A program made the translations under genes and the position numbers. Below, one piece after another: positions 1-64,000 of a stretch of DNA of 64,000 nt. The stretch is from NCBI GenBank assembly GCA_947501005.1, contig CANMTU010000001.1, positions 2,628,501-2,692,500 on the forward strand. Reading direction: 5' to 3'. Each line of letters begins with the position of its first letter. Position 1 is the first letter of the stretch. This DNA is from an uncultured Erythrobacter sp. Its GTDB lineage: Bacteria > Pseudomonadota > Alphaproteobacteria > Sphingomonadales > Sphingomonadaceae. The notes beneath the pieces were generated by a model. It did not search any database, was not told where the DNA came from, and worked only from the letters and a program-made list of their open reading frames with translations.

Positions 1-1449
1 TTTCCCACTTTCCGCACGCTTCCCGAACCGAAGAGCACGCCGCTGGCCGTGCGCCCCGAGGGCGAGCGCGATCCGCTGCCCGAACCGGGGGTGAAGCCGG
101 TGGTGGAGGCGCCGACCATCGTGGAGCGGACCTTGCCGAACGGCATCGAAGTCGTCGCGGCGCAGACCGGCGACGTGCCTTTCGCGACCATGACCGTGCT
201 GGTTCCGGGCGGCTCGCGCTCCGACGATCGGGCCAAGGCCGGCGTGGCCAATCTGTCTGCCATGCTGGCGGACAAGGGCGCCGGCGGCATGGGCGCGCAG
301 GAAATCGCCGCACGCCTCGAAAGCCTGGGGGCCAGCGTCGGCGCCACTGCGGGGACCGACAACAGCTTCTTCAGCCTGACCGCGCCTGCCGCGAACATGG
401 AAGAGGCGGGCGAGATACTCGCGGCGATAATCCGCAGCGCGGATTACCCGGCGGAAGAATTCCAGCGCGAACGCAAGCGCGCGATCGACGGGCTGGAAGT
501 CAGCCTGAAGGATCCGGGGGAACTGGCGCGCATGGTCGCCCAGCCGGTCTTCTATGGCGATGCGCCCTATGGCACGATTGCGGGCGGCACGCAGGAAAGC
601 CTGGCCGCGATCACCCGCGAGGATTTGCTCGCGCATCGGCGCGCCTGGTGGCACCCGAAGCAGACAAAGATCATCGTGAGCGGCGGCATCGCGCCCGATG
701 CGGCGGTCAGCCTGGCAAACGGCCTGTTCGGGGATTGGACGTCCACCGCCCCCGTGCCGCCGGCGATCGACGATGGCGCCGGCAATCCGCAGCCGGTGCG
801 CACCGTGGTGATCGACATGCCCGATGCGGGCCAGGCGGCGGTCTATGCCGGGATCCGGGCGCCTGCGCGTTCGGGCGAGGACTATCTCGCGCTCGAACTG
901 GCCAATGCGGTGCTGGGTGGCGGCTCCAGCGGACGGTTGTTCGAAGAGGTGCGCACGAAGCGCTCGATCAGCTACGGGGCCTATAGCGGCCTGCCCGCGC
1001 GCGCCGACGACGCTTACCTGATCGCCAGCTCGCAGACGCAGAACGCCACTGCCGAAGAGGTGGTGCAGGTCTTTCTCGACGAATTCGACAAACTGGGGAG
1101 CGAAGCCTTCGCCGCCGATCTGATCGACACGCGGCGCCTTTATCTGCTGGGCGATTACGGGCGCAGCCTGGAAACCTCGTCGGGCTTCAACAGCATCGTC
1201 GCCGAACTGTTGATGTACGGGCTCGAGCCGAGCGAAGCAGACAATTATGCCGCCGATCTGCAAGGCGTGACACCCGAAGCGGCGAGCGCCGCAGCGGCGA
1301 AATACATCTCGGCCGACAAGGCGACGATCGTGGTGGTCGGAAATGCGGCCGAATTCCTCGAAGGCCTGCGCGCGATCCGCCCCGATGTCGAAGTGGTCCG
1401 GGCGGACGAGGTGGACCTGTCGCGCGGCGATCTGGGTGCAGGGATGTAG
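1..1449 (+). CDS. M16 (insulinase-like) peptidase, C-terminal part, 5' end outside window
   Basis: The frame is open from the first base, so the gene begins upstream; 482 residues are visible. After a proline-rich linker comes one complete M16 fold, beginning near TLPNGIEVV. It includes the SSGRLFEEVR and SYGAYSG segments typical of the non-catalytic half of two-domain M16 proteins. The zinc-binding HxxEH motif is absent; the matching helix reads GVANLSAML. The catalytic half must therefore lie upstream, or the protein is an inactive partner subunit. Sphingomonad M16 proteins of this kind are usually about 950 residues, periplasmic, with two such domains. The first GTG in the window (base 49) falls inside the linker and should not be taken as the start. 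Confidence 0.85.
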   Translation, partial: FPTFRTLPEPKSTPLAVRPEGERDPLPEPGVKPVVEAPTIVERTLPNGIEVVAAQTGDVPFATMTVLVPGGSRSDDRAKAGVANLSAMLADKGAGGMGAQEIAARLESLGASVGATAGTDNSFFSLTAPAANMEEAGEILAAIIRSADYPAEEFQRERKRAIDGLEVSLKDPGELARMVAQPVFYGDAPYGTIAGGTQESLAAITREDLLAHRRAWWHPKQTKIIVSGGIAPDAAVSLANGLFGDWTSTAPVPPAIDDGAGNPQPVRTVVIDMPDAGQAAVYAGIRAPARSGEDYLALELANAVLGGGSSGRLFEEVRTKRSISYGAYSGLPARADDAYLIASSQTQNATAEEVVQVFLDEFDKLGSEAFAADLIDTRRLYLLGDYGRSLETSSGFNSIVAELLMYGLEPSEADNYAADLQGVTPEAASAAAAKYISADKATIVVVGNAAEFLEGLRAIRPDVEVVRADEVDLSRGDLGAGM

Positions 1450-1709
1450 AACGATTCTGGGCCGTCGGACAGGCGGGGTAAGCGATTTCGGCGCAGGGCC
1501 GTAAGACTGGCGTCTTGCATCAGGGCGGGTAGCCGGCGGCTGCGCCGCAAGCCGAAATGCTGCGGGCCGACCAAACCTGTGTCAATGGCCAGGAGCAGGC
1601 AGAGAATCGCCGGCAAATCACCGCCTCAGGCACGAGCCCGATTATCACCGCCCTATCCCTGCGCTATGAAGCCGATCGCCGGCCAACCCATTCGAAGGAT
1701 ACGAACCTG

Positions 1710-2816
1710 ATGCGGATTGCTCCCGAAACCTCGACCAGTCAGCGCAAGTGGGCGGCCACGCATCTTAAGGGAATGATGAACCTGTTCCTGCCAACGTTCC
1801 TTCCGGACGGGGCGACTTTGGATGAGGAGGCGATCCAGGCCGATGTGCGACATGCGATAGCGCAGGGCTTTTCCGGCACGATGCCCATGATCAACTGGAC
1901 GCCGCCAGGCGATCCGAAATGGGAGCAGTTCTACCGCATCGTTCTCGACGAGGCGCGTGGCTCGCTGCCTCTCCACGGCATCGTGGCGAGCGGCGATCCT
2001 GAGGTCGACATCCGGCAATTAGCCAAGCTGGAGGATATGGGGGTGGACCTCGTCCTTCTCGCCTCCACCTATCCGCGCGAGGTCGACGCGGCGGGCCTGT
2101 ACGACCTGATGGCCAGGCGGGTGATGGCGACCGACCTGCCAATCATGCTCTATGCCGCGACGGGGCGCCGGGCATTTCCGGCACTGGGGCCCGCGGGGCA
2201 ACCGCTCGACGTGTACGACCGGGTGGCCGACCTGCCGAATGTCGTCGCGGTCAAGGTTTCGCAGCCGGTCTCGCTGACCTCGACGATGCAATTGTCGCAA
2301 AGGGTCGGCGACCGGCTGTCGATCGGACCAGTGAACCTCGATTTCCTTCCCATGCTCGCTCGCCAGTTCGCGATCTCGTGGAGCGGACAGTGGAACGCCG
2401 AGGCAGTGCAGACGCCCGGCCGCCAGCTCGGCAACGCCATGCTTGCAGCCTCCGCGGCGGGCGATTTCGCCAGGCTCGATGCGCTGGCCATCGAGATCGA
2501 GTCGGTCCTCTCGCATTTTTTCGCGGTGCAGGCGCCGGTGATCCGCAAAGGCGCGCATCCGTGGCAGCACAACCGGTATTACCAGTGGCTCGGCGGCGGT
2601 AATGGCGGCCTGCTGCCAATCGACCCGCATGCACCCGAAGGGGCGGTCCCGGTGTTGGATGCAAAGGCGCGAACCGCGATGCGCGCGGCATTCGAGAAAG
2701 CCGGGCTGAAACCGACCGATGCCGACGACGAACAATTCACGGTCGGCCGCGCCGCCTGGGCGCGCGGAGTGCGGCCCGGTGATATCGGCGCGACACCTTA
2801 TTACTCGGCTGAGTGA
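1710..2816 (+). CDS. Dihydrodipicolinate synthase/N-acetylneuraminate lyase (DapA) family protein
   Basis: A 368-residue TIM-barrel class I aldolase of the DapA/NanA superfamily. The Schiff-base lysine is Lys182 in NVVAVKVSQP, and the conserved tyrosine is Tyr148 in LPIMLYAA. The start at 1710 is chosen because GAAGG lies 11 bases upstream; the frame runs open to 1557 but that stretch does not look like protein. It is longer than true DapA (about 290 residues), with a C-terminal extension rich in charged residues. No lysine-pathway genes are nearby. It is therefore better read as a paralogue acting on another 2-oxo acid or its aldol partner than as the lysine enzyme; the substrate cannot be told from sequence. 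It stands alone, with 260 bases before it and 414 after. Confidence 0.8.
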   Translation: MRIAPETSTSQRKWAATHLKGMMNLFLPTFLPDGATLDEEAIQADVRHAIAQGFSGTMPMINWTPPGDPKWEQFYRIVLDEARGSLPLHGIVASGDPEVDIRQLAKLEDMGVDLVLLASTYPREVDAAGLYDLMARRVMATDLPIMLYAATGRRAFPALGPAGQPLDVYDRVADLPNVVAVKVSQPVSLTSTMQLSQRVGDRLSIGPVNLDFLPMLARQFAISWSGQWNAEAVQTPGRQLGNAMLAASAAGDFARLDALAIEIESVLSHFFAVQAPVIRKGAHPWQHNRYYQWLGGGNGGLLPIDPHAPEGAVPVLDAKARTAMRAAFEKAGLKPTDADDEQFTVGRAAWARGVRPGDIGATPYYSAE

Positions 2817-3230
2817 CGGGTGGTTGCGATCTGAAAGTTGCGGTTTTTCACTAAGGAAGCGCCGCTCGTTCTACCCTAGGCGGGGACGGACATCGAAGTG
2901 TCGTGCCATCTGTGCGGCCAAGGGAAAGGCAAGCATCCGGCAGGTCCGGCATGGAAAGTTTTTCAGGCCGAGAGGGGACTCACGGTCGTCTTCACTGCTC
3001 CCCAGCGTTTTATTCAGCTGCCTCCAGCGCAATAACGCTGAAAAAGGGCGAACAAAGAACCGCCAGCACCTGCAACATGCGATAAAAAAACGACGGCGGA
3101 TCACCCGCGCCATCATCGGCTGGATCCGCATCAGCGCTGGAGTTCAAATCGAGGGTCAGGCCCGGCTACTAACGCATCGCACCTCCGCGATTGCGCGGCC
3201 CACGGGGCCAGGGCCGCATTTGACCCAAAA
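2817..3230. other. Intergenic stretch without a convincing gene
   Basis: These 414 bases separate the DapA-family gene from tRNA-Leu. Base composition is less GC-rich than in the neighbouring genes, with A-runs near 3084-3091. A minus-strand frame at 2871-3131 has unusual composition (rich in Arg, Cys and Phe) and no clear ribosome-binding site, so I do not call it. The right part should contain the 3' trailer and terminator region of the minus-strand tRNA gene. I see no repeat or strong hairpin. Confidence 0.5.
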
Positions 3231-3317
3231 TGGTGCGGTCGAGAAGACTCGAACTTCCACGGGCTTTCGCCCACAACGACCTCAACGTTGCGCGTCTACC
3301 AGTTCCGCCACGACCGC
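3231..3317 (-). tRNA. tRNA-Leu (anticodon GAG)
   Basis: An 87-base minus-strand type II tRNA. The acceptor stem is GCGGTCG (3317-3311) paired with CGACCGC (3241-3235), followed by discriminator A and an encoded CCA (3233-3231). The anticodon stem CAACG/CGTTG holds the loop TTGAGGT, so the anticodon is GAG (3283-3281), reading CTC and CTT codons. The long variable arm (TGGGCGAAAGCCCG) and the TTCGAGTC T-loop are those of a leucine tRNA. The encoded CCA end is complete. Its start lies 87 bases beyond the stop of the zinc-ribbon gene on the same strand, so co-transcription is possible. Confidence 0.97.
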
Positions 3318-3404
3318 ACACAGTCCGCATCGGAAGCTTCGCTCCCGCCGGTAGGAGCGCGCCAGTAGCAGCGCAGCCCCGCCCCCGCAAGCGCCTTAAT
3401 CGTC

Positions 3405-4355
3405 TTAGAGCGGCGCCCAGCCGACATCCGCGAACACCGCGTTGCGCGGCACGTCGGTGCGGGCCTCGTCTATCGTCACAGTCTCGCCCGGGGCGAGGCG
3501 GGGTTGCGGGGGTTGCACCACCCAGCTGAACACCTGCCGCTCGCGCTCGTCGAGCATCTTGATCAGCACCGGCGGCAGCGGGCGAACCTCGCGCGAGGTG
3601 TTCTTGATGACGACCCGCGCGCTGAACAGGCGGGTGCGATTCGAAAGTTCGCGCCAGCTTTGCTGGTCGGGCGGGAAGGTCAGTTCGAGATCGGGCTGCG
3701 CCTCGCCCCATTCCGACGAGCGGCTGGGCCACCAATCCGGCGTGCCGACGAAATTGAGCGTCGCTACAAGGCCCAGGGCCAGGACGGCGAAGATCCCCGC
3801 CGCCCAGGTCCACAGCTTTACCGTGTTACGCCGCGGGCCGAACGGGGGCGCGTGATCGAAATGGGACACCGCGGCCCCGCCATCGTCGGCTGTGACCGGC
3901 GGGAGAGGGGGGCGATCGTCGCGCGCATAGGAGGGCGGCTCGGTCTCGTGGAAATCGCGCAGCGGCGGCACGTCCTCCGTTTGCCTGGTCGGCTTCGTCG
4001 GAGCGGACGCGGGACGCCCGGTTGATGCATCGGGCGCGGAAGGCGAAACCGCGTCTTCCGGCGCGTCATCGGTCGGAGGCGAGAGGTCGCTCTCTTGCTC
4101 GGCGTCGACGGGTTCGACTGGCGCGGCGCCCTGCACCTCACCGGCGTCATCGTCTTGCCGGTCGCTCAAGGGATCGCCAATGTCCGACACCGGCCCCGTC
4201 GCCATATCGTCCCGCCCTGACAGGCGCTGTGCATCCGGGCCTTCCTGGAACCAGGAATGCTTGCATTTCGCGCAGCGCACCGTGCGCCCTTCGATGCCGA
4301 TCGCGCTGTCGGGGACGACGTAGCGCGTTTGGCAGGCGGGGCAGGCGATAATCAT
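3405..4355 (-). CDS. MJ0042-type zinc-ribbon, single-pass membrane protein
   Basis: A 316-residue protein that opens with an MJ0042-type zinc ribbon: CPAC (Cys5, Cys8) and CAKC (Cys28, Cys31). A long acidic, proline-rich stretch follows, to about residue 175. One transmembrane helix lies near residues 180-202 (TWAAGIFAVLALGLVATL). The C-terminal domain of about 110 residues resembles DUF3426, with the FSARVVIKNTS and LAPGETVTIDEART segments. The layout suggests a cytoplasmic zinc-binding head and a periplasmic beta-rich domain. The gene is divergent from ftsE, 160 bases away; this neighbourhood is usual in sphingomonads as I recall it. The function is unknown. Confidence 0.85.
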   Translation of the reverse strand: MIIACPACQTRYVVPDSAIGIEGRTVRCAKCKHSWFQEGPDAQRLSGRDDMATGPVSDIGDPLSDRQDDDAGEVQGAAPVEPVDAEQESDLSPPTDDAPEDAVSPSAPDASTGRPASAPTKPTRQTEDVPPLRDFHETEPPSYARDDRPPLPPVTADDGGAAVSHFDHAPPFGPRRNTVKLWTWAAGIFAVLALGLVATLNFVGTPDWWPSRSSEWGEAQPDLELTFPPDQQSWRELSNRTRLFSARVVIKNTSREVRPLPPVLIKMLDERERQVFSWVVQPPQPRLAPGETVTIDEARTDVPRNAVFADVGWAPL

Positions 4356-4515
4356 GGTGAAAGACGGCTTAGGACGCGCCGCAAGGTGTCACAAGCGCCG
4401 CATCTGTGCGGCGGAAGGTTCAAAGCACTTTTTTCCACATCGAAGCGTCGTTATAGGCGGCCCAAAGGGCGATGATGGGTCTCACGAGCAGAGCAGACGC
4501 GAAGGACGCATCGTC

Positions 4516-5238
4516 ATGAATGCGGGCGACGAGGGGATCGTACGGTTCGACAATGTCGGCCTGCGCTACGGAACGGGCAAGGAAATCCTCTCCGACATCT
4601 CGTTCACGCTGTTTCCGGGGCGGTTCTATTTCCTTACCGGGGCGAGCGGCGCCGGCAAGACCTCTCTCCTGCGCCTGCTCTATCTCGCGCAGCGCCCGTC
4701 GCGCGGCGCAATCACCATGTTCGACAGCGACGTGATCACCGTCGCGCGCGACAATCTGCCCGCCTTTCGCCGCCGCATCGGGGTGGTGTTCCAGGATTTC
4801 CGCCTGATCGCGCATCTCTCGGCCTACGACAATATCGCCTTGCCGCTGCGGGTCGCCGGGGTGCGCGAGGACGATCTGGCGGAGCCGGTGAACGATATGC
4901 TCGAGTGGGTCGGCCTGGGCCAGCGGGCCGACGCCCGCCCCGCCACCCTGTCGGGCGGCGAACAACAGCGCGTCGCGATCGCGCGGGCGGTCATCACCCG
5001 GCCCGACCTCCTCGTGGCAGACGAGCCGACCGGAAACGTCGACCCGGAAATGGCGATGAAGCTGATGCGCCTGTTCGAGGCGCTCAACCGCCTCGGCACG
5101 ACCGTGCTGGTGGCGACGCACGACATGCAATTGCTGCGCAAGGTGCCCGATGGCCTGATCATGCGGCTGGACCGGGGGACGATGTCCGATCCCACCGGCG
5201 CACTGCGCTATCCGCCGCGCATGCGGGCGGGCGAGTGA
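4516..5238 (+). CDS. ftsE: Cell division ATP-binding protein FtsE
   Basis: The 240-residue ATPase of the FtsEX complex, which links Z-ring assembly to activation of septal peptidoglycan hydrolases at the inner membrane. Walker A is GASGAGKTS (residues 42-50). The Q-loop is VVFQDFRL, the ABC signature is LSGGEQQR, Walker B is LLVADEPTGN, and the H-loop is VATHD. The start at 4516 is preceded by GAAGGA at 4501-4506; upstream in-frame sequence is open but not protein-like. It overlaps ftsX by four bases (GTGA), so the two are probably translated as a coupled pair. The long DEPTGNVDPE stretch is typical of FtsE/LolD-type ATPases, and the following permease settles the identity. Confidence 0.95.
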   Translation: MNAGDEGIVRFDNVGLRYGTGKEILSDISFTLFPGRFYFLTGASGAGKTSLLRLLYLAQRPSRGAITMFDSDVITVARDNLPAFRRRIGVVFQDFRLIAHLSAYDNIALPLRVAGVREDDLAEPVNDMLEWVGLGQRADARPATLSGGEQQRVAIARAVITRPDLLVADEPTGNVDPEMAMKLMRLFEALNRLGTTVLVATHDMQLLRKVPDGLIMRLDRGTMSDPTGALRYPPRMRAGE

Positions 5239-6167
5239 AGCGCCCCCCGGCCCTTGGCCGCGCGATCGATCGCGGACTTGCGCCCTTTCGCGGCCGGCGG
5301 GCATCCTCCCTCCTTCCCCGCACGCGGCTCGGCGGGCCGATGCCGTGGGTGATGGCGATCATGGTCGCGCTGACCGTGCTGGCCGCCGGCGCCGCGCTCG
5401 CGCTGAATAACGTTGTGGGGCAGGCGGGCGGCGAACTCGCCGCGCGGGCGACGATCCAGGTGCTCGAACCCGATCCCGCCGCCCGCGCCGCCCAGACCGA
5501 GGCGCTGGACGCGATGCTGCGCCGGCAGCGCGACGTCGTCTCCGCGCGCATCGTGCCGCAGGCGGAGGTTGCCGAGCTGCTGGAACCCTGGCTCGGCACC
5601 GGGGACGGCTTCGACGTCGTGCCCCTGCCCGCGTTGATCGACGTAGCTCTTGCCGGCGAAGCGGACGACAGCGCGGTCGCCCGGCTGCGGGCGAAAATCA
5701 TCGACATCGCGCCGAACGCCCGGATCGATGCGCAAAGCGTGTGGCTGGCGCCCGTCCTGTCCGCCATCACCACGCTGCGCTGGATGGCGGTCGGCCTGAT
5801 CCTGCTGCTCGGCTTCACGGCGGCCGCCGCCGTCTGGCTGGCGGCGCGCAACGCGCTGGGCACCAATCGCGACACGTTGGAAATCGTGCACCTGTTGGGC
5901 GGAAGCGACGCGCAGATCGCGAGCATCTTCCAGCGTTCGATCCTCGTCGATGCGGCGATCGGCGGGGCGGTCGGGCTGGTCCTTGGCGGAATGGCGCTGG
6001 CCCTGCTCGCACGCCAGTTCGCCGCGCTCGATTCGGGGCTGGTGGCGGCCGGCGGGCTTACGGCGGGCGACTGGATCCTGCTCGCCATCCTGCCGCTTTG
6101 CGCCACCGTCATTGCGGTCTACACGGCCCGGATGACCGTGCTGTTCACCCTGAGACGCATCCTGTGA
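5235..6167 (+). CDS. ftsX: Cell division protein FtsX (permease-like)
   Basis: The 310-residue membrane partner of FtsE. A basic N-terminus precedes the first helix (about residues 37-58, VMAIMVALTVLAAGAALALN). A periplasmic domain of about 120 residues follows, then three C-terminal helices around LILLLGFTAAAAVWL, AAIGGAVGLVLGGMAL and DWILLAILPLCATVIAV. This 1+3 arrangement with a large first loop is the FtsX topology. The GTG start at 5235 lies inside the last codons of ftsE (GTGA), and the stop overlaps the next gene in the same way at 6164-6167. The periplasmic loop is where FtsX normally contacts a hydrolase or its activator; no such partner is adjacent here. Confidence 0.93.
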   Translation: MKRPPALGRAIDRGLAPFRGRRASSLLPRTRLGGPMPWVMAIMVALTVLAAGAALALNNVVGQAGGELAARATIQVLEPDPAARAAQTEALDAMLRRQRDVVSARIVPQAEVAELLEPWLGTGDGFDVVPLPALIDVALAGEADDSAVARLRAKIIDIAPNARIDAQSVWLAPVLSAITTLRWMAVGLILLLGFTAAAAVWLAARNALGTNRDTLEIVHLLGGSDAQIASIFQRSILVDAAIGGAVGLVLGGMALALLARQFAALDSGLVAAGGLTAGDWILLAILPLCATVIAVYTARMTVLFTLRRIL

Positions 6168-6703
6168 TCCTTCGTTTCCTCGCCGCCGTCGTCCTCGTCT
6201 ACATCCTCGGCTTCCTCGCCTTCGCGGTGACCTTGCCGCGCCCGATGGCCGGCGGGGCGACCGATGCTGTCATCGTGCTGACCGGCGGCCCGAACCGGAT
6301 CCCCCGCGGGCTGGAGGTTCTGGACGACGGGTTCGCCAGGGAAATGTTCGTCTCCGGCGTGGACCGCGAGGTGAAGCCGCAGGAGTTCGCCGAAGAGTTC
6401 GACGTGCCGGCACGCCAGATGGAATGCTGCGTCGAACTGGGCTATCTCGCCGTCGATACGCGCAGCAATGCGGGCGAGGCGGCCCAGTGGATGAACGATA
6501 ACGATTTCACCTCGGCCCGCGTGGTGACGACCGACTGGCATATGGCGCGCGCCTTTTCCGAAATCGCCGAGGCGATGCCCCCCGGCGTGCGGCTGGTGAA
6601 GGATGCCGTGCGCTCGCAACCCGAACTCGGCACGCTGTTCCTCGAATACAACAAGCTGCTGGCATCCGAGGTCACCCGCGGCTTTCCGAGCTTGCGGGCA
6701 TGA
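6164..6703 (+). CDS. DUF218 (YdcF/ElyC-like) membrane-anchored protein
   Basis: A 179-residue protein with one N-terminal transmembrane helix (about residues 3-23) followed by a Rossmann-like DUF218 domain. The family motifs are VIVLTGGPNRIPRGLEVL near the start of the domain, then TRSNAGEAAQW and VVTTDWHMARA. The short form resembles YdcF/SanA more than full ElyC. ElyC in E. coli affects lipid-carrier use in envelope polysaccharide synthesis, so a role in envelope precursor metabolism is reasonable but inferred. It starts with GTG inside the ftsX stop and ends inside the plsC start (ATGA), which places it firmly in the ftsEX operon. Confidence 0.85.
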   Translation: MILRFLAAVVLVYILGFLAFAVTLPRPMAGGATDAVIVLTGGPNRIPRGLEVLDDGFAREMFVSGVDREVKPQEFAEEFDVPARQMECCVELGYLAVDTRSNAGEAAQWMNDNDFTSARVVTTDWHMARAFSEIAEAMPPGVRLVKDAVRSQPELGTLFLEYNKLLASEVTRGFPSLRA

Positions 6704-7377
6704 TCTACCTGCGCAACGCCGCCTTCTACCTCGTCTTCTACCTCGGCTCGGTCTTCGTGACGACGGCGGCGCTGGCCTCGCTCGCCATCTCGCGCGACGC
6801 CTTCCGCCGCCGGGTGGAAAACTGGAGCGGGTTGCAGCGCTGGTGCGTGCGCCATTTGCTGGGCTGCGAGGTGCGGATCGAGAACCAGTCGGTGCAGCGC
6901 GCGGTACTGTATGCGGTGAAGCACGAAAGCTTCTTCGAGGCGATCGATGCGCCGACCCTGTTCGATACGCCGGCGGTGTTCGCCAAGAAGGAATTGTTCG
7001 ACATTCCCCTGTGGGGCCGCGCGGCGCTCGCCTACGGGCTGGTTCCGGTGGCGCGGGGCGAGGGTGCGCGGACGCTGAAGGCGATGATCCGCGCCGCGAA
7101 GGCGACGATCGCCGATGGCCGCCCGCTGGTGATCTTTCCCGAAGGCACCCGCGTGCCGCACGGGCAGCGGGGCGGGTTGCAGGCGGGCTTCGCCGGGCTT
7201 TATAAGATGCTTGGCCTGCCGGTCATCCCGGTGGCGGTGGACAGCGGGCCGATCTACCATCGGGGGGTGAAGCGCCGCGGCACCATCACCTATCGTTTCG
7301 GGGAGGAGATCCCGCCGGGCCTGCCGCGCGCCGAAGTCGAAGCGCGCGTGCTGGATGCGATCAACGCGCTGAACTGA
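6700..7377 (+). CDS. plsC: 1-acyl-sn-glycerol-3-phosphate acyltransferase (PlsC family)
   Basis: A 225-residue inner-membrane acyltransferase that adds the second fatty acid to lysophosphatidate. An N-terminal hydrophobic segment spans residues 2-28. The catalytic HX4D box reads HESFFE (His75 to Glu80), with Glu replacing the usual Asp; similar KHxSxxET boxes occur in alphaproteobacterial PlsC as I recall. The second box is FPEGTR (146-151), and VIPVAVDSG matches the fourth conserved block. It overlaps the DUF218 gene by four bases and ends the ftsE-ftsX-DUF218-plsC operon. The tyrC stop lies just beyond on the other strand. Substrate choice (lysophosphatidate or another acyl acceptor) is not proven. 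Confidence 0.88.
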   Translation: MIYLRNAAFYLVFYLGSVFVTTAALASLAISRDAFRRRVENWSGLQRWCVRHLLGCEVRIENQSVQRAVLYAVKHESFFEAIDAPTLFDTPAVFAKKELFDIPLWGRAALAYGLVPVARGEGARTLKAMIRAAKATIADGRPLVIFPEGTRVPHGQRGGLQAGFAGLYKMLGLPVIPVAVDSGPIYHRGVKRRGTITYRFGEEIPPGLPRAEVEARVLDAINALN

Positions 7378-7380
7378 GGG

Positions 7381-8286
7381 CTAGTGATCCTTGCGGCCGA
7401 AATCGGGCCGCCCGTCGTCCTGCCCCTGCTCGATCACCTGCCGGCGGATCGTGCGAGTCCGCTCGAACAGGTCGAACAGCGTGTCGCCGTCGCCGTCGCG
7501 GATCGCGCGCTGCAGCGCGGTCAGGTCCTCGGTGAAGCGGCCGAGCATTTCCAGCACCGCCGCGCGGTTCGAAAGGAACACGTCGCGCCACATGGTCGGA
7601 TCGCTCGCCGCGATGCGGGTGAAGTCGCGAAAGCCGCCGGCGGAATACTTGATTACCTCGCCCTGCGTCACTTCCTCGAGGTCCGACGCAGTGCCGACGA
7701 TGGTGAAGGCGATCAAATGCGGGATATGGCTGGTGACGGCGAGCACGCGGTCGTGATGGCCCGCCTCCATGATCTCCACCTTCGCGCCCAGCCCGGTCCA
7801 CAGGGCGGACAGATCGCGCACCGCCGCCGCATCGGCGCCTTCCTGCGGGGTAAGGATGCACCAGCGATGGCTGAACAGTTCGGCAAAGCCTGCGTCCGGC
7901 CCGCTCCTCTCGGTCCCGGCGACGGGATGCGCGGGCACGATCCGCGCCTGCGGCAGCAGGGCCGACAGGGTCTGCGCGATGCCGGTCTTGGACGAGCCGA
8001 CATCGCTGACCACCGCGCCCGGCGGCAGGGCGTCCGCGATGGCGGCGGCGGCGTCCTGCATCGCGCCGACTGGCACGCACAGGATGACGCATTGTGCCCC
8101 GGCCACCGCTTCTCCCGCCGTCTCGCAGATCGTGCCAGCAAGGCCGCGTTCGGCGGCGCGGCGGCGGGTTTCCGGATCGGCGTCCCACCCGGTCGTCGCG
8201 ATGTCCGGCAGGCGTTCGCGCAAGGCGAGGCCAATCGATCCGCCGATCAGGCCCAGCCCGATGATCGCGACCCGCGCGAAACTCAT
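7381..8286 (-). CDS. tyrC: Prephenate/arogenate dehydrogenase family protein
   Basis: A 301-residue TyrA/TyrC-type dehydrogenase that oxidatively decarboxylates prephenate or arogenate on the way to tyrosine. The N-terminal Rossmann fold has GLGLIGGS (residues 10-17). The conserved [10 protein letters not shown] segment carries the active-site histidine region. No chorismate mutase or ACT domain is fused. Its ATG overlaps the hisC stop by four bases. The hisC-tyrC pairing is common because HisC-like aminotransferases also transaminate aromatic 2-oxo acids, so the pair may act together in tyrosine synthesis. Whether the substrate is prephenate or arogenate cannot be read from the sequence. Confidence 0.92.
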
Positions 8287-9383
8287 GCCGCGCCCTCCGC
8301 CGCGCGGCGCAGGATGGCGGCGATCTCGTCCATCTGCGTCAGCGTGCCGATGGTGATGCGCAGCGCATGGGGCAGGCCTTGCCCCGGCAAATGCCGCACC
8401 GCATATCCGCCGGCCTCGATCGCCGCCATCGCCGTGGTCGCCGACAGCGCGCCTTCGAACAGGACGAGAAGGAAATTCGCCTCGCTCGGCACCGCGCGGA
8501 TGCCGTGATTGCCGAGCGCGTTGATGGCCGCGGCGAACTCGGCACGGGCGACGGCGTTCTCTTCCCGCGAGTAGGCGAGGAAGGCCGCATCCCCCAGCCC
8601 GGCCAGCGCCGCGCGCTGCCCCGTGGCGGATACGTTGAAGGCACCCCGCAGCCGGTTGAGCGCCCCGATCAGCGCGGGCGCCCCGGTGGCCCAGCCGATC
8701 CGCTCGGCCGCGAGGCCGTAGGCCTTGGAAAAGGTGCGGGTGACGAGGACGTTGTCGTGCCGCGCCGCAAGGTCGAGCGCGCCGTCATCCAGCCCCTGCC
8801 CCACATATTCGGCATAGGCCTGATCGACCACCAGCAGGACATCGCCCGACAGACCGCTGTGCAAGCGCGCCACCGCCGCGGCGTCGATCCACGACCCGCA
8901 GGGATTGTTCGGATTGTCGAGCAGCACCACCCGCGTCCGTTCGGTCACCGCCGCCAGCAGCGCATCGACCGAGGCGACATGATCGTCCATCTGCGCTCCG
9001 ACCGGCTCCGCCCCGGCCTTTTGGGCCAGCAGCGGATAGAGCGAGAAGGAATATTGCGAGAACACCACCGCATCGCCCGGCCCGGCAAAGGCCTGCACCG
9101 CGCATTGCAGCAATTCACCCGATCCTGCGCCGCACACGATCCGCGCCGGATCGATCCCGTGCGCCGCGCCGATGGCCTCGCGCAGGGCGCCGGCATCCGG
9201 ATCGGGATAGCGCGCCGGGTCGCCCACGGCATGCAGCGCGGCGAGCGCATCGGGGCTGCATCCCAGGGGGTTCTCGTTGGCCGAGAGCTTGACCAGCGGC
9301 CTGCCCCCCGCCCCGGTCGCGCGGCCGGGGGTGTAGGCATGGATCGCCTCGATCCAGGGTTTCATCTGCGGTGCGTCGGCCAT
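8283..9383 (-). CDS. hisC: Histidinol-phosphate aminotransferase
   Basis: A 366-residue fold-type I PLP aminotransferase. It makes histidinol phosphate from imidazole-acetol phosphate and can also serve aromatic amino-acid synthesis. The PLP lysine is Lys220 in [18 protein letters not shown]. Other conserved blocks are [10 protein letters not shown] near residue 33, DNPNNPCG and [12 protein letters not shown] start at 9383 ([10 protein letters not shown]) because the upstream in-frame codons to 9422 run into the palindromic repeat at 9415-9482 and are not protein-like. The product pairs with the overlapping tyrC. The divergent metX gene begins about 130 bases away, across that repeat. Confidence 0.93.
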
Positions 9384-9410
9384 CGTGCTTCGTGCCAATA
9401 AAGAAAAGCA

Positions 9411-9490
9411 GCCCTTCGACAAGCGCGGGGCGAACGGTTAGAGGGCAAGTTCCCTTTTTCCGTGCGTGCTGCGCTTGTCGAAGCACCGTC
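9411..9490. repeat. REP-like palindrome, TTCGACA family, between hisC and metX
   Basis: TTCGACAAGCGC at 9415-9426 is repeated as its exact reverse complement at 9471-9482. The 44 bases between the arms include GGGGCGAACGG next to the left arm. The same core occurs at 44154-44217 and 61308-61385. The element lies wholly in the divergent intergenic region. Any transcript crossing it would form a 12-bp stem. It falsely extends both neighbouring reading frames: in-frame starts at 9422 for hisC and 9466 for metX come from the repeat. Confidence 0.85.
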
Positions 9491-9513
9491 CTTCTTCCAA
9501 AGCCCCGCCTGCC

Positions 9514-10605
9514 GTGAACGCCGCCCCGAACGCCCTCACCCTGCCCCAACCCCTGCTCCTCGACGGCGGGGGCGAGTTGGTGGATGCGCGGATCGCCTAC
9601 GAGACCTATGGCACGCTCGCGCCCGATCGCGCCAACGCCATCCTCCTGTGCCATGCGCTGACCGGCGACCAGTATGTCGCGCGCGAGCATCCCGTCACCG
9701 GCAAGCCCGGCTGGTGGGCGCGAATGGTCGGACCGGGCAAACCGATCGACACGAACCGCTATTTCGTCATCTGCGCCAACGTCATCGGCAGCTGCATGGG
9801 ATCGAGCGGCCCGGCCAGCACGGCGAGCGACGGGCGGCCCTATGCCATGCGCTTCCCGGTCATCACCGTGCGCGACATGGTGCGCGGGCTGGTCGGACTG
9901 CTCGATGCGCTGGAGATCGGGACGCTGCACGCGGTCGTCGGTGGATCGATGGGCGGGATGCAGGCCTTGAGCCTCGCGGCGAACTGGCCCGAGCGGGCAC
10001 AGCGCGTCCTCGCCGTGGCCACCACCAGTCGCCACTCGGCGCAGAACATTGCGTTCCACGAACTCGGCCGGCAGGCGATCATGGCCGATCCGGCCTGGGC
10101 GGGCGGCAATTATTACGCCGGCGAGACGCAGCCCGATGCCGGCCTCGCCGTGGCGCGGATGGCGGCGCACATCACCTATCTCTCCGAAGCCGCGCTAACC
10201 AAGAAGTTCGGCCGCAATCTGCAGGACCGGGAGGCGAAGAGCTTCGGCTTCGACGCCGATTTCCAGGTGGAAAGCTATCTGCGCTATCAGGGCAGCGGCT
10301 TCACCCGGCGGTTCGATGCGAACTCCTACCTCTACATCACCCGCGCAATGGATTATTTCGACCTCGCGGAAGAACATGGCGGCTTGCTGGCCGATGCCTT
10401 CGCCGCATCGCAGGCGCGGTTCTGCCTCGTCAGTTTCGATAGCGACTGGCTCTACCCCACCGCCGAAAGCCGCCACGTGGTGCGCGCGCTCAACGCGGCG
10501 GGCAAGGCGGTGAGTTTCGTCGAACTCAGCGCGCCTTACGGGCATGACAGCTTCCTGCTCGACGTGCCCGCGCTCGACCGGGTGGTGAAGGGTTTCCTCG
10601 AATGA
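9514..10605 (+). CDS. metX: Homoserine O-acyltransferase (MetX)
   Basis: A 363-residue alpha/beta hydrolase-fold enzyme that acylates homoserine, the first committed step of methionine synthesis. The nucleophile is Ser145 in [12 protein letters not shown]. The acid is in [10 protein letters not shown] and the histidine in YGHDSFLL, giving the complete triad. The family block [13 protein letters not shown] is present, and [17 protein letters not shown] matches the MetX oxyanion region. The GTG start at 9514 is chosen because the in-frame GTG at 9466 lies in a palindromic repeat. Acetyl versus succinyl specificity is not decided here. It is coupled to metW by an ATGA overlap, a classic alphaproteobacterial pair. 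Confidence 0.93.
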
Positions 10606-11192
10606 ACCGGCTGCGCCCCGATCTGCGCGCCATCGCCGATGCCGTGGCGCCGCAGGCCCGCGTGCTCGATATCGGCTGCGACGACGGGGCCTTGCTGGCG
10701 GCCCTGCGCGCGGAAAAGCAGGTCGATGCCCGCGGGCTCGAACTCGATGCCGCCTGTGTCGAACGCTGCGTGGCGCAGGGGCTTTCGGTGGTGCAGGGCG
10801 ATGCCAATCGCGATCTTGCCGACTACCCCGACAAGGGGTTCGACTATGCCATCCTCAGCCAGACCCTGCAGACCACCGACCGGCCCGACTGGATGCTCGA
10901 CCAATTGCTGCGGGTCGGGCGGCAGGCTTTCGTCAGCTTTCCCAATTTCGCCCATTGGCGCACCCGCGCGGCCCTGCTGCTGGGCGGGCGGATGCCGGTG
11001 ACTCGCGCCCTGCCGGTCAGCTGGTACGAGACGCGCAACATTCATCACGTGACGATCGACGACTTTCGCGAACTTGCCCGCGCAAAAGGTGCCCGGATCC
11101 AGCGGGAGTGGTTTTTCACCGGCGAGAAGCCGCGCAGCGCCGCGCCGAATCTGCTGGCGGAATTCGCGGTCTTCCAACTCAGCCGGAGCTAG
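10602..11192 (+). CDS. metW: Methionine biosynthesis protein MetW
   Basis: A 196-residue class I methyltransferase-fold protein. The SAM-binding-like motif is [12 protein letters not shown] near the N-terminus, and YAILSQTLQ and VSFPNFAHW are typical MetW blocks. MetW accompanies MetX in many proteobacteria and is thought to be needed for its activity or stability; no methyl transfer has been established from this sequence. The start codon overlaps the metX stop (ATGA at 10602-10605), so the two proteins are likely made in step. The minus-strand catalase-like gene ends 37 bases beyond its stop; I see no strong terminator hairpin between them. Confidence 0.93.
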
Positions 11193-11229
11193 AGGCGCCC
11201 CCGCTCAGACGATCCGCCGCAGCAGGCCG

Positions 11230-12309
11230 TCAGCCCGGTTCGTGGATCGGGCAGCCGTTCTTCTCCGCCCGGAAGCGGACCGAGTGGCGATAGGTTTCCT
11301 GCCGCGCGCGGTTGACGTTGCCCATCGGCAAATGGTCCATCACCCCCGTCCAGGGCGAGAAATGCAGGGTCTCGTTGACCTCGTGCACCAATTGCTCGTC
11401 CCAGCTATCCTGCTTCGGCATGCGGAGGGTCGCTACCTTCTCGAACGGTGAGACGTCCTGCGGCCATTCGACCGATGCGTCTTCAACCGGCTGCTTTTCG
11501 GCATCGCGCAGCAGTTGGACGCAGAAATCCCATTCGGCGTCGTTCTGCATGAATTGCTCGCGCACATGGTGGCGCAGCGCATCCCGGTCGTCGCCGATCT
11601 CGACCGTCTCGCCTTCCAGCGCCTTCATCCAGTCCGCCGCCGGGCGCAGCATGAACTTCGCGACGAATTGCCCGTAGCGGAACGGCGTGGCGGAATAATA
11701 TTCGAGCGCCATCGGCTCGCTGTTCGGCACCCCGCCCAGCGCGGCGAGCGAGGGGGCCGGGTCAAGGCCCACCGCCTGCCGCGCATCGTTGGCAAGCTTG
11801 AACGTGTCGGCGGCGAATTTCTTCAACCGTTCTGCCTTGTCGGTCGTCTTCGCCGTCAGCGCGAGATTCTTCGAAAACGCCTGTGCGTCGGGCGCGGGAA
11901 AGGCGGGGGCGTTCAAGAAGATGAAATCCTGTGTGTCGCCATCCGCATCGGGCAGGCGTGCGCCCTTCACGTCGCACACCTTGAGCGCGAAGCCGCGCGG
12001 CAGATGGATGTTGTCGTGCAGGATGTCGCCCGCATTGGTCGACATGCGGATGTAGGCGTCGTGGTCACCGGCTTGCGCGAAAAGGCCTTGCTCCAGTTCG
12101 GGTTTCAGCCCGCTTTCCACGGTCAGCCGGCCCTTGGCGATGGCGTGCGCCTTGGCGTGCACGGCGCGGATCGCGTGGCCCGAATTTTCGTAGGTCGTCT
12201 CGAGGATTTCATCGAAGCTGTCGTCCATGTCGAGGATCGTTTCCGCCTCCTTTTCCGGCTCGATGTTCTCGAGTTTTGCGGAAAAGCGGATCGGCGCGGG
12301 ATATGTCAT
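11230..12309 (-). CDS. Catalase-like haem protein, short form
   Basis: A 359-residue member of the catalase superfamily, well short of classical catalases (about 480-700 residues). The distal histidine is probably His51 in RAVHAKAHAIAKG, matching the VHAKG block of catalases. Further matches are RMSTNAGDI, LPRGFALKV and FIFLNAPAF. EYYSATPFRYG probably includes the proximal tyrosine region. Such short catalase-like proteins may act as peroxidases or have lost activity. It is monocistronic. The intrinsic terminator at 12391-12431 separates it from the thiolase gene on the same strand, so it must carry its own promoter in 12310-12390. Confidence 0.82.
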   Translation of the reverse strand: MTYPAPIRFSAKLENIEPEKEAETILDMDDSFDEILETTYENSGHAIRAVHAKAHAIAKGRLTVESGLKPELEQGLFAQAGDHDAYIRMSTNAGDILHDNIHLPRGFALKVCDVKGARLPDADGDTQDFIFLNAPAFPAPDAQAFSKNLALTAKTTDKAERLKKFAADTFKLANDARQAVGLDPAPSLAALGGVPNSEPMALEYYSATPFRYGQFVAKFMLRPAADWMKALEGETVEIGDDRDALRHHVREQFMQNDAEWDFCVQLLRDAEKQPVEDASVEWPQDVSPFEKVATLRMPKQDSWDEQLVHEVNETLHFSPWTGVMDHLPMGNVNRARQETYRHSVRFRAEKNGCPIHEPG

Positions 12310-12390
12310 GAAAACCTCGGGACTGCTGCTTCCCGACTAGAAGGTTCGGCATCGCCGCCCGGTTCCACCATCCGGATCATACGGGCCAAA

Positions 12391-12431
12391 GAAAAAGGGG
12401 CGGCGCCGCGAACCGGCACCGCCCCCTTTTC
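12391..12431 (-). terminator. Intrinsic terminator downstream of the thiolase gene
   Basis: Read on the minus strand, AAAAGGGGGCGGTGCCGG pairs with the near-complement ending CGGCGCCGCCCC, followed by TTTTTC. One bulged base and one mismatch interrupt the stem. The loop is about five bases. A-runs on the other side would let it work in both directions. It lies 19 bases after the thiolase stop and insulates the catalase-like gene. Confidence 0.85.
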
Positions 12432-12449
12432 ATGCGCCAAGCGCGTGGC

Positions 12450-13631
12450 TCAGAAGATTTCGAACAGGCCCGCCGCGCCCATGCCGCCGCCGACGCACAT
12501 CGTCACGACGCCATATTTCGCACCGCGGCGCTTGCCTTCGAGGAGGACGTGGCCGGTGCAGCGCGCCCCGGTCATGCCGTAAGGGTGGCCGATGGAGATC
12601 GAGCCGCCGCTGACATTGAGCTTGTCGTTATCGATCCCGAGCTTGTCACGGCAGTAAAGGACCTGCACCGCGAAGGCTTCGTTGAGTTCCCAGATGCCGA
12701 TATCGTCGACATTGAGGTCGAAGCGCTTGAGCAGCTTGGGGATGGCGAAGATCGGGCCGATGCCCATCTCGTCAGGCTCGGTCCCGGCGACCGCCATGCC
12801 GACATAGCGGCCGAGCGGGGTGAGCCCGCGCTGTTCGGCGACCTTGGCTTCCATCAGCACGCTGGCGCTCGACCCGTCCGACAGCTGCGAGGCATTGCCG
12901 GCGGTGATCGTGGTGCCTTCGCCCATCACCGGCTTCAGGCTGTTCAACCCTTCCAGCGTGGTCTGCGGGCGATTGCCCTCGTCCTTGTCGATCGTGATGT
13001 CGACATCGGAGATCGCGCCGGTTTCCTTGTCCTGCACCTTGTGGGTGGTGGAGACGGAGACGATCTCGTCGTCGAACCGGCCTTCTTCCTGCGCCTTGGC
13101 GACCCGCTGCTGCGATTGCAGGGCGTATTCGTCCTGCTGTTCGCGGCTGATGCCGTAACGCTGGGCAACCGTTTCGGCGGTCTGCAGCATCGGCATGTAG
13201 ATCGCGCCGTGCATCCCCATCAGTTCGGGATCGGGCATCACGCGCATTTCCTTGGTCTGCACGAGACTGATCGATTCCTGACCGCCGGCCGCCACCACGT
13301 CCATCCGGTCGGTGATGATCTGCTTGGCGGCGGTGGCGATGCTCATCAGGCCGCTGGAGCACTGGCGGTCGATGGTCATGCCGCTGGTGCCGATCGGGCA
13401 CCCGGCGCGCAGCGCAACCTGACGGGCGAGGTTGCCGGCCTGCGTGCCCTGCTGGAGCGCGCTGCCCCACAGCACGTCGTCCACCTCGCCCGGTTCGATA
13501 CCGGCGCGCTCGATGGCGGGCTTGAGGGAATAGGCGCCGAGCGTCGGGCCCCTGGTGTCGTTGAACCCGCCCTTGTAGGCACGGCCGATGGCGGTGCGGG
13601 CGGTGGAGACGATAACTGCGTCACGTGACAT
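12450..13631 (-). CDS. Acetyl-CoA C-acyltransferase (thiolase)
   Basis: A 393-residue thiolase. The nucleophilic cysteine is Cys91 in DRQCSSGL. The catalytic histidine is His349 in [12 protein letters not shown], and the second cysteine is Cys379 in MCVGGGMG, so it should be active. The NEAFA block (ELNEAFAVQ) is present. It could run degradatively (beta-oxidation) or condense acetyl-CoA units; the sequence does not settle which. The MaoC-type hydratase gene lies 54 bases upstream on the same strand, suggesting a two-gene fatty acyl-CoA unit. A good terminator follows. The phaB-like reductase is 17 kb away, so no polyhydroxyalkanoate operon is visible here. Confidence 0.92.
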
Positions 13632-13685
13632 GATGGTATCCTTCGTTTGGTAAAAGCGTCCGATCTTCCGGGGAGGAGGAAGCGA

Positions 13686-14135
13686 TCAGACGAAATACAT
13701 CGTCATCCATTCGCAGATCAGGGCGGGCTTGTCCTCGCCTTCGATCTCGATCGTGATTTCCATGGTCTGCTGCCACTGGCCGGCGCGCTTTTCCGTCATC
13801 TCGAGCATTTTCCAGTGGCCGCGGATGCGCTTGCCGGACCGCACCGGGCTGATGAATCGCGTCTTGTTGCCGCCGTAGTTCACCGCCATCTTGATCCCGT
13901 CGACCCGGGGCACGTCGCTGTTGGCGGTGAGATAAGGGATCATCGACAGCGTCAGGAAGCCATGCGCGATGGTGCCGCCGAACGGCGTCATCCTGGCTTT
14001 TTCCTCGTCGAGATGGATGAACTGGTGATCGCCGGTCGCTTCGGCGAACTGGTTGATGCGCTCCTGGCTCATTTCGACCCATTCGCTGGTGCCGACGTCC
14101 TGGCCGGTCTTTTCGGCGATTTCCTGCGGGCTCAT
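13686..14135 (-). CDS. MaoC-family (R)-specific enoyl-CoA hydratase-like protein
   Basis: A 149-residue hot-dog-fold hydratase/dehydratase. The active-site pair is Asp36 and His41 in ATGDHQFIHLD, followed by the GGTIAHGFLTLS block. This pattern matches NodN/MaoC proteins that add water to trans-2-enoyl-CoA. The start at 14135 is set by AAGGAGAT immediately upstream (14147-14140); longer in-frame extensions lack support. It lies upstream of, and probably in an operon with, the thiolase. Substrate chain length is unknown. Confidence 0.9.
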   Translation of the reverse strand: MSPQEIAEKTGQDVGTSEWVEMSQERINQFAEATGDHQFIHLDEEKARMTPFGGTIAHGFLTLSMIPYLTANSDVPRVDGIKMAVNYGGNKTRFISPVRSGKRIRGHWKMLEMTEKRAGQWQQTMEITIEIEGEDKPALICEWMTMYFV

Positions 14136-14361
14136 CCGTATCTCCTTGCGTGTGGTAACTTCAAGACAGAGGGTCGTCATGGCGCATGGGCTTCACCCGC
14201 GCAACAGCCTCGCCCATGCCGCTACGGCACGGCTCCATCCCGTTTGCGCGCGGCAGGTGCGGTGTTTTGCGGCGGAATCGAATCGGTTCGGCGGGGCGGG
14301 GATGGCCATCGGTCGCACCTGCCTTGCCCGCTCCGCCCCGAGCGCGCAAAAGGGCGCGGAC

Positions 14362-15171
14362 ATGCACACGACGCTGCGCCACCTGTTTCGCCACTCATGG
14401 TTCCGCATCGCGGCCGCGCTCTGGGTCGCGGTGCTGTGCGGCGGCGTGGTGGCGGTGCAGCGGCGTGCGCTGATCGCCGGAATGGCGGATGGCGCCGGGC
14501 TGGCCAATCTGTCCGATGGCGGCGCGCGCACCGTGTTCGCCATCGCGGCGGCCCTCTGCGGCTTTGTCGCGGCCTATGCCGTTCTGACCTTCGCCCGCCC
14601 TCGCGAATCGAAGCGCCGGAAGACGGGGGTTGCCGCCACTCGGCGCGAGGCGGAGATGGCGCACGAGGATCGACCGGTCGAGGAGATCGCCGATTCCCCG
14701 CCCGCCTCCGAACAGGCCGACGCTGAACACGTCGATATCGTGGAGCCGATCGCCGATCGCGAGGAGGACGAAGCGCTCCCGCCCCCCGCGCTGTCGGGGA
14801 TCAGCGCTTTGCGGCAGGCCTGGCTCGATCAGACCGGCGAAATCCTCGCGCCTGCGTCGGGAGCCGATGGAGAGATCGCATTCGAGCGGGACGAGGCTCC
14901 AGAACCTGCCGAACCCCTGCCGGAAACCGCCAACGACCCGGCGGAAACCGTAAGCGAGCCGCCCACCCTGACGGAATTGGGGGATCGGCTGGCGCAGGCA
15001 ATCGTGCGCCTCGAACGCAGCACGAAGGAACGCGGCACCTATCCCCCCGCCCCCGCCCTCGAGGAAGGGTCCGAGACCGGCGAGGACGATCGCCCGCTGC
15101 TCGACGCAGAGGCGCGGCGGGCGGTGGAGCAGGCGCTTGCCCGCCTGGAAGGCTTCGCCGCGCGCTCCTGA
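14362..15171 (+). CDS. Hypothetical protein, two membrane helices and acidic tail
   Basis: A 269-residue protein I do not recognise. A short basic start (MHTTLRHLFRHS) leads into two hydrophobic helices, about residues 17-34 and 56-75. A long cytoplasmic or periplasmic tail follows, rich in Glu, Asp, Pro and Ala. Two amphipathic helical patches lie in it (TELGDRLAQAIVRLERS and DAEARRAVEQALARLEGF). The start at 14362 is chosen for AGGGCG 8 bases upstream and because earlier in-frame sequence is not protein-like. It is divergent from the MaoC gene and precedes gltB by 217 bases. Codon choice fits neighbouring genes, so it is probably real. Confidence 0.7.
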   Translation: MHTTLRHLFRHSWFRIAAALWVAVLCGGVVAVQRRALIAGMADGAGLANLSDGGARTVFAIAAALCGFVAAYAVLTFARPRESKRRKTGVAATRREAEMAHEDRPVEEIADSPPASEQADAEHVDIVEPIADREEDEALPPPALSGISALRQAWLDQTGEILAPASGADGEIAFERDEAPEPAEPLPETANDPAETVSEPPTLTELGDRLAQAIVRLERSTKERGTYPPAPALEEGSETGEDDRPLLDAEARRAVEQALARLEGFAARS

Positions 15172-15388
15172 ACCCGGGCCCTGAACCCGCACCGCGTCCA
15201 ATACGCCCGATCTTGGGGCCGACGAAATTTTCCTTCGCGCCAAGGCGATTGCAAATTGCCGCTTCTGCTTTCAATAGGCGGTTTCGCGACATATTCGGCA
15301 TGAGTTGGTCGGCGCTGCATCCTGTCCGCCCAACGGAATGCGCCGGCGCCTGCCGGTCCGTGGAGTTTGAAAGGTTGCCAGGATCACG

Positions 15389-20062
<4,674 letters not shown>

Positions 20063-20077
20063 GGCCTGCCTTTACCC

Positions 20078-20140
20078 GTCATCCCGGCACAGGCCGGGAT
20101 CGCTATCAATTCGGTCCGACCCCGGCCTGCGCCGGGGCTT
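20078..20140. repeat. Two tandem palindromes, GTCATCCCGGC family, between gltB and gltD
   Basis: ATCCCGGC-ACAG-GCCGGGAT (20081-20100) is followed by CCCCGGC-CTGC-GCCGGGG (20120-20137). Both are perfect stems with four-base loops. The surrounding GTCATCCCGGC wording is that of dispersed intergenic repeats found widely in alphaproteobacteria. They lie in the gltB-gltD message and could protect its 3' part or moderate read-through; neither has a T-run. Confidence 0.8.
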
Positions 20141-20164
20141 CGGCCAAATCGGAGATCTGACCTC

Positions 20165-21601
20165 GTGGGCAAGGAAACCGGCTTCCTCGAATTCGAGCGC
20201 GAGGATCGCACATATGCCGATCCGCAGGAGCGTTTGAAGCACTACAAGGAATTCGTCGTCCCGCACGATGAAGGCGCGCTGCGCAGGCAGGCGGCGCGGT
20301 GCATGAATTGCGGCATTCCATACTGCCACAACGGCTGCCCGGTGAACAACATCATCCCGGACTGGAACCACCTCGTCTATGAGGACGACTGGCGCAATGC
20401 GCTGGAAGTGCTGCACTCCACCAACAATTTTCCCGAATTCACCGGCCGGGTCTGCCCCGCCCCGTGCGAGGCGGCGTGCACGCTCAATCTCGTCGATGCG
20501 CCGGTGACGATCAAGAGCATCGAATGCGCGATCATCGACCGCGGCTTCAGGGAAGGCTGGGTCAAGCCGCAACCGGCACAGCGCCCGACCGGCAAGGCGG
20601 TCGCGGTGATCGGCAGCGGGCCGGCGGGCCTCGCCTGCGCCCAGCAGCTCGCCCGGGCCGGCCATGCAGTGACCGTGTTCGAGAAGTCCGACCGGATCGG
20701 CGGCCTGCTGCGCTACGGCATTCCCGACTTCAAGATGGAGAAGCACCTCATCAACCGCCGCGCGGTGCAGATGGAGGCCGAAGGCGTGCAGTTCAAAACC
20801 GGCGCCGAGGTCGGGGTCGAGGTGGGCTTCGATGCGCTGCGCGAGAATTTCGACGCGATCGTGCTGGCGGGTGGAGCGGAAGATCCGCGCAAGCTCGACG
20901 TGCCGGGCGCCGAGCTTCCCGGCGTGCGGCTGGCGATGGAGTTCCTTACCCAGCAGAACAAGCGCAATGCCGGCGACGACGAAGTGCGCGCCGCGCCGCG
21001 CGGCAGCCTGACCGCGACCGGCAAGCATGTGGTCGTGATCGGCGGCGGCGATACCGGCAGCGACTGCGTCGGCACCAGCAACCGGCAGGGTGCAAAAAGC
21101 GTCACCCAGCTGGAAATCATGCCCCGGCCGCCCGAGCGCGAGGACAAGCTGGCGACCTGGCCCGACTGGCCGATGAAGCTGCGCACCTCGTCCAGCCACG
21201 AGGAAGGGGCCGAGCGCGACTGGGCCGTGCTCGCCAAGCGCGTGATCGAGGAAAACGGCGACGTCGCCGGCCTGGAATGCGTGCGGATCGAATGGGGGGG
21301 CCGCGAGATGCGCGAGATCGAGGGCAGCACCTTCGTTCTTCCCGCCGAACTGATCCTTCTGGCGATGGGCTTCACCGGCCCGCTCAAACGCGGCCTGCTC
21401 GACCGGGCGGGCGTCGAATTGTGCGAGCGCGGCAATGTGAAGGCCGACGAGCAACGCTACGCCACCAGCGAACCCAACGTCTTCGCCTGCGGCGACATGC
21501 GCCGGGGGCAGAGCCTCGTCGTCTGGGCGATCCGCGAAGGCCGCCAGGCCGCCCGCGCGGTGGACGAGTCGCTGATGGGCCACAGCGACCTGCCACGATA
21601 G
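20165..21601 (+). CDS. gltD: Glutamate synthase, small (beta) subunit
   Basis: A 478-residue FAD protein that takes electrons from NADPH and passes them to GltB. The N-terminal cluster-binding domain has Cys46, 49, 54 and 58 ([13 protein letters not shown]) and Cys97, 101 and 105 (CPAPCEAAC). The FAD-binding glycine motif is [14 protein letters not shown], and the NADPH motif is [25 protein letters not shown]-type sequence near the C-terminus closes the flavin site. It starts with GTG just after the second palindrome. Together with GltB it forms the ammonia-assimilating GS-GOGAT cycle; glnE, which controls glutamine synthetase, is 13 kb away. Confidence 0.96.
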
Positions 21602-21608
21602 ATCGCGC

Positions 21609-21782
21609 CTAGCGGTGCCGGGCCTTGCGCAAGGCGACGGTCGGCACCGCGCATAGGGCGACGGCGATCAGCAACCCCGATACTGCACCGATCGTCATGC
21701 CTTCGGTCCCGCCCAGCCACGCCCCTGCGACCGCGCCGATGAGCGGAAGAACGAGCAGCAGGACGCATCCGAGCGCAGCCAT
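21609..21782 (-). CDS. Small membrane protein, 57 residues
   Basis: A short minus-strand frame, ATG at 21782 to TAG at 21609, beginning MAALGCVLLLVLPLIGAVAG. It contains two hydrophobic stretches (about residues 4-20 and 32-48) separated by a Gly-rich turn (WLGGTEGMT), and ends in a basic tail (LRKARHR). This is the look of a two-helix inner-membrane microprotein. It starts 12 bases after the ung stop on the same strand, with GGCGGGG a few bases before the ATG, so it is probably co-transcribed with ung. Its function is unknown. It is convergent with gltD, seven bases away. Codon third positions are GC-rich like those of its neighbours. Confidence 0.65.
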   Translation of the reverse strand: MAALGCVLLLVLPLIGAVAGAWLGGTEGMTIGAVSGLLIAVALCAVPTVALRKARHR

Positions 21783-21794
21783 GCCAGCCCCGCC

Positions 21795-22490
21795 TCAGCC
21801 CGTCCGCCAGTCGATGGGGGCGCGGCCATGCGCTTCGAGGAAGGCGTTGGTGTGGCTGAACGGGCGCGAGCCGAAGAAGCCGCGATAGGCCGATAGCGGG
21901 CTGGGATGCGGGCTTTTGATCAGCAGGTGCCGCCCGCCGCCGATCGCCTCGATGGCTTTCGCCTTGGCCTGCGCGTGGCTGCCCCACAGGATGAAGGCGG
22001 TCGGCGCGGCGCGGCGCGCGACGGCAGCGATGCAGGCATCGGTTATCGCTTCCCAGCCGCGTTTGGCGTGGCTTCCCGCCTTGCCTGCTTCGACGCTGAG
22101 CGAGGTGTTGAGCAGCAGCACGCCCTGCCGCGCCCACCGCGTGAGGTCGCCCGACGGCGCAGGCGGGATGCCGCAATCGCTTGCCAGTTCCCGGTAGATA
22201 TTCCGCAGGCTCGGCGGCAGTTTCATGCCTTCGGGTACGGAGAAGGCAAGGCCCATCGCCTGTCCCAGCCCGTGATAGGGATCCTGGCCCAAAATCACCG
22301 CCTTCACCTCCGTCAACGGCGTAAGTTCCAGCGCGCGGAAACGGCGTCCGGCCGGGGGGTAGATCGCCTTACCCGCGGCCGTCTCATCCGCCAGAAACCG
22401 GTCGAGCGCCCGGCCCCCGGCGCTTGCCAGCACCGGCGCGAGCGTTTCGCGCCATTCCTGCGCGAGGCCGGCGGGAAGATCGGGGACCAT
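21795..22490 (-). CDS. ung: Uracil-DNA glycosylase (family 1)
   Basis: A 231-residue base-excision repair enzyme that removes uracil from DNA. The water-activating motif is GQDPYHG with Asp70. The leucine-loop histidine is His195 in SPHPSPLSAYRGFFG. VLLLNTSLSV and FILWGSHAQ are further family blocks, and the length is normal. The start at 22490 (MVPDLPAG) is used; the frame stays open upstream but crosses into the divergent rnd promoter region. The start of rnd is 79 bases away on the other strand, so the two promoters must share that short gap. The small membrane protein gene follows 12 bases later. Confidence 0.95.
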   Translation of the reverse strand: MVPDLPAGLAQEWRETLAPVLASAGGRALDRFLADETAAGKAIYPPAGRRFRALELTPLTEVKAVILGQDPYHGLGQAMGLAFSVPEGMKLPPSLRNIYRELASDCGIPPAPSGDLTRWARQGVLLLNTSLSVEAGKAGSHAKRGWEAITDACIAAVARRAAPTAFILWGSHAQAKAKAIEAIGGGRHLLIKSPHPSPLSAYRGFFGSRPFSHTNAFLEAHGRAPIDWRTG

Positions 22491-22569
22491 GACATCGCAA
22501 TGCACCCCCGCGCGCGGCCCCGCCAGTGCGCCCTTCCCTCCTATCCCCAATCGGCCTAAGGCCGGGAGC

Positions 22570-23187
22570 ATGGCAGTGTATTTCCACGAAGAAGACCTCC
22601 CCGAAGGCGTGCTTGCGCCCGGCCCGGTCGCGGTCGACACCGAAACCATGGGTCTGGTGACGCCGCGCGACCGGCTGTGCCTCGTCCAGATCAGCGACGG
22701 GGGCGGCGACGAGCATCTTGTCCGCTTCGGTCCGGGCAGCGAATACGACGCGCCCAATCTGTGTGCGGTGCTGGCCGATGCGGCGCGGATCAAGCTGTTC
22801 CACTTCGCCCGGTTCGATCTCGCCGCAATCCAGTATTATCTCGGGGTCGAGGCGAGCCCGTGCTATTGCACCAAGATCGCCAGCAAGCTGGTGCGCACCT
22901 ATACCGATCGCCACGGGCTGAAGAACCTGGTGGACGAACTGCTCGGCCAGAACATCTCCAAGGCGCAGCAAAGCTCCGACTGGGGCGGCCCGGTCCTCAG
23001 CGAGGCGCAGCGCGATTACGCGGCGAGCGACGTGCGCTACCTCCACCGCCTGCGCGAGGAACTCGACCGCCGGCTGGAGCGTGAGGGGCGGATGGACATG
23101 GCGCAGGCCTGTTTCGATTTCCTCCCCACCCGCGCCCGGCTCGACATCGCCGGCTGGGCCGAGCACGACATCTTCAGCCACGCGTAA
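22570..23187 (+). CDS. Ribonuclease D-like 3'-5' exonuclease
   Basis: A 205-residue DEDDy exonuclease domain without the HRDC domains of full-length RNase D. Catalytic residues are visible: Asp23 and Glu25 (VDTET), the FARFDL block with the second aspartate, and Tyr-x3-Asp (YAASDVRYL). Such short RNase D-like proteins trim RNA 3' ends. The gene precedes lptC-lptA by 24 bases, a gene order I recall in sphingomonads, and is probably in the same operon. I see no functional reason for the link to lipopolysaccharide transport. Confidence 0.88.
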   Translation: MAVYFHEEDLPEGVLAPGPVAVDTETMGLVTPRDRLCLVQISDGGGDEHLVRFGPGSEYDAPNLCAVLADAARIKLFHFARFDLAAIQYYLGVEASPCYCTKIASKLVRTYTDRHGLKNLVDELLGQNISKAQQSSDWGGPVLSEAQRDYAASDVRYLHRLREELDRRLEREGRMDMAQACFDFLPTRARLDIAGWAEHDIFSHA

Positions 23188-23211
23188 GGCGTAAGGGAGC
23201 ATAGCGGGCAG

Positions 23212-23880
23212 ATGCCCTTCGCCAAAGCCCGGATCGAAACGCAGGAGGCGAAGCAGCTCCGCTCGCGTCGCCAGCGCTTCGCCGCGCCCGGCGGACGGCA
23301 CGACCGGCTCGTATCGCTGCTCGCCCGCATCCTGCCGATGGGGGTCGGGGTGGTCGCCGCGCTGATGCTGATCACGCCGCTCGGCCCGCGCGGCGAAATC
23401 AGCTTCCTCCTCGATCGCAACAAGGTGGCAATGATCCAGGACCGGCTGCGAGTCGATAACGCGCTCTATCGCGGGCAGGACAGCCAGGACCGGCCCTTTT
23501 CGCTGACGGCGGGCGAGGCGGTGCAACGCTCCAGCGCGGAAGGGATCGTGCGGATGAACGAATTGATTGCCCGCATCCTGCTGCCCGAAGGGCCCGCCCG
23601 AGTGACCGCCGAGGACGGGCAATACGATATCGACGATGCCGTGGTGTCGCTCGACGGTCCGATGCGCTTCACCGCCGCCGACGGGTACCGGATGACGGCG
23701 CGCGGCGTCTCGCTCGACCTTGCGGAAAAGCACCTGACCGGCGCGGGCGGGGTCGAGGGCGCGGTGCCCGCCGGGACCTTCCGGGCGGACCGGCTCGATG
23801 CGGATCTCGCCGCGCGCACGGTAACGCTGACCGGCGATGCCAAGCTCCGGATGGAACCCGGCAAGATGAGGATGCCCTGA
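23212..23880 (+). CDS. lptC: LPS export protein LptC
   Basis: A 222-residue bitopic inner-membrane protein. A basic cytoplasmic start is followed by a helix at about residues 35-58 (LLARILPMGVGVVAALMLI). The remainder is a periplasmic beta-jellyroll with the alternating pattern of LptC/LptA (ITAGEAV-like repeats such as LTAGEAVQRSS, MTARGVSLDL and LTGDAKLRM). LptC receives lipopolysaccharide from LptB2FG and hands it to LptA. The stop and the lptA start share one base (TGATG), so translation is coupled. LptC sequences are poorly conserved; the call relies partly on the lptA neighbour. Confidence 0.85.
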   Translation: MPFAKARIETQEAKQLRSRRQRFAAPGGRHDRLVSLLARILPMGVGVVAALMLITPLGPRGEISFLLDRNKVAMIQDRLRVDNALYRGQDSQDRPFSLTAGEAVQRSSAEGIVRMNELIARILLPEGPARVTAEDGQYDIDDAVVSLDGPMRFTAADGYRMTARGVSLDLAEKHLTGAGGVEGAVPAGTFRADRLDADLAARTVTLTGDAKLRMEPGKMRMP

Positions 23881-24437
23881 TGACGACGCAGCTTCCCGTA
23901 ATGATCCGTTCGGCGCTGGGCGGGTTCGCCCTCACGCTGGCCGCGATGGCCGGCATCACCTTGAACGCGCAGGGGCTGGGCGGGCACAATTCCAACGCGC
24001 CCGTCTCTTACGAGGCGGACCGGATCGAATTGCAGGACCGGCAGAACCGCGTCGTCCTGTCGGGCGACGTGCGGATCACGCAGGCGGGCCTTGCCCTCAA
24101 CGCGGCGCGCACGGTGGTCAACTACACCGATGCCGGTTCGCTGCGCATCCAGCGTATCCTGGCGACCGGCGGCGTCAACGTGCAACGCGGCAACGAACGC
24201 GCGCGCGGCGACACGGCGGTGTATGATTTCAACCGCCGGATCATCACGCTGGCCGGCAATGTCCGCCTCAATCGCGGCGGCGATACGCTGAACGGCGGGC
24301 GGTTGGTCATCGACCTGGCGAGCGGCGTGTCCAGCGTGGACGGCAGCGCCGCCGGGACGAGCGGGGTTACGGGTTCCGGCCAGAACTCGGGCGGGCGGGT
24401 GAGCGGTTCGTTCTCGGTTCCCGGCAGCAACGATTGA
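23880..24437 (+). CDS. lptA: LPS transport periplasmic bridge protein LptA/OstA
   Basis: A 185-residue exported protein. The signal sequence is about residues 1-31, with cleavage plausible after NAQG. The OstA-like domain follows, with VSYEADRIELQDRQNRVVLS, ITQAGLALNA and NRRIITLAGNVRLNRGGDTL giving the expected strand repeats. The C-terminus is Gly/Ser-rich and low-complexity. LptA polymers carry lipopolysaccharide across the periplasm to LptDE. It is translationally coupled to lptC. The ATPase gene lptB, which often follows, is not here; holA lies convergent instead. The outer-membrane partner lptE is only 1.1 kb away on the opposite strand. Confidence 0.88.
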   Translation: MTTQLPVMIRSALGGFALTLAAMAGITLNAQGLGGHNSNAPVSYEADRIELQDRQNRVVLSGDVRITQAGLALNAARTVVNYTDAGSLRIQRILATGGVNVQRGNERARGDTAVYDFNRRIITLAGNVRLNRGGDTLNGGRLVIDLASGVSSVDGSAAGTSGVTGSGQNSGGRVSGSFSVPGSND

Positions 24438-24501
24438 CCGGGAGACCGGCGGCGGTCGTCGTGGCGGCAGCCCGGTCCGCTGCTGCTCGCACTCCGGCGG
24501 A

Positions 24502-25545
24502 CTAGCGGCGGCCCGCGCCGGCCAGTTGCGCCAGATTGGTCAGCCCCTGCGCCAGCAATATCTCCGAAGCCTGGCTGTTGGTCAGCATGTCGCGGTGCAG
24601 CCGGGTCAGGCCGAGGGTCAGCCGGTCGAGCCGCTCGCCGCGCCAGCGCTGGACCTGTTCGCCGATCGCGGCCTCTTCCTTCCAGAAAATGCCGAGCCGC
24701 GCCTTCTCGCCCTTGTCGAGATCGGCATAGCGCCGATTGCCCAGCGCCGCGCCGATCCGCGCAAGCTGCGCCGCCCGCCGCTCAACCGCCAGCAAAGTGC
24801 CGACCGGGTTCATGCCGAGCTGCCGCATCCGCGCGATCTCGGTGCCGACTTTCGCGCCCTGCCCCGCCAGCACCGCATCGACCAGCGGCATGAAGCCATC
24901 ATCCTCGCTGATCGCGCCGACGGCGTCGAGATCGTCCGGCCCCGCGCTCTTGGGCGATTGTGGCGAGGCGTCGAGATAGGTCGACAGCTTGGTGACCTCG
25001 CTCTGCGCCAGCCGCACGTCGAGATTGGCGCCGCGCGCGATCCGTTCGGCGGTCCCGCCGTCGAGCCGCACGCCGGCCGCATCGCCCATCGCGCGCACGG
25101 CCTGCGTGACCGAACGCAGATCGGGCGGATAGAACAGCGCGACCAGCGCGTCCTTGCGCTTTTCCAGCAGTTTCGCGCTCCGCGACTTGTCGGTCGCCCC
25201 GCTGGCGACGACGATGACCGGGCAGGCGGCACCCGCGCCCGCATCGCCGGTTTCGATGAGGATCTGCAGCGCCGCCAGCGCCTCGTCTCCGGTGGCGCGC
25301 ACCCAGATATGCCGCTTGTCCCCGAACAGCGAGGTGGAACGTGCCTCGTCGCCCAGCCTGGCGGGATCGTTGCGCAGTTCGGCGCCGCCCATCTCCACCC
25401 GCTCGCCCGCATCGGGCAGCAGGGCGACCAGATCGGCGGCGGCGGCGGCGGCGCCGGCCTCGTCCTGCCCGCAGAAGAAGAAGATGCCGCACGACGCCGC
25501 CGCCCCGCGGATCTTTGCCGCATAGTCGCGGCTGGTCAGCTTCAT
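24502..25545 (-). CDS. holA: DNA polymerase III, delta subunit
   Basis: A 347-residue clamp-loader subunit. The N-terminal domain contains FFFCGQDEAG. The arginine- and alanine-rich middle matches the HolA AAA+-like fold, without a Walker A motif, as expected for delta. C-terminal segments include GMNPVGTLLAVERRAAQLARI and a closing helical collar. Delta opens the beta clamp for loading onto DNA. Its start overlaps the lptE stop by four bases. It lies in the order leuS-lptE-holA, widely conserved in proteobacteria, which supports both neighbours' identities. It is convergent with lptA across 64 bases. Confidence 0.9.
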   Translation of the reverse strand: MKLTSRDYAAKIRGAAASCGIFFFCGQDEAGAAAAAADLVALLPDAGERVEMGGAELRNDPARLGDEARSTSLFGDKRHIWVRATGDEALAALQILIETGDAGAGAACPVIVVASGATDKSRSAKLLEKRKDALVALFYPPDLRSVTQAVRAMGDAAGVRLDGGTAERIARGANLDVRLAQSEVTKLSTYLDASPQSPKSAGPDDLDAVGAISEDDGFMPLVDAVLAGQGAKVGTEIARMRQLGMNPVGTLLAVERRAAQLARIGAALGNRRYADLDKGEKARLGIFWKEEAAIGEQVQRWRGERLDRLTLGLTRLHRDMLTNSQASEILLAQGLTNLAQLAGAGRR

Positions 25546-26042
25546 TGCGCGCGGCGCAGCGTCAGCGAAAGCCGGGTGACGATCTCGTCCGCCAGAACCC
25601 GCGACAGGTTCTCGAGCGCGGTCTGTTCGGCGGCGATGGTGGCATATTCGCTGCCCACCACGTCGATCCCGGCATCGATACCGTCGGTCGCATCGAGCAG
25701 GATCTCGCCGCTGGAGACATCGACCAATTGGTAGCGGGCGCGCAGGGTGCGGCGTTCGCGGCTCACCGTATCGTCAGCGAGGATGCCGAGGGCCTCCAAC
25801 TCGTCGTCCAGCCGCACGTCGAGGCGGTAGCGCGGGGCCTCGGCCCCGGCCGCGCCCAGCCGGTCGACCAGTTCGTTGCGCAGCAGCCAGCCTTCCCGCC
25901 CCGCGATCGGCGCGACCTCGACCGCCGCGAGACCGCGCGCCACCGCGCCGTTGCCGCCGCCCGCATACATGGGCGAGAGGCCGCAGGCCGAAAGGCCGAG
26001 CAGGGCGAAGGCGGCGACAATACCGCGCATGGCCATCCGCAT
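25542..26042 (-). CDS. lptE: LPS-assembly lipoprotein LptE
   Basis: A 166-residue outer-membrane lipoprotein, the plug partner of LptD. The signal peptide ends in the lipobox LSAC with lipidated Cys20. GLSPMYAGG follows, a start common to alphaproteobacterial LptE. The start at 26042 is preferred over 26069 because the latter nine codons lie in a dispersed repeat (26046-26075); 26036 and 26030 are alternatives. The gene follows leuS and overlaps holA, the usual context. Overall conservation is low in this family, so lipobox plus position carry the call. Confidence 0.85.
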   Translation of the reverse strand: MRMAMRGIVAAFALLGLSACGLSPMYAGGGNGAVARGLAAVEVAPIAGREGWLLRNELVDRLGAAGAEAPRYRLDVRLDDELEALGILADDTVSRERRTLRARYQLVDVSSGEILLDATDGIDAGIDVVGSEYATIAAEQTALENLSRVLADEIVTRLSLTLRRAQ

Positions 26043-26045
26043 ACC

Positions 26046-26130
26046 GTCATGCCGAACGTGTTCCAGCATCCCTCAATCCTCTTCTGTCGGCCCTGACCCG
26101 ATGGACCCTGAACCGAGTTCCGGGTGCCGA
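26046..26130. repeat. Two degenerate intergenic palindromes between leuS and lptE
   Basis: GTCATGCCGAACGTGTTCCA at 26045-26064, continuing GCATCC, matches the common dispersed form GTCATGCTGAAC...GTTTCAGCATCC. A second, ACCCTGAACCGAGTTCCGGG (26104-26123), matches the CCCTGAAC...GTTCAGGG form. Each has imperfect arms. They fill nearly all of the space between the leuS stop and the lptE start and make the lptE frame look longer than it is. Confidence 0.6.
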
Positions 26131-26137
26131 CCAGCGA

Positions 26138-28654
26138 TCACGTGACGATATTCACCAGGCGGTCGGGCACGACGATCACCTTGCGCACCGCCGCCCCGTC
26201 GAGGCTGCGCTGCACCTTCTCGCTCGCCAGCGCCATCTCCTCGAGCGTTTCCTTCGAGGCGCCCTTGGGCGCGGTCAGCGTATCGCGCAGCTTGCCCTTG
26301 TGCTGCACGGCGATAGTGACCTCGTCCTCGACCAGCAGTGCGGGATCGACGGTGGGCCATGGCGCGTCCGCGACCAACCCGCCCTCCCCCAGCGCCGCCC
26401 AGGCTTCTTCCGCCAGATGCGGCATCATCGGCGCGGCGAGTTGCACCAGCGTGCGGATCGCGGCGCTGCGGCTGGCGGAGGGGGCGGCCTTCTCGACCGC
26501 GCCGGTCAGCTCGTAGATCCGCGCCACCGCCTTGTTGAAGCCGAGCGATTCGATGTCGTCGGCGACGGCGGCGACGGTCTGGTGGGAGCGGCGGTCGAGC
26601 GGCTTGTCCTCGCCCTGCGCTTGCGGATCGTAGGCGGAGAACAGCCGCCACAGCCGGTGGACGAAGCGCGAGCAGCCCTCGATCCCCGCGTCCGACCACG
26701 GCAGATCGCGCTCGGGCGGGCTGTCGCTGAGCATGAACCAGCGCACCGCATCCGCGCCGTAGCGGTCGATGATCGTGTCGGGATCGACGACGTTCTTCTT
26801 CGACTTCGACATCTTGATGACGCGGCCGATGGCGAGCGGCGCCCCGTCGGCTTTCAAAGTTGCGGTGTCGGTCCGCCGCTCCACCTCGTCGGGCGAAAAA
26901 TAAAGAACCCGGCCGGTCTCGTCCGCGCGCTCGTATGTCTCGTGCGTCACCATGCCCTGCGTGAACAGCGAAGCGAAGGGCTCCTTGACGTCGACCAGCC
27001 CGATGCGGTTGAGCGCACGGGTCCAGAAGCGGGCGTAGAGCAGGTGCAGGATCGCATGCTCGACGCCGCCGATATACTGATCGACCGGCAGCCACTTGGC
27101 GATCTCCTCGCGGTCGAACGGCTTGCCCGAAGGCTGGCTGGCGAAGCGCAGGAAATACCAGGAGGAATCGGCGAAAGTGTCGAGCGTGTCGGTTTCCCGC
27201 CGCGCTGCTTCGCCGCAAGTCGGGCAATCGACGCGGCTCCACGTCGGATGCCGTTCGAGCGGATTGCCCGGCGTCCTGAAATCGACATCCTCGGGCAGCG
27301 TGATCGGCAGGCTGCTTTTGGGCGCGGGGACGACACCGCACTTTTCGCAGTGGATGAACGGGATCGGCGTGCCCCAATAGCGCTGGCGCGATACGCCCCA
27401 GTCGCGCAAGCGCCAGACGGTCTTGCCTTCGCCCAGACCCTGCGCCTCGATGCGGCGGATGATCTCGCGCTTGGCATCCTCGACGCTCATCCCGTCAAGG
27501 AAACCGGAATTGACGATGACGCCCTCGCCGCTTTCGGCTTCGCCCTGGAAGGGCTTACCGGCGTCCCCGGCGCTCGGCGCGACCACGCGGGGGATCGGCA
27601 GGCCGTATTTGGTGGCGAATTCGAAGTCGCGCTGGTCGTGACCCGGCACGGCCATGATCGCGCCGGTGCCGTAATCCATCAGCACGAAGTTCGCGATATA
27701 GACCGGCAGGTCGGCGCCGGTGAAGGGATGCCGCGCGGTGATGCCGGTATCGAAACCGAGCTTCTCCGCGGTTTCCAGCTCCGCCGCCGTGGTACCGCCA
27801 CGTTTGCACAGCGCGATGAACTCGCGCGCCGCCTCACTGCCAAGCGCTTGGGCGACTGGATGATCGGCGGCGACCGCCACAAAGCTCGCGCCGAAGATCG
27901 TGTCAGGCCGGGTGGTATAGACCGGCAGTTTTTCGCCGTTCGACAGATCGAAGCTGAATTCGAGGCCGCGCGACTTGCCGATCCAGTTCTCCTGCATCAG
28001 CTTGACCTTGTCCGGCCAGTTCTCGAGGCCGCCCAAGCCTTCCAGCAGTTCCTCGGCAAAGTCGGTAATCTTGAGGAACCACTGCGCCAGCTTGCGCCGT
28101 TCGACCGGGGCGCCGCTGCGCCAGCCCTTGCCGTCGATCACCTGCTCGTTGGCGAGCACGGTCATGTCGACCGGGTCCCAATTGACCTCGCTCTCCTTGC
28201 GATAGACGAGGCCGGCTTCGTAGAGGTCGAGGAACAGCGCCTGTTCGTGGCCGTAATAGTCGGGCTCGCAGGTCGCCAGCTCGCGGCTCCAGTCGAGCGC
28301 GAAGCCGAGGCGTTTCAACTGCGCCTTCATGTGTTCGATGTTGTCGCGCGTCCAGCCGCCGGGGTGGACGCCCTTTTCCATCGCCGCGTTTTCCGCCGGC
28401 ATGCCGAAGGCGTCCCACCCCATCGGGTGCAGCACCTCGTGCCCGGTCGCGCGTTTGTAGCGCGCCAGCACGTCGCCCATCGTGTAGTTGCGGACATGGC
28501 CGATATGGATGCGCCCGCTGGGATAGGGGAACATCTCCAGCACGTAGCTTTTCGGCTTGGTGCTGTCGCTGTCGGCGCGGAAGGTCTGGGCATCCGCCCA
28601 CGCGGCCTGCCAGCGCGGGTCGGCCGAGGCGGGATCGAAACGGGTGTCGCTCAT
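26138..28654 (-). CDS. leuS: Leucyl-tRNA synthetase
   Basis: 838 residues, a class I synthetase that charges tRNA-Leu. The HIGH motif is HIGH at residues 50-53 and KMSKS is at 614-618. The CP1 editing domain lies between them, with [14 protein letters not shown]-like sequence ([17 protein letters not shown]). A zinc-like knuckle is visible around [10 protein letters not shown] and [10 protein letters not shown]. It lies between the DUF3576 lipoprotein gene (49 bases upstream) and lptE. No leucine-rich leader is visible before it. A matching substrate, tRNA-Leu(GAG), is encoded at 3231-3317. Confidence 0.97.
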
Positions 28655-28703
28655 GGCGCCGATGCCTTAGGCAATTCGCGCATAAAAGAAAGGCGCCACG
28701 CCG

Positions 28704-29153
28704 TCAGGAGGCGATCGCTTCGCGGCGCAGCTGCCGTGCCTTGGTAAGGATGATGTCCTCCAGCTTCTGCACGGTGGCCGCCTGCACCGGCGCATCTGCC
28801 CATTGCCCGCCCTGATTGACCTGCCGGCTGGCCGACACCCGCACCGCGTCGGCGCGCAGGTCCCGGTCGAGGACGGTCACGGTCATCTTCACCCGCTCAT
28901 TCGGATTATCGGCACGCGAATACCAGTCGGTCACGATCACGCCGCCGGCGCTGTCGGCCTGCAGCAGCGGCGCAAAGCTCACCGTGTCGAGCGCCGCGCG
29001 CCACAGATAGGAGTTCACCCCGATGGTCGACACCTGCGAGGCGGCAAGGTCCGCCTGCGGTCGTTCCCCGCCCCCGCAGGCGGCGAGGCCGATGGTCGCG
29101 GCAGCCAGCGCGGCGATAGCGGCGGGGCGGTGATAGGTCTTGGGCATACGCAT
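28704..29153 (-). CDS. DUF3576 lipoprotein
   Basis: A 149-residue lipoprotein of family DUF3576. The signal sequence ends in the lipobox GLAAC with Cys26. The mature part has the family blocks IGVNSYLWRAALDTVSFAPL, GGVIVTDWYS and DALRADAVRVSASRQ-like sequence. The start at 29153 follows GAAGGA by a few bases; the frame extends open to 29372 without protein-like content. It is the first gene of the minus-strand run DUF3576-leuS-lptE-holA. DUF3576 has no established role; position before lptE hints at outer-membrane assembly. Confidence 0.85.
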   Translation of the reverse strand: MRMPKTYHRPAAIAALAAATIGLAACGGGERPQADLAASQVSTIGVNSYLWRAALDTVSFAPLLQADSAGGVIVTDWYSRADNPNERVKMTVTVLDRDLRADAVRVSASRQVNQGGQWADAPVQAATVQKLEDIILTKARQLRREAIAS

Positions 29154-29492
29154 ATTCGATCCTTCGACAAGGAGCGGTGAACTGTCAGGTGCGGCTCTAT
29201 AGTCCAAGTACCGCCGCGAACAAGGTCGGCCGGAAGGACCCCGCTTTTTCCGGCCCATGCGCCCAATTGCCGTGAACCCGGCCTTAATTCCGGTATCAAC
29301 GATTACCATGTGTGGGGCGCGGGACACACCTGTCATGTTTCGCTCTGGGACTTTGCGGATGGGGTGGCGCATGGCGCATATGCGCCTTACCTCTGGCGGT
29401 AACGGGGTCGCGGCATCGGCGCGGCTCAGGAACCATTCAGTCCGACGAACGCAGTATGGTCGGACTGGCGCGAAAACAGGATGCGACGTTCG
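29154..29492. promoter_or_regulatory. Divergent control region with two perfect palindromes
   Basis: These 339 bases separate the divergent DUF3576 and beta-barrel-like genes and hold no convincing reading frame. GGCGCATATGCGCC (29373-29386) is a perfect 14-base palindrome of operator size. AGTCCGAC (29439-29446) recurs as GTCGGACT (29459-29466), with 12 bases between, inside the probable leader of the rightward gene. Both nearest start codons have ribosome-binding sequences outside these elements. Promoters for both directions should lie here, but I cannot identify -35/-10 elements with confidence. Confidence 0.5.
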
Positions 29493-30263
29493 ATGGGCAA
29501 GGCACGGGAAGGCAAACGCACGGGTCGGCTATCGCCGGCGCTGCTTGCTGGCGCCGCGCTTGCACTCGGGCTGCCGGGCGCCGGTCTGGCCGTGGCGTCG
29601 AAGAACGCGGCTTCTGCACCGGTTGCAACCACGCTCGATTTCCTGCCGTTCACGCCCGCCGGGGCCGATCCGCATCTCGCGCAGAAAGTGGCCGCGCTGG
29701 TTGGCGAGGATGCCTTGCGGTTCACGCCGGCAAGCAAGCCGCGCCCCGACCGCGATCGCACGGTGACCTTCGCAGTCCGGGTGGACGACAAGCTTGCACG
29801 CTCCATCGGTGCGCGCCCGGCGGTCGAACCCGTGCTGACCATATCGTCCGGCGGCGAGGCGGCAACGTCGCTCGCCTCCTCGCGTTATAATCTTGGTATC
29901 GCGCGCGGGTATCAGGGCTTCGCCAAGCCGGCGATGGATGTCGGCAGGGCGACGCCGAAGGTCGCCTTGCGCGATTTCTCCATGCCTGATCTCAAGACCC
30001 TCAAGTCCGAACGCGAGGACGAGCCGAGCCGGTTCCAGTCGCGCGTCGCGCTCGAGCAGGAAGGGCGCCTCGGCCGGGCGCCCGGTACCCTCGAAGGGGC
30101 TGGCGAACAGCGGATCGACGTCAGCGGGTCCTATCGGCTCAGCCGCAATCTCGACCTGACGGCGGGTGTGCGGCTTTCGCAGGAACGCGACCGCCTCGCC
30201 CCGCTGACCAATGGCGTGGAAGACGATCAGGCGGTCTATGTCGGAACCCAGATAAAGTTCTGA
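29493..30263 (+). CDS. Hypothetical secreted protein, possible beta-barrel end
   Basis: A 256-residue protein of unknown family. A basic N-terminus and hydrophobic stretch (SPALLAGAALALGLPGAGLAV) suggest export, with cleavage near AVA-SKN. The C-terminal 60 residues alternate hydrophobic and polar (IDVSGSYRLSRNLDLTAGVR, AVYVGTQIKF) and end in phenylalanine, the pattern of an outer-membrane beta-strand end. The whole protein is short for a barrel and may form only part of one. The start at 29493 is preferred to 29481, where the purine-rich ACAGG abuts the codon. It has its own upstream region with palindromes and stands alone before the phaB-like gene. Confidence 0.65.
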   Translation: MGKAREGKRTGRLSPALLAGAALALGLPGAGLAVASKNAASAPVATTLDFLPFTPAGADPHLAQKVAALVGEDALRFTPASKPRPDRDRTVTFAVRVDDKLARSIGARPAVEPVLTISSGGEAATSLASSRYNLGIARGYQGFAKPAMDVGRATPKVALRDFSMPDLKTLKSEREDEPSRFQSRVALEQEGRLGRAPGTLEGAGEQRIDVSGSYRLSRNLDLTAGVRLSQERDRLAPLTNGVEDDQAVYVGTQIKF

Positions 30264-30413
30264 CCTTGCGCGTGGCCGGCCGCGGCGCGCGTTTCGTTTA
30301 CATACCCGACCTTCCGCCGCGATCTCTTGCGATAGCGGCCAAGAAACGCCTTGTCGTGCGCGCGGGCCGTCGCCTACACGCAGGGGAAAGAGACGAAAAA
30401 ACGGAGAAGGATC

Positions 30414-31139
30414 ATGGGTAAGGTTGCCATCGTCACCGGCGGCACGCGCGGCATCGGGCGCGCCATCTGCGAAAGGCTGCGCGACGAGCTCGGCGCGACC
30501 GTCATTGCCAATTACGCCGGCAATGACGATGCGGCCCGGGCCTTTTCCGACCAGACCGGTATCCGGACGATCAAGTTCGACGTCGGCGATCACGAGGCGG
30601 CGGTGGCGGGCTGCCAGCAGGTCGAGGACGAGCATGGCGGGATCGACATGCTGGTCAACAATGCCGGCATCACGCGCGACGGCACGCTGCTCCGCATGAA
30701 TTTCGACGACTGGAACGAGGTCATGCGCATCAATCTCGGCGGGTGCTTCAACATGGCCAAGGCGGCGTTCCCCGGCATGAAGGAGCGCGGCTGGGGCCGG
30801 ATCGTCAATATCGGCTCGATCAACGGGCAGGCCGGGCAATACGGGCAGGTGAACTACGCCGCCGCAAAGAGCGGCATTCACGGCTTCACCAAGGCGCTGG
30901 CCCAAGAAGGCGCGCGCTTCGGCATCACGGTCAACGCCATCGCACCCGGCTATATCGACACCGACATGGTTGCCGCCGTGCCCGAACCGGTGCTGGAAAA
31001 GATCGTCGCCAAGATCCCGGTCGGCCGACTCGGCAAGGCGGACGAGATCGCGCGCGGCGTCGCCTTCCTGTGCAGCGAGGATGCCGGCTTCGTCACCGGT
31101 TCGACGATGAGCATCAATGGCGGGCAGCACATGTATTGA
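30414..31139 (+). CDS. phaB: Acetoacetyl-CoA reductase-type SDR (PhaB-like)
   Basis: A 241-residue short-chain dehydrogenase. The cofactor motif is GGTRGIG (residues 9-15), NNAGI follows, and the catalytic set is Ser135, Tyr148 and Lys152 (NYAAAKSG). Overall wording (FNMAKAAFPGMKERGWGRIVNIGSINGQAGQ) matches NADPH-dependent acetoacetyl-CoA reductases. The start at 30414 has a strong GGAGAAGG site. PhaB makes (R)-3-hydroxybutyryl-CoA for polyhydroxybutyrate. No synthase gene is in the window, and a role in general 3-oxoacyl reduction (FabG-like) cannot be excluded. The hairpin at 31152-31176 follows. Confidence 0.85.
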   Translation: MGKVAIVTGGTRGIGRAICERLRDELGATVIANYAGNDDAARAFSDQTGIRTIKFDVGDHEAAVAGCQQVEDEHGGIDMLVNNAGITRDGTLLRMNFDDWNEVMRINLGGCFNMAKAAFPGMKERGWGRIVNIGSINGQAGQYGQVNYAAAKSGIHGFTKALAQEGARFGITVNAIAPGYIDTDMVAAVPEPVLEKIVAKIPVGRLGKADEIARGVAFLCSEDAGFVTGSTMSINGGQHMY

Positions 31140-31151
31140 GACTGGCATAGT

Positions 31152-31176
31152 GGCGGAAGCGACCATCGCTTCCGCC
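31152..31176. terminator. Convergent-gene hairpin
   Basis: GGCGGAAGCGA (31152-31162) and TCGCTTCCGCC (31166-31176) form a perfect 11-bp stem with a three-base loop. It lies between the ends of the convergent phaB-like and regulator genes. No T-run follows on either side, so it may act as a 3' stabiliser or a weak two-way terminator. Confidence 0.6.
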
Positions 31177-31190
31177 GGCTGAACCAGCGC

Positions 31191-31949
31191 CTATTCGATG
31201 TAGATTCCGGCGACCTTCCATGCGCCGTCTTCCCGAATCATGGATAGAGTCTCGACCTTGGCGTCGGCGCTGTTTCCGAAGTTGGTCTCGAACGTCACGA
31301 TGCGATAGTCCTGCGGGGTAGGCGGCGCATCGACTGAACGCAGCCTGCGCGATACCGCCTGGCCCAGCGGAACGCGGACTTTGCGCGAAATATCGGTCCA
31401 CACCTGCAAGGTGTTCGCCGCGCGGAAAGCCGCCGCGGTCCCTGCGTAGCTTGTCGCCCAATCCTCGGCATCGCCCAGTTCGAGCCAGTCGCGCGCCGCG
31501 TTTTCCGCCGCACGGTTCGATTCCTGCGCGGCGGCAGTGTCTGCCGCCGGACCGTTGCCCGGCAGCGCTCCTGCAACGGCCAGGGCCAGTAGGGTCGAAA
31601 ACATGATCATAACTCCAATGCTCCAGGCGAGGGTTCGCCGTCGGCCCTGCACCGCGGGTTGCGGCCCCTGGGGCTGAACGGAAACATCGGCCGGGCCCGC
31701 GAGATCGGCACCCCCCAAATCCTCGTCCGCAAGATTATCGGGGGGCGCGCCTTCGACCGTCAGCAGCAGGCGCGCCGCTTGCTTGCTGCTCGTCACGGAA
31801 AGCTTGCGCCGTGCGGTGCGCAGCCGGTCGTTGATCGTGTGGACGGACAGGTCGAGGGTGCGCGCCATCGATTTCGCATCATGTCCGCGCAGAAGCAGCC
31901 GCAGCGCTTCCTTCTCCTTGTCGGTCAGGTTTTCGTAGCCTTCGGGCAT
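31191..31949 (-). CDS. Membrane-anchored LuxR-type regulator with DUF4019 domain
   Basis: A 252-residue protein. Residues 1-65 form a LuxR-type helix-turn-helix (LTDKEKEALRLLLRGHDAKS and SVHTINDRLRTARRKL). A low-complexity linker follows, then one transmembrane helix at about 106-128 (AWSIGVMIMFSTLLALAVAG). The C-terminal domain after residue 145 fits DUF4019 (ARDWLELGDAEDWATSY, LSMIREDGAWKVAGIYIE) and would be periplasmic. This layout suggests a one-component regulator that senses an envelope condition and binds DNA from the membrane. Its target and signal are unknown. It is divergent from the ribbon-helix-helix gene, 84 bases away. Confidence 0.82.
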   Translation of the reverse strand: MPEGYENLTDKEKEALRLLLRGHDAKSMARTLDLSVHTINDRLRTARRKLSVTSSKQAARLLLTVEGAPPDNLADEDLGGADLAGPADVSVQPQGPQPAVQGRRRTLAWSIGVMIMFSTLLALAVAGALPGNGPAADTAAAQESNRAAENAARDWLELGDAEDWATSYAGTAAAFRAANTLQVWTDISRKVRVPLGQAVSRRLRSVDAPPTPQDYRIVTFETNFGNSADAKVETLSMIREDGAWKVAGIYIE

Positions 31950-32033
31950 CGCGTGGTCCTAACCGCCCGGGCGCCCCCTTCCGACCCCCAAAAACTTGTG
32001 GAACCGCCGTGGCTGCTTTGCCATGCCCCGCCC

Positions 32034-32264
32034 ATGGCCCCACCCTATCATCCGCCGCGCAAATATTCCGTGCGCATCGAAGGGCACCGCACCTCGATCA
32101 GCCTGGAGCCATTGTTCTGGGACATGCTCGGGGAAGCCGCGCGGGCGGAGGGCATTGCGCGCAACGCCCTGGTCGCGCGGATCGATGCGGAGCGTATCAG
32201 GGCCACAACCTCGCCCGGCCTCGCCAGCGCGATCCGCGTCTGGCTGGTTGCGAACCGCACATGA
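32034..32264 (+). CDS. Ribbon-helix-helix domain protein
   Basis: A 76-residue basic protein. A beta-strand segment (KYSVRIEGHRTSISLE) is followed by two helices (LFWDMLGEAARAEGIARNAL and the C-terminal LASAIRVWLVAN). This fits the RHH_4-type ribbon-helix-helix family common in alphaproteobacteria. These are presumed DNA-binding or protein-binding regulators, often near aryl or metabolic genes. The start at 32034 is fixed by homology wording (PPRKYSVRIEG), not by a clear ribosome site. The frame extends upstream only through the regulator gene in antisense. Its end overlaps the start of the hairpin at 32269-32292. Confidence 0.75.
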   Translation: MAPPYHPPRKYSVRIEGHRTSISLEPLFWDMLGEAARAEGIARNALVARIDAERIRATTSPGLASAIRVWLVANRT

Positions 32265-32265
32265 A

Positions 32266-32293
32266 AACGGCGGCAGGATCGCTCCTGCCGCCG
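32266..32293 (-). terminator. Intrinsic terminator after the small tail-anchored-type gene
   Basis: GGCGGCAGGA (32269-32278) pairs with TCCTGCCGCC (32283-32292) around the loop TCGC. Read on the minus strand the ten-base stem is followed by GTTTTC, a short T-run. It ends the minus-strand gene at 32318 and also closes the plus-strand ribbon-helix-helix gene two bases before it, so it is probably two-way. Confidence 0.8.
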
Positions 32294-32317
32294 CATCTTC
32301 TGGCATTATCCGTCCGG

Positions 32318-32545
32318 TCAGTACTTCGCGGTCGCGTCGCTGGCCGGGTAGGTTTCGTCCAGAGCCTCGTCGGTCCGGCTCATCGTGTCGCCGCTGGTGC
32401 GGGTGGCGGCGGCACCGGCATCGCGGAAGGCGCCGTTGGGCTGACCGTCGGCGAAGGCCACGCCGTTGCGGTCCTTCTGCGAGTTTTCGTAATACTTGTA
32501 CCCGGCATAGCCGATGGCGCCGAGGGTTGCGAGTTTGAGAAGCAT
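32318..32545 (-). CDS. Small hypothetical protein with N-terminal hydrophobic helix
   Basis: A 75-residue protein. Residues 1-13 (MLLKLATLGAIGY) form a short hydrophobic helix that runs into YKYYENSQKDRN. A hydrophilic tail follows, rich in Thr, Asp and Ala (ATRTSGDTMSRTDEALDET). The start at 32545 has AAGGACG upstream. Such small proteins occur beside murA in sphingomonads as I recall, but no function is known. It is 66 bases downstream of the murA stop on the same strand and is followed by a clean terminator, so it may be expressed from the murA transcript. Confidence 0.65.
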   Translation of the reverse strand: MLLKLATLGAIGYAGYKYYENSQKDRNGVAFADGQPNGAFRDAGAAATRTSGDTMSRTDEALDETYPASDATAKY

Positions 32546-32611
32546 GCTGCGTCCTTTCGAGTCTGTGCCCCCTGAACGGTGCAACCCCCGGAAAGGTCCG
32601 TGGATAATCGC

Positions 32612-33895
32612 CTAATCGTCGCCGACCCGCTCGATATCCGCGCCGACCAGTTGCAGCTTTTCCTCCAGCCGCTCGTACCCCCGGTCGAGGTGGTAGAGGC
32701 GGCGCACGGTCGTCTCGCCCCGGGCCGCGAGGCCGGCGATGACCAGGCTCATCGAGGCGCGCAGATCGGTCGCCATGACCTCGGCGCCGGTGAGTCCGTC
32801 CACCCCGCGCACCACGGCGGTGCGGCCCGAGGTTTCGATGTCGGCCCCCATGCGCGCCAGTTCGGGCACGTGCATGAACCGGTTCTCGAAGATCGTCTCG
32901 GTCAGCACGCTGGTGCCTTCGGCGAGGCACAGCAGGCTCATCAACTGGGCCTGCATGTCGGTCGCAAGGCCCGGGAACGGCGCGGTGGTTAGGTCCTGCG
33001 CCTTGAGCTTGCCATTCGCGGCGATGGTCATGCCGTTGCGGTCCGCCTCCACGCCCACCCCGATCTGGCGGAGGGCGTCGATGGTGGACGCCATGTCGTC
33101 GGCATCGGCGCCTTCCAGCCGCACCTCGCCCCCCGTGATGGCGGCGGCGCAGGCATAGGAGCCGGCCTCGATCCGGTCGGGCATGACGCGGTAGGTCGCG
33201 CCGTGCAGCTTGCGCGTGCCGTGGATCGTTAGGTCGGAGGACCCGATGCCCTCGATCTGAGCCCCCATCGCGGTGAGCAGTTTGCACAGGTCGACGATTT
33301 CCGGTTCGCGCGCGGCGTTGGTCAGCCGGCTGGTGCCGTTCGCCAGGACGGCGGCCATCAGCGCGTTCTCGGTCGCGCCGACGGAAACCACCGGGAAATC
33401 GAACGAACCGCCCGGCAGGCCGCCATCGGGCGCGCTGGCCCGGACATAGCCTTGCGCCAGTTCGATCTCGGCCCCGAACGCCTCCAGCGCCTTCAGGTGC
33501 AGGTCGATCGGGCGATTGCCGATGGCGCAGCCGCCGGGCAGCGAGACGGTCGCCTCGCCGGTGCGCGCCAGCAGCGGGCCGAGCACGAGGATCGAGGCGC
33601 GCATCTTGCGCACGAGATCGTATGGCGCGACCGAACTGGTGATCCGCATCGCTTCCAGCGTGACGTTGCGCCCGAATTCCTCGGGCCGCTTGCCGGGGAT
33701 CGTATGGCTGACGCCGAACTGGCCCATCAGATGCTGGAACCCGTCGATATCAGCGAGGCGCGGCAGATTGCGCAGCGTCACCGCTTCCTCGGTCAGCAGG
33801 GCGCAGGGGATGAGGGTGAGTGCGGCGTTCTTCGCCCCCGAAATCGGAATCGTGCCGGAAAGGCGATTGCCGCCCTTGATGATGAGCTTGTCCAT
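32612..33895 (-). CDS. murA: UDP-N-acetylglucosamine 1-carboxyvinyltransferase
   Basis: A 427-residue enzyme of the first committed step of peptidoglycan synthesis, transferring enolpyruvate from PEP to UDP-GlcNAc. The catalytic cysteine is Cys123 in [12 protein letters not shown], so the enzyme should be fosfomycin-sensitive (the natural Asp variant is absent). The N-terminal [18 protein letters not shown] and C-terminal [13 protein letters not shown] blocks fit EPSP-synthase-fold MurA. It is divergent from galU across 139 bases. Confidence 0.96.
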
Positions 33896-34034
33896 GGCTG
33901 CGATCTCTTAGCCGCACGCAGCCAGAGGGCAAGGGTGCCGGTCTGTCCCGTTTGAGGCCACCGAACGCATCATTCGATGGTTTCGCCGCCTTCCCGATTG
34001 ACCCGGGCATGGGCGGCGCCATAGGCCTTCGCCC

Positions 34035-34910
34035 ATGACACACAAACCGATCAAGAAAGCCGTCTTCCCCGTCGCCGGTCTCGGCACGCGGTTCCTGCCC
34101 GCCACCAAGGCGATCCCCAAGGAACTCCTCCCGATCGTCGATCGCCCGCTGATCCAGTATGCGGTGGACGAGGCGCGCGAGGCGGGGATCGAACAGATCA
34201 TCTTCGTCACCGGCCGCGGCAAGACCGCCATCGTCGAGCATTTCGACATCGCCTTCGAGCTTGAAACCACGATGGAACAGCGCGGCAAGGACCTCTCCGT
34301 GCTCGATCCCACCCGCGCGACGCCGGGCGACATCATCACCGTGCGCCAGCAGGTGCCGCTCGGGCTCGGCCATGCGATCTGGTGCGCGCGGGCGATCGTG
34401 GGCGACGATCCCTTCGCCATCCTCCTGCCCGACGAGCTGATGATCGGCGAGCCGGGCTGCATGAAGCAGATGGTCGAGGCGTATAACGAGGTCGGCGGCA
34501 ATCTTATCTCGGTCCTCGAAGTGCCGCAGGACGAGGTGTCGAGCTATGGCGTGATCGCGCCGGGCGAAACGAAGAGCGACACGCTGACCGAAGTCACCGG
34601 ACTGGTGGAAAAGCCGGCCGCGGCAGAAGCGCCGTCGAACAAGATCATTTCCGGCCGCTACATCCTGCAGCCCGAAGTCATGCGCGTGCTGGAAAACCAG
34701 GGCAAGGGCGCGGGCGGCGAGATCCAGCTGACCGACGCGATGGCCCGCATGATCGGCGACCAGCCGTTCCACGCCGTTACCTTCGCCGGCAATCGCTACG
34801 ATTGCGGCAGCAAGGCCGGCTTCGTCGAGGCGACCCTCGCCCTCGCGCTTGAGCGTGACGATATGGGCGCCGATATCCGTGCCATCGCGGAACGCTTGCT
34901 GGCCCGCTGA
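34035..34910 (+). CDS. galU: UTP-glucose-1-phosphate uridylyltransferase
   Basis: A 291-residue nucleotidyltransferase that makes UDP-glucose for exopolysaccharide, lipopolysaccharide and glycolipids. The nucleotide-binding opening is VFPVAGLGTRFLPATKAIPK, followed by ELLPIVDRPLIQYAVDEA. The conserved catalytic aspartate region is LLPDELM, and GLVEKP and SGRYIL are GalU signatures. The start at 34035 follows no strong ribosome site, but the N-terminal homology is exact. The glnE start follows within 40 bases. Confidence 0.95.
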   Translation: MTHKPIKKAVFPVAGLGTRFLPATKAIPKELLPIVDRPLIQYAVDEAREAGIEQIIFVTGRGKTAIVEHFDIAFELETTMEQRGKDLSVLDPTRATPGDIITVRQQVPLGLGHAIWCARAIVGDDPFAILLPDELMIGEPGCMKQMVEAYNEVGGNLISVLEVPQDEVSSYGVIAPGETKSDTLTEVTGLVEKPAAAEAPSNKIISGRYILQPEVMRVLENQGKGAGGEIQLTDAMARMIGDQPFHAVTFAGNRYDCGSKAGFVEATLALALERDDMGADIRAIAERLLAR

Positions 34911-34948
34911 GCTTGCGCCGCCGGCCCTTGCGCGGCACAGCGCAGGGC

Positions 34949-37645
34949 ATGGCGGCGGATTGGGCAGATGCGATGGAAAGGGCGCGGCAGTTCGCGCCCT
35001 ACCTCGCCCGCAATCTCGAACGGTTTCCCGAGCTTGCCGCCCTGCTTGCGAGCGGAGCGGGCGACGAGGCGCTACGCCTCGCCAAGCATGCCGGTGACGG
35101 CGCGCCCGATGCGATGCGCGCCCTGCGGCTGGAAAAGAACGCCCTCGCGCTCGTGCTCGGCATCGGCGATCTTGCCGGCTTCTTCCCGCTCGACACGGTC
35201 ATGCGCGAGCTCTCGGTGTTCGCCGACCGGGCGCTGCACCGGGCGATCGAGACGGCGATCGCCCGCCGGGTGCCCGATGCCGGGGCCAACGGTTTCATCG
35301 CCCTGGCGCTGGGCAAGCACGGGGCGGGGGAACTCAATTACAGCTCCGACATCGACCCCATCCTGCTCTACGATCCTGACCGGCTCGCCCGGCGGGAGCG
35401 GGACGAGCCGGGCGCGGCGGCGCAGCGTTACGCCCGCGAGGCGGTCCGCACCCTGACCGACGTGACGGCGGACGGATACGTCTTCCGCGTCGACCTGCGG
35501 CTGCGCCCCGCAAGCGAGATCAGCCCGCCCGCCATCCCCCTGGGCGGCGCGATCACCCATTACGAAAGCTCGGCCCTGGCGTGGGAACGCGCCGCCTTCA
35601 TCCGCGCGCGCGCCTGCGCGGGAGATATCGCCGCGGGCGAAACCTTCCTCGACCATATCCGCCCTTTCGTGTGGCGCCGCAGCCTCGATTTCGGCGCGAT
35701 CGACGAGGTGCGCCGCCTCACCCACCGCATCCGCGAGAAAACCGCCGGGCCGCGCGTGCCCGAACCGGGCTACGACCTGAAACTGGGGCGCGGCGGGATT
35801 CGCGAGGTCGAATTCTTCGCCCAGACGCATCAGCTGATCCATGGCGGGCGCGACCGCAGCCTGCGCCGCCGCGGGACGCGGGCGACGCTCGATGCGCTGG
35901 CCGCCTCGGGCCGGATCGAGAGCGGGACGGCCGAAGCGCTGGGCGCGAGTTACGACGGGTTGCGGGTGATCGAACACCGCCTGCAGATGGTCAACGACCG
36001 CCAGACCCACGCCCTGCCGGCGGGCGCTGCGCTCGACACCGTCGCCCGCCTGCACGGCCTCGCCGACGGGGCGGCGCTGGTCGCGCATGTCCGCTGCCTC
36101 GCCGCGCCGGTTGCCGATGCCTATGACGCGCTGCTCGACGAGGATCGTATTTCGGTCGCGCGGAGCGCCCCGCATATCGCGGCGGACGAAACCCCGCCGG
36201 ACGCCCCGCTCGCTCCCGAACTCAATGCGCGGATCGATCGCTGGACCGATGGCCGCTACCAACCGCTGCGCAGCCCCGCCGCCATTGCCGCGTTCGAAAG
36301 CGTGCGGCCACAACTCGAAACCGCGCTTGCCCGGTCGAGCGATCCGGCGCGCGCCATCACCCGGTGGGAGACGCTGCTGTCGCGCACGTCGTCAGCCATC
36401 AACCTGTTTCGCCTGCTGGAGGCGCGGCCCGGCCTGTTCCAGTTGGTGGTCGACATCCTCACCCTTTCCGCCCCGCTGGCGGACGCGCTGGCGCGGCGGC
36501 CCGAACTGCTCGACACGCTGATCGATCGCAGCGCCCTCGACCTGCCCGGCGATGTCGAGAGCCTGATGGCGCGCATGCAGCAGCGCGAGCGCGGCGATAC
36601 CTACGAGGACGGGCTCGACCGGATCCGCATCGTGACTGCGGAAACGCGCTTCGCCCTCGGGGTGCAATTGCTGGAACGGGCGCACGATCCGCTGGCCATA
36701 GGGCGGGCGCTGTCGCGCGTGGCGGAGGCGGCGCTCGGCGCGGCGCAGGCGGCGGCGGCGGACGAGTTCGCGCAGCGCCATGGCCGGATCGCGGGCACCG
36801 CCCTGCTGGTCCTCGGCCTCGGCCGGCTGGGTGGCGGCATGCTCACCCATGCCTCCGACCTCGACGTGATCTACCTGTTCGCCGGCCCCCATACCGGCGA
36901 ATCGGATGGGGAGCGGCCGCTGGGCGCGACGCTCTATTTCAATCGCCTCGCCCAGCGGGTGAGCGCGGCCCTCTCGGTGCCGACTGCGGAAGGCGCGCTG
37001 TACGAGGTCGATACCAGGCTGCGGCCCCAAGGCGCGCAGGGTCCGCTGGCCGTCAGCGTCGAAAGCTTCGAACGCTATCAACGCGAGGATGCCTGGACGT
37101 GGGAGCATATGGCCCTGACTCGCGGCCGGCCCCTGACCGGCCCGGTAGAGGACCGCGCGGCTCTGTCCGCCCGGATCGACGCGATCCTGCGGGCCCCGCG
37201 CGACGGCGACGAACTGTTGCAAGCGGTGCAGGACATGCGCGGCGAGATGGCGCGGCACAAGCTGCCGCAAGGACCGCTCGACGCCAAGCTGATGCGCGGC
37301 GGGCTGGTCGATCTGGAATTCCTGATCCACGCGGTGCAATTGCGTAACCGGGCCGCGCTGGTCGCCGATCTGGGCGATGCGATCGCGGCGCTTGCCGAAC
37401 GCGGCCTGCTGCCGGGCGCGCTGGGCGAGGCGCACGACTTGATGACCCGGCTGCTCGTCTCTACCCGCCTGCTTGCGCCCGACCTGCAACCGCCGGGCGA
37501 TTATGCCGCCGAATTGCTGGCGCGATTGTGCGGGGCCGAGGATTTCGCCGCCCTCATGGCCGCGTTCGGCGCCGCGCGGCAAACCGTCGGCGCGGCATGG
37601 CGCACCGTGTTCGGACAAGACCTGGAACTGGAACCACACGAATGA
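34949..37645 (+). CDS. glnE: Bifunctional glutamine synthetase adenylyltransferase/adenylyl-removing enzyme
   Basis: An 898-residue enzyme that adds and removes AMP on glutamine synthetase in response to PII protein, tuning ammonia assimilation. It has two nucleotidyltransferase domains. The N-terminal (removing) one has the metal pair Asp134/Asp136 in YSSDIDPIL; the C-terminal (adding) one has Asp637/Asp639 in HASDLDVIYLF. Both are intact. The start at 34949 (MAADWADAM) has CGCAGG before it; a TTG at 34913 would add 12 basic residues. The stop overlaps the bcp start by four bases. It links functionally with gltBD and gdh elsewhere in this window. Confidence 0.95.
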   Translation: MAADWADAMERARQFAPYLARNLERFPELAALLASGAGDEALRLAKHAGDGAPDAMRALRLEKNALALVLGIGDLAGFFPLDTVMRELSVFADRALHRAIETAIARRVPDAGANGFIALALGKHGAGELNYSSDIDPILLYDPDRLARRERDEPGAAAQRYAREAVRTLTDVTADGYVFRVDLRLRPASEISPPAIPLGGAITHYESSALAWERAAFIRARACAGDIAAGETFLDHIRPFVWRRSLDFGAIDEVRRLTHRIREKTAGPRVPEPGYDLKLGRGGIREVEFFAQTHQLIHGGRDRSLRRRGTRATLDALAASGRIESGTAEALGASYDGLRVIEHRLQMVNDRQTHALPAGAALDTVARLHGLADGAALVAHVRCLAAPVADAYDALLDEDRISVARSAPHIAADETPPDAPLAPELNARIDRWTDGRYQPLRSPAAIAAFESVRPQLETALARSSDPARAITRWETLLSRTSSAINLFRLLEARPGLFQLVVDILTLSAPLADALARRPELLDTLIDRSALDLPGDVESLMARMQQRERGDTYEDGLDRIRIVTAETRFALGVQLLERAHDPLAIGRALSRVAEAALGAAQAAAADEFAQRHGRIAGTALLVLGLGRLGGGMLTHASDLDVIYLFAGPHTGESDGERPLGATLYFNRLAQRVSAALSVPTAEGALYEVDTRLRPQGAQGPLAVSVESFERYQREDAWTWEHMALTRGRPLTGPVEDRAALSARIDAILRAPRDGDELLQAVQDMRGEMARHKLPQGPLDAKLMRGGLVDLEFLIHAVQLRNRAALVADLGDAIAALAERGLLPGALGEAHDLMTRLLVSTRLLAPDLQPPGDYAAELLARLCGAEDFAALMAAFGAARQTVGAAWRTVFGQDLELEPHE

Positions 37646-38130
37646 CCGATGCCGACGAAGCCGGCGCCTACCGGGCCGGAGACGCCTTTCCCGAGTTCGC
37701 ACTGGAAACGCCGGACGGCGGAACCCTGACGAAGAGCGACCTTGCCGGGCGCAAGGCCGTCATCTTCTTCTATCCCAAGGACAACACGCCCGGCTGCACG
37801 AGCGAGGCAATAGATTTCACCTCGCTCAAGCCCGAATTCGCCGAACTGGGGGTCGCGCTGCTGGGGGTGAGCAAGGATTCGCCGCAGAAGCATCGCAATT
37901 TCATCGCCAAGCATGACCTCACAGTCGATCTCGCCACCGATGCACAGGAGGGCGGGCTGTCCGACCGGCTGGGCATCTGGACCGAGAAGCGCAATTACGG
38001 CCGCACCTATATGGGGATGGTCCGCACCACTTATCTGCTGGATAGCGACGGCACGATCCTCCTCGTCTGGCCCAAAGTGCGGGTGAAGGGCCACGCGGCC
38101 CAAGTGCTGGAGGCCGCGCGCGGGGCATGA
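37642..38130 (+). CDS. bcp: Peroxiredoxin of the Bcp/PrxQ type, single cysteine
   Basis: A 162-residue thioredoxin-fold peroxidase. The peroxidatic cysteine is Cys52 in KDNTPGCTSEA. The resolving cysteine found five residues later in E. coli Bcp is isoleucine here, and there is no other cysteine. The protein must act as a 1-Cys enzyme, resolved by an external thiol. Other family blocks are VIFFYPKDN and VRTTYLLDSDG. It overlaps glnE (ATGA) and the next gene likewise, so all three are translated as a chain. Confidence 0.93.
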   Translation: MTDADEAGAYRAGDAFPEFALETPDGGTLTKSDLAGRKAVIFFYPKDNTPGCTSEAIDFTSLKPEFAELGVALLGVSKDSPQKHRNFIAKHDLTVDLATDAQEGGLSDRLGIWTEKRNYGRTYMGMVRTTYLLDSDGTILLVWPKVRVKGHAAQVLEAARGA

Positions 38131-38921
38131 CCGCCCGTTCCCTCTCCCGCGCCATCCGCGACGCCCTGCTGACCGGCGAGGCGAAGGCCAAGGTCTTCGC
38201 CGCGCGCAGCGTGGCGCGCGACTGGCGGCTGGACCGGCTCGCCTTGCGGTTCGACTGCGTCATGCCGGCCCGGCCCGCCTGGCCGGCCGGGCTGCAATTG
38301 GCTGCGCCGCGCGATCTGCCCCGGCGCGGCAAGGGCGGATCGCCGGAGGGCCGGTTGGCCCTGTGGCATGCGCTGGCCCATATCGAGTTCGTCGCCATCG
38401 ATCTCGCGCTCGACATGGCGGGGCGATTCGGTGCGGAAGCCGGGCCCGGTTTCGTCGCCGATTTCCTTTCGGTCGCGGCGGACGAGGCGATGCATTTCGC
38501 CCTGCTCGAACGCAAGCTGCGGTCCCTTGGTTCGCATTACGGCGCCTTGCCGGTGCATGACGGCTTGTGGAGCGCGGCGCGCGATACGGCGCACGATCTG
38601 CGCGCGCGGCTCGCCATCGTGCCGATGGTTCTTGAAGCCCGGGGGCTGGACGTGACGTCCGCCACGCTCGCCCGGGTAAGGCAGCAGGGCGACGCGGACG
38701 GCGCCCGCATCCTGCAACGAATCCTCGATGACGAGATTCGCCATGTCCGGATCGGAACGCGGCACTTCCACGAGGCGTGCGCCAGCGAAGATGAATGCCC
38801 TGAAAGATTATGGCAGGATTTGGTCGCGCGGCACTTTTCGGGGGCGCTGAAGGGTCCGTTCAACGACTCGGCGCGGGAGTTGGCCGGTTTGCCGCGCAGT
38901 TTCTACGCAGGTATTGTTTGA
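38127..38921 (+). CDS. DUF455 ferritin-like protein
   Basis: A 264-residue helical protein of family DUF455, related to ferritin-like di-iron folds. Candidate metal ligands recur in helices: HALAHIEFVAIDLAL, AADEAMHFALLE, MVLEARGLD and LDDEIRHVRIG. This Glu/His pattern fits a di-iron four-helix bundle such as MiaE-like hydroxylases, but the substrate is unknown. It is translationally coupled to bcp (ATGA at 38127-38130). An oxidative-stress or tRNA-modification role is possible; neither is shown. A structured region follows before the M23 gene. Confidence 0.85.
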   Translation: MTARSLSRAIRDALLTGEAKAKVFAARSVARDWRLDRLALRFDCVMPARPAWPAGLQLAAPRDLPRRGKGGSPEGRLALWHALAHIEFVAIDLALDMAGRFGAEAGPGFVADFLSVAADEAMHFALLERKLRSLGSHYGALPVHDGLWSAARDTAHDLRARLAIVPMVLEARGLDVTSATLARVRQQGDADGARILQRILDDEIRHVRIGTRHFHEACASEDECPERLWQDLVARHFSGALKGPFNDSARELAGLPRSFYAGIV

Positions 38922-38941
38922 TTTACCATTTCCCCGTCTAA

Positions 38942-39049
38942 CCAAACTCACGACATGCCGGGGGGTTCCGGTTAGAGTGAAAAACGTTGGGCGGTCCAAT
39001 CGGGAACGGCCGCCCAACCATCAGAAGCGCGGGAAACCGCGCGGTTTGG
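38942..39049 (+). promoter_or_regulatory. Candidate structured leader RNA before the M23 peptidase gene
   Basis: CCAAAC (38942-38947) can pair with GTTTGG (39044-39049) to close a region holding two strong stems. GTTGGGCGG (38986-38994) pairs with CCGCCCAAC (39010-39018). GCGCGG-GAAA-CCGCGC (39027-39042) is a six-bp stem with a GNRA loop. A weak CCGG/CCGG stem (about 38958-38971) may add a fourth helix. The closing stem ends ten bases before the ATG at 39060, next to the likely ribosome site ACGGGA. This is a three-way-junction shape of riboswitch size, but no known class is recognised. Confidence 0.4.
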
Positions 39050-39059
39050 ACGGGAATTT

Positions 39060-39731
39060 ATGGTTACGAAGCGCACCTCGCTGACCCTTGCGGCGATCAC
39101 GGCCACCTTCGCCATCGCAGCGGCTCCGGCGCATGCCGAAGACGGCCCCGGCGCGGCGACGGCCACCGCCGCGGCCGGCGCGATCGACTTGTCGAAGGTC
39201 GCGGAAAGCCAGGCTCCGGGCGACGATGCGCAGTTCCAGGAATTGTTCGCCCGCTGGGAAAACCCGGCCAAGCCGACGGTCCTGACCGGTCCGATCGTCA
39301 CCGTGCCGTCGCGCATGCCGGTCGAACATGCCCGCCTCAGCAGCGATTACGGCACCCGCACCCACCCGGTGCTCGGCCGGCGGATGGGCCACAAGGGCAT
39401 CGATCTTGCCGCCCCCACCGGCACGCCGATCTATGCGACGGCCGACGGCACGGTCAGCCGCGCCGGCCCGTATTCGAGCTACGGCAATTATGTCGCCATC
39501 GAACATGGCGGCAAGATCCAGACCCGCTATGCCCATATGTCGCGCATTGCCGTCGCGGCCGGCACCAAGGTCAAGAAGGGCGAGCTGATCGGCTATGTCG
39601 GTTCGACCGGCCGCTCCACCGGCCCGCACCTGCACTACGAAGTGCGGGTCGACGGCGAGGCGGTGAACCCGGTTCCCTACATGATCGAATCGCAGGCGCA
39701 GCAGGCCTTCGCGATGGCGACCGGCGAGTAA
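39060..39731 (+). CDS. M23-family metallopeptidase (LytM-type), secreted
   Basis: A 223-residue exported cell-wall endopeptidase. The signal peptide is residues 1-26 (cleavage AHA-ED). The M23 domain has all zinc ligands: His111 and Asp115 (MGHKGIDLAAP), then His192 with catalytic His190 (GPHLHYE), and His159 (RYAHMS) nearby. It should therefore be active on peptide crosslinks rather than a degenerate EnvC-type activator. The upstream 120 bases can fold into two strong stems. An intrinsic terminator follows, so it is a single-gene unit. It could be the hydrolase served by FtsEX, but no evidence ties them. Confidence 0.92.
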   Translation: MVTKRTSLTLAAITATFAIAAAPAHAEDGPGAATATAAAGAIDLSKVAESQAPGDDAQFQELFARWENPAKPTVLTGPIVTVPSRMPVEHARLSSDYGTRTHPVLGRRMGHKGIDLAAPTGTPIYATADGTVSRAGPYSSYGNYVAIEHGGKIQTRYAHMSRIAVAAGTKVKKGELIGYVGSTGRSTGPHLHYEVRVDGEAVNPVPYMIESQAQQAFAMATGE

Positions 39732-39769
39732 GCCACGCCGCCCCACGGGGGCATCAGACAGGTTCCAAG

Positions 39770-39799
39770 GGCGCCGGGCATCGTTCCGGCGCCTTTTTT
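39770..39799 (+). terminator. Intrinsic terminator after the M23 gene
   Basis: GGCGCCGG (39770-39777) pairs perfectly with CCGGCGCC (39786-39793) around an eight-base loop and is followed by six T residues (39794-39799). It lies 38 bases after the M23 stop and separates that gene from the acyl-CoA synthetase gene. Confidence 0.92.
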
Positions 39800-39891
39800 C
39801 TTGCCCGCGCCACCGGTATGCGTAGTCTTTCGCAACCGAACAGCGACCCGAAACGGCCCGCGAACGAGGCCGCCGGGGGGAGAGGCGAAGC

Positions 39892-41442
39892 ATGCATCCG
39901 ATTACCCATGCGCGGACGCGCGGCGATCATCCCGCCATCGTGATGGCCGGCAGCGGCGCGGTGATGACCTATGGCGAGATGGACGCCTATGCCAACCGCT
40001 TCGCCCAGTTGATCCGCGCCCGCGGCCTGGCGCGCGGCGATCATGTCGCGGTGCTGATGGAAAACACGGAGGACTATCTCCAGATCGTCTGGGGATCGCA
40101 GCGGGCGGGCACGATGATCGTGCCGATCTCAACCCGGCTGACCGCGCCCGAGATCCGCTACATCCTCGAGGATGCGGATGTGAAGCTGTTGATCGCGACG
40201 CGCGCGTTCGACGATGTGCTGCGCGATATCCGGCAGGCCTGCCCCGGCATCCCGCTGTTGATCGTCGGCGGCTCTGGGGCGGAGGATTACGCCGCCGCGC
40301 TGGATGCGCAGGGCAGCGATCCCATCCCCGACCAGGCGCCGGGCCAGTACATGCTCTATTCCAGCGGCACGACCGGCCGGCCCAAGGGCGTCCGCCCTCC
40401 CCCGCCGGCAAGCGACGATATCCTTGCGACCAATCCGCTGGTCGGGCTGGCGGTGATGGGGGCGGGCTGGCCGACGGACGGGTCGATGGTCTATCTCTCG
40501 CCCGCGCCGCTCTATCACGCCGCGCCGCTGGGCTGGTGCACCACTGCGCATCGCCTGGGCGCGACGGTGGTGGTGATGGAGAAGTTCGATCCCGAGGCCG
40601 CGCTGGCCGCGATCGAGCGCCACCGCGTGACCGACAGCCAGTGGGTGCCGACGCATTTCGTGCGGATGCTCAAGCTCGATCCGGTGCTGCGCACGCGCTA
40701 TGACCTGTCGGGCCACCAGCGGGCCATCCATGCCGCCGCGCCCTGCCCCGTGCCGGTCAAGCGCGCGATGATCGACTGGTGGGGGCCGATCATCATCGAA
40801 TATTACGCCGGCTCGGAAGGCATCGGGATGACCCTGATCAAGAGCGAGGACTGGCTCGCCCACCCCGGCAGCGTGGGCCGGGCGATCCACGGCACGCTCC
40901 ATGTCTGCGGCCCCGATGGCGAGGAATTGCCGCCGGGCGAGGACGGGCTGCTGTTCTTCGAGAACGATACGATCCCCACCTATCACAACGATCCGGCGAA
41001 GACCGCCGATGCCATGCACCCGAAGGGCTGGATGACGCTGGGCGATATCGGCCATCTGGATGATGACGGCTATCTCTATCTCACCGACCGCAAGAGCCAC
41101 ATGATCATCTCCGGCGGGGTGAACATCTACCCGCAGGAAATCGAGAATCTGCTGGTCGCGCATGAGAAGGTGATGGATGCCGCCGTGATCGGCGCGCCCT
41201 GCCCCGATTTCGGCGAGAAGGTGGTCGCCGTGGTGCAGCCGGTCGACATGGCCGATGCCGGTGCGGGGCTGGAGGCGGAACTGCGCGCCTATCTCGCGCC
41301 CGAACTCGCGCGGATCAAGATGCCGAAACTGTTCGACTTCCGCCCCGAATTGCCGCGCGAGGCGAACGGCAAGCTCTACAAGCGCGAGTTGCGCGACGAA
41401 TATACGCGCCGCGCCGAAGAAGCGACCAAACGAACCGTGTAA
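39892..41442 (+). CDS. Acyl-CoA synthetase (AMP-binding family)
   Basis: A 516-residue ANL-superfamily ligase that activates a carboxylate as the adenylate and then the CoA thioester. The phosphate loop is YSSGTTGRPKG (residues 156-166). Further core motifs are YYAGSEGIGMT, GDIGHLDDDGYLYLTDR and SGGVNIYPQEIE. The C-terminal catalytic lysine is in ANGKLYKREL. Pattern YYAGSEG is typical of medium- or aryl-substrate members; the exact acid is not predictable. A strong GGGAGAGG site precedes the ATG. A weak hairpin follows at 41475-41500. It stands alone, with no beta-oxidation gene next to it. Confidence 0.92.
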   Translation: MHPITHARTRGDHPAIVMAGSGAVMTYGEMDAYANRFAQLIRARGLARGDHVAVLMENTEDYLQIVWGSQRAGTMIVPISTRLTAPEIRYILEDADVKLLIATRAFDDVLRDIRQACPGIPLLIVGGSGAEDYAAALDAQGSDPIPDQAPGQYMLYSSGTTGRPKGVRPPPPASDDILATNPLVGLAVMGAGWPTDGSMVYLSPAPLYHAAPLGWCTTAHRLGATVVVMEKFDPEAALAAIERHRVTDSQWVPTHFVRMLKLDPVLRTRYDLSGHQRAIHAAAPCPVPVKRAMIDWWGPIIIEYYAGSEGIGMTLIKSEDWLAHPGSVGRAIHGTLHVCGPDGEELPPGEDGLLFFENDTIPTYHNDPAKTADAMHPKGWMTLGDIGHLDDDGYLYLTDRKSHMIISGGVNIYPQEIENLLVAHEKVMDAAVIGAPCPDFGEKVVAVVQPVDMADAGAGLEAELRAYLAPELARIKMPKLFDFRPELPREANGKLYKRELRDEYTRRAEEATKRTV

Positions 41443-41474
41443 CAACGCGCGAAAAGCCTGCCTCACTCTTCGCC

Positions 41475-41500
41475 AATCGGCGGTTTCGCTGCCGATTTTC
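41475..41500 (+). terminator. Possible weak terminator
   Basis: AATCGGC (41475-41481) and GCCGATT (41491-41497) form a seven-bp stem around GGTTTCGCT, followed by TTC. The T-run is short, so termination may be partial. It lies 33 bases after the acyl-CoA synthetase stop. Confidence 0.5.
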
Positions 41501-41644
41501 CTACCCGTATCGCCGCCTTTCTGCTAGGTGAACCACATGGTTACAACAGCAGGACGATACGCTTTCGGCTCCGGCTGACAGCGCGTCTTTCCGCATCCGG
41601 GGTGCCCGTTTCGGGAACATCGGTATCGGAAAGAAGGGGGGCGC

Positions 41645-42271
41645 ATGACTTTACTCGAACCGTACAACATGCCGTTCGCCATCGCGCTCGGCCTGATGCT
41701 GGTGCTGTTCGTGATCCAGCTGCTCGGCTTTCTCGATATCGACCTAGATCTCGATACCGATGCCGATGCAGAGATTTCGGCCGGGCCGATCGAGGGGCTG
41801 CTGACGCTGCTCGGGCTGGGGCGGATACCGCTCACCGTGTGGCTGGTGATCTTCCTCCTGCTGTTCGCCGGGATCGGGGTGGGCGTGCAGGAATTCGCCG
41901 CGAATTTGACCGGCGGCCCGCTCGATGCCTGGCTCGCCGGGCTGATCGCCGCCGGCGCGGCGGTGCCGGTGACGGGCGTTCTCGCCCGCCCGGTCGGCCG
42001 CATCCTGCCGCAGGACGAGACCACCGCCGTCAGCACCGAAACCCTGCTTGGCCGCCGGGCGCGGATTACCGAGGGCGTGGCGCGCAACGGTTCGCCCGCC
42101 CGGGCGCAGGTGCGCGACGTGCACGGACAAAGCCATTACGTGATGGTCGAACCGCATGAGGAAGCATCCGAATTCCACGCTGGTGACGAAATCATCCTCG
42201 TCCGGCGCGAAAGTAACACGTTCTTTGCGACCGCGCTGGCAGAGCGCCGCCTGTCGCCGCTGAAGAATTGA
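41645..42271 (+). CDS. yqiJ: YqiJ-like membrane protein with OB-fold tail
   Basis: A 208-residue inner-membrane protein. Three hydrophobic helices are visible (about residues 10-28, 62-82 and 96-116). The first is followed by an unusual acidic repeat (DIDLDLDTDADAEI). The C-terminal 80 residues form a soluble domain with NfeD/OB-fold wording (LLGRRARITEGVARNGSPAR, GDEIILVRRES). YqiJ/NfeD-type proteins commonly lie next to flotillins and are thought to act with them in membrane organisation. The flotillin gene starts 26 bases later, so the two form an operon. Confidence 0.87.
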   Translation: MTLLEPYNMPFAIALGLMLVLFVIQLLGFLDIDLDLDTDADAEISAGPIEGLLTLLGLGRIPLTVWLVIFLLLFAGIGVGVQEFAANLTGGPLDAWLAGLIAAGAAVPVTGVLARPVGRILPQDETTAVSTETLLGRRARITEGVARNGSPARAQVRDVHGQSHYVMVEPHEEASEFHAGDEIILVRRESNTFFATALAERRLSPLKN

Positions 42272-42297
42272 AATTCGGGATTTGAGGGAGAGGGATC

Positions 42298-44073
42298 ATG
42301 GATATTCTGTCTAACGGCCTGGTGCTGATCGTCGCGGCGTTCGTCGCGCTGATCGCAATCGGCCTGTTCATCGCAAAGCTCTATCGCCGTGCCGCCAAGG
42401 AAACCGCCTTCGTGCGCACCGGCGTCGGCGGCGAGAAGGTGGTGATGAATGGCGGCGCGCTGGTGCTGCCCGTCTTCCACGAGACCATGCCCGTCAACAT
42501 GAACACGCTGGTGCTCTCGGTCGTGCGCCGCGACGGCGAGGCGCTGATCACGCTCGACCGCCTGCGGATCGACGTGAAAGCGGAATTTTACGTCCGCGTG
42601 AAACCCGATGCCGAGGCGATCGCGATGGCGGCGCAGACGCTGGGCCAGCGGACCATGCAGCCCGAAATGCTGAAAGACCTGGTCGAGGGCAAGTTCGTCG
42701 ACGCGCTGCGCAGTGTCGCGGCCGGCATGACGATGAACGAGCTGCACGAGCAGCGCGCCGATTTCGTGCAGAAGGTGCAGCAGGTCTCATCCAACGATCT
42801 CGCCATGAATGGTCTGGAACTGGAATCGGTCTCGCTCACCGGCCTCGACCAGACGAGTATCGAGCATTTCAACGCCAACAACGCCTTCGACGCCGAGGGC
42901 CTCACCAAGCTGACCGAGCAGATCGAGGCGCGCAAGAAACTGCGCAACGACATCGAGCAGGACACCCGCGTGCAGATGGAAACCAAGAACCTCGAGGCCG
43001 ACATGCGCAGCTTCGAGATCAGCCGCGACAACGAATATGCCCGCCTGGAGCAGGAGCGCGAGGTGGAAACCCGCCGCGCCAAACAGGCGTCCGAGATCGC
43101 CCGCGAACAGGCGGAGCGCAGCCGCGAGGCCGATGCCGCGCGGATCGAGGCGAAGAAGCAGGTCGACGCGCAGCAGATCGAGGCCGACCGGCTGGTGGAA
43201 GAGGCCCGGATCGACCAGATGCGCGCGCTCGAGATCGCCCGACAGGAACAGCAGATCGCGGTCCAGAACAAGAGCCGCGAGGAAAGCCAGGCAAAGGCCG
43301 AGGCCGATGCCGCCCGCGCCAAGGCGGTCGCTGCCGAAGAACAGGTCGCGACCAGCCGTGAGAGTGAGGTGGCCGAGCGGCAGAAGAAGATCGAACTGAT
43401 CGAAGCCTCGAAATCGGCCGAGCGCGACGCGATCAAGATCCGCGTCGATGCCGAGGCCGAGCGCGACGCCGCTTCGAACCGCGCCGAAGCCGCCCGGCTG
43501 GAAGCGCAGGGCGAGGCCGAGGCCGAGAAGCTGCGGGCGGAAGCCGCGCGGGTGCGCTTCGAAGTCGAGGCGGCCGGCCAGCGGGCGATCAACGAGGCGG
43601 CGAACATCCTCTCCTCCGATCAGATCAGCCTGCAGACCAAGCTCGCCTTGCTCAAGGTCCTGCCCGAACTGGTGCGCGAAAGCGCCAAGCCGATGGAGGC
43701 CATCGAATCGATCAAGATCGTGCAGGTCGACGGCCTCACCAATGGCGGCGGCAAGGGTGCGCCGAACGGTTCCGGCGGTTCGGGTGGCGGATCGGGCAAT
43801 CTCGCCACCGACGCGGTCAGCGCGGCGCTCGCCTACCGCGCGCAGGCGCCGGTGCTGGACGGATTGATGAAGGAACTCGGCCTCGACGGCTCCTCGCTCA
43901 ACAGCCTGGTCAAGGGTCCGGCGGAGCAGGCCGGCGGGATGAAGGCGAGCGAACAGCGCGGGGAACCGAAGGAAGGACGCCGTGCGCTCGGCTCGAACGG
44001 CAAGGGCCAGCAACCCTCGGTCGAATACGATCACGACTTCGACGAGGAGGGCGGCGATCCGGCCGACGCCTGA
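42298..44073 (+). CDS. yqiK: Flotillin (YqiK-type SPFH protein)
   Basis: A 591-residue protein. One N-terminal membrane helix (residues 5-27) is followed by an SPFH/band 7 domain (VRTGVGGEKVVMNGGALVLP ... LDRLRIDVKAEFYVRV). A long coiled coil of Glu/Ala/Arg repeats occupies about residues 210-440 (RAKQASEIAREQAERSREAD and similar). The C-terminus has a Gly/Ser run (about 485-500) and an acidic end. Flotillins oligomerise at the inner membrane into functional microdomains affecting fluidity and signalling. It follows the YqiJ-like gene and is followed by a palindromic repeat. The coiled coil has an intact Glu-Ala pattern, as in E. coli YqiK. Confidence 0.92.
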   Translation: MDILSNGLVLIVAAFVALIAIGLFIAKLYRRAAKETAFVRTGVGGEKVVMNGGALVLPVFHETMPVNMNTLVLSVVRRDGEALITLDRLRIDVKAEFYVRVKPDAEAIAMAAQTLGQRTMQPEMLKDLVEGKFVDALRSVAAGMTMNELHEQRADFVQKVQQVSSNDLAMNGLELESVSLTGLDQTSIEHFNANNAFDAEGLTKLTEQIEARKKLRNDIEQDTRVQMETKNLEADMRSFEISRDNEYARLEQEREVETRRAKQASEIAREQAERSREADAARIEAKKQVDAQQIEADRLVEEARIDQMRALEIARQEQQIAVQNKSREESQAKAEADAARAKAVAAEEQVATSRESEVAERQKKIELIEASKSAERDAIKIRVDAEAERDAASNRAEAARLEAQGEAEAEKLRAEAARVRFEVEAAGQRAINEAANILSSDQISLQTKLALLKVLPELVRESAKPMEAIESIKIVQVDGLTNGGGKGAPNGSGGSGGGSGNLATDAVSAALAYRAQAPVLDGLMKELGLDGSSLNSLVKGPAEQAGGMKASEQRGEPKEGRRALGSNGKGQQPSVEYDHDFDEEGGDPADA

Positions 44074-44139
44074 CCATCCCTGGGGTCAGGCGCACCAAGA
44101 GAGAGTCTTTGTTATCGATCCCGGCGGAACGACCACGAC

Positions 44140-44231
44140 CCGTTCGTATCAAACCTGTCGAAACCCTGTTGTTCCTCTTCCTGCGCTCAGCAGGGGGAAG
44201 AACGGCCCTTCGACAGGCAAAGGGCGAGCGG
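44140..44231. repeat. REP-like palindrome, TTCGACA family, after flotillin
   Basis: CCTGTCGAA (44154-44162) recurs as TTCGACAGG (44209-44217), flanked by CCCGTTCG on the left and GGGCGAGCGG on the right. This is the same family as the elements at 9411-9490 and 61308-61385. The middle contains CTGCGCTCAGCAGGGGGAAG. It lies between the flotillin stop and the agmatine deiminase-like start, where no terminator is otherwise visible. Confidence 0.85.
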
Positions 44232-44281
44232 AATTTGGAATCTCATTGATTAAAGTTGCCGTTTTCCCCAACCGCCCCGCC

Positions 44282-45286
44282 ATGACCTCCCCCCGCAATT
44301 ACATCATGCCCCCTGAATGGGTGCCGCAGGACTGGCTGTGGATCGGCTTTCCCCACGACGCCGAGGAATGGCCCGAAGTCCTTCCCCGCGCGCAGGAGCA
44401 GATCGCCGCCTTCGCCAATGCGGTGGCCGAAAGCGGGCAGGAAGTTCGCCTGCTGGTGCGCGATGCGGCGAACGAGGCGCGGGCAAGGGCGCTGGTGACG
44501 GGCGCGGTCGCGCTCGAACGACGAACCTATGGCGATGTCTGGCTGCGCGATACCGGGCCGCTGGTGGTGGCCGATGGACAAGGCGCACGGGCGGCGCGGC
44601 GCTTCGCCTTCAACGGCTGGGGCGGGAAGTATCTGATGGAGGGCGACCAGACCGTCGGCGCGCAGTTGGCGCAGGACGAAGGCCTGCCGCTCGAAACCGC
44701 GGACTGGATCCTCGAAGGCGGCGCGGTCGATGGCGACGGCACCGGCCTGGCCGTGACGACCGAACAATGCCTCCTCAACCCCAATCGCAATCCCGAACTG
44801 TCGCGCACGGAGATCGAGCGCCGGCTGGCGGACACGCTCGGCTTCACGCGCATCCTGTGGCTGGGCCAGGGGCTGATCAACGACCACACCGACGGGCATG
44901 TCGACAATCTGGCGCGCTTCGTCGCGCCGAACACGCTCGTTTTGCCGCGCGCGACCGGCAAGAACGATCCGAACGCGGCGATCTACGCCGATGCGAAGGC
45001 AATGGCAGAGGCGGAAGGGGTGACGGTGAAGGACATCCCCTCACCCGGTCTCGTCACCAGCGGCGACCGGGTGGAGCCGGCGAGCTACGCCAATTTCGCC
45101 ATCACCAGCCAGCTCGTCGTCGTGCCGACCTTCGGCAGCGTGCATGACGAGGAAGGCGTCGCCGCCATCGCCGCGCTGTTTCCCGACCGGGCGACCATCG
45201 GTCTTCCCGCCGATGCCGTGCTGGCGGGCGGCGGCGGCTTCCATTGCGCCAGCCAGCAAATGCCGAGCGCGGGCGCGCGGGTTTAA
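44282..45286 (+). CDS. aguA: Agmatine deiminase family protein
   Basis: A 334-residue guanidino-group-modifying enzyme fold (peptidylarginine deiminase type). The catalytic cysteine is Cys322 in GGGFHCASQQMP. The acid/histidine part is DHTDGHVDNLARF, and DVWLRDTGP and GWILEGGAVDGDG-like blocks (ADWILEGGAVDGDG) complete the active site. Agmatine deiminase makes N-carbamoylputrescine on the route to putrescine. The start at 44282 (MTSPRNYIMPPEW) matches the family; upstream in-frame sequence is the repeat region. The second enzyme of the path, N-carbamoylputrescine amidase, is not adjacent, so the agmatine role is likely but unproven. Confidence 0.87.
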   Translation: MTSPRNYIMPPEWVPQDWLWIGFPHDAEEWPEVLPRAQEQIAAFANAVAESGQEVRLLVRDAANEARARALVTGAVALERRTYGDVWLRDTGPLVVADGQGARAARRFAFNGWGGKYLMEGDQTVGAQLAQDEGLPLETADWILEGGAVDGDGTGLAVTTEQCLLNPNRNPELSRTEIERRLADTLGFTRILWLGQGLINDHTDGHVDNLARFVAPNTLVLPRATGKNDPNAAIYADAKAMAEAEGVTVKDIPSPGLVTSGDRVEPASYANFAITSQLVVVPTFGSVHDEEGVAAIAALFPDRATIGLPADAVLAGGGGFHCASQQMPSAGARV

Positions 45287-45312
45287 CCCTTCGTTAGCAT
45301 TTCGCGCGCAGA

Positions 45313-45450
45313 ATGGGGGCTATGGCAAAGGCTGTCGCACTCGCTCGTACGCATATCGCACCGCTCCGCATGGCGGACTATACCCGCGCTGCGATCGTCG
45401 GCGGCTGCGGGATCGCGCTGGCGTTGGCCGGCCCGCTCCTGCCGCTTTAA
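45313..45450 (+). CDS. Possible 45-residue membrane microprotein
   Basis: A short frame MGAMAKAVALARTHIAPLRM... with an alternative ATG at 45322. Its last 20 residues are strongly hydrophobic (AAIVGGCGIALALAGPLLPL). The stop codon TAA (45448-45450) overlaps the TAA of the convergent TauE gene by two bases. It begins 26 bases after the deiminase stop. A GGGGGCT stretch precedes the second ATG. The composition fits a single membrane helix, but length is short and ribosome-site support is weak, so this is a tentative call. Confidence 0.4.
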   Translation: MGAMAKAVALARTHIAPLRMADYTRAAIVGGCGIALALAGPLLPL

Positions 45451-46193
45451 CCGAGCGCCTTGACCAGCGCCGCCATTGCGGCCGCACCCAGCACCACGCC
45501 GACGCAGATCCGCCAGCTCCGGTCCGCGATCCGGCCCGACGCCGCATTGCCCAGCCGGTTGCCGAGCAGAATGGCCGGAAACAGCACCAGAGCCAGCAGC
45601 GCCAACCGCCAGTCGAGCAGGCCGATCGCCGCTCCGCTCGCAAGGCCGGTCGCCGAAGCGCAGGTGAAGATCAGCAGCATAGAGGCCTTGGCCGTCTCGC
45701 GCGGAATGTCGCGCCCGACGTAATAGGGCACGACCGGCGGCCCTGGCATCCCGGCATAGCCGGTCATCAACCCGCTCAATATGCCGACCGAACCGGTGGT
45801 CGCCGGATGATGTTCGAGCGCGCCACGCCGCGGCAGGAGGATGGCAGCGAAGGCGGACAGGGCGATGAACGCGATCACGACGCGGGCAAGGGCGGGCGTG
45901 GTCAGGCTGAGGAGGTAGAGCCCGACCGGCGTGGTCAGCGCGACCATGGCAATGATGAACCACGCCGACCGCTCCGCCTCGCGCAGCAGCCGCCGGATTT
46001 CCGAGAGGCCGATGAAGACCGACAGGAAATTGGTGAGCAGCACCGCATCGACCGGCGTGAGGGTCAGCGCCAGCACCGGCACCAGCAGGATCGCCATGCC
46101 GAAGCCGGTCAACCCGCGCACGAAAGCCGAGCCGAACGCGGCCAGCAGCGCGGCGATGATCGCTGGCACGCCGTAACCGGCCAGAAGGTCCAT
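45447..46193 (-). CDS. TauE/SafE-family sulfite/organosulfur exporter-type permease
   Basis: A 248-residue polytopic protein with eight or so hydrophobic helices. The two halves show the inverted-repeat signature of TauE/SafE: FVRGLTGFGMAILLVPVLAL near residue 24 and LMTGYAGMPGPPVVPYYV near 142, each with Gly/Pro-rich turns. Members export sulfite, sulfoacetate or related anions, or take up sulfur compounds; the substrate here is unknown. No sulfur genes are nearby. It starts 10 bases from thrS, which lies downstream on the same strand in reverse order (thrS is upstream), so read-through from thrS is likely. Confidence 0.85.
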   Translation of the reverse strand: MDLLAGYGVPAIIAALLAAFGSAFVRGLTGFGMAILLVPVLALTLTPVDAVLLTNFLSVFIGLSEIRRLLREAERSAWFIIAMVALTTPVGLYLLSLTTPALARVVIAFIALSAFAAILLPRRGALEHHPATTGSVGILSGLMTGYAGMPGPPVVPYYVGRDIPRETAKASMLLIFTCASATGLASGAAIGLLDWRLALLALVLFPAILLGNRLGNAASGRIADRSWRICVGVVLGAAAMAALVKALG

Positions 46194-46203
46194 GGAGTCG
46201 GCC

Positions 46204-48249
46204 CTAGCCCTGGCGCAAGTCCGGCGGGGTCGCGGCGTCCTTCAGCATGGCGATCGCTTCGTCGAGCGGCATGACCCGCTGGTCCTTCTCGCCCAGCGTG
46301 CGGATGGCGACGGTGCCTTCCTCCGCCTCGCGTTTGCCGATCACGAGCAAATGCGGGACCTTGGCGAGGCTGTGTTCGCGCACCTTGTAGTTGATCTTCT
46401 CGTTGCGCAGGTCGCTTTCCACCCGGATGCCCGCCGCCGCCAGCTTCGCCACCGCGTCGTGCGCGTACTCGTCCGCGTCGGAGACGATGGTTGCAACCAC
46501 CGCCTGCACCGGGGCGAGCCAGACCGGCAGGCGACCGGCGAAATGCTCGATCAGAATTCCGATGAAGCGCTCGTACGAACCGAAGATCGCGCGGTGGAGC
46601 ATGACCGGGCGATGCCGTTCGCCGTCCTCGCCGACATAGCTTGCATCGAGCCGGTCGGGCAGCACACGATCGCCCTGGATCGTGCCGACCTGCCAGGTGC
46701 GGCCGATCGCATCGGTGAGGTGCCATTCCAGCTTGGGCGCATAGAACGCGCCTTCGCCCGGCAGTTCCTCCCAGCCGTAATCGTCGTTCGCCATGCCCGC
46801 TTCGGCCACGGCATCGCGCAGTTCCTGCTCGGCCTTGTCCCAATCCGCCTCGCTGCCGAAGCGTTTCTCGGGCCGCAGGGCGAGCTTGACGTCATAGGTG
46901 AAGCCAAAATCTGTATAGACCTCGTCCGCCAGTTTGCAGAACGCGCGGACCTCCTTCACCACCTGATCCTCGGTGCAGAAGATATGCGCGTCGTCCTGCG
47001 TGAACTGGCGCACCCGCATCAGCCCGTGCAGCGCGCCGTGCGGCTCGTTGCGGTGGCAGCAGCCCATTTCGCCCAGCCTGATCGGGAGATCGCGATACGA
47101 TGTGATGCCTTGCTTGAAGACGAGCACATGCGCCGGGCAGTTCATCGGCTTGATCGCCATCCAGTCCGCATCGGGAGCGACCTGCGGATTGGCGCCCTGG
47201 CCGTCATTGTCGTCACCCAGCCCGTCCACCTCGGGCACGATATCGGGCACGGCGAACATGTTCTCGGCATACTTGCCCCAGTGGCCGGATTGCTCCCACT
47301 GGCGCACGTCCATCAGCTGCGGGGTCTTGATCTCCTGATAGCCGGCGGCGTCCATCTTGCGGCGCATATAGGCTTCGAGTTCACGCCAGATGCGAAAGCC
47401 GTTGGGGTGCCAGAAGACGCTGCCATGCGCCTCTTCCTGCAAGTGGAACAGGTCCATCTCACGGCCCAGCTTGCGGTGATCGCGCTTGGCCGCTTCCTCC
47501 AGCCGGGTGAGGTGGGCTTGGAGCTGCTTCTTGTTGAGCCAGCCAGTGCCGTAGATGCGCGTCAATTGCGGATTGTTCTGGTCGCCGCGCCAGTATGCGC
47601 CGGCCACCCGCGTCAGCTTGAAGGCCTGCGGATCGAGCTTGCCGGTGCTGGCAAGATGCGGGCCGCGGCACATGTCGAGCCAGGCGTCCTTCTCGCCCGG
47701 CCCGCCGCTCCAGTAGACGGTCAGTTCCTCGTCTTCGGGCAGTTCGCGCGCCCATTCGGCCTTGAACACCTCGCCGTCGGCTTCCCATTTCTCGATCAGC
47801 GCTTCGCGGCTCCAGACCTCGCGGTGGAGCGGCTTGTCGGCCCGGATGATGCGGCGCATCTCCTCCTCGATTGCGGGCAGGTCGTCCACGCTGAAAGGGG
47901 CGCGGCTCTCGGGCGCCTTGACGTCGTAATAGAAACCGTCGTCGGTCGCGGGGCCGAAAGTGATCTGCGTGCCGGGGTAAAGCGACTGCACCGCCTCGGC
48001 CAGGACATGGGCGAAATCGTGGCGCGCAAGTTCGAGTGCATCGGCCTCGTCGCGCGCCGTCACCAGCGCAAGCTCGGCATCGCCGTCGAACGGGCGGTTG
48101 ATGTCGCGCAATTCGCCGTCGACCCGCGCGGCGATTGCTGCCTTGGCGAGGCCGGGGCCGATCGCGGCGGCAATGTCCGCCGGGGTGGCGCCTTGTTCCA
48201 CCTCGCGCACCGAACCGTCGGGCAGGCTGATCTTGAGCAATTGCGTCAT
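46204..48249 (-). CDS. thrS: Threonyl-tRNA synthetase
   Basis: A 681-residue class II synthetase. The N-terminal TGS domain is residues 1-63. The editing domain has the HxxxH pair His77/His81 ([10 protein letters not shown]). The core has [10 protein letters not shown] with the zinc cysteine, and motif 2 is around [20 protein letters not shown]. The C-terminal anticodon-binding domain ends the protein. The start at 48249 ([12 protein letters not shown]) is standard; the in-frame extension to 48348 lies in the leader region. The ATG is preceded by a 200-base leader with a Thr-rich mini-gene and overlapping hairpins (see regulatory entries), suggesting control by threonine supply. Confidence 0.97.
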
Positions 48250-48381
48250 GTCGTCATCATCCGTCTTGTCCCGGCGCGCCCTGCCACAACGGGGCGCGCA
48301 CCGGAAGGGCGGTGTCGCGGGCAAATACCGGTTTCGGGGCGAGGACACCGACCGCCCGAAACCGGGCGGCGGGCGCTCGCG
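48250..48381 (-). promoter_or_regulatory. thrS leader with mutually exclusive hairpins
   Basis: Read on the minus strand. Stem A is CCGCCCG (48369-48363), loop GTTT, CGGGCGG (48358-48352). Stem B is CCGGTTTCGGG (48365-48355) with CCCGAAACCGG (48338-48328), a perfect 11 bp that uses the bases of stem A. CGGTGTC (48350-48344) can also pair with GACACCG (48316-48310), which competes with B's loop. Stem D, GCGCGCCC (48299-48292) with GGGCGCGC (48281-48274), ends 24 bases before the thrS ATG. Stem A begins 12 bases after the leader stop. No T-run follows A, B or D, so the outcome may be translational control or factor-dependent termination. Confidence 0.5.
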
Positions 48382-48450
48382 TCAACCCGCGCGCACCCGC
48401 CCCCGGCAGGCCGGGTTGGTGGTCGTGCGCGTGGTGTCGAGCGTCGGCAT
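48382..48450 (-). CDS. Candidate threonine-rich leader peptide for thrS
   Basis: A 22-codon frame, ATG at 48450 to TGA at 48384-48382, beginning MPTLDTTRTTTNP. Six of residues 3-11 are Thr (codons ACG, ACC, ACG, ACG, ACC, ACC). It starts 33 bases after the phoD stop and lies 133 bases before the thrS start, both on the same strand. Ribosome stalling at these codons when charged tRNA-Thr is scarce would leave stem A uncovered and change which hairpin forms. Against it: no clear ribosome-binding sequence precedes the ATG (CTGCCTGCC). Chance clustering of ACC/ACG is possible in GC-rich DNA. Confidence 0.5.
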   Translation of the reverse strand: MPTLDTTRTTTNPACRGRVRAG

Positions 48451-48482
48451 GGCAGGCAGGATACGCCCGAATGCGCCGCCGA

Positions 48483-50156
48483 TCAACCGAGTGCGAGCTT
48501 GCGCTGCCCCGCCAGCGTCGTCAGCCGCTGCGTTCCGGCGACGCCCGAGGTCTTGTCGCGGATAGTGCCGATGAACCGGTATTCGCTGCTCGCCCGCTCG
48601 GGCGTCAGCTCCAGCGCCATGTAACCGCGCCGCGCCGTATCGACCCAGGCAAGCTGCGGATTGGCCTCACGCAGGGTGCGGGCCAGCCGCTCGGGCGGCA
48701 GGGTCGGCAGGTAGCTTTCATATCCCGGCGAGGTGACCGAATGGCCGGCGAACTCGACCCCGGCCCGCTCGCCCGCATGATCGAGATCGAAGCTCCAGCC
48801 ATTATGCGAATCGCCCGACAGGACGAGGAGGTCGGCATCCGCTTCACGTGCGGCGGCCAGCAAGCGGTCGCGCGCGGCGGGATACCCGTCCCACGCATCC
48901 ATGTTGAGCGGCAGTTCCTCGCGCGCCGCCGCCGCGCCAAGGGCGACCCGCCGCCGCACATAATCGGGCACGTCGGCCGGCAGGTTCTCGAGCAGGCCGG
49001 CAGGCGCCGCAAGCTTGCCCATGATCACCTGCTGCGCGAGCACCTGCCACGTCTTGCCCGCCCGGCGCGAGGTTTTCAGCCCGTCGAACAGCCACCCCTC
49101 CTGCGCCGTGCCGAGCAATTGGCGGGCCGGATCGGCATAGGTGCCGTCGCGGAACGCGGCGAAGGCCTGCGCGATCCGTTCCGGTGATCGCTCGCCGCCG
49201 ATCAGGGCGCCGAAATCGAACTGCTCGTCCCGGCCGAGCAGGCGCGTGTCGAGGGCGAAGATCGTCGCCAGATCGCCGATCTCATAGCTCTTGTACGGCG
49301 CGTCCGACACCGGCAGCCACTCGCGATAGGCGCGGATCGCCGCCGCCTTGCGCGCGGGCCACGGCCCCTCGGTGTCGTCCTGGTGATTCTGCGCGCCGCC
49401 CTTCCAGGAATCGTTCGCGCTTTCGTGATCGTCCCACACCAGGATCATGGGATAGAGCTGGGTCAGGCGCTGCAGGTCGGGATCGCGGCGGTAGTCGGCG
49501 TGGCGCAGCCGGTAATCGGCCAGCGCGACGATCTCGGTTTCCGGCGTGAGCACCCGGCCCGGCGCGAACTGCGCGCGCGAAGGATAATTGCCGAACTCGT
49601 ATTCGTAGAGATAGTCGCCGAGATGCGCGACCATGTCGAACGCATTGGTTTCGGCGGCATGGCGGTAGGCGTTGAACCAGCCGAAGCCGATATTGGAACA
49701 GGAGAACACGGCCATTCGCCAGCGTGCGGCCGGCCCCTGCGGCAAGGTGCGGGTGCGGCCGAGATCGGATTGCGAACCGCCGGGCGCGGTGAAGCGGTAA
49801 TAGTACCAGCTGCCGGGCGCGAGACCGGAAACCTCCGCCTTGGCGCACCAGTCGCGCGCCGGAGAGGCGGTGGTCGTGCCCGCCGCCGCCACCCGCCCGG
49901 TCGCCGGATCGGTCACGCGCCATTCGAGCGGGGTATCCTGCGCCGCGACGAAGCGGGTCCACAACAGCACTCCGCTGGCCGAAGGTTCCCCGCTGGCGAT
50001 GCCGTGCGAGAACCCGCGCTGGTTGGCCTGCGCGGCCAGCGGTGCGGCGAGCGCCCCCGCCCCCAGAACCCCCGCCCCCTGCGCGCCGGCCCTGAACAGA
50101 CTGCGCCGATCGAGCGCGGGCAGGCGGGCGGCGGCGGGCGGTGCGGTGTCGAACAT
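48483..50156 (-). CDS. phoD: PhoD-like alkaline phosphatase, Tat-exported
   Basis: A 557-residue phosphodiesterase/phosphomonoesterase of the PhoD family. The N-terminus carries a twin-arginine signal (DRRSLFRAG, Arg17-Arg18) followed by a hydrophobic Ala/Gly stretch, so it is exported folded through Tat. The catalytic domain has the metal-binding wording HLGDYLYEYEFG, LVWDDHESANDSW and LSGDSHNGWSFDLDH, as in the calcium/iron PhoD enzymes. The start at 50156 (MFDTAPPAAA) follows GAGGGGAAC. PhoD frees phosphate from phosphate esters outside the cytoplasm. No Pho box could be identified by eye. Its stop lies just before the thrS leader. Confidence 0.92.
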   Translation of the reverse strand: MFDTAPPAAARLPALDRRSLFRAGAQGAGVLGAGALAAPLAAQANQRGFSHGIASGEPSASGVLLWTRFVAAQDTPLEWRVTDPATGRVAAAGTTTASPARDWCAKAEVSGLAPGSWYYYRFTAPGGSQSDLGRTRTLPQGPAARWRMAVFSCSNIGFGWFNAYRHAAETNAFDMVAHLGDYLYEYEFGNYPSRAQFAPGRVLTPETEIVALADYRLRHADYRRDPDLQRLTQLYPMILVWDDHESANDSWKGGAQNHQDDTEGPWPARKAAAIRAYREWLPVSDAPYKSYEIGDLATIFALDTRLLGRDEQFDFGALIGGERSPERIAQAFAAFRDGTYADPARQLLGTAQEGWLFDGLKTSRRAGKTWQVLAQQVIMGKLAAPAGLLENLPADVPDYVRRRVALGAAAAREELPLNMDAWDGYPAARDRLLAAAREADADLLVLSGDSHNGWSFDLDHAGERAGVEFAGHSVTSPGYESYLPTLPPERLARTLREANPQLAWVDTARRGYMALELTPERASSEYRFIGTIRDKTSGVAGTQRLTTLAGQRKLALG

Positions 50157-50326
50157 GATCGGTTCCCCTCGTGACTGTCCCGAACCTACACTGCCGTCGT
50201 GGCGGCGCTGTGACAATCGCGCGAAAGCGATATGGCCGCAGTTTGCAGCGCACTGTGCGCAAGTGATTGACATTCGGGCTGCGGGACCGTCAGCATGGCT
50301 GCGGGATCGGAAGGGGGAAGATGCGA

Positions 50327-51424
50327 ATGGATCGACAGGCGCCAAGCCGGGACGTCACGCCTGACAGCGCCTTCGGGTTCGACGGCAACTGGAAGGATTT
50401 CGCGAAAATCGCGCTGCCCAACCAGATGCTCACCATTCTTACGCTCGGCATCTACCGGTTCTGGGCGACCGCGCGCGAACGCCGTTATCTTTGGGCGCAC
50501 AGCCGCTTCGTGGACGAGCGGCTCGAATGGTCGGGCACGGGGCGCGAACTGTTCATCGGTTTCCTGCTGGCGGCGGCGGTAATCCTGCTGCCGCTGTTCG
50601 GCCTCAACCTCCTGATCCAGAGCCTGACCCTGCGCGGCGAAGAGGCGCTGGCCGGCTGGTTGACGTTCGTGCTGTTCCTCGGCGTGTATTACTTCACCGG
50701 TCTCGCGCGGTTTCGTGGCCTGCGCTATCGCCTGTCGCGCACGCACTGGCGCGGCATTCGCGGCGGAAGCGACGATCAGGGCCTTGGTTACGGCGTCTCC
50801 TATACCTGGAAGAGCTTCGTCGGCTACCTGCCGCTCGGCCTGCTGGTACCATGGTCGATGACGAGCCTGTGGAACGAACGGATCGGCAAGATGAGCTTCG
50901 GCCCGCACCGGTTCGAAGCGCATGCGGCCAGCGGCAATCTGTTCGCGCGGTTCCTGCTGTTCTACCTCCTCCCCATCGTGCTGGTCGTCGGCCTGACCGT
51001 CGCCGCCTTCGCGGGCTACGGGATCGACCAGGCGAGGGGCGGCGAGGCTATTCCCGATCTTGGCATAACCGGGATGCTGATCCTGGCCTTCTTCGTCTGG
51101 TTCTTCGTGCTCGGCCTCGTCGCCGCGGCGTTCTACGCCAAATATTATCGCGAAGTCGTCGGCGCGACTGAATGGGCGGACCTGAACTTCGCGTTCGAGG
51201 CATCGACGATGGACTGGATCCGGCTGTATCTCGGCGATTTCCTGCTGGTCGTCGCCACGCTCGGCATCGGGTTCACCTTCGTCAAGTATCGCCACTGGAA
51301 GTTCTTCATGACGCATATGGAAGCCGGCGGGGAAATCCTGCTCGATAATCTGACGCAATCGACCACGCGGGTCGCGGGCCATGGCGAGGGCCTGCTCGAT
51401 GCGTTCGATATCGGCGCCGTCTGA
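50327..51424 (+). CDS. DUF898 (YjgN-type) multi-pass membrane protein
   Basis: A 365-residue protein with about six membrane helices, starting FGFDGNWKDFAKIALPNQML. The repeated unit GxGRELFxGF...RFRGLRYRLSRTHWRGIRGG is the DUF898 signature. Second-half helices (LLFYLLPIVLVVGLTVAAFAG, GMLILAFFVWFFVLGLVAAAF) mirror the first. AGGGGGA at 50312-50318 sits eight bases before the ATG at 50327 and two before that at 50321, so the former is favoured. The function is unknown. The M48 peptidase gene begins four bases after its stop, and pairing of these two families is common, suggesting one complex. Confidence 0.85.
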   Translation: MDRQAPSRDVTPDSAFGFDGNWKDFAKIALPNQMLTILTLGIYRFWATARERRYLWAHSRFVDERLEWSGTGRELFIGFLLAAAVILLPLFGLNLLIQSLTLRGEEALAGWLTFVLFLGVYYFTGLARFRGLRYRLSRTHWRGIRGGSDDQGLGYGVSYTWKSFVGYLPLGLLVPWSMTSLWNERIGKMSFGPHRFEAHAASGNLFARFLLFYLLPIVLVVGLTVAAFAGYGIDQARGGEAIPDLGITGMLILAFFVWFFVLGLVAAAFYAKYYREVVGATEWADLNFAFEASTMDWIRLYLGDFLLVVATLGIGFTFVKYRHWKFFMTHMEAGGEILLDNLTQSTTRVAGHGEGLLDAFDIGAV

Positions 51425-51428
51425 CCCG

Positions 51429-52520
51429 ATGCGCGATCCCCTGCTCATCGAAGCAAGCTGGTATGACGGGCGCAGCGCCGTCCGCCACGAGGGCGAGGCC
51501 GTGTGGGAAGGCGGACCGGCGCTCGTCTTGCGCAACGGGGACGACCGGTTCGACATTCCCTTCAGCGATCTCGCATATGGAGAGCGGCGGGGGCAGACGG
51601 ACGTCTATCGCCTGGCGAGCAATCCGGGCTTTCGCCTGTCTCTGCCCCATGTCTTGCCGCCCGATCTCGCCGCGCGGATGCCCGCGCGCAGCGATTACGG
51701 CGCCTGGGTCGACAAGCTCGGTTTCGGCAAGGCGGCGCTGATCTTCGCGGTGGTGAGCGCTTCGCTCGCCGCGCTGTTCCTGACCGCGCCGACCTGGCTT
51801 GGCCCGCGCATCCCGATGAGCTGGGAACGGCGGATCGGCGATGCGATGGTCGGCGATCTCGGCGGGCGGCTGTGCCATACGCCCGCCGGTGACGCGGCGC
51901 TCGCCAAGCTGCTGGGCAAGGTCGATCCGGCGGGGCAAGCGGTGCGTGCCGGCGTTTTCAATGCCGACATGGTCAATGCGGCGGCGCTGCCCGGTGGGCA
52001 GGTGCTCGTGTTCGACGGGCTGATCCAGCAGGCCGAAAGCCCGGAGGAGCTTGCCGGCGTGCTCGGCCACGAAGTTGGCCATGTGCACGAACGGCACGTG
52101 ATGACCGCCATGCTGCGCCAGTTCGGCCTGTCGATCCTGCTGTCGGGCGCCAATTCCGGCATCGGCGATACGGTCTTCGGCCTGGCCTCGATGACCTATT
52201 CGCGCGACGCCGAACGCGAGGCGGACGAATATGCCCGCGCCCGCATGGCGCAAAGCGACGTGTCGCCGATCGGCGCGGCCAGCTTCTTCGAACGAATCGG
52301 CGGGCGCGGCGGAAAAGAGCCCGAAAAACCCGCGTCTGACGAAGGCTCAATGTTCGACTGGGTGGCGAGCCACCCCGCACCCGGCGAACGTGCCCGCGCC
52401 TACCGCGCGGCAGTGGACGCGGATGCCACTTACCGGCCCGCCCTGACGGACCGGGAATTCGCTGCGCTCAAATCGATGTGCGCGGACGATCCCGACGTCG
52501 AGGAGTTCGATCTCTTCTGA
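51429..52520 (+). CDS. M48-family zinc metallopeptidase, membrane-anchored
   Basis: A 363-residue protein. The N-terminal 75 residues form a beta-rich domain with its own pattern (LIEASWYDGRSAVRHEGEAV, LRNGDDRFDIPFSDLAYGE). One membrane helix follows, at about 99-118. The M48 domain has HEVGH (His214, Glu215, His218) and the third ligand in SRDAEREADEYA. Such peptidases degrade or regulate membrane and periplasmic proteins (Oma1- and BepA-like). It starts four bases after the DUF898 stop. The zinc site is complete, so the protein should be active; the topology puts the domain in the periplasm if the N-terminus is cytoplasmic. Confidence 0.9.
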   Translation: MRDPLLIEASWYDGRSAVRHEGEAVWEGGPALVLRNGDDRFDIPFSDLAYGERRGQTDVYRLASNPGFRLSLPHVLPPDLAARMPARSDYGAWVDKLGFGKAALIFAVVSASLAALFLTAPTWLGPRIPMSWERRIGDAMVGDLGGRLCHTPAGDAALAKLLGKVDPAGQAVRAGVFNADMVNAAALPGGQVLVFDGLIQQAESPEELAGVLGHEVGHVHERHVMTAMLRQFGLSILLSGANSGIGDTVFGLASMTYSRDAEREADEYARARMAQSDVSPIGAASFFERIGGRGGKEPEKPASDEGSMFDWVASHPAPGERARAYRAAVDADATYRPALTDREFAALKSMCADDPDVEEFDLF

Positions 52521-52558
52521 GCTTGCAAAGCCCGGCCCGGGTTTCCAGCTTGGGCCGC

Positions 52559-53305
52559 ATGAACGCGACGCACCACACCACGCCCGACGGCCGCCGCATC
52601 GCCTTCCGCCATTGCGAAGGGCGTGGCCCCACGCTGGTGTTCCTGCCCGGCTACATGTCCGACATGGCGGGCAGCAAGGCGAGCGCGCTGTTCGACTGGT
52701 GCGCGGGGCAGGAACGTGCCTGCCTGCTGCTCGATTATTCGGGCTGCGGACAGAGCGAGGGCGATTTTGCCGACGGTACGCTGTCGCGCTGGCGGGACGA
52801 GGTGCTGGCGCTGATCGCGGCGCAGGTCGCAGGCCCTGTCGTGCTGGTCGGCTCCTCGATGGGCGGCTGGCTGATGCTGCTCGTCGCCGAGGCGCTGGGC
52901 GAACGGGTTGCCGGGATGGTCGGCATTGCCGCCGCGCCGGATTTCACCGCATGGGGCACGTCATCGGAACACCAGGCCATGCTCGAACGCGGCGAGACGG
53001 TGTTCGAGGACAATCCCTACGGCCCCGAACCCACCCCCACCCATCCCGGTTTCTACGCCGATGCAAAGGGGCTGGAGCGGCTCGGCGGCACCATCGCGGT
53101 GGATGCGCCGGTGCGCCTGATCCAAGGGCAATGCGATGCCGACGTGCCGTGGGAGATCGCGCTGCGCCTCGCGGAGCGGCTGCGTTCGGGCGATGTTCAA
53201 GTCGTGCTGGTCAAGGATGGCGACCATCGTCTGTCGCGCCCGCAGGACATCGCCCTGCTGCTGCGCACGCTCACCTCACTGCTCGAACCGGGACATCGCC
53301 CATGA
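52559..53305 (+). CDS. Alpha/beta hydrolase, palmitoyl-thioesterase-like
   Basis: A 248-residue soluble hydrolase. The nucleophile is Ser100 in VLVGSSMGGW. The oxyanion block is TLVFLPGYMSDMAGSKA, and the acid and histidine lie in LIQGQCDADVPW and KDGDHRLSRP. The overall pattern resembles the ABHD10-type thioesterases found across alphaproteobacteria. The start at 52559 (MNATHHTTPDG) is preferred to upstream in-frame positions that overlap the M48 coding region. The stop overlaps the TPR gene start (ATGA). The substrate is unknown. Confidence 0.85.
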   Translation: MNATHHTTPDGRRIAFRHCEGRGPTLVFLPGYMSDMAGSKASALFDWCAGQERACLLLDYSGCGQSEGDFADGTLSRWRDEVLALIAAQVAGPVVLVGSSMGGWLMLLVAEALGERVAGMVGIAAAPDFTAWGTSSEHQAMLERGETVFEDNPYGPEPTPTHPGFYADAKGLERLGGTIAVDAPVRLIQGQCDADVPWEIALRLAERLRSGDVQVVLVKDGDHRLSRPQDIALLLRTLTSLLEPGHRP

Positions 53306-54168
53306 TCACCGCCCTCGCCCAGATCGCCGCGCTCGCCTTGGCGCAGGTCGGCCCCAATCCCGCGGTGGGCGGAATGCCCGGCGTGCCCGAGGAACTCGCC
53401 AACCGCCCTCCGCGCGACGTGGCGGTACAGCAGCCGCAGGACGCCCCATTAGGCCGCTGCCTGCGGCTGGCGAGCGAACGGCCTCAGGCCGCGCTCGACA
53501 TGGCGCAGCGCTGGCGCGAACAGTCGGAAAGCGCGCGCGATCTTGCCCAGTCCGCCCATTGCCTCGGGCTGGCGATGGTGCAGCTCGGCCGGCTGGAGGA
53601 GGCGCAGAAAGTGTTCGACCTCGCCGCCGGGGAGGCGCCGGACGACAATCTGCCCTATGCCGCGCGGCTGTCCGCCATGGCCGGCAATGCCGCGATGGCA
53701 CGCGGCAAGCCCGACGAGGCCCTGCCGCTGATCGACCGGGCCGGCGGCATGGCGCTCGCCGCCGAGGACAAGCCGCTGGCGGCGCAGCTACGCGTCGATC
53801 TTGCGCGCACGCTGGTCGCGCTCGGCAATGACGGCGATGCCGAGCAGGCGCTGGCCGAGGCGCGCGATGCCGACGCGACTAATGGCGAGGCCTGGTTGCT
53901 GTCGGCCACACTGTCGCGCCGGATGAAACGCTATGGCGAGGCGCAGCAGCAGATCGAGCGGGCGGGCGCGCTCGCCCCGCGCGAACCGGCGGTCGGGCTG
54001 GAGGCGGGCGTGATCGCGGCGCTGTCGGGCCGCGAGGCCGATGCGATCCGCAGCTTCCAGTCGGTTTTGCTGGTGGCGCCCGAAAGCTACGAGGCCGAGC
54101 GCGCCCGCGGCTATCTCGAACAACTCGGCGGCGCCGTGCCGCAAACCGAAAGTCCCCCCTCGCGATGA
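53302..54168 (+). CDS. Exported tetratricopeptide-repeat protein
   Basis: A 288-residue protein with a short signal-like N-terminus (MITALAQIAALALAQ). At least five helical pairs follow with the TPR spacing, such as LGLAMVQLGRLEEAQKVFDL, GNAAMARGKPDEALPLIDR and LSRRMKRYGEAQQQIER. It probably scaffolds a complex in the periplasm or at the membrane. It is translationally coupled to the hydrolase upstream (ATGA) and the luciferase-like gene downstream (ATGA), forming a three-gene chain with no evident common pathway. Overall it is low-complexity and Ala-rich. Confidence 0.82.
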   Translation: MITALAQIAALALAQVGPNPAVGGMPGVPEELANRPPRDVAVQQPQDAPLGRCLRLASERPQAALDMAQRWREQSESARDLAQSAHCLGLAMVQLGRLEEAQKVFDLAAGEAPDDNLPYAARLSAMAGNAAMARGKPDEALPLIDRAGGMALAAEDKPLAAQLRVDLARTLVALGNDGDAEQALAEARDADATNGEAWLLSATLSRRMKRYGEAQQQIERAGALAPREPAVGLEAGVIAALSGREADAIRSFQSVLLVAPESYEAERARGYLEQLGGAVPQTESPPSR

Positions 54169-55142
54169 CCGATTTCTCCGTTCTCGACCTCGTCCCCGTG
54201 CGCGAGGGCGAAAGCCTGACCAGCGCCTTTGCGGCTGCACGCGATCTCGCGGTCGCGGCCGAAAACGCGGGCTGCAAGCGCTTCTGGGTGGCCGAACACC
54301 ACGCGATGGAGGGGATCGCGGGCGGCGCCACATCCGTCGTGCTCGCGCATATCGGCAATGCCACCAGCCGCATCCGCATCGGCTCGGGCGGCATCATGCT
54401 GCCCAACCACTCGCCGTTCCAGATCGCCGAACAGTTCGGCACGCTCGACGCGCTGTTCCCCGGGCGGATCGATCTGGGGCTGGGCCGTGCGCCAGGCGCC
54501 GGGCCGGAATTGCAGCGTGCGCTGCGCAAGGATCTTCACCGCGCGGCCGAGATGTTTCCCCACGACGTGACCGAATTGCGCGCCCTGTTCGCGGGCGAGG
54601 CGGAAGTGCGCGCGACGCCGGGGGCCGGGGCCGATCCGCAGATGTGGGTGCTCGGCTCCAGCCTGTTCGGCGCGCAGCTCGCCGCCCGGCTGGGCCTCCC
54701 CTATGCCTTCGCCAGCCATTTCGCGCCCGACCATCTTGACAATGCACTGATGCTCTACCGCCGCGATTTCCAGCCGTCCGAGGCCTGCGAGAAACCGCAC
54801 GCAATGGCCGCGATGAACCTGTTCGCGGCGGAGACGGAGGAAGAGGCGCAGACCCTCGCCAGTTCGCAATTGCAGGCCTTCGTCGCCCTGCGCACCGGGC
54901 GGCCGGGCCGGCTGAAGCCGCCGATTGCCGGCTATCGCGAGAGCCTGCCCCCGCAAGCACAGGCGATGCTCAGCCATATCGGGCAGGCGAGCGCGATCGG
55001 CACGCCGGGGCAGGTGGCGGAGACGGTCAAGCAATTCATCGCCCGCACGCAGGCCGACGAAATCGTTTTCGCCGGACCGACCTTCGATCCGCAGAAGCGC
55101 ATCCGTTCGCTCGAAATGACGATGGATGCCGTAGCGGCGTGA
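54165..55142 (+). CDS. Luciferase-like FMN-dependent oxidoreductase (LLM class)
   Basis: A 325-residue TIM-barrel flavin protein of the bacterial luciferase superfamily. Typical blocks are SVLDLVPVREGE, RFWVAEHHAME, RIRIGSGGIMLPNHSP and GRIDLGLGRAPG at the N-terminal end. Members use reduced flavin for monooxygenation or F420/FMN-linked oxidation. The MsnO8-type subfamily, found widely in proteobacteria, is the best match by wording. It is the third gene of the hydrolase-TPR chain. It is followed by 135 bases before the glutamate dehydrogenase gene. The substrate is unknown. Confidence 0.85.
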   Translation: MTDFSVLDLVPVREGESLTSAFAAARDLAVAAENAGCKRFWVAEHHAMEGIAGGATSVVLAHIGNATSRIRIGSGGIMLPNHSPFQIAEQFGTLDALFPGRIDLGLGRAPGAGPELQRALRKDLHRAAEMFPHDVTELRALFAGEAEVRATPGAGADPQMWVLGSSLFGAQLAARLGLPYAFASHFAPDHLDNALMLYRRDFQPSEACEKPHAMAAMNLFAAETEEEAQTLASSQLQAFVALRTGRPGRLKPPIAGYRESLPPQAQAMLSHIGQASAIGTPGQVAETVKQFIARTQADEIVFAGPTFDPQKRIRSLEMTMDAVAA

Positions 55143-55277
55143 TGCCCCGGGGCTGCACCGCGACGGCTTGCCGCAGGGGATTTCAGAGCCTAGGCGATCA
55201 GGGAAAGGTCGCTGCCCAGGCGACTCGATAATTTCCCGGCGTCGTAATTTTCGAACGCCGATAAGCGAGAGAGATCG

Positions 55278-58200
55278 ATGGCCGCCAAAGCCTCTGCCAA
55301 GCCCGAAAAACCTGCCATTCCCGACGCGCTGCGCGACAGTCTGGCACAGCGCATGAAGAGCTCGCTGCTGCCGACCGATACGCCCTTCGCCGGCGAGCCG
55401 CTGGAGCAGGCGGCGCAGTTCGTGCTCGAAACGGGGTTCGAGCGGCAGTTCGGCGAACCCGCGATCGCGATCGAATCGGTCGGCGGCGACCGGCGGATGA
55501 CGCGGCTCGCCGTGGTGAATGGCGACATGCCGTTCCTGGTCGATTCCATCGCCGCCGCCATTGCGGCGCAGGGCATCTCGATCGATCGCCTGCTGCACCC
55601 GGTCGTCCCGGTCGAGCGGTCGGACGATTGCCGCCTCACCGCCATCCGCCAGGGCGAGAAGGGCATGACCTATTACGAATCGATGATCTATATCGAGGCC
55701 GAACGGGTCGAGGCGCGCCAGCGCCGCGCCATCGAGGCCGCCGTAATCGAGGCGGTGACCGACGTGCGGGCCGCCGTGGCCGACTGGCCGAAACTGCGCG
55801 ACCGGATGCAGGCGGACGCCGCCGCGATCGCGGACGAGGAAGGGCGCGAGCTGCTGCAATGGCTCAACAGCGGCATGCTTACCCAGCTCGGCCATGTCGT
55901 GCGCCGGCGCGACGGCAAGCAGGAAAACCCCCTCGGCGTCTGCCGGACCAGCGCCGCCGAGCTGATGGCGGACGCTTCGTGGGAACGCGCCTTCGCCTGG
56001 TTCGACGACGAGAGCCATACCCGCGAACCCCTGATCGTGAAGGCCAATCTGGTCAGCCGCGTGCATCGCCGCGTGCCGCTCGACCTGTTCATCGTGCCCT
56101 TGCGCGAAAACGGCCGGCTGGTCGCGCTTTCGGCCCATGCCGGGGTGTGGACCAGCGCCGCCCTCGCCTCGCCGCCGCGCAGCGTGCCGATCCTGCGCCA
56201 GCGGCTCGACATCATTCGCGACCGTTTCGATTTCGACGAGGGCGGCCATGCCGGCAAGGCGCTGGTTCATGCGCTCACCACCCTGCCGCACGACCTGATG
56301 ATCGGTTTCGCGCTTGAGGACGTTGAACGGGTCGCCTCCACCATGATGAGCCTGGTGGATCGCCCGCGCCCACGCCTCTCGCTGGTCGAGGCGGCGCTGG
56401 CCCGCCACCTGTTCGCCTTCGTGTGGATGCCGCGCGATTCGCTGGCGACGCAGGTGCGCCTGCGCATCCAGGACATGCTCGAACGCGGCGCGGATGCCAA
56501 ATTGCTCGACTGGAGCCTGGAGGTCGAAGGTGGCAATCTCGCCATGCTGCGCTTCGTGCTCGACATCCGCGAGGGCAATCGAGAATTCGACGAACGGGCG
56601 CTCGAAAACGAATTGCAGATCATGCTGCGCGGCTGGACCGAAGCGGTCGAGACCGAACTTGCCGAATACGAGGAGCCGGGCCGGGCCGCGGCCGTCGCCC
56701 TGCGCTTCGCCGATGCCTTCCCGACGGATTACCGTGCCATGTTCGGGGCAAAGCAGGCGGCGATGGACATTGCCTGTCTGCGCGGCCTGCGCGCCCATGC
56801 CGACGATGGCGAACGCGCCCTGCGCCGCCGCGATGCCCGGCTGTTCCGGACCGAGAAGGACGGCCCCTCGATCCTGCACCTGAAGCTCTATCAGGAAGAG
56901 GGTTCCCTGCCCCTGTCGGATGCGGTTCCGGTGCTGGAGAATTTCGGCTTCCACGTGAAGTCCGAAATCCCCACCGTGCTCGACGACGGCCGGCTGGGCA
57001 CGATCCACGATTTCATCCTGGAACTCGCGCCCGGCGTGGAGGCGGACGAGTTGACCGACCGGGCCGACGCGATCGAGGAAGCAGTCGCCCGCGTCATCAA
57101 CGGCGTGTCCGAGAACGATCCCTTCAACCGCCTGGTCTCGGAAGCGCGGTTGAGCGAGCGCGAGGCGAACTGGCTGCGCGCCTTCTATCGCTATCTGCGA
57201 CAGACCGGCATGGGCTTCACCATCTATACGGTGGTCGATGCCCTCGCCAAGGCGCCCGGGATCACCCGCGCCCTGTGCGCGCTGTTCACCGCCCGGCACG
57301 ATCCCGATTTCGGTTCGCAGAGCGCGCGCGATACGGCGATGGAGGAGGCGCGTGAGGCGATCCGCCGCGGTCTGGCCAATGTGAAGGCGATCAACGATGA
57401 TCGCCTGCTGCGGCTCTATAACGCATTGATCGACGCGATCCTGCGCACCAACGCCTTCGCCCCCGCCGCCAACGAGGCGGTCGCCTTCAAGATCGACAGC
57501 AAGCTGGTGCCGAACCTGCCCAAGCCGGTGCCATGGCGCGAGATCTTCGTCTATTCGCGGCAGGTCGAGGGCATTCACCTGCGCGCCGGCCCGGTGGCGC
57601 GCGGCGGCCTGCGCTGGTCCGACCGGCGCGACGATTTCCGCACCGAGATCCTCGGCCTGATGAAAGCGCAGCGGGTGAAGAACGCCGTGATCGTGCCGAC
57701 CGGCGCGAAGGGCGGCTTCTATCCCAAGCAATTGCCCGACCCCGCGCTCGACCGCGAAGGCTGGGCGGCGGAAGGGCAGGCAAGCTACGAGACCTTCATC
57801 CGCACGCTGCTGTCGGTCACCGACAATATTGTCGACGACAAGGTGGTGCATCCCGAACAGGTGGTGATCACCGATGGCGACGATCCCTATTTCGTCGTCG
57901 CGGCCGACAAGGGCACGGCGCGCTTCTCCGACGTTGCCAATGCCATCGCCGAGAGCCGCGATTTCTGGCTCGACGATGCCTTCGCCAGCGGCGGCTCCAA
58001 GGGTTATGACCACAAGGCCATGGGCATCACCGCCAAGGGTGCCTGGGTCAGCGTGCAGCGCCACTTCCGCGAAATGGGCGTGGACGTGCAGACCGACGTC
58101 ATCCGCGTGGTCGGCTGCGGCGACATGTCGGGCGACGTGTTCGGCAACGGCATGCTGCTGTCGAAGACGATCAAGCTGGTCGCCGCGTTCGACCACCGCC

Positions 58201-59993
58201 ATATCTTCATCGATCCCGATCCCGATCCGGCGAAAAGCTGGAAGGAACGCAAGCGCATGTTCGACCTGCCGCGATCGAGCTGGGAGGATTACGACGCCAG
58301 CCTGATCTCGCGCGGCGGCGGCGTGTTCCCGCGCGATGCGAAGAGCATCAAGATATCCAAGGCCGCGCAGAAGGCCCTTGGCGTCGATCAAGGCGAGTTC
58401 GAGCCTGAAGACCTGATCTCAGCCATCCTCAAGGCGCCGGCCGACCTGATCTGGTTCGGCGGGATCGGCACCTACATCAAGGCCACCGGCGAGAACAACG
58501 TGCAGGTCGGCGATCCCACCAACGATGCCCTGCGCGTCGATGCCGGCGATCTCAGGGTCAAGGCAATCGGGGAAGGCGCCAATTTGGGCGTAACGCAGGC
58601 AGGCCGGATCGAGTTCGCGCTTGAAGGCGGGCGGATCAACACCGACTTCATCGACAATTCCGCCGGGGTCGACTGCTCGGACAACGAGGTCAACATCAAG
58701 ATCGCGCTCGCCGCGGCGAAGCGGGCGGGCAAACTCACCGAACCCAAGCGGGTCGAACTGCTGGAAGCCATGACCGACGAGGTCGCCGCGCTCGTGCTGG
58801 AAGACAACCGCTTGCAGGCGCTTGCCCTGTCCATTGCCGAGATCGGCGGCGCGGCGGCGGTCGCTTCGCAGATCCAGCTGATCGACACGCTGGAGGCGAG
58901 CGGCAATCTCGACCGGCACACGGAAGGCCTCGCCGAAAGCCAGACGCTGCAACGCCGCGCCACCGACGGCACCGGCCTGACCCGGCCCGAACTCGCCGTG
59001 CTCCTGTCCTCGACCAAGCTCGTCCTGCAGGACGCGATCGAGCAGAGCGACCTGCCCGACGATCCCCTGCTCGAAGCGACATTGCTCAACAATTTCCCCG
59101 AGCCGATGCGCGCCAGGTATCGCGAGCAGATCGAGACCCATCGCCTGCGCCGTGAGATCATCGCGACCCGGCTGGCCAATCTGATGGTCAACCGGCTGGG
59201 CATGGTCCACGCCTTCGAACTGGCGGAAGAGGAAGGCGTCGAACTTGCCCAGGTCGCCGCTTCCTTCGTCGCGGTGGCGCATTTGCTCGACCTCGGCGCC
59301 TTGTGGCACGATCTCGACACGGCCCGGATCGAGGAGCGCGCGCGTCTCCTGATGTTCGACCGGCTGGCCGCCGCGATCGGCAACCTCATGTCCGACGTGC
59401 TGCGCAGCGCCGGCGGCCGCGTGGTTCCGAGCGCGCTGGTGAAAGAACTCGGCCCCAATGTCGCCGCCCTTGGCGGGGCGACCGGCGAATTGCTCAGCAC
59501 CGAGATCAAGGCCCAGTCCACCCGCCTGCAGCAAAGCTTCATCGATGCCGGCGCGACCGAGGCGCTGGCCCGCAAGGTGACGCACCTGTTCGATCTCGAC
59601 GGGTCGGTCGGCCTCGCCCGGCTCGCCCACGATACCGGGATCGGCGCCGAAGCGCTGACCTGCGCCTTCTCGCTGATCGGCGGCCGGCTCGGCATCGACT
59701 GGGCGCAGAGCACGGCGGCGCTGATGAACCCGTCGGACGTGTGGGAACGCCTGCTGGTATCGGGGCTGGCCCGCGATTTTCAGCAAATGCGGCTGGAATT
59801 GCTGCGCCGCCTCTCGCGCCGCAAGAATGCGCGGGACGACATGCAGGCGGTGGTGGAGAACTGGCTCGACGATCACGAACTGGCCGTCCGGCAGTTCCGC
59901 CAGATGGTCGGCCGGGCGCAGGGGCAGACGCCGATTGCGCCGGCCATGCTGGCCCAGGTCGCCAGCATGGCGCGCAACCTGCTGGCCCGGTGA
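55278..59993 (+). CDS. gdhB: NAD-dependent glutamate dehydrogenase, large (GDH-180 type)
   Basis: A 1571-residue enzyme that deaminates glutamate to 2-oxoglutarate, mainly for catabolism. The long N-terminal part has ACT-like regulatory segments. The catalytic domain lies near the middle, with KLVPNLPKPVPWREIFVYS, the substrate-binding lysine in PTGAKGGFYPKQLP and ARGGLRWSDRRDDFRTE. The NAD-binding part has VVGCGDMSGDVFGNG. Length is typical (about 1560-1650). The GAGAGAG sequence before the ATG is a strong ribosome site. A hairpin with arms CGGCGT/ACGCCG lies in the leader. It balances the glutamate-making gltBD found earlier in this window. Confidence 0.96.
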   Translation: MAAKASAKPEKPAIPDALRDSLAQRMKSSLLPTDTPFAGEPLEQAAQFVLETGFERQFGEPAIAIESVGGDRRMTRLAVVNGDMPFLVDSIAAAIAAQGISIDRLLHPVVPVERSDDCRLTAIRQGEKGMTYYESMIYIEAERVEARQRRAIEAAVIEAVTDVRAAVADWPKLRDRMQADAAAIADEEGRELLQWLNSGMLTQLGHVVRRRDGKQENPLGVCRTSAAELMADASWERAFAWFDDESHTREPLIVKANLVSRVHRRVPLDLFIVPLRENGRLVALSAHAGVWTSAALASPPRSVPILRQRLDIIRDRFDFDEGGHAGKALVHALTTLPHDLMIGFALEDVERVASTMMSLVDRPRPRLSLVEAALARHLFAFVWMPRDSLATQVRLRIQDMLERGADAKLLDWSLEVEGGNLAMLRFVLDIREGNREFDERALENELQIMLRGWTEAVETELAEYEEPGRAAAVALRFADAFPTDYRAMFGAKQAAMDIACLRGLRAHADDGERALRRRDARLFRTEKDGPSILHLKLYQEEGSLPLSDAVPVLENFGFHVKSEIPTVLDDGRLGTIHDFILELAPGVEADELTDRADAIEEAVARVINGVSENDPFNRLVSEARLSEREANWLRAFYRYLRQTGMGFTIYTVVDALAKAPGITRALCALFTARHDPDFGSQSARDTAMEEAREAIRRGLANVKAINDDRLLRLYNALIDAILRTNAFAPAANEAVAFKIDSKLVPNLPKPVPWREIFVYSRQVEGIHLRAGPVARGGLRWSDRRDDFRTEILGLMKAQRVKNAVIVPTGAKGGFYPKQLPDPALDREGWAAEGQASYETFIRTLLSVTDNIVDDKVVHPEQVVITDGDDPYFVVAADKGTARFSDVANAIAESRDFWLDDAFASGGSKGYDHKAMGITAKGAWVSVQRHFREMGVDVQTDVIRVVGCGDMSGDVFGNGMLLSKTIKLVAAFDHRHIFIDPDPDPAKSWKERKRMFDLPRSSWEDYDASLISRGGGVFPRDAKSIKISKAAQKALGVDQGEFEPEDLISAILKAPADLIWFGGIGTYIKATGENNVQVGDPTNDALRVDAGDLRVKAIGEGANLGVTQAGRIEFALEGGRINTDFIDNSAGVDCSDNEVNIKIALAAAKRAGKLTEPKRVELLEAMTDEVAALVLEDNRLQALALSIAEIGGAAAVASQIQLIDTLEASGNLDRHTEGLAESQTLQRRATDGTGLTRPELAVLLSSTKLVLQDAIEQSDLPDDPLLEATLLNNFPEPMRARYREQIETHRLRREIIATRLANLMVNRLGMVHAFELAEEEGVELAQVAASFVAVAHLLDLGALWHDLDTARIEERARLLMFDRLAAAIGNLMSDVLRSAGGRVVPSALVKELGPNVAALGGATGELLSTEIKAQSTRLQQSFIDAGATEALARKVTHLFDLDGSVGLARLAHDTGIGAEALTCAFSLIGGRLGIDWAQSTAALMNPSDVWERLLVSGLARDFQQMRLELLRRLSRRKNARDDMQAVVENWLDDHELAVRQFRQMVGRAQGQTPIAPAMLAQVASMARNLLAR

Positions 59994-60027
59994 CGCGCGC
60001 CGCCCCGGGTTGACCGGGCGCGCGTTT
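59994..60027 (+). terminator. Probable terminator after gdh
   Basis: CGCGCGC (59994-60000) pairs with GCGCGCG (60018-60024), with an inner CCGG/CCGG stem and a four-base bulge, followed by TTT. It begins directly after the gdh stop and lies before the flavoprotein reductase start at 60047. Confidence 0.55.
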
Positions 60028-60046
60028 CCGGCCAGCCCCCGCGCTT

Positions 60047-61285
60047 ATGGAGCATTACGACGTCGTCATCGTGGGATCGGGTCATGGCGCGGCGCAGGCC
60101 GCCATCGCCTTGCGCCAGGCCGGCCACGAAGCCCCGATCCTGATGGTCAGCCGTGACCGCAATCCGCCCTATGAGCGCCCGCCCCTGTCGAAGGAATACC
60201 TCTCGGGCGACAAGCCGTTCGAGCGGATCATGCTGCGCCCCGAGGCCTTCTGGGCGGAGCGGGACGTCGAACTGCGGCTCGGCTGCAACGTCAACGAAGT
60301 CGATCCCGATGCGCATGTGCTCTCGCTCAGCGATGGCGGGCAGGTCACCTATCGCAAGCTGATCTGGGCGGCAGGGGGCGATCCCCGGCGCCTGTCGTGC
60401 AGCGGCGCCGACTATGCCGGTATCCACACCATCCGCAGCCGCCGCGACGTCGACCTGCTGCGCGGCGATCTGGAAACCGGATCGGACGGAGCCGCACGGC
60501 GCGCGGTTATCGTGGGCGCGGGCTATATCGGGCTGGAAGCCGCCGCCTCGCTGCGCAAGCTGGGCTGCACGGTGACGGTGATCGAAATGCTCGACCGGGT
60601 GATGGCGCGGGTCGCGGGCGAGGAATTGTCCGATTTCTATGCCGCAGAACACCGCGCCCACGGTGTCGACCTGCGGCTGGATACGGCGGTCGAGAAGATC
60701 GCCGGCACGGGCGACCGGGTTTCGGGTGTCGTCCTCTCAACCGGCGAGACGCTGGCGTGCGACGTCGTTATCGTCGGCATCGGCATCGTGCCCTCGGTCG
60801 GCCCGCTGATCGCGGCGGGCGCTGCGGGCAGCAACGGCGTGGATGTCGACGAATATTGCCGCACCTCGCTCGACGATGTCTACGCCATCGGTGACTGCGC
60901 CGCCCATGCCAACCCCTATGCGGACCAGGCGGTCATCCGGCTGGAATCGGTCCAGAACGCCAACGACATGGCCAACACCGCCGCCCGCGCGATCATGGGC
61001 GACAAGCGCGAATACGATGCGGTCCCGTGGTTCTGGTCGAACCAGTACGATCTGAGGCTGCAGACGGTCGGCATATCCTACGGCCACGACGATGCCGTGC
61101 TGCGCGGCGATCCGGCGCTGCGCAAGTTCAGCATCGTCTATCTGCGCGAAGGCCGGGTGATCGCGCTCGACTGCGTCAACAACACGCGCGATTACGCGCA
61201 GGGACGCAAGCTGGTCGAGGTGCGGGCCGTAATCGAACGCGAGCGGCTGGCGGACAGCGAAATCGCGTTGAAGGACATGCTGTGA
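60047..61285 (+). CDS. FAD-dependent ferredoxin reductase-type oxidoreductase
   Basis: A 412-residue flavoprotein of the putidaredoxin-reductase/rubredoxin-reductase type. The FAD-binding start is VVIVGSGHGAAQAAIAL. The NADH motif is VIVGAGYIGLEAAASL, and the second FAD block is DVYAIGDCAAHANPY. The PPYERPPLSKEYL block is diagnostic of this subfamily. Such enzymes pass electrons from NADH to a 2Fe-2S ferredoxin serving a P450 or dioxygenase. Neither a ferredoxin nor an oxygenase is adjacent, so its partner is elsewhere. It is followed at once by a palindromic repeat and convergent queG. Confidence 0.9.
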   Translation: MEHYDVVIVGSGHGAAQAAIALRQAGHEAPILMVSRDRNPPYERPPLSKEYLSGDKPFERIMLRPEAFWAERDVELRLGCNVNEVDPDAHVLSLSDGGQVTYRKLIWAAGGDPRRLSCSGADYAGIHTIRSRRDVDLLRGDLETGSDGAARRAVIVGAGYIGLEAAASLRKLGCTVTVIEMLDRVMARVAGEELSDFYAAEHRAHGVDLRLDTAVEKIAGTGDRVSGVVLSTGETLACDVVIVGIGIVPSVGPLIAAGAAGSNGVDVDEYCRTSLDDVYAIGDCAAHANPYADQAVIRLESVQNANDMANTAARAIMGDKREYDAVPWFWSNQYDLRLQTVGISYGHDDAVLRGDPALRKFSIVYLREGRVIALDCVNNTRDYAQGRKLVEVRAVIERERLADSEIALKDML

Positions 61286-61307
61286 GCCATTGCGAGAACC
61301 TCCACCC

Positions 61308-61385
61308 CCGTTCGGGCCGAGCTTGTCGAAGCCCTGCCCTTTCTTGAAGCTAAGGGCAGCCCTTCGACAGGCTCAGGGCGAACGG
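61308..61385. repeat. REP-like palindrome, TTCGACA family, overlapping the queG end
   Basis: The left arm is CCGTTCGGGCCGAGCTTGTC (61308-61327), continuing GAA. The right arm TTCGACAGGCTCAGGGCGAA (61363-61382), continuing CGG, is its near-complement. The middle holds CCTGCCCTTTC and AAGGGCAG, which also pair. This is the most complete copy of the family. The right arm includes the queG stop codon (TGA, 61375-61373) and at least its last three sense codons, so it lies partly inside the gene. Confidence 0.9.
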
Positions 61386-62446
61386 ACATTTTGGGCACCG
61401 GATAGTCTGGCAGATGCCCAGTCTGCCGCATCGCGCACCACCGGATCGGGGTCGCCCCTCAGCTTCTCGACCGGCTCCACCAAGGCCGCCGATCCGCTAT
61501 TGCCCGCCGCATAGAGGCAATTGCGCACGAACCGGTCCCGCCCGATGCGCTTGATCGGCGAGCCGGAAAAGAACTGGCGGAAGCCTGCATCGTCGAAAGC
61601 GAGGAACTGCGCGAGGCGCGGCGCGGTCAATTCCTCGCGCGGGGCGAGTTTCATGTGCCGGTGCGCGGTGTCGGCGAACTTGTTCCACGGGCACACCGCC
61701 AGGCAATCGTCACAGCCATAGATGCGGTTGCCCAGCGCGGCGCGGAATTCCTCCGGCACCGGCCCCTTGTGCTCGATCGTCAGGTAGGAAATGCAGCGCC
61801 GCGCATCGAGCCGGTAGGGCTGGGGAAACGCATCGGTGGGGCAGGCATCCTGACACTGGCGGCACGTGCCGCAGCGGTCGGGGTGGGGCGCGTCGGGCAC
61901 GAAATCCAGGGTCGAGTAGATTGCGCCGAGGAACAGCCAGCTGCCATGCGCCGTGCTGACGAGATTGGTGTGCTTGCCCTGCCAGCCGATCCCGGCAACT
62001 TCCCCGAGCGGCTTTTCCATCACCGGCGCGGTGTCGACGAAGACCTTGAGTTCGCTGTCCGGCCGCTGCACGACCAGCCAGCGGGCGAGCGCCTTCAACG
62101 CCTTCTTCACCACGTCGTGATAATCGCGCCCCCGGGCGTAGACCGAAACTCGCGCCGCCTCGGGATCGTTCGCCAGCGCCAGCGGATCGCCATCGGGGGC
62201 GTAGCTCATGCCAAGCGCGATGACGCTGCGCGCCTCGGGCCACAGGCCTTGCGGGCTGACGCGTTGCTGTTTGCGCGTCTCCATCCATTCCATCGATCCA
62301 TGCGCGCCTTCGCCCAGCCACTGCTCCAGCCTCTGCGCGCGCACAGGATCGCCGCCCGCGCCGGTGAAGCCGCAGGCGGCGAAGCCCAGCGCTTCCGCCT
62401 CGGCGCGCAAGGCGGCCTGCAAATCGGTTGAAGCGGGCTGACCCAA
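61373..62446 (-). CDS. queG: Epoxyqueuosine reductase
   Basis: A 357-residue cobalamin- and 4Fe-4S-dependent enzyme that completes queuosine in tRNA. The two clusters are bound by [15 protein letters not shown] and [13 protein letters not shown]-type cysteines ([13 protein letters not shown]), the second following a [11 protein letters not shown] stretch. The N-terminal [13 protein letters not shown] and the C-terminal HEAT-like region fit QueG. The last residues, ending RSP, are encoded by a palindromic repeat and may not matter to function. It is convergent with the flavoprotein gene and only 25 bases from the divergent ABC-transporter start at 62472, so both promoters must overlap. Confidence 0.93.
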
Positions 62447-62471
62447 TTTTCGCTGTTGCTCCTGTTAACGC

Positions 62472-63494
62472 ATGCGGCGTATCGCGGATGCCATGCTTAC
62501 CGACGCAGCGGCCATGCCGCGACCCCCTGCCGTCGATTCCACGCCGCTCGCAATCGAGGCGCGCGGCCTGGTCAAGCGGTTCGACGATACGCTGGCGGTA
62601 GATGGGATCGACATCGCCGTGCCGGAAGGTGCGATCTACGGGATTCTCGGGCCGAACGGTGCCGGCAAGACGACGACGCTGCGCATGCTGCTCGGCATCA
62701 TCGATCCGGATGAGGGGGTGCGCCGCGTGTTCGGGCACGATCGCCCGCACGAAATCGCCCGGCTGATCGGCTATCTGCCCGAGGAACGTGGCCTCTACCC
62801 CTCGATGCGATGCGACGAGGCGATCGCATTCATGGGCGCGCTGCGCGGCCTGCCGCTGGCTGAGGGCAAGCGCCGGGGGCGCGCATTGCTGGAGGAACAC
62901 GGCCTCGGCCATGCGGTGGACCGCAAGATTCGCGCCCTGTCGAAAGGCATGGCGCAGACGGTGCAGCTGCTCGGCACGCTGGTCCACCATCCGCGCTTGG
63001 TGGTGTTCGACGAGCCGTTCAGCGGGCTCGACGCGCTCAATCAGGGCAAGCTCGAACGGATGATCCGGCGCCTCGCCGAAAACGGCACGACGGTGATCTT
63101 CTCCACCCATGTGATCCACCATGCCGAACGCCTGTGCAACGATGTCGCCATCATCGCGAACGGCAAGGTGCCCTATGCCGGATCGGTCGATGCCGCGCGC
63201 GACCGGATTCCGGCGCAGGTCCGCCTGGAAACGCGCGACGGCGACGGCGCATGGCTGCGTGCCCTCCCCCCGGGGACCGAGCGCGAAAGCAAGGCGGGCG
63301 GTGGGCATTTCTGGTATTTCCCCCTGCCCGAAACCGGGATCGAACGGCTGATGCGCGACCTCATCGAGGGCGAGGCGGGCGTGCTGTCCTTCTCGGTCGA
63401 GCGGGCGGGGCTGCACGATGCCTTCGTCGAAATCGCCGGCGAGGCCGCCGCCCGCGCGCTCGACGCCGATGCGCAGGACACGGTGCCCGCATGA
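62472..63494 (+). CDS. ABC transporter ATP-binding protein (NatA/YhaQ-type)
   Basis: A 340-residue ATPase. Walker A is GPNGAGKTT (residues 60-68). The signature region is RALSKGMAQTVQ, Walker B is RLVVFDEPFSGLD, and the H-loop is IFSTHVI. A C-terminal extension of about 100 residues (AAARDRIPAQVRLETRD ...) is typical of the DUF4162-bearing ABC-2 ATPases that export sodium or drugs. Starts at 62493 and 62514 are alternatives; I use the first ATG. The gene overlaps the permease gene by four bases, forming one transporter. The substrate is unknown. Confidence 0.87.
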   Translation: MRRIADAMLTDAAAMPRPPAVDSTPLAIEARGLVKRFDDTLAVDGIDIAVPEGAIYGILGPNGAGKTTTLRMLLGIIDPDEGVRRVFGHDRPHEIARLIGYLPEERGLYPSMRCDEAIAFMGALRGLPLAEGKRRGRALLEEHGLGHAVDRKIRALSKGMAQTVQLLGTLVHHPRLVVFDEPFSGLDALNQGKLERMIRRLAENGTTVIFSTHVIHHAERLCNDVAIIANGKVPYAGSVDAARDRIPAQVRLETRDGDGAWLRALPPGTERESKAGGGHFWYFPLPETGIERLMRDLIEGEAGVLSFSVERAGLHDAFVEIAGEAAARALDADAQDTVPA

Positions 63495-64000
63495 GCCGCG
63501 ACACCGCCCGCCTCGGCCTGTGGAACGCCGCCTATGTCGTGGCGCGGCGCGATTTCCACGCGATCCTGTTTTCCAAGGCCTTCATCCTGTTCCTGCTCGG
63601 CCCGCTGTTCTTCATCGCGATCAGTCTGGTGGCGGGAACCCTCGGCGCGAAGGCGGCGGACAGTGCGGCCCCGGCCCGCCTCGCGGTCGCCCTGCCGGCG
63701 GCGGAGGCGGCGCGGTTCGAACGCGCCCATGCCTATCTGGAGGACGCGGTGCGCCTGCCGCCGATCCAGACCGTGCCTTCGGATGGCACGCATGACAGCG
63801 CCGCCCTGCTTACAGACGCGTCCGCCAATTTCGGCGCGGTGCTGGGCGGATCGCTCGCCGCGCCGAGGCTTGCCGGAACGCAGGAACGCCTCGAGAGCTG
63901 GCGCGGCGAGGTCGCGCTGATCATCGCCCAGGCGCGGGGCGGGCGGGAAGAGGCCATTCCCGCCATCACGCTCGAACCGACGCAGACCAGCGTCGCCACC
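63491..64000 (+). CDS. ABC-2-type transporter permease, 3' end outside window
   Basis: 170 codons are visible and the frame is open to the last base. The start ATG overlaps the ATPase stop (ATGA at 63491-63494). A basic N-terminus (WNAAYVVARRDFHAILFSK) is followed by one long hydrophobic helix (AFILFLLGPLFFIAISLVAG). The rest visible is a large extracytoplasmic loop with charged and Ala-rich segments. This is the layout of NatB/ABC-2 permeases, whose remaining helices would lie beyond the window. With the preceding ATPase it forms an exporter, perhaps for sodium or a lipophilic compound. Confidence 0.85.
   Translation, partial: MSRDTARLGLWNAAYVVARRDFHAILFSKAFILFLLGPLFFIAISLVAGTLGAKAADSAAPARLAVALPAAEAARFERAHAYLEDAVRLPPIQTVPSDGTHDSAALLTDASANFGAVLGGSLAAPRLAGTQERLESWRGEVALIIAQARGGREEAIPAITLEPTQTSVAT

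Follow-up and report, generated by a model that had tools for sequence, protein, structure and literature searches.

A short frame lies at positions 48382..48450 on the minus strand of the window, the whole 64-kb stretch of DNA analysed here. It comprises 22 codons (ATG...TGA) and encodes the 22-aa peptide MPTLDTTRTTTNPACRGRVRAG, ended by its stop codon, in which residues 3, 6, 7, 9, 10 and 11 are threonines. The frame is flanked by the stop codon of phoD (48483) and the ATG of thrS (48249), and all three are on the minus strand. The thrS gene (46204..48249, minus strand) encodes a threonyl-tRNA synthetase (ThrRS) of 681 aa and is the gene presumed to be controlled. The core of the frame is the run ACC ACG CGC ACG ACC ACC (48418..48435, minus strand), the putative control codons, whose threonines are conserved in relatives while third positions vary synonymously. 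The preliminary description had recorded a 22-codon frame with six Thr in residues 3-11, on the same strand and in the interval between phoD and thrS, and all of this was confirmed.

Conservation of the threonine-rich frame

The thrS gene was present in 144 of the 149 family genomes sampled; 30 of these 144 entered the analysis as loci, 100 were fetched and 14 were left out, and one genome scan supplied another 80 named loci. From 111 loci and 100 additional stretches, up to 500 nt of sequence upstream of thrS were taken, giving 204 distinct regions, one of which (L055) had only 131 nt and six of which (L106-L111) belonged to other families. An ORF with a Thr run, defined as at least 4 Thr in 8 residues, was found in 70 of the 204 regions, mostly at about -235 to -120 from thrS, and was absent from the other 134; a few of the 70, such as L165 and L211, are doubtful. 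The alignment check proposed in the preliminary description thus turned out in its favour, the ATG, the stop and the Thr codons being kept with synonymous change in relatives. The leaders, 68 in total, contain 4 to 13 Thr each and usually follow the pattern M....TTTTTTT(P/R/S/G)..RGR.VA, with the stop directly after it. Rows with irregular or missing hairpins, doubtful frames or, in the duplex-scan set, near-copies were dropped, so that 59 rows were used in alignment A1, 41 in A2 and in the covariance model, 48 in A3, 66 for the promoter (without L041 and L165), 66 for codon entropy, 54 in the short-arm duplex test, 56 in the pair scan, 57 for the U-tract and 58 for ribosome folding.

A chance origin of the ORF was rejected. 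Counting ORFs in which at least 6 of 8 residues were the same in the 300 nt before thrS, Thr was found in 44 of 197 regions and any other residue in 3 at most on the sense strand. Under the same rule the reverse-strand control reached 28 for Val, an excess taken to be antisense reading of the same AC-rich tract. Outside the family, thrS was present in 101 genomes, 60 of which supplied one upstream region each; two of these regions (L255 and L261) held an ORF with 4 or more Thr in 8, the corresponding values being 12 for Ala and 11 for Arg. The Thr-rich ORF of L261, MRTHPVLRSTATTTTTATGGRWRMRA, which belongs to another alphaproteobacterial family, stands about 326 nt before thrS and is possibly an independent Thr leader.

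Within the Thr run of 66 leaders, the entropy was 0.43 bits at the first codon position, 0.41 at the second and 1.60 at the third, and all four Thr codons were used. Variation confined to position 3 is what selection for threonine itself would leave. As judged by this comparison, the leader frame is real and conserved. As a separate observation, ACT is rare in thrS (36 of 957 Thr codons) and makes up 96 of the 467 Thr codons of the 68 leaders, where it is perhaps a tuned slow codon.

Distribution among relatives

A covariance model of the leader, built from 41 sequences, found a single match in the genome of the window, namely the thrS leader. Across the order, 81 of 296 genomes matched, each in one place and all within the family; within the genus, 20 of at least 23 genomes matched. 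In all 32 family loci checked (L212-L243), some of which had supplied the model, thrS adjoins the match. In the class, 2 of 289 genomes gave weak matches that lie outside the family (E 0.005 and 0.097), with no thrS in the locus. On a tree of 106 ThrRS sequences, the leader label needs 12 changes, compared to 33.7 when labels were shuffled (0 of 500 shuffles as low). The leader is carried by 36 of 42 rows in the clade that contains the named Erythrobacteraceae, and also by L037, which had been mislabelled as without. Scattered cases occur in Sphingomonas, Novosphingobium, Sphingopyxis and Blastomonas, and most named loci of Sphingomonas, Sphingobium and Sphingopyxis are among the 134 leader-less regions. 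This distribution would fit an old origin with losses as well as several gains.

A predicted promoter that would place the transcription start on the ATG

Upstream of the frame we identified a predicted promoter, P1, consisting of a -35 element TTGATC (48481..48486, minus strand), a 17-nt spacer and a -10 element TATCCT (48458..48463, minus strand), followed after 7 nt by the ATG (48450), which puts the predicted +1 at the first base of the ATG. P1 matches the consensus in 8 of 12 letters, which is under the threshold of the standard promoter scan, and that scan listed no promoter at this locus. The -35 element overlaps the phoD stop codon, and the predicted promoter is therefore partly within the neighbouring gene.

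The same layout was recovered among relatives when the best -35/-10 pair was picked by score, ignoring the start codon, with shuffled upstream sequences as control. Of 66 leaders, 55 had a 17-nt spacer (9.3 after shuffling), and in 55 the first in-frame start lay 6-7 nt past a TA-type -10 element (2.7 after shuffling). The leader mRNA probably starts at its AUG, as a leaderless message. The preliminary description had regarded the lack of a visible ribosome-binding site as the weak point of the frame; that lack was corroborated by eye, no Shine-Dalgarno-like sequence preceding the leader ATG in the window, and the conserved promoter places the predicted transcription start on the ATG itself, so that such a site is probably unneeded.

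A distinct, proximal element of the type TTGNC-16..19-GCATA was present in 37 of the 134 leader-less regions (0.7 shuffled) and in none of the 68 leader-bearing ones, as if the leader promoter and the proximal promoter layouts replaced each other. A bypass promoter shared by leader-bearing species was thus unsupported, given the 0 of 68 for the proximal pattern.

Competing helices and a conserved pseudoknot

The RNA that follows the Thr run can be divided into five segments with alternative partners. Hairpin 1:2 (CCCGGcctgCCGGG, 48402..48415, minus strand) lies just 3' of the Thr run; its typical form, CCCCGGnnnnCCGGGG, takes in the last Thr codons. Arm 2 (CCGGGGGCGGGTGCGCGCG, 48388..48406, minus strand) is within the last leader codons, and arm 3 (CGCGAGCGCCCGCCGCCCGG, 48362..48381, minus strand), which begins directly past the stop codon, may pair with either arm 2 or arm 4. 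Pairing with arm 4 gives hairpin 3:4 (CCGCCCGgtttCGGGCGG, 48352..48369, minus strand), which is terminator-like and has no U-tract. The loop and the 3' arm of this hairpin (CGGTTTCGGG, 48355..48364, minus strand) can in turn pair, as helix 4:5 or pseudoknot stem 1, with segment 5 downstream (CCCGAAACCG, 48329..48338, minus strand). A second stem pairs GGCGTC with GACGCC (in the window CGGTGTC, 48344..48350, with GACACCG, 48310..48316, both on the minus strand), and interleaves with 4:5 as an H-type pseudoknot.

Covariation was strongest for this pseudoknot. It was scored in 48 of the 68 leaders: of 707 cells 91.5% were paired, 10 of 15 pairs were double-changed, and there were 49 double-change cells compared to 13.5 in shuffled alignments (0 of 500 reaching the count), the score dropping at once when the partners were slid by 1 to 3 columns. 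The geometry suggests that both stems form together; they may also be alternatives. Helix 2:3 had 75.1% of cells paired and double changes in 12 of 18 pairs, with 39 double-change cells (23.2 shuffled), a cell count that 0 of 500 shuffles reached. Hairpin 3:4, with the consensus GCC(G/A)CCCGGtttCGGG(C/T)GGC and an uninterrupted stem averaging -15.1 kcal/mol, was 94.0% paired and showed 13 double-change cells versus 5.0 shuffled (0 of 500), or 22 versus 12.8 in a wider alignment; the number of its double-changed pairs was not above the shuffled value (2 vs 1.7, and 4 vs 4.7 in the wider alignment). The mutually exclusive helices 2:3 and 3:4 are therefore both supported by covariation, in the case of 3:4 through cell counts. 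Support for hairpin 1:2 was moderate, with 81.4% of cells paired in A1 and 9 double-change cells versus 4.4 shuffled, a value reached by 11 of 500 shuffles; within the species of the window it gave no signal (z 0.0).

A structure-free scan, in which the duplex energy of a sequence with itself was compared to that of crossed sequences over 592 pairs of scan windows in 56 sequences, ranked as best pairings 4:5 (z -6.5), stem 2 (-4.7), 2:3 (-3.7) and 3:4 (-3.0). In a simpler own-versus-cross duplex test with a short arm 3, 4:5 and 3:4 were favoured in 50 of 54 sequences each, and 2:3 gave no signal (29 of 54), unlike in the covariation analysis and the pair scan; a few hairpin picks (e.g. L027, L043 and L121) were atypical in this test and in that for the U-tract. 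Taken as a whole, the 241-nt leader was no more stable than its shuffles (z -0.16; 84 of 200 as good), and RNAalifold returned a sparse consensus for the full leader. Codon usage in the RGR part of the peptide points in addition to a constraint at the RNA level, as expected if arm 2 is under selection: GGG accounts for 63 of 123 leader Gly codons (51%) and 224 of 1,981 in thrS (11%), and CGG for 131 of 220 leader Arg codons (60%) and 293 of 1,944 in thrS (15%).

Nearer to the thrS start there is a hairpin-like element D (48274..48301, minus strand), which carries the TTGTGGCAG version of a conserved TGTGCCATGG-like motif and for which support was weak: in the structure-free scan it reached z -2.6, below the other pairings, and its fold had z < -1.5 in 9 of 60 cases. 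Near the thrS start, 42 of 66 regions with a leader have the motif T[GC]TG[CG]CA (1.0 after shuffling), compared to 10 of the 134 others. One leader, L041, is placed at -119 to -50 with thrS within 50 nt, and the part with the hairpin and the pseudoknot is missing; the sequence is a metagenome assembly and the missing part is possibly an artefact.

Modelled ribosome positions and the output step

The 58 leaders suited to this analysis were folded with a masked ribosome at different positions, and arm 3 was scored as held by upstream sequence when the probability exceeded 0.5. With the ribosome at the first Thr this was so in 38 of 58 leaders, at mid-run in 56 and at the last Thr in all 58; it was so in 39 without ribosome and in 3 with the ribosome at the stop codon, the latter value being partly a result of masking arm 2. 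For the leader of the window, the probability rose from 0.44 at the first Thr to 0.79 in mid-run and 0.85 at the last Thr, and was 0.003 at the stop codon and 0.45 without a ribosome. In 42 of 58 leaders the run's last Thr is followed by the stop codon at a distance of 11 codons; in the window this distance is 12. In these models, then, the position of the ribosome would select the helix, a stalled ribosome leaving arm 2 free and one at the stop codon covering it. With downstream sequence included, the minimum-energy fold of the window's own RNA in the stop state was of the 4:5 type and not 3:4, which implies that 3:4 must act during transcription, if at all.

A textbook intrinsic terminator at 3:4 was rejected. 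None of 57 leaders had at least 5 T in the 8 nt directly after the hairpin (mean 2.3, with 1.7 at random leader places), none of 58 had at least 5 T in any 8 of the following 18 nt, and a consensus terminator scan of 48200-48700 returned none. A perfect-stem rule detected only 2 U-tract terminators in the whole 64-kb window, so other modes of termination may be common here.

The preliminary description had read the frame as the leader of an attenuator. That reading is supported, competing helices of the attenuator type following the frame; intrinsic termination was unsupported, the hairpin being without U-tract, and to the original picture the covariation adds a conserved pseudoknot, unseen in that description. 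With no U-tract after the hairpin, we do not file the element in the class of intrinsic-terminator attenuators, and say, from its sequence features, that the thrS leader would work like a ribosome-mediated attenuator.

A candidate sensor of charged tRNA-Thr

We consider it likely that the element is a Thr-tRNA-sensing leader-peptide RNA switch that tunes thrS according to how far tRNA-Thr is charged. Transcription would start at or next to the ATG, and a ribosome would load on the nascent RNA without a Shine-Dalgarno sequence. When charged tRNA-Thr is short, this ribosome would stall within the Thr run, leaving arm 2 free to capture arm 3; arm 4 would then be left to segment 5 and, together with stem 2, would form the pseudoknot, so that transcription or mRNA use would proceed into thrS. 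When charged tRNA-Thr is ample, the ribosome would reach the stop codon and cover arm 2, hairpin 3:4 would form and thrS expression would be cut. This proposal is built on a comparison in which the frame, its Thr codons and the promoter spacing are conserved and 2:3, 3:4, 4:5 and stem 2 covary, and from which we infer translation of the leader, stalling and the direction of control. The low-expression state would end transcription, through the tail-less hairpin or with Rho; more broadly, the exit step may rely on a terminator without tail, on Rho or on an effect after transcription.

The possible output steps differ in what they make of the hairpin and the pseudoknot. In a classical transcription attenuator, 3:4 would be a true intrinsic terminator and the pseudoknot a by-product of read-through RNA. 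The stability of 3:4, its covariation and its competition with 2:3 speak for this, and the rarity of strict U-tract terminators in the 64-kb window means that weak tails may be usual; we nevertheless find it rather doubtful, since the U-tract was found in 0 of 57 and 0 of 58 leaders and since a simple terminator leaves unexplained why the strongest covariation falls on a pseudoknot past it. About equally doubtful is a version with Rho, in which the pyrimidine-rich stretch of segment 5 (TCCTCCC-like) would be open for Rho when threonine is replete, and would be folded away by the pseudoknot under starvation, so that thrS would be transcribed. Such a role would explain both the selection on 4:5 and stem 2 beyond hairpin 3:4 and why a U-tract is unneeded, but the pyrimidine stretch of segment 5 is short.

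It is unlikely that the leader ribosome instead picks the fold of a full-length mRNA and thereby alters thrS translation or decay. Both folds do take in sequence far beyond 3:4 and there is a conserved motif near the thrS start; against this, the pseudoknot lies about 60-115 nt upstream of the thrS ATG, and the pair scan gave no strong pairing with the thrS start (best about z -1.9). Finally, it seems highly improbable that the frame is no sensor at all and that selection maintains the AC-rich tract solely for RNA structure or for some other protein function, for while the last Thr codons can pair in 1:2 and the RGR codons look RNA-constrained, all four Thr codons are used with 1.6 bits of wobble entropy against 0.4 at positions 1-2, the Thr run reaches 5' of hairpin 1:2, start and stop are kept, and thrS is the gene in 32 of 32 family loci checked.

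In L016, the leader (MAKATITTTTNTTSGNRGRSVAA, followed by its stop codon) and the switch look intact about 600-720 nt before thrS, and an ORF starting MRYYIDTEFNGTGG stands between them and thrS. Locus L016 offers a natural experiment on the target of the switch.

Relation to known systems

A T-box or any other Rfam family was rejected: neither the window nor loci L003, L016 and L117 gave a match that reached the gathering score, and two matches were at chance level. The open-licence literature searched yielded no Thr leader for an alphaproteobacterial thrS, in agreement with the preliminary description, which knew of none; outside the alphaproteobacteria, a leader does precede thrS in Streptomyces lividans. 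There, according to the available part of the report, thrL is a leaderless 18-aa frame directly before thrS (PMC8079986). The S. lividans system resembles the present one in having a leader peptide before thrS, leaderless, with one hairpin and no U-rich sequence; it differs in that its leader MKRVRPFLETTPGFVPAR has two Thr versus 4-13 here and in that the organism belongs to a different phylum, and the accessible text describes no antiterminator, pseudoknot or conservation (PMC8079986).

Among alphaproteobacteria, trpL of Sinorhizobium meliloti is, in the portions of the sources at hand, likewise an RNA that begins at the leader ATG and adopts competing structures, but its 14-aa leader has Trp codons and it precedes a biosynthesis gene, trpE, and not a synthetase gene (PMC7298713, PMC10117765). 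SEP5 of Sinorhizobium, as far as the available text describes it, is a short ORF that lies in a 5' UTR, contains six Thr codons and was proposed as a possible leader peptide; unlike the thrS leader, it also has three Lys codons, near its 3' end, stands before an aspartate dehydrogenase gene and is conserved only in Sinorhizobium (PMC10117765). In Caulobacter crescentus, for which 375 leaderless mRNAs were reported, a small translated CDS precedes a synthetase gene too; that gene is trpS, however, and in the available text no switch is described and 'thrS' is absent (PMC4117421).

The actinobacterial LEU element before leuA shares a leader peptide with cognate codons and a conserved pseudoknot but concerns Leu and leuA, its stem joining the Leu codon run to the leuA Shine-Dalgarno box in the accessible part of the description (PMC1262725). 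A conserved pseudoknot after the leader, as in the LEU element, is present here in the form of two interleaved covarying stems; for pairing of the LEU type with the codon run, the structure-free scan, which covers the sequence from 36 nt upstream of where the leader stop codon ends and not the full Thr run, found no strong match.

In the E. coli attenuators of thr, his, leu and pheST, a cognate-codon leader and arms 1-4 go together with a Shine-Dalgarno sequence before the leader and with intrinsic termination at a hairpin plus U-tract. The thrS leader shares the cognate-codon leader and arms 1-4, while the Shine-Dalgarno sequence and the U-tract are missing. For E. coli thrS, the operator is tRNA-like, and the synthetase bound to it blocks access of the ribosome; no leader peptide is involved. 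Control of thrS is exerted there in the mRNA leader, as it would be here. Examined for a tRNA-Thr-like hairpin, element D shows a TGTGCCA-like motif, the variants of which do not all keep UGU. Autoregulation by E. coli ThrRS is also mentioned in the available part of a published text (PMC2965389). The kind of system is thus known and, as far as these searches reach, its combination of Thr, an alphaproteobacterial thrS, a leaderless start and a pseudoknot without U-tract is new.

A possible related leader before leuA

At six leuA loci (L310-L315, L314 being from the genome of the window), a Leu leader stands about 190-280 nt upstream of leuA. The leaders, for instance MQRDLLLRLIRPWA in L313 and MIARPGLPLRLMRPWA in L314 (the latter by eye), each followed by a stop codon, end in CGCCCTTGGGCG, and a downstream complement, CGC(C/T)CAAGGG, is present; in L310, inspection by eye shows compensating differences on the two sides. 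A -10-like CATAGC is found 6-7 nt before the leader ATG in L313 and L314. No U-tract was noticed in the leuA leaders and no Rfam match was obtained in L311-L315. Upstream of trpE, no ORF with at least 2 Trp in 8 was found in 10 genomes.

These observations accompany a more specific version of the proposal, offered tentatively and with somewhat more doubt than belief: a ribosome stalled in the leaderless Thr leader would toggle between the pseudoknot and the tail-less hairpin, the pseudoknot itself setting thrS expression free of any terminator, possibly with another form before leuA in the same bacteria.

Implications

If true, the switch would be an answer to the problem of thrS control unrelated to the textbook protein-on-mRNA autoregulation of E. 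coli. It also suggests a rule for detecting overlooked leader peptides in alphaproteobacteria, namely to search 6-7 nt past a -10 box and to require no ribosome-binding site. With a covarying pseudoknot in the place of a U-tract terminator, how, or whether, these GC-rich bacteria end attenuated transcripts would become directly testable.
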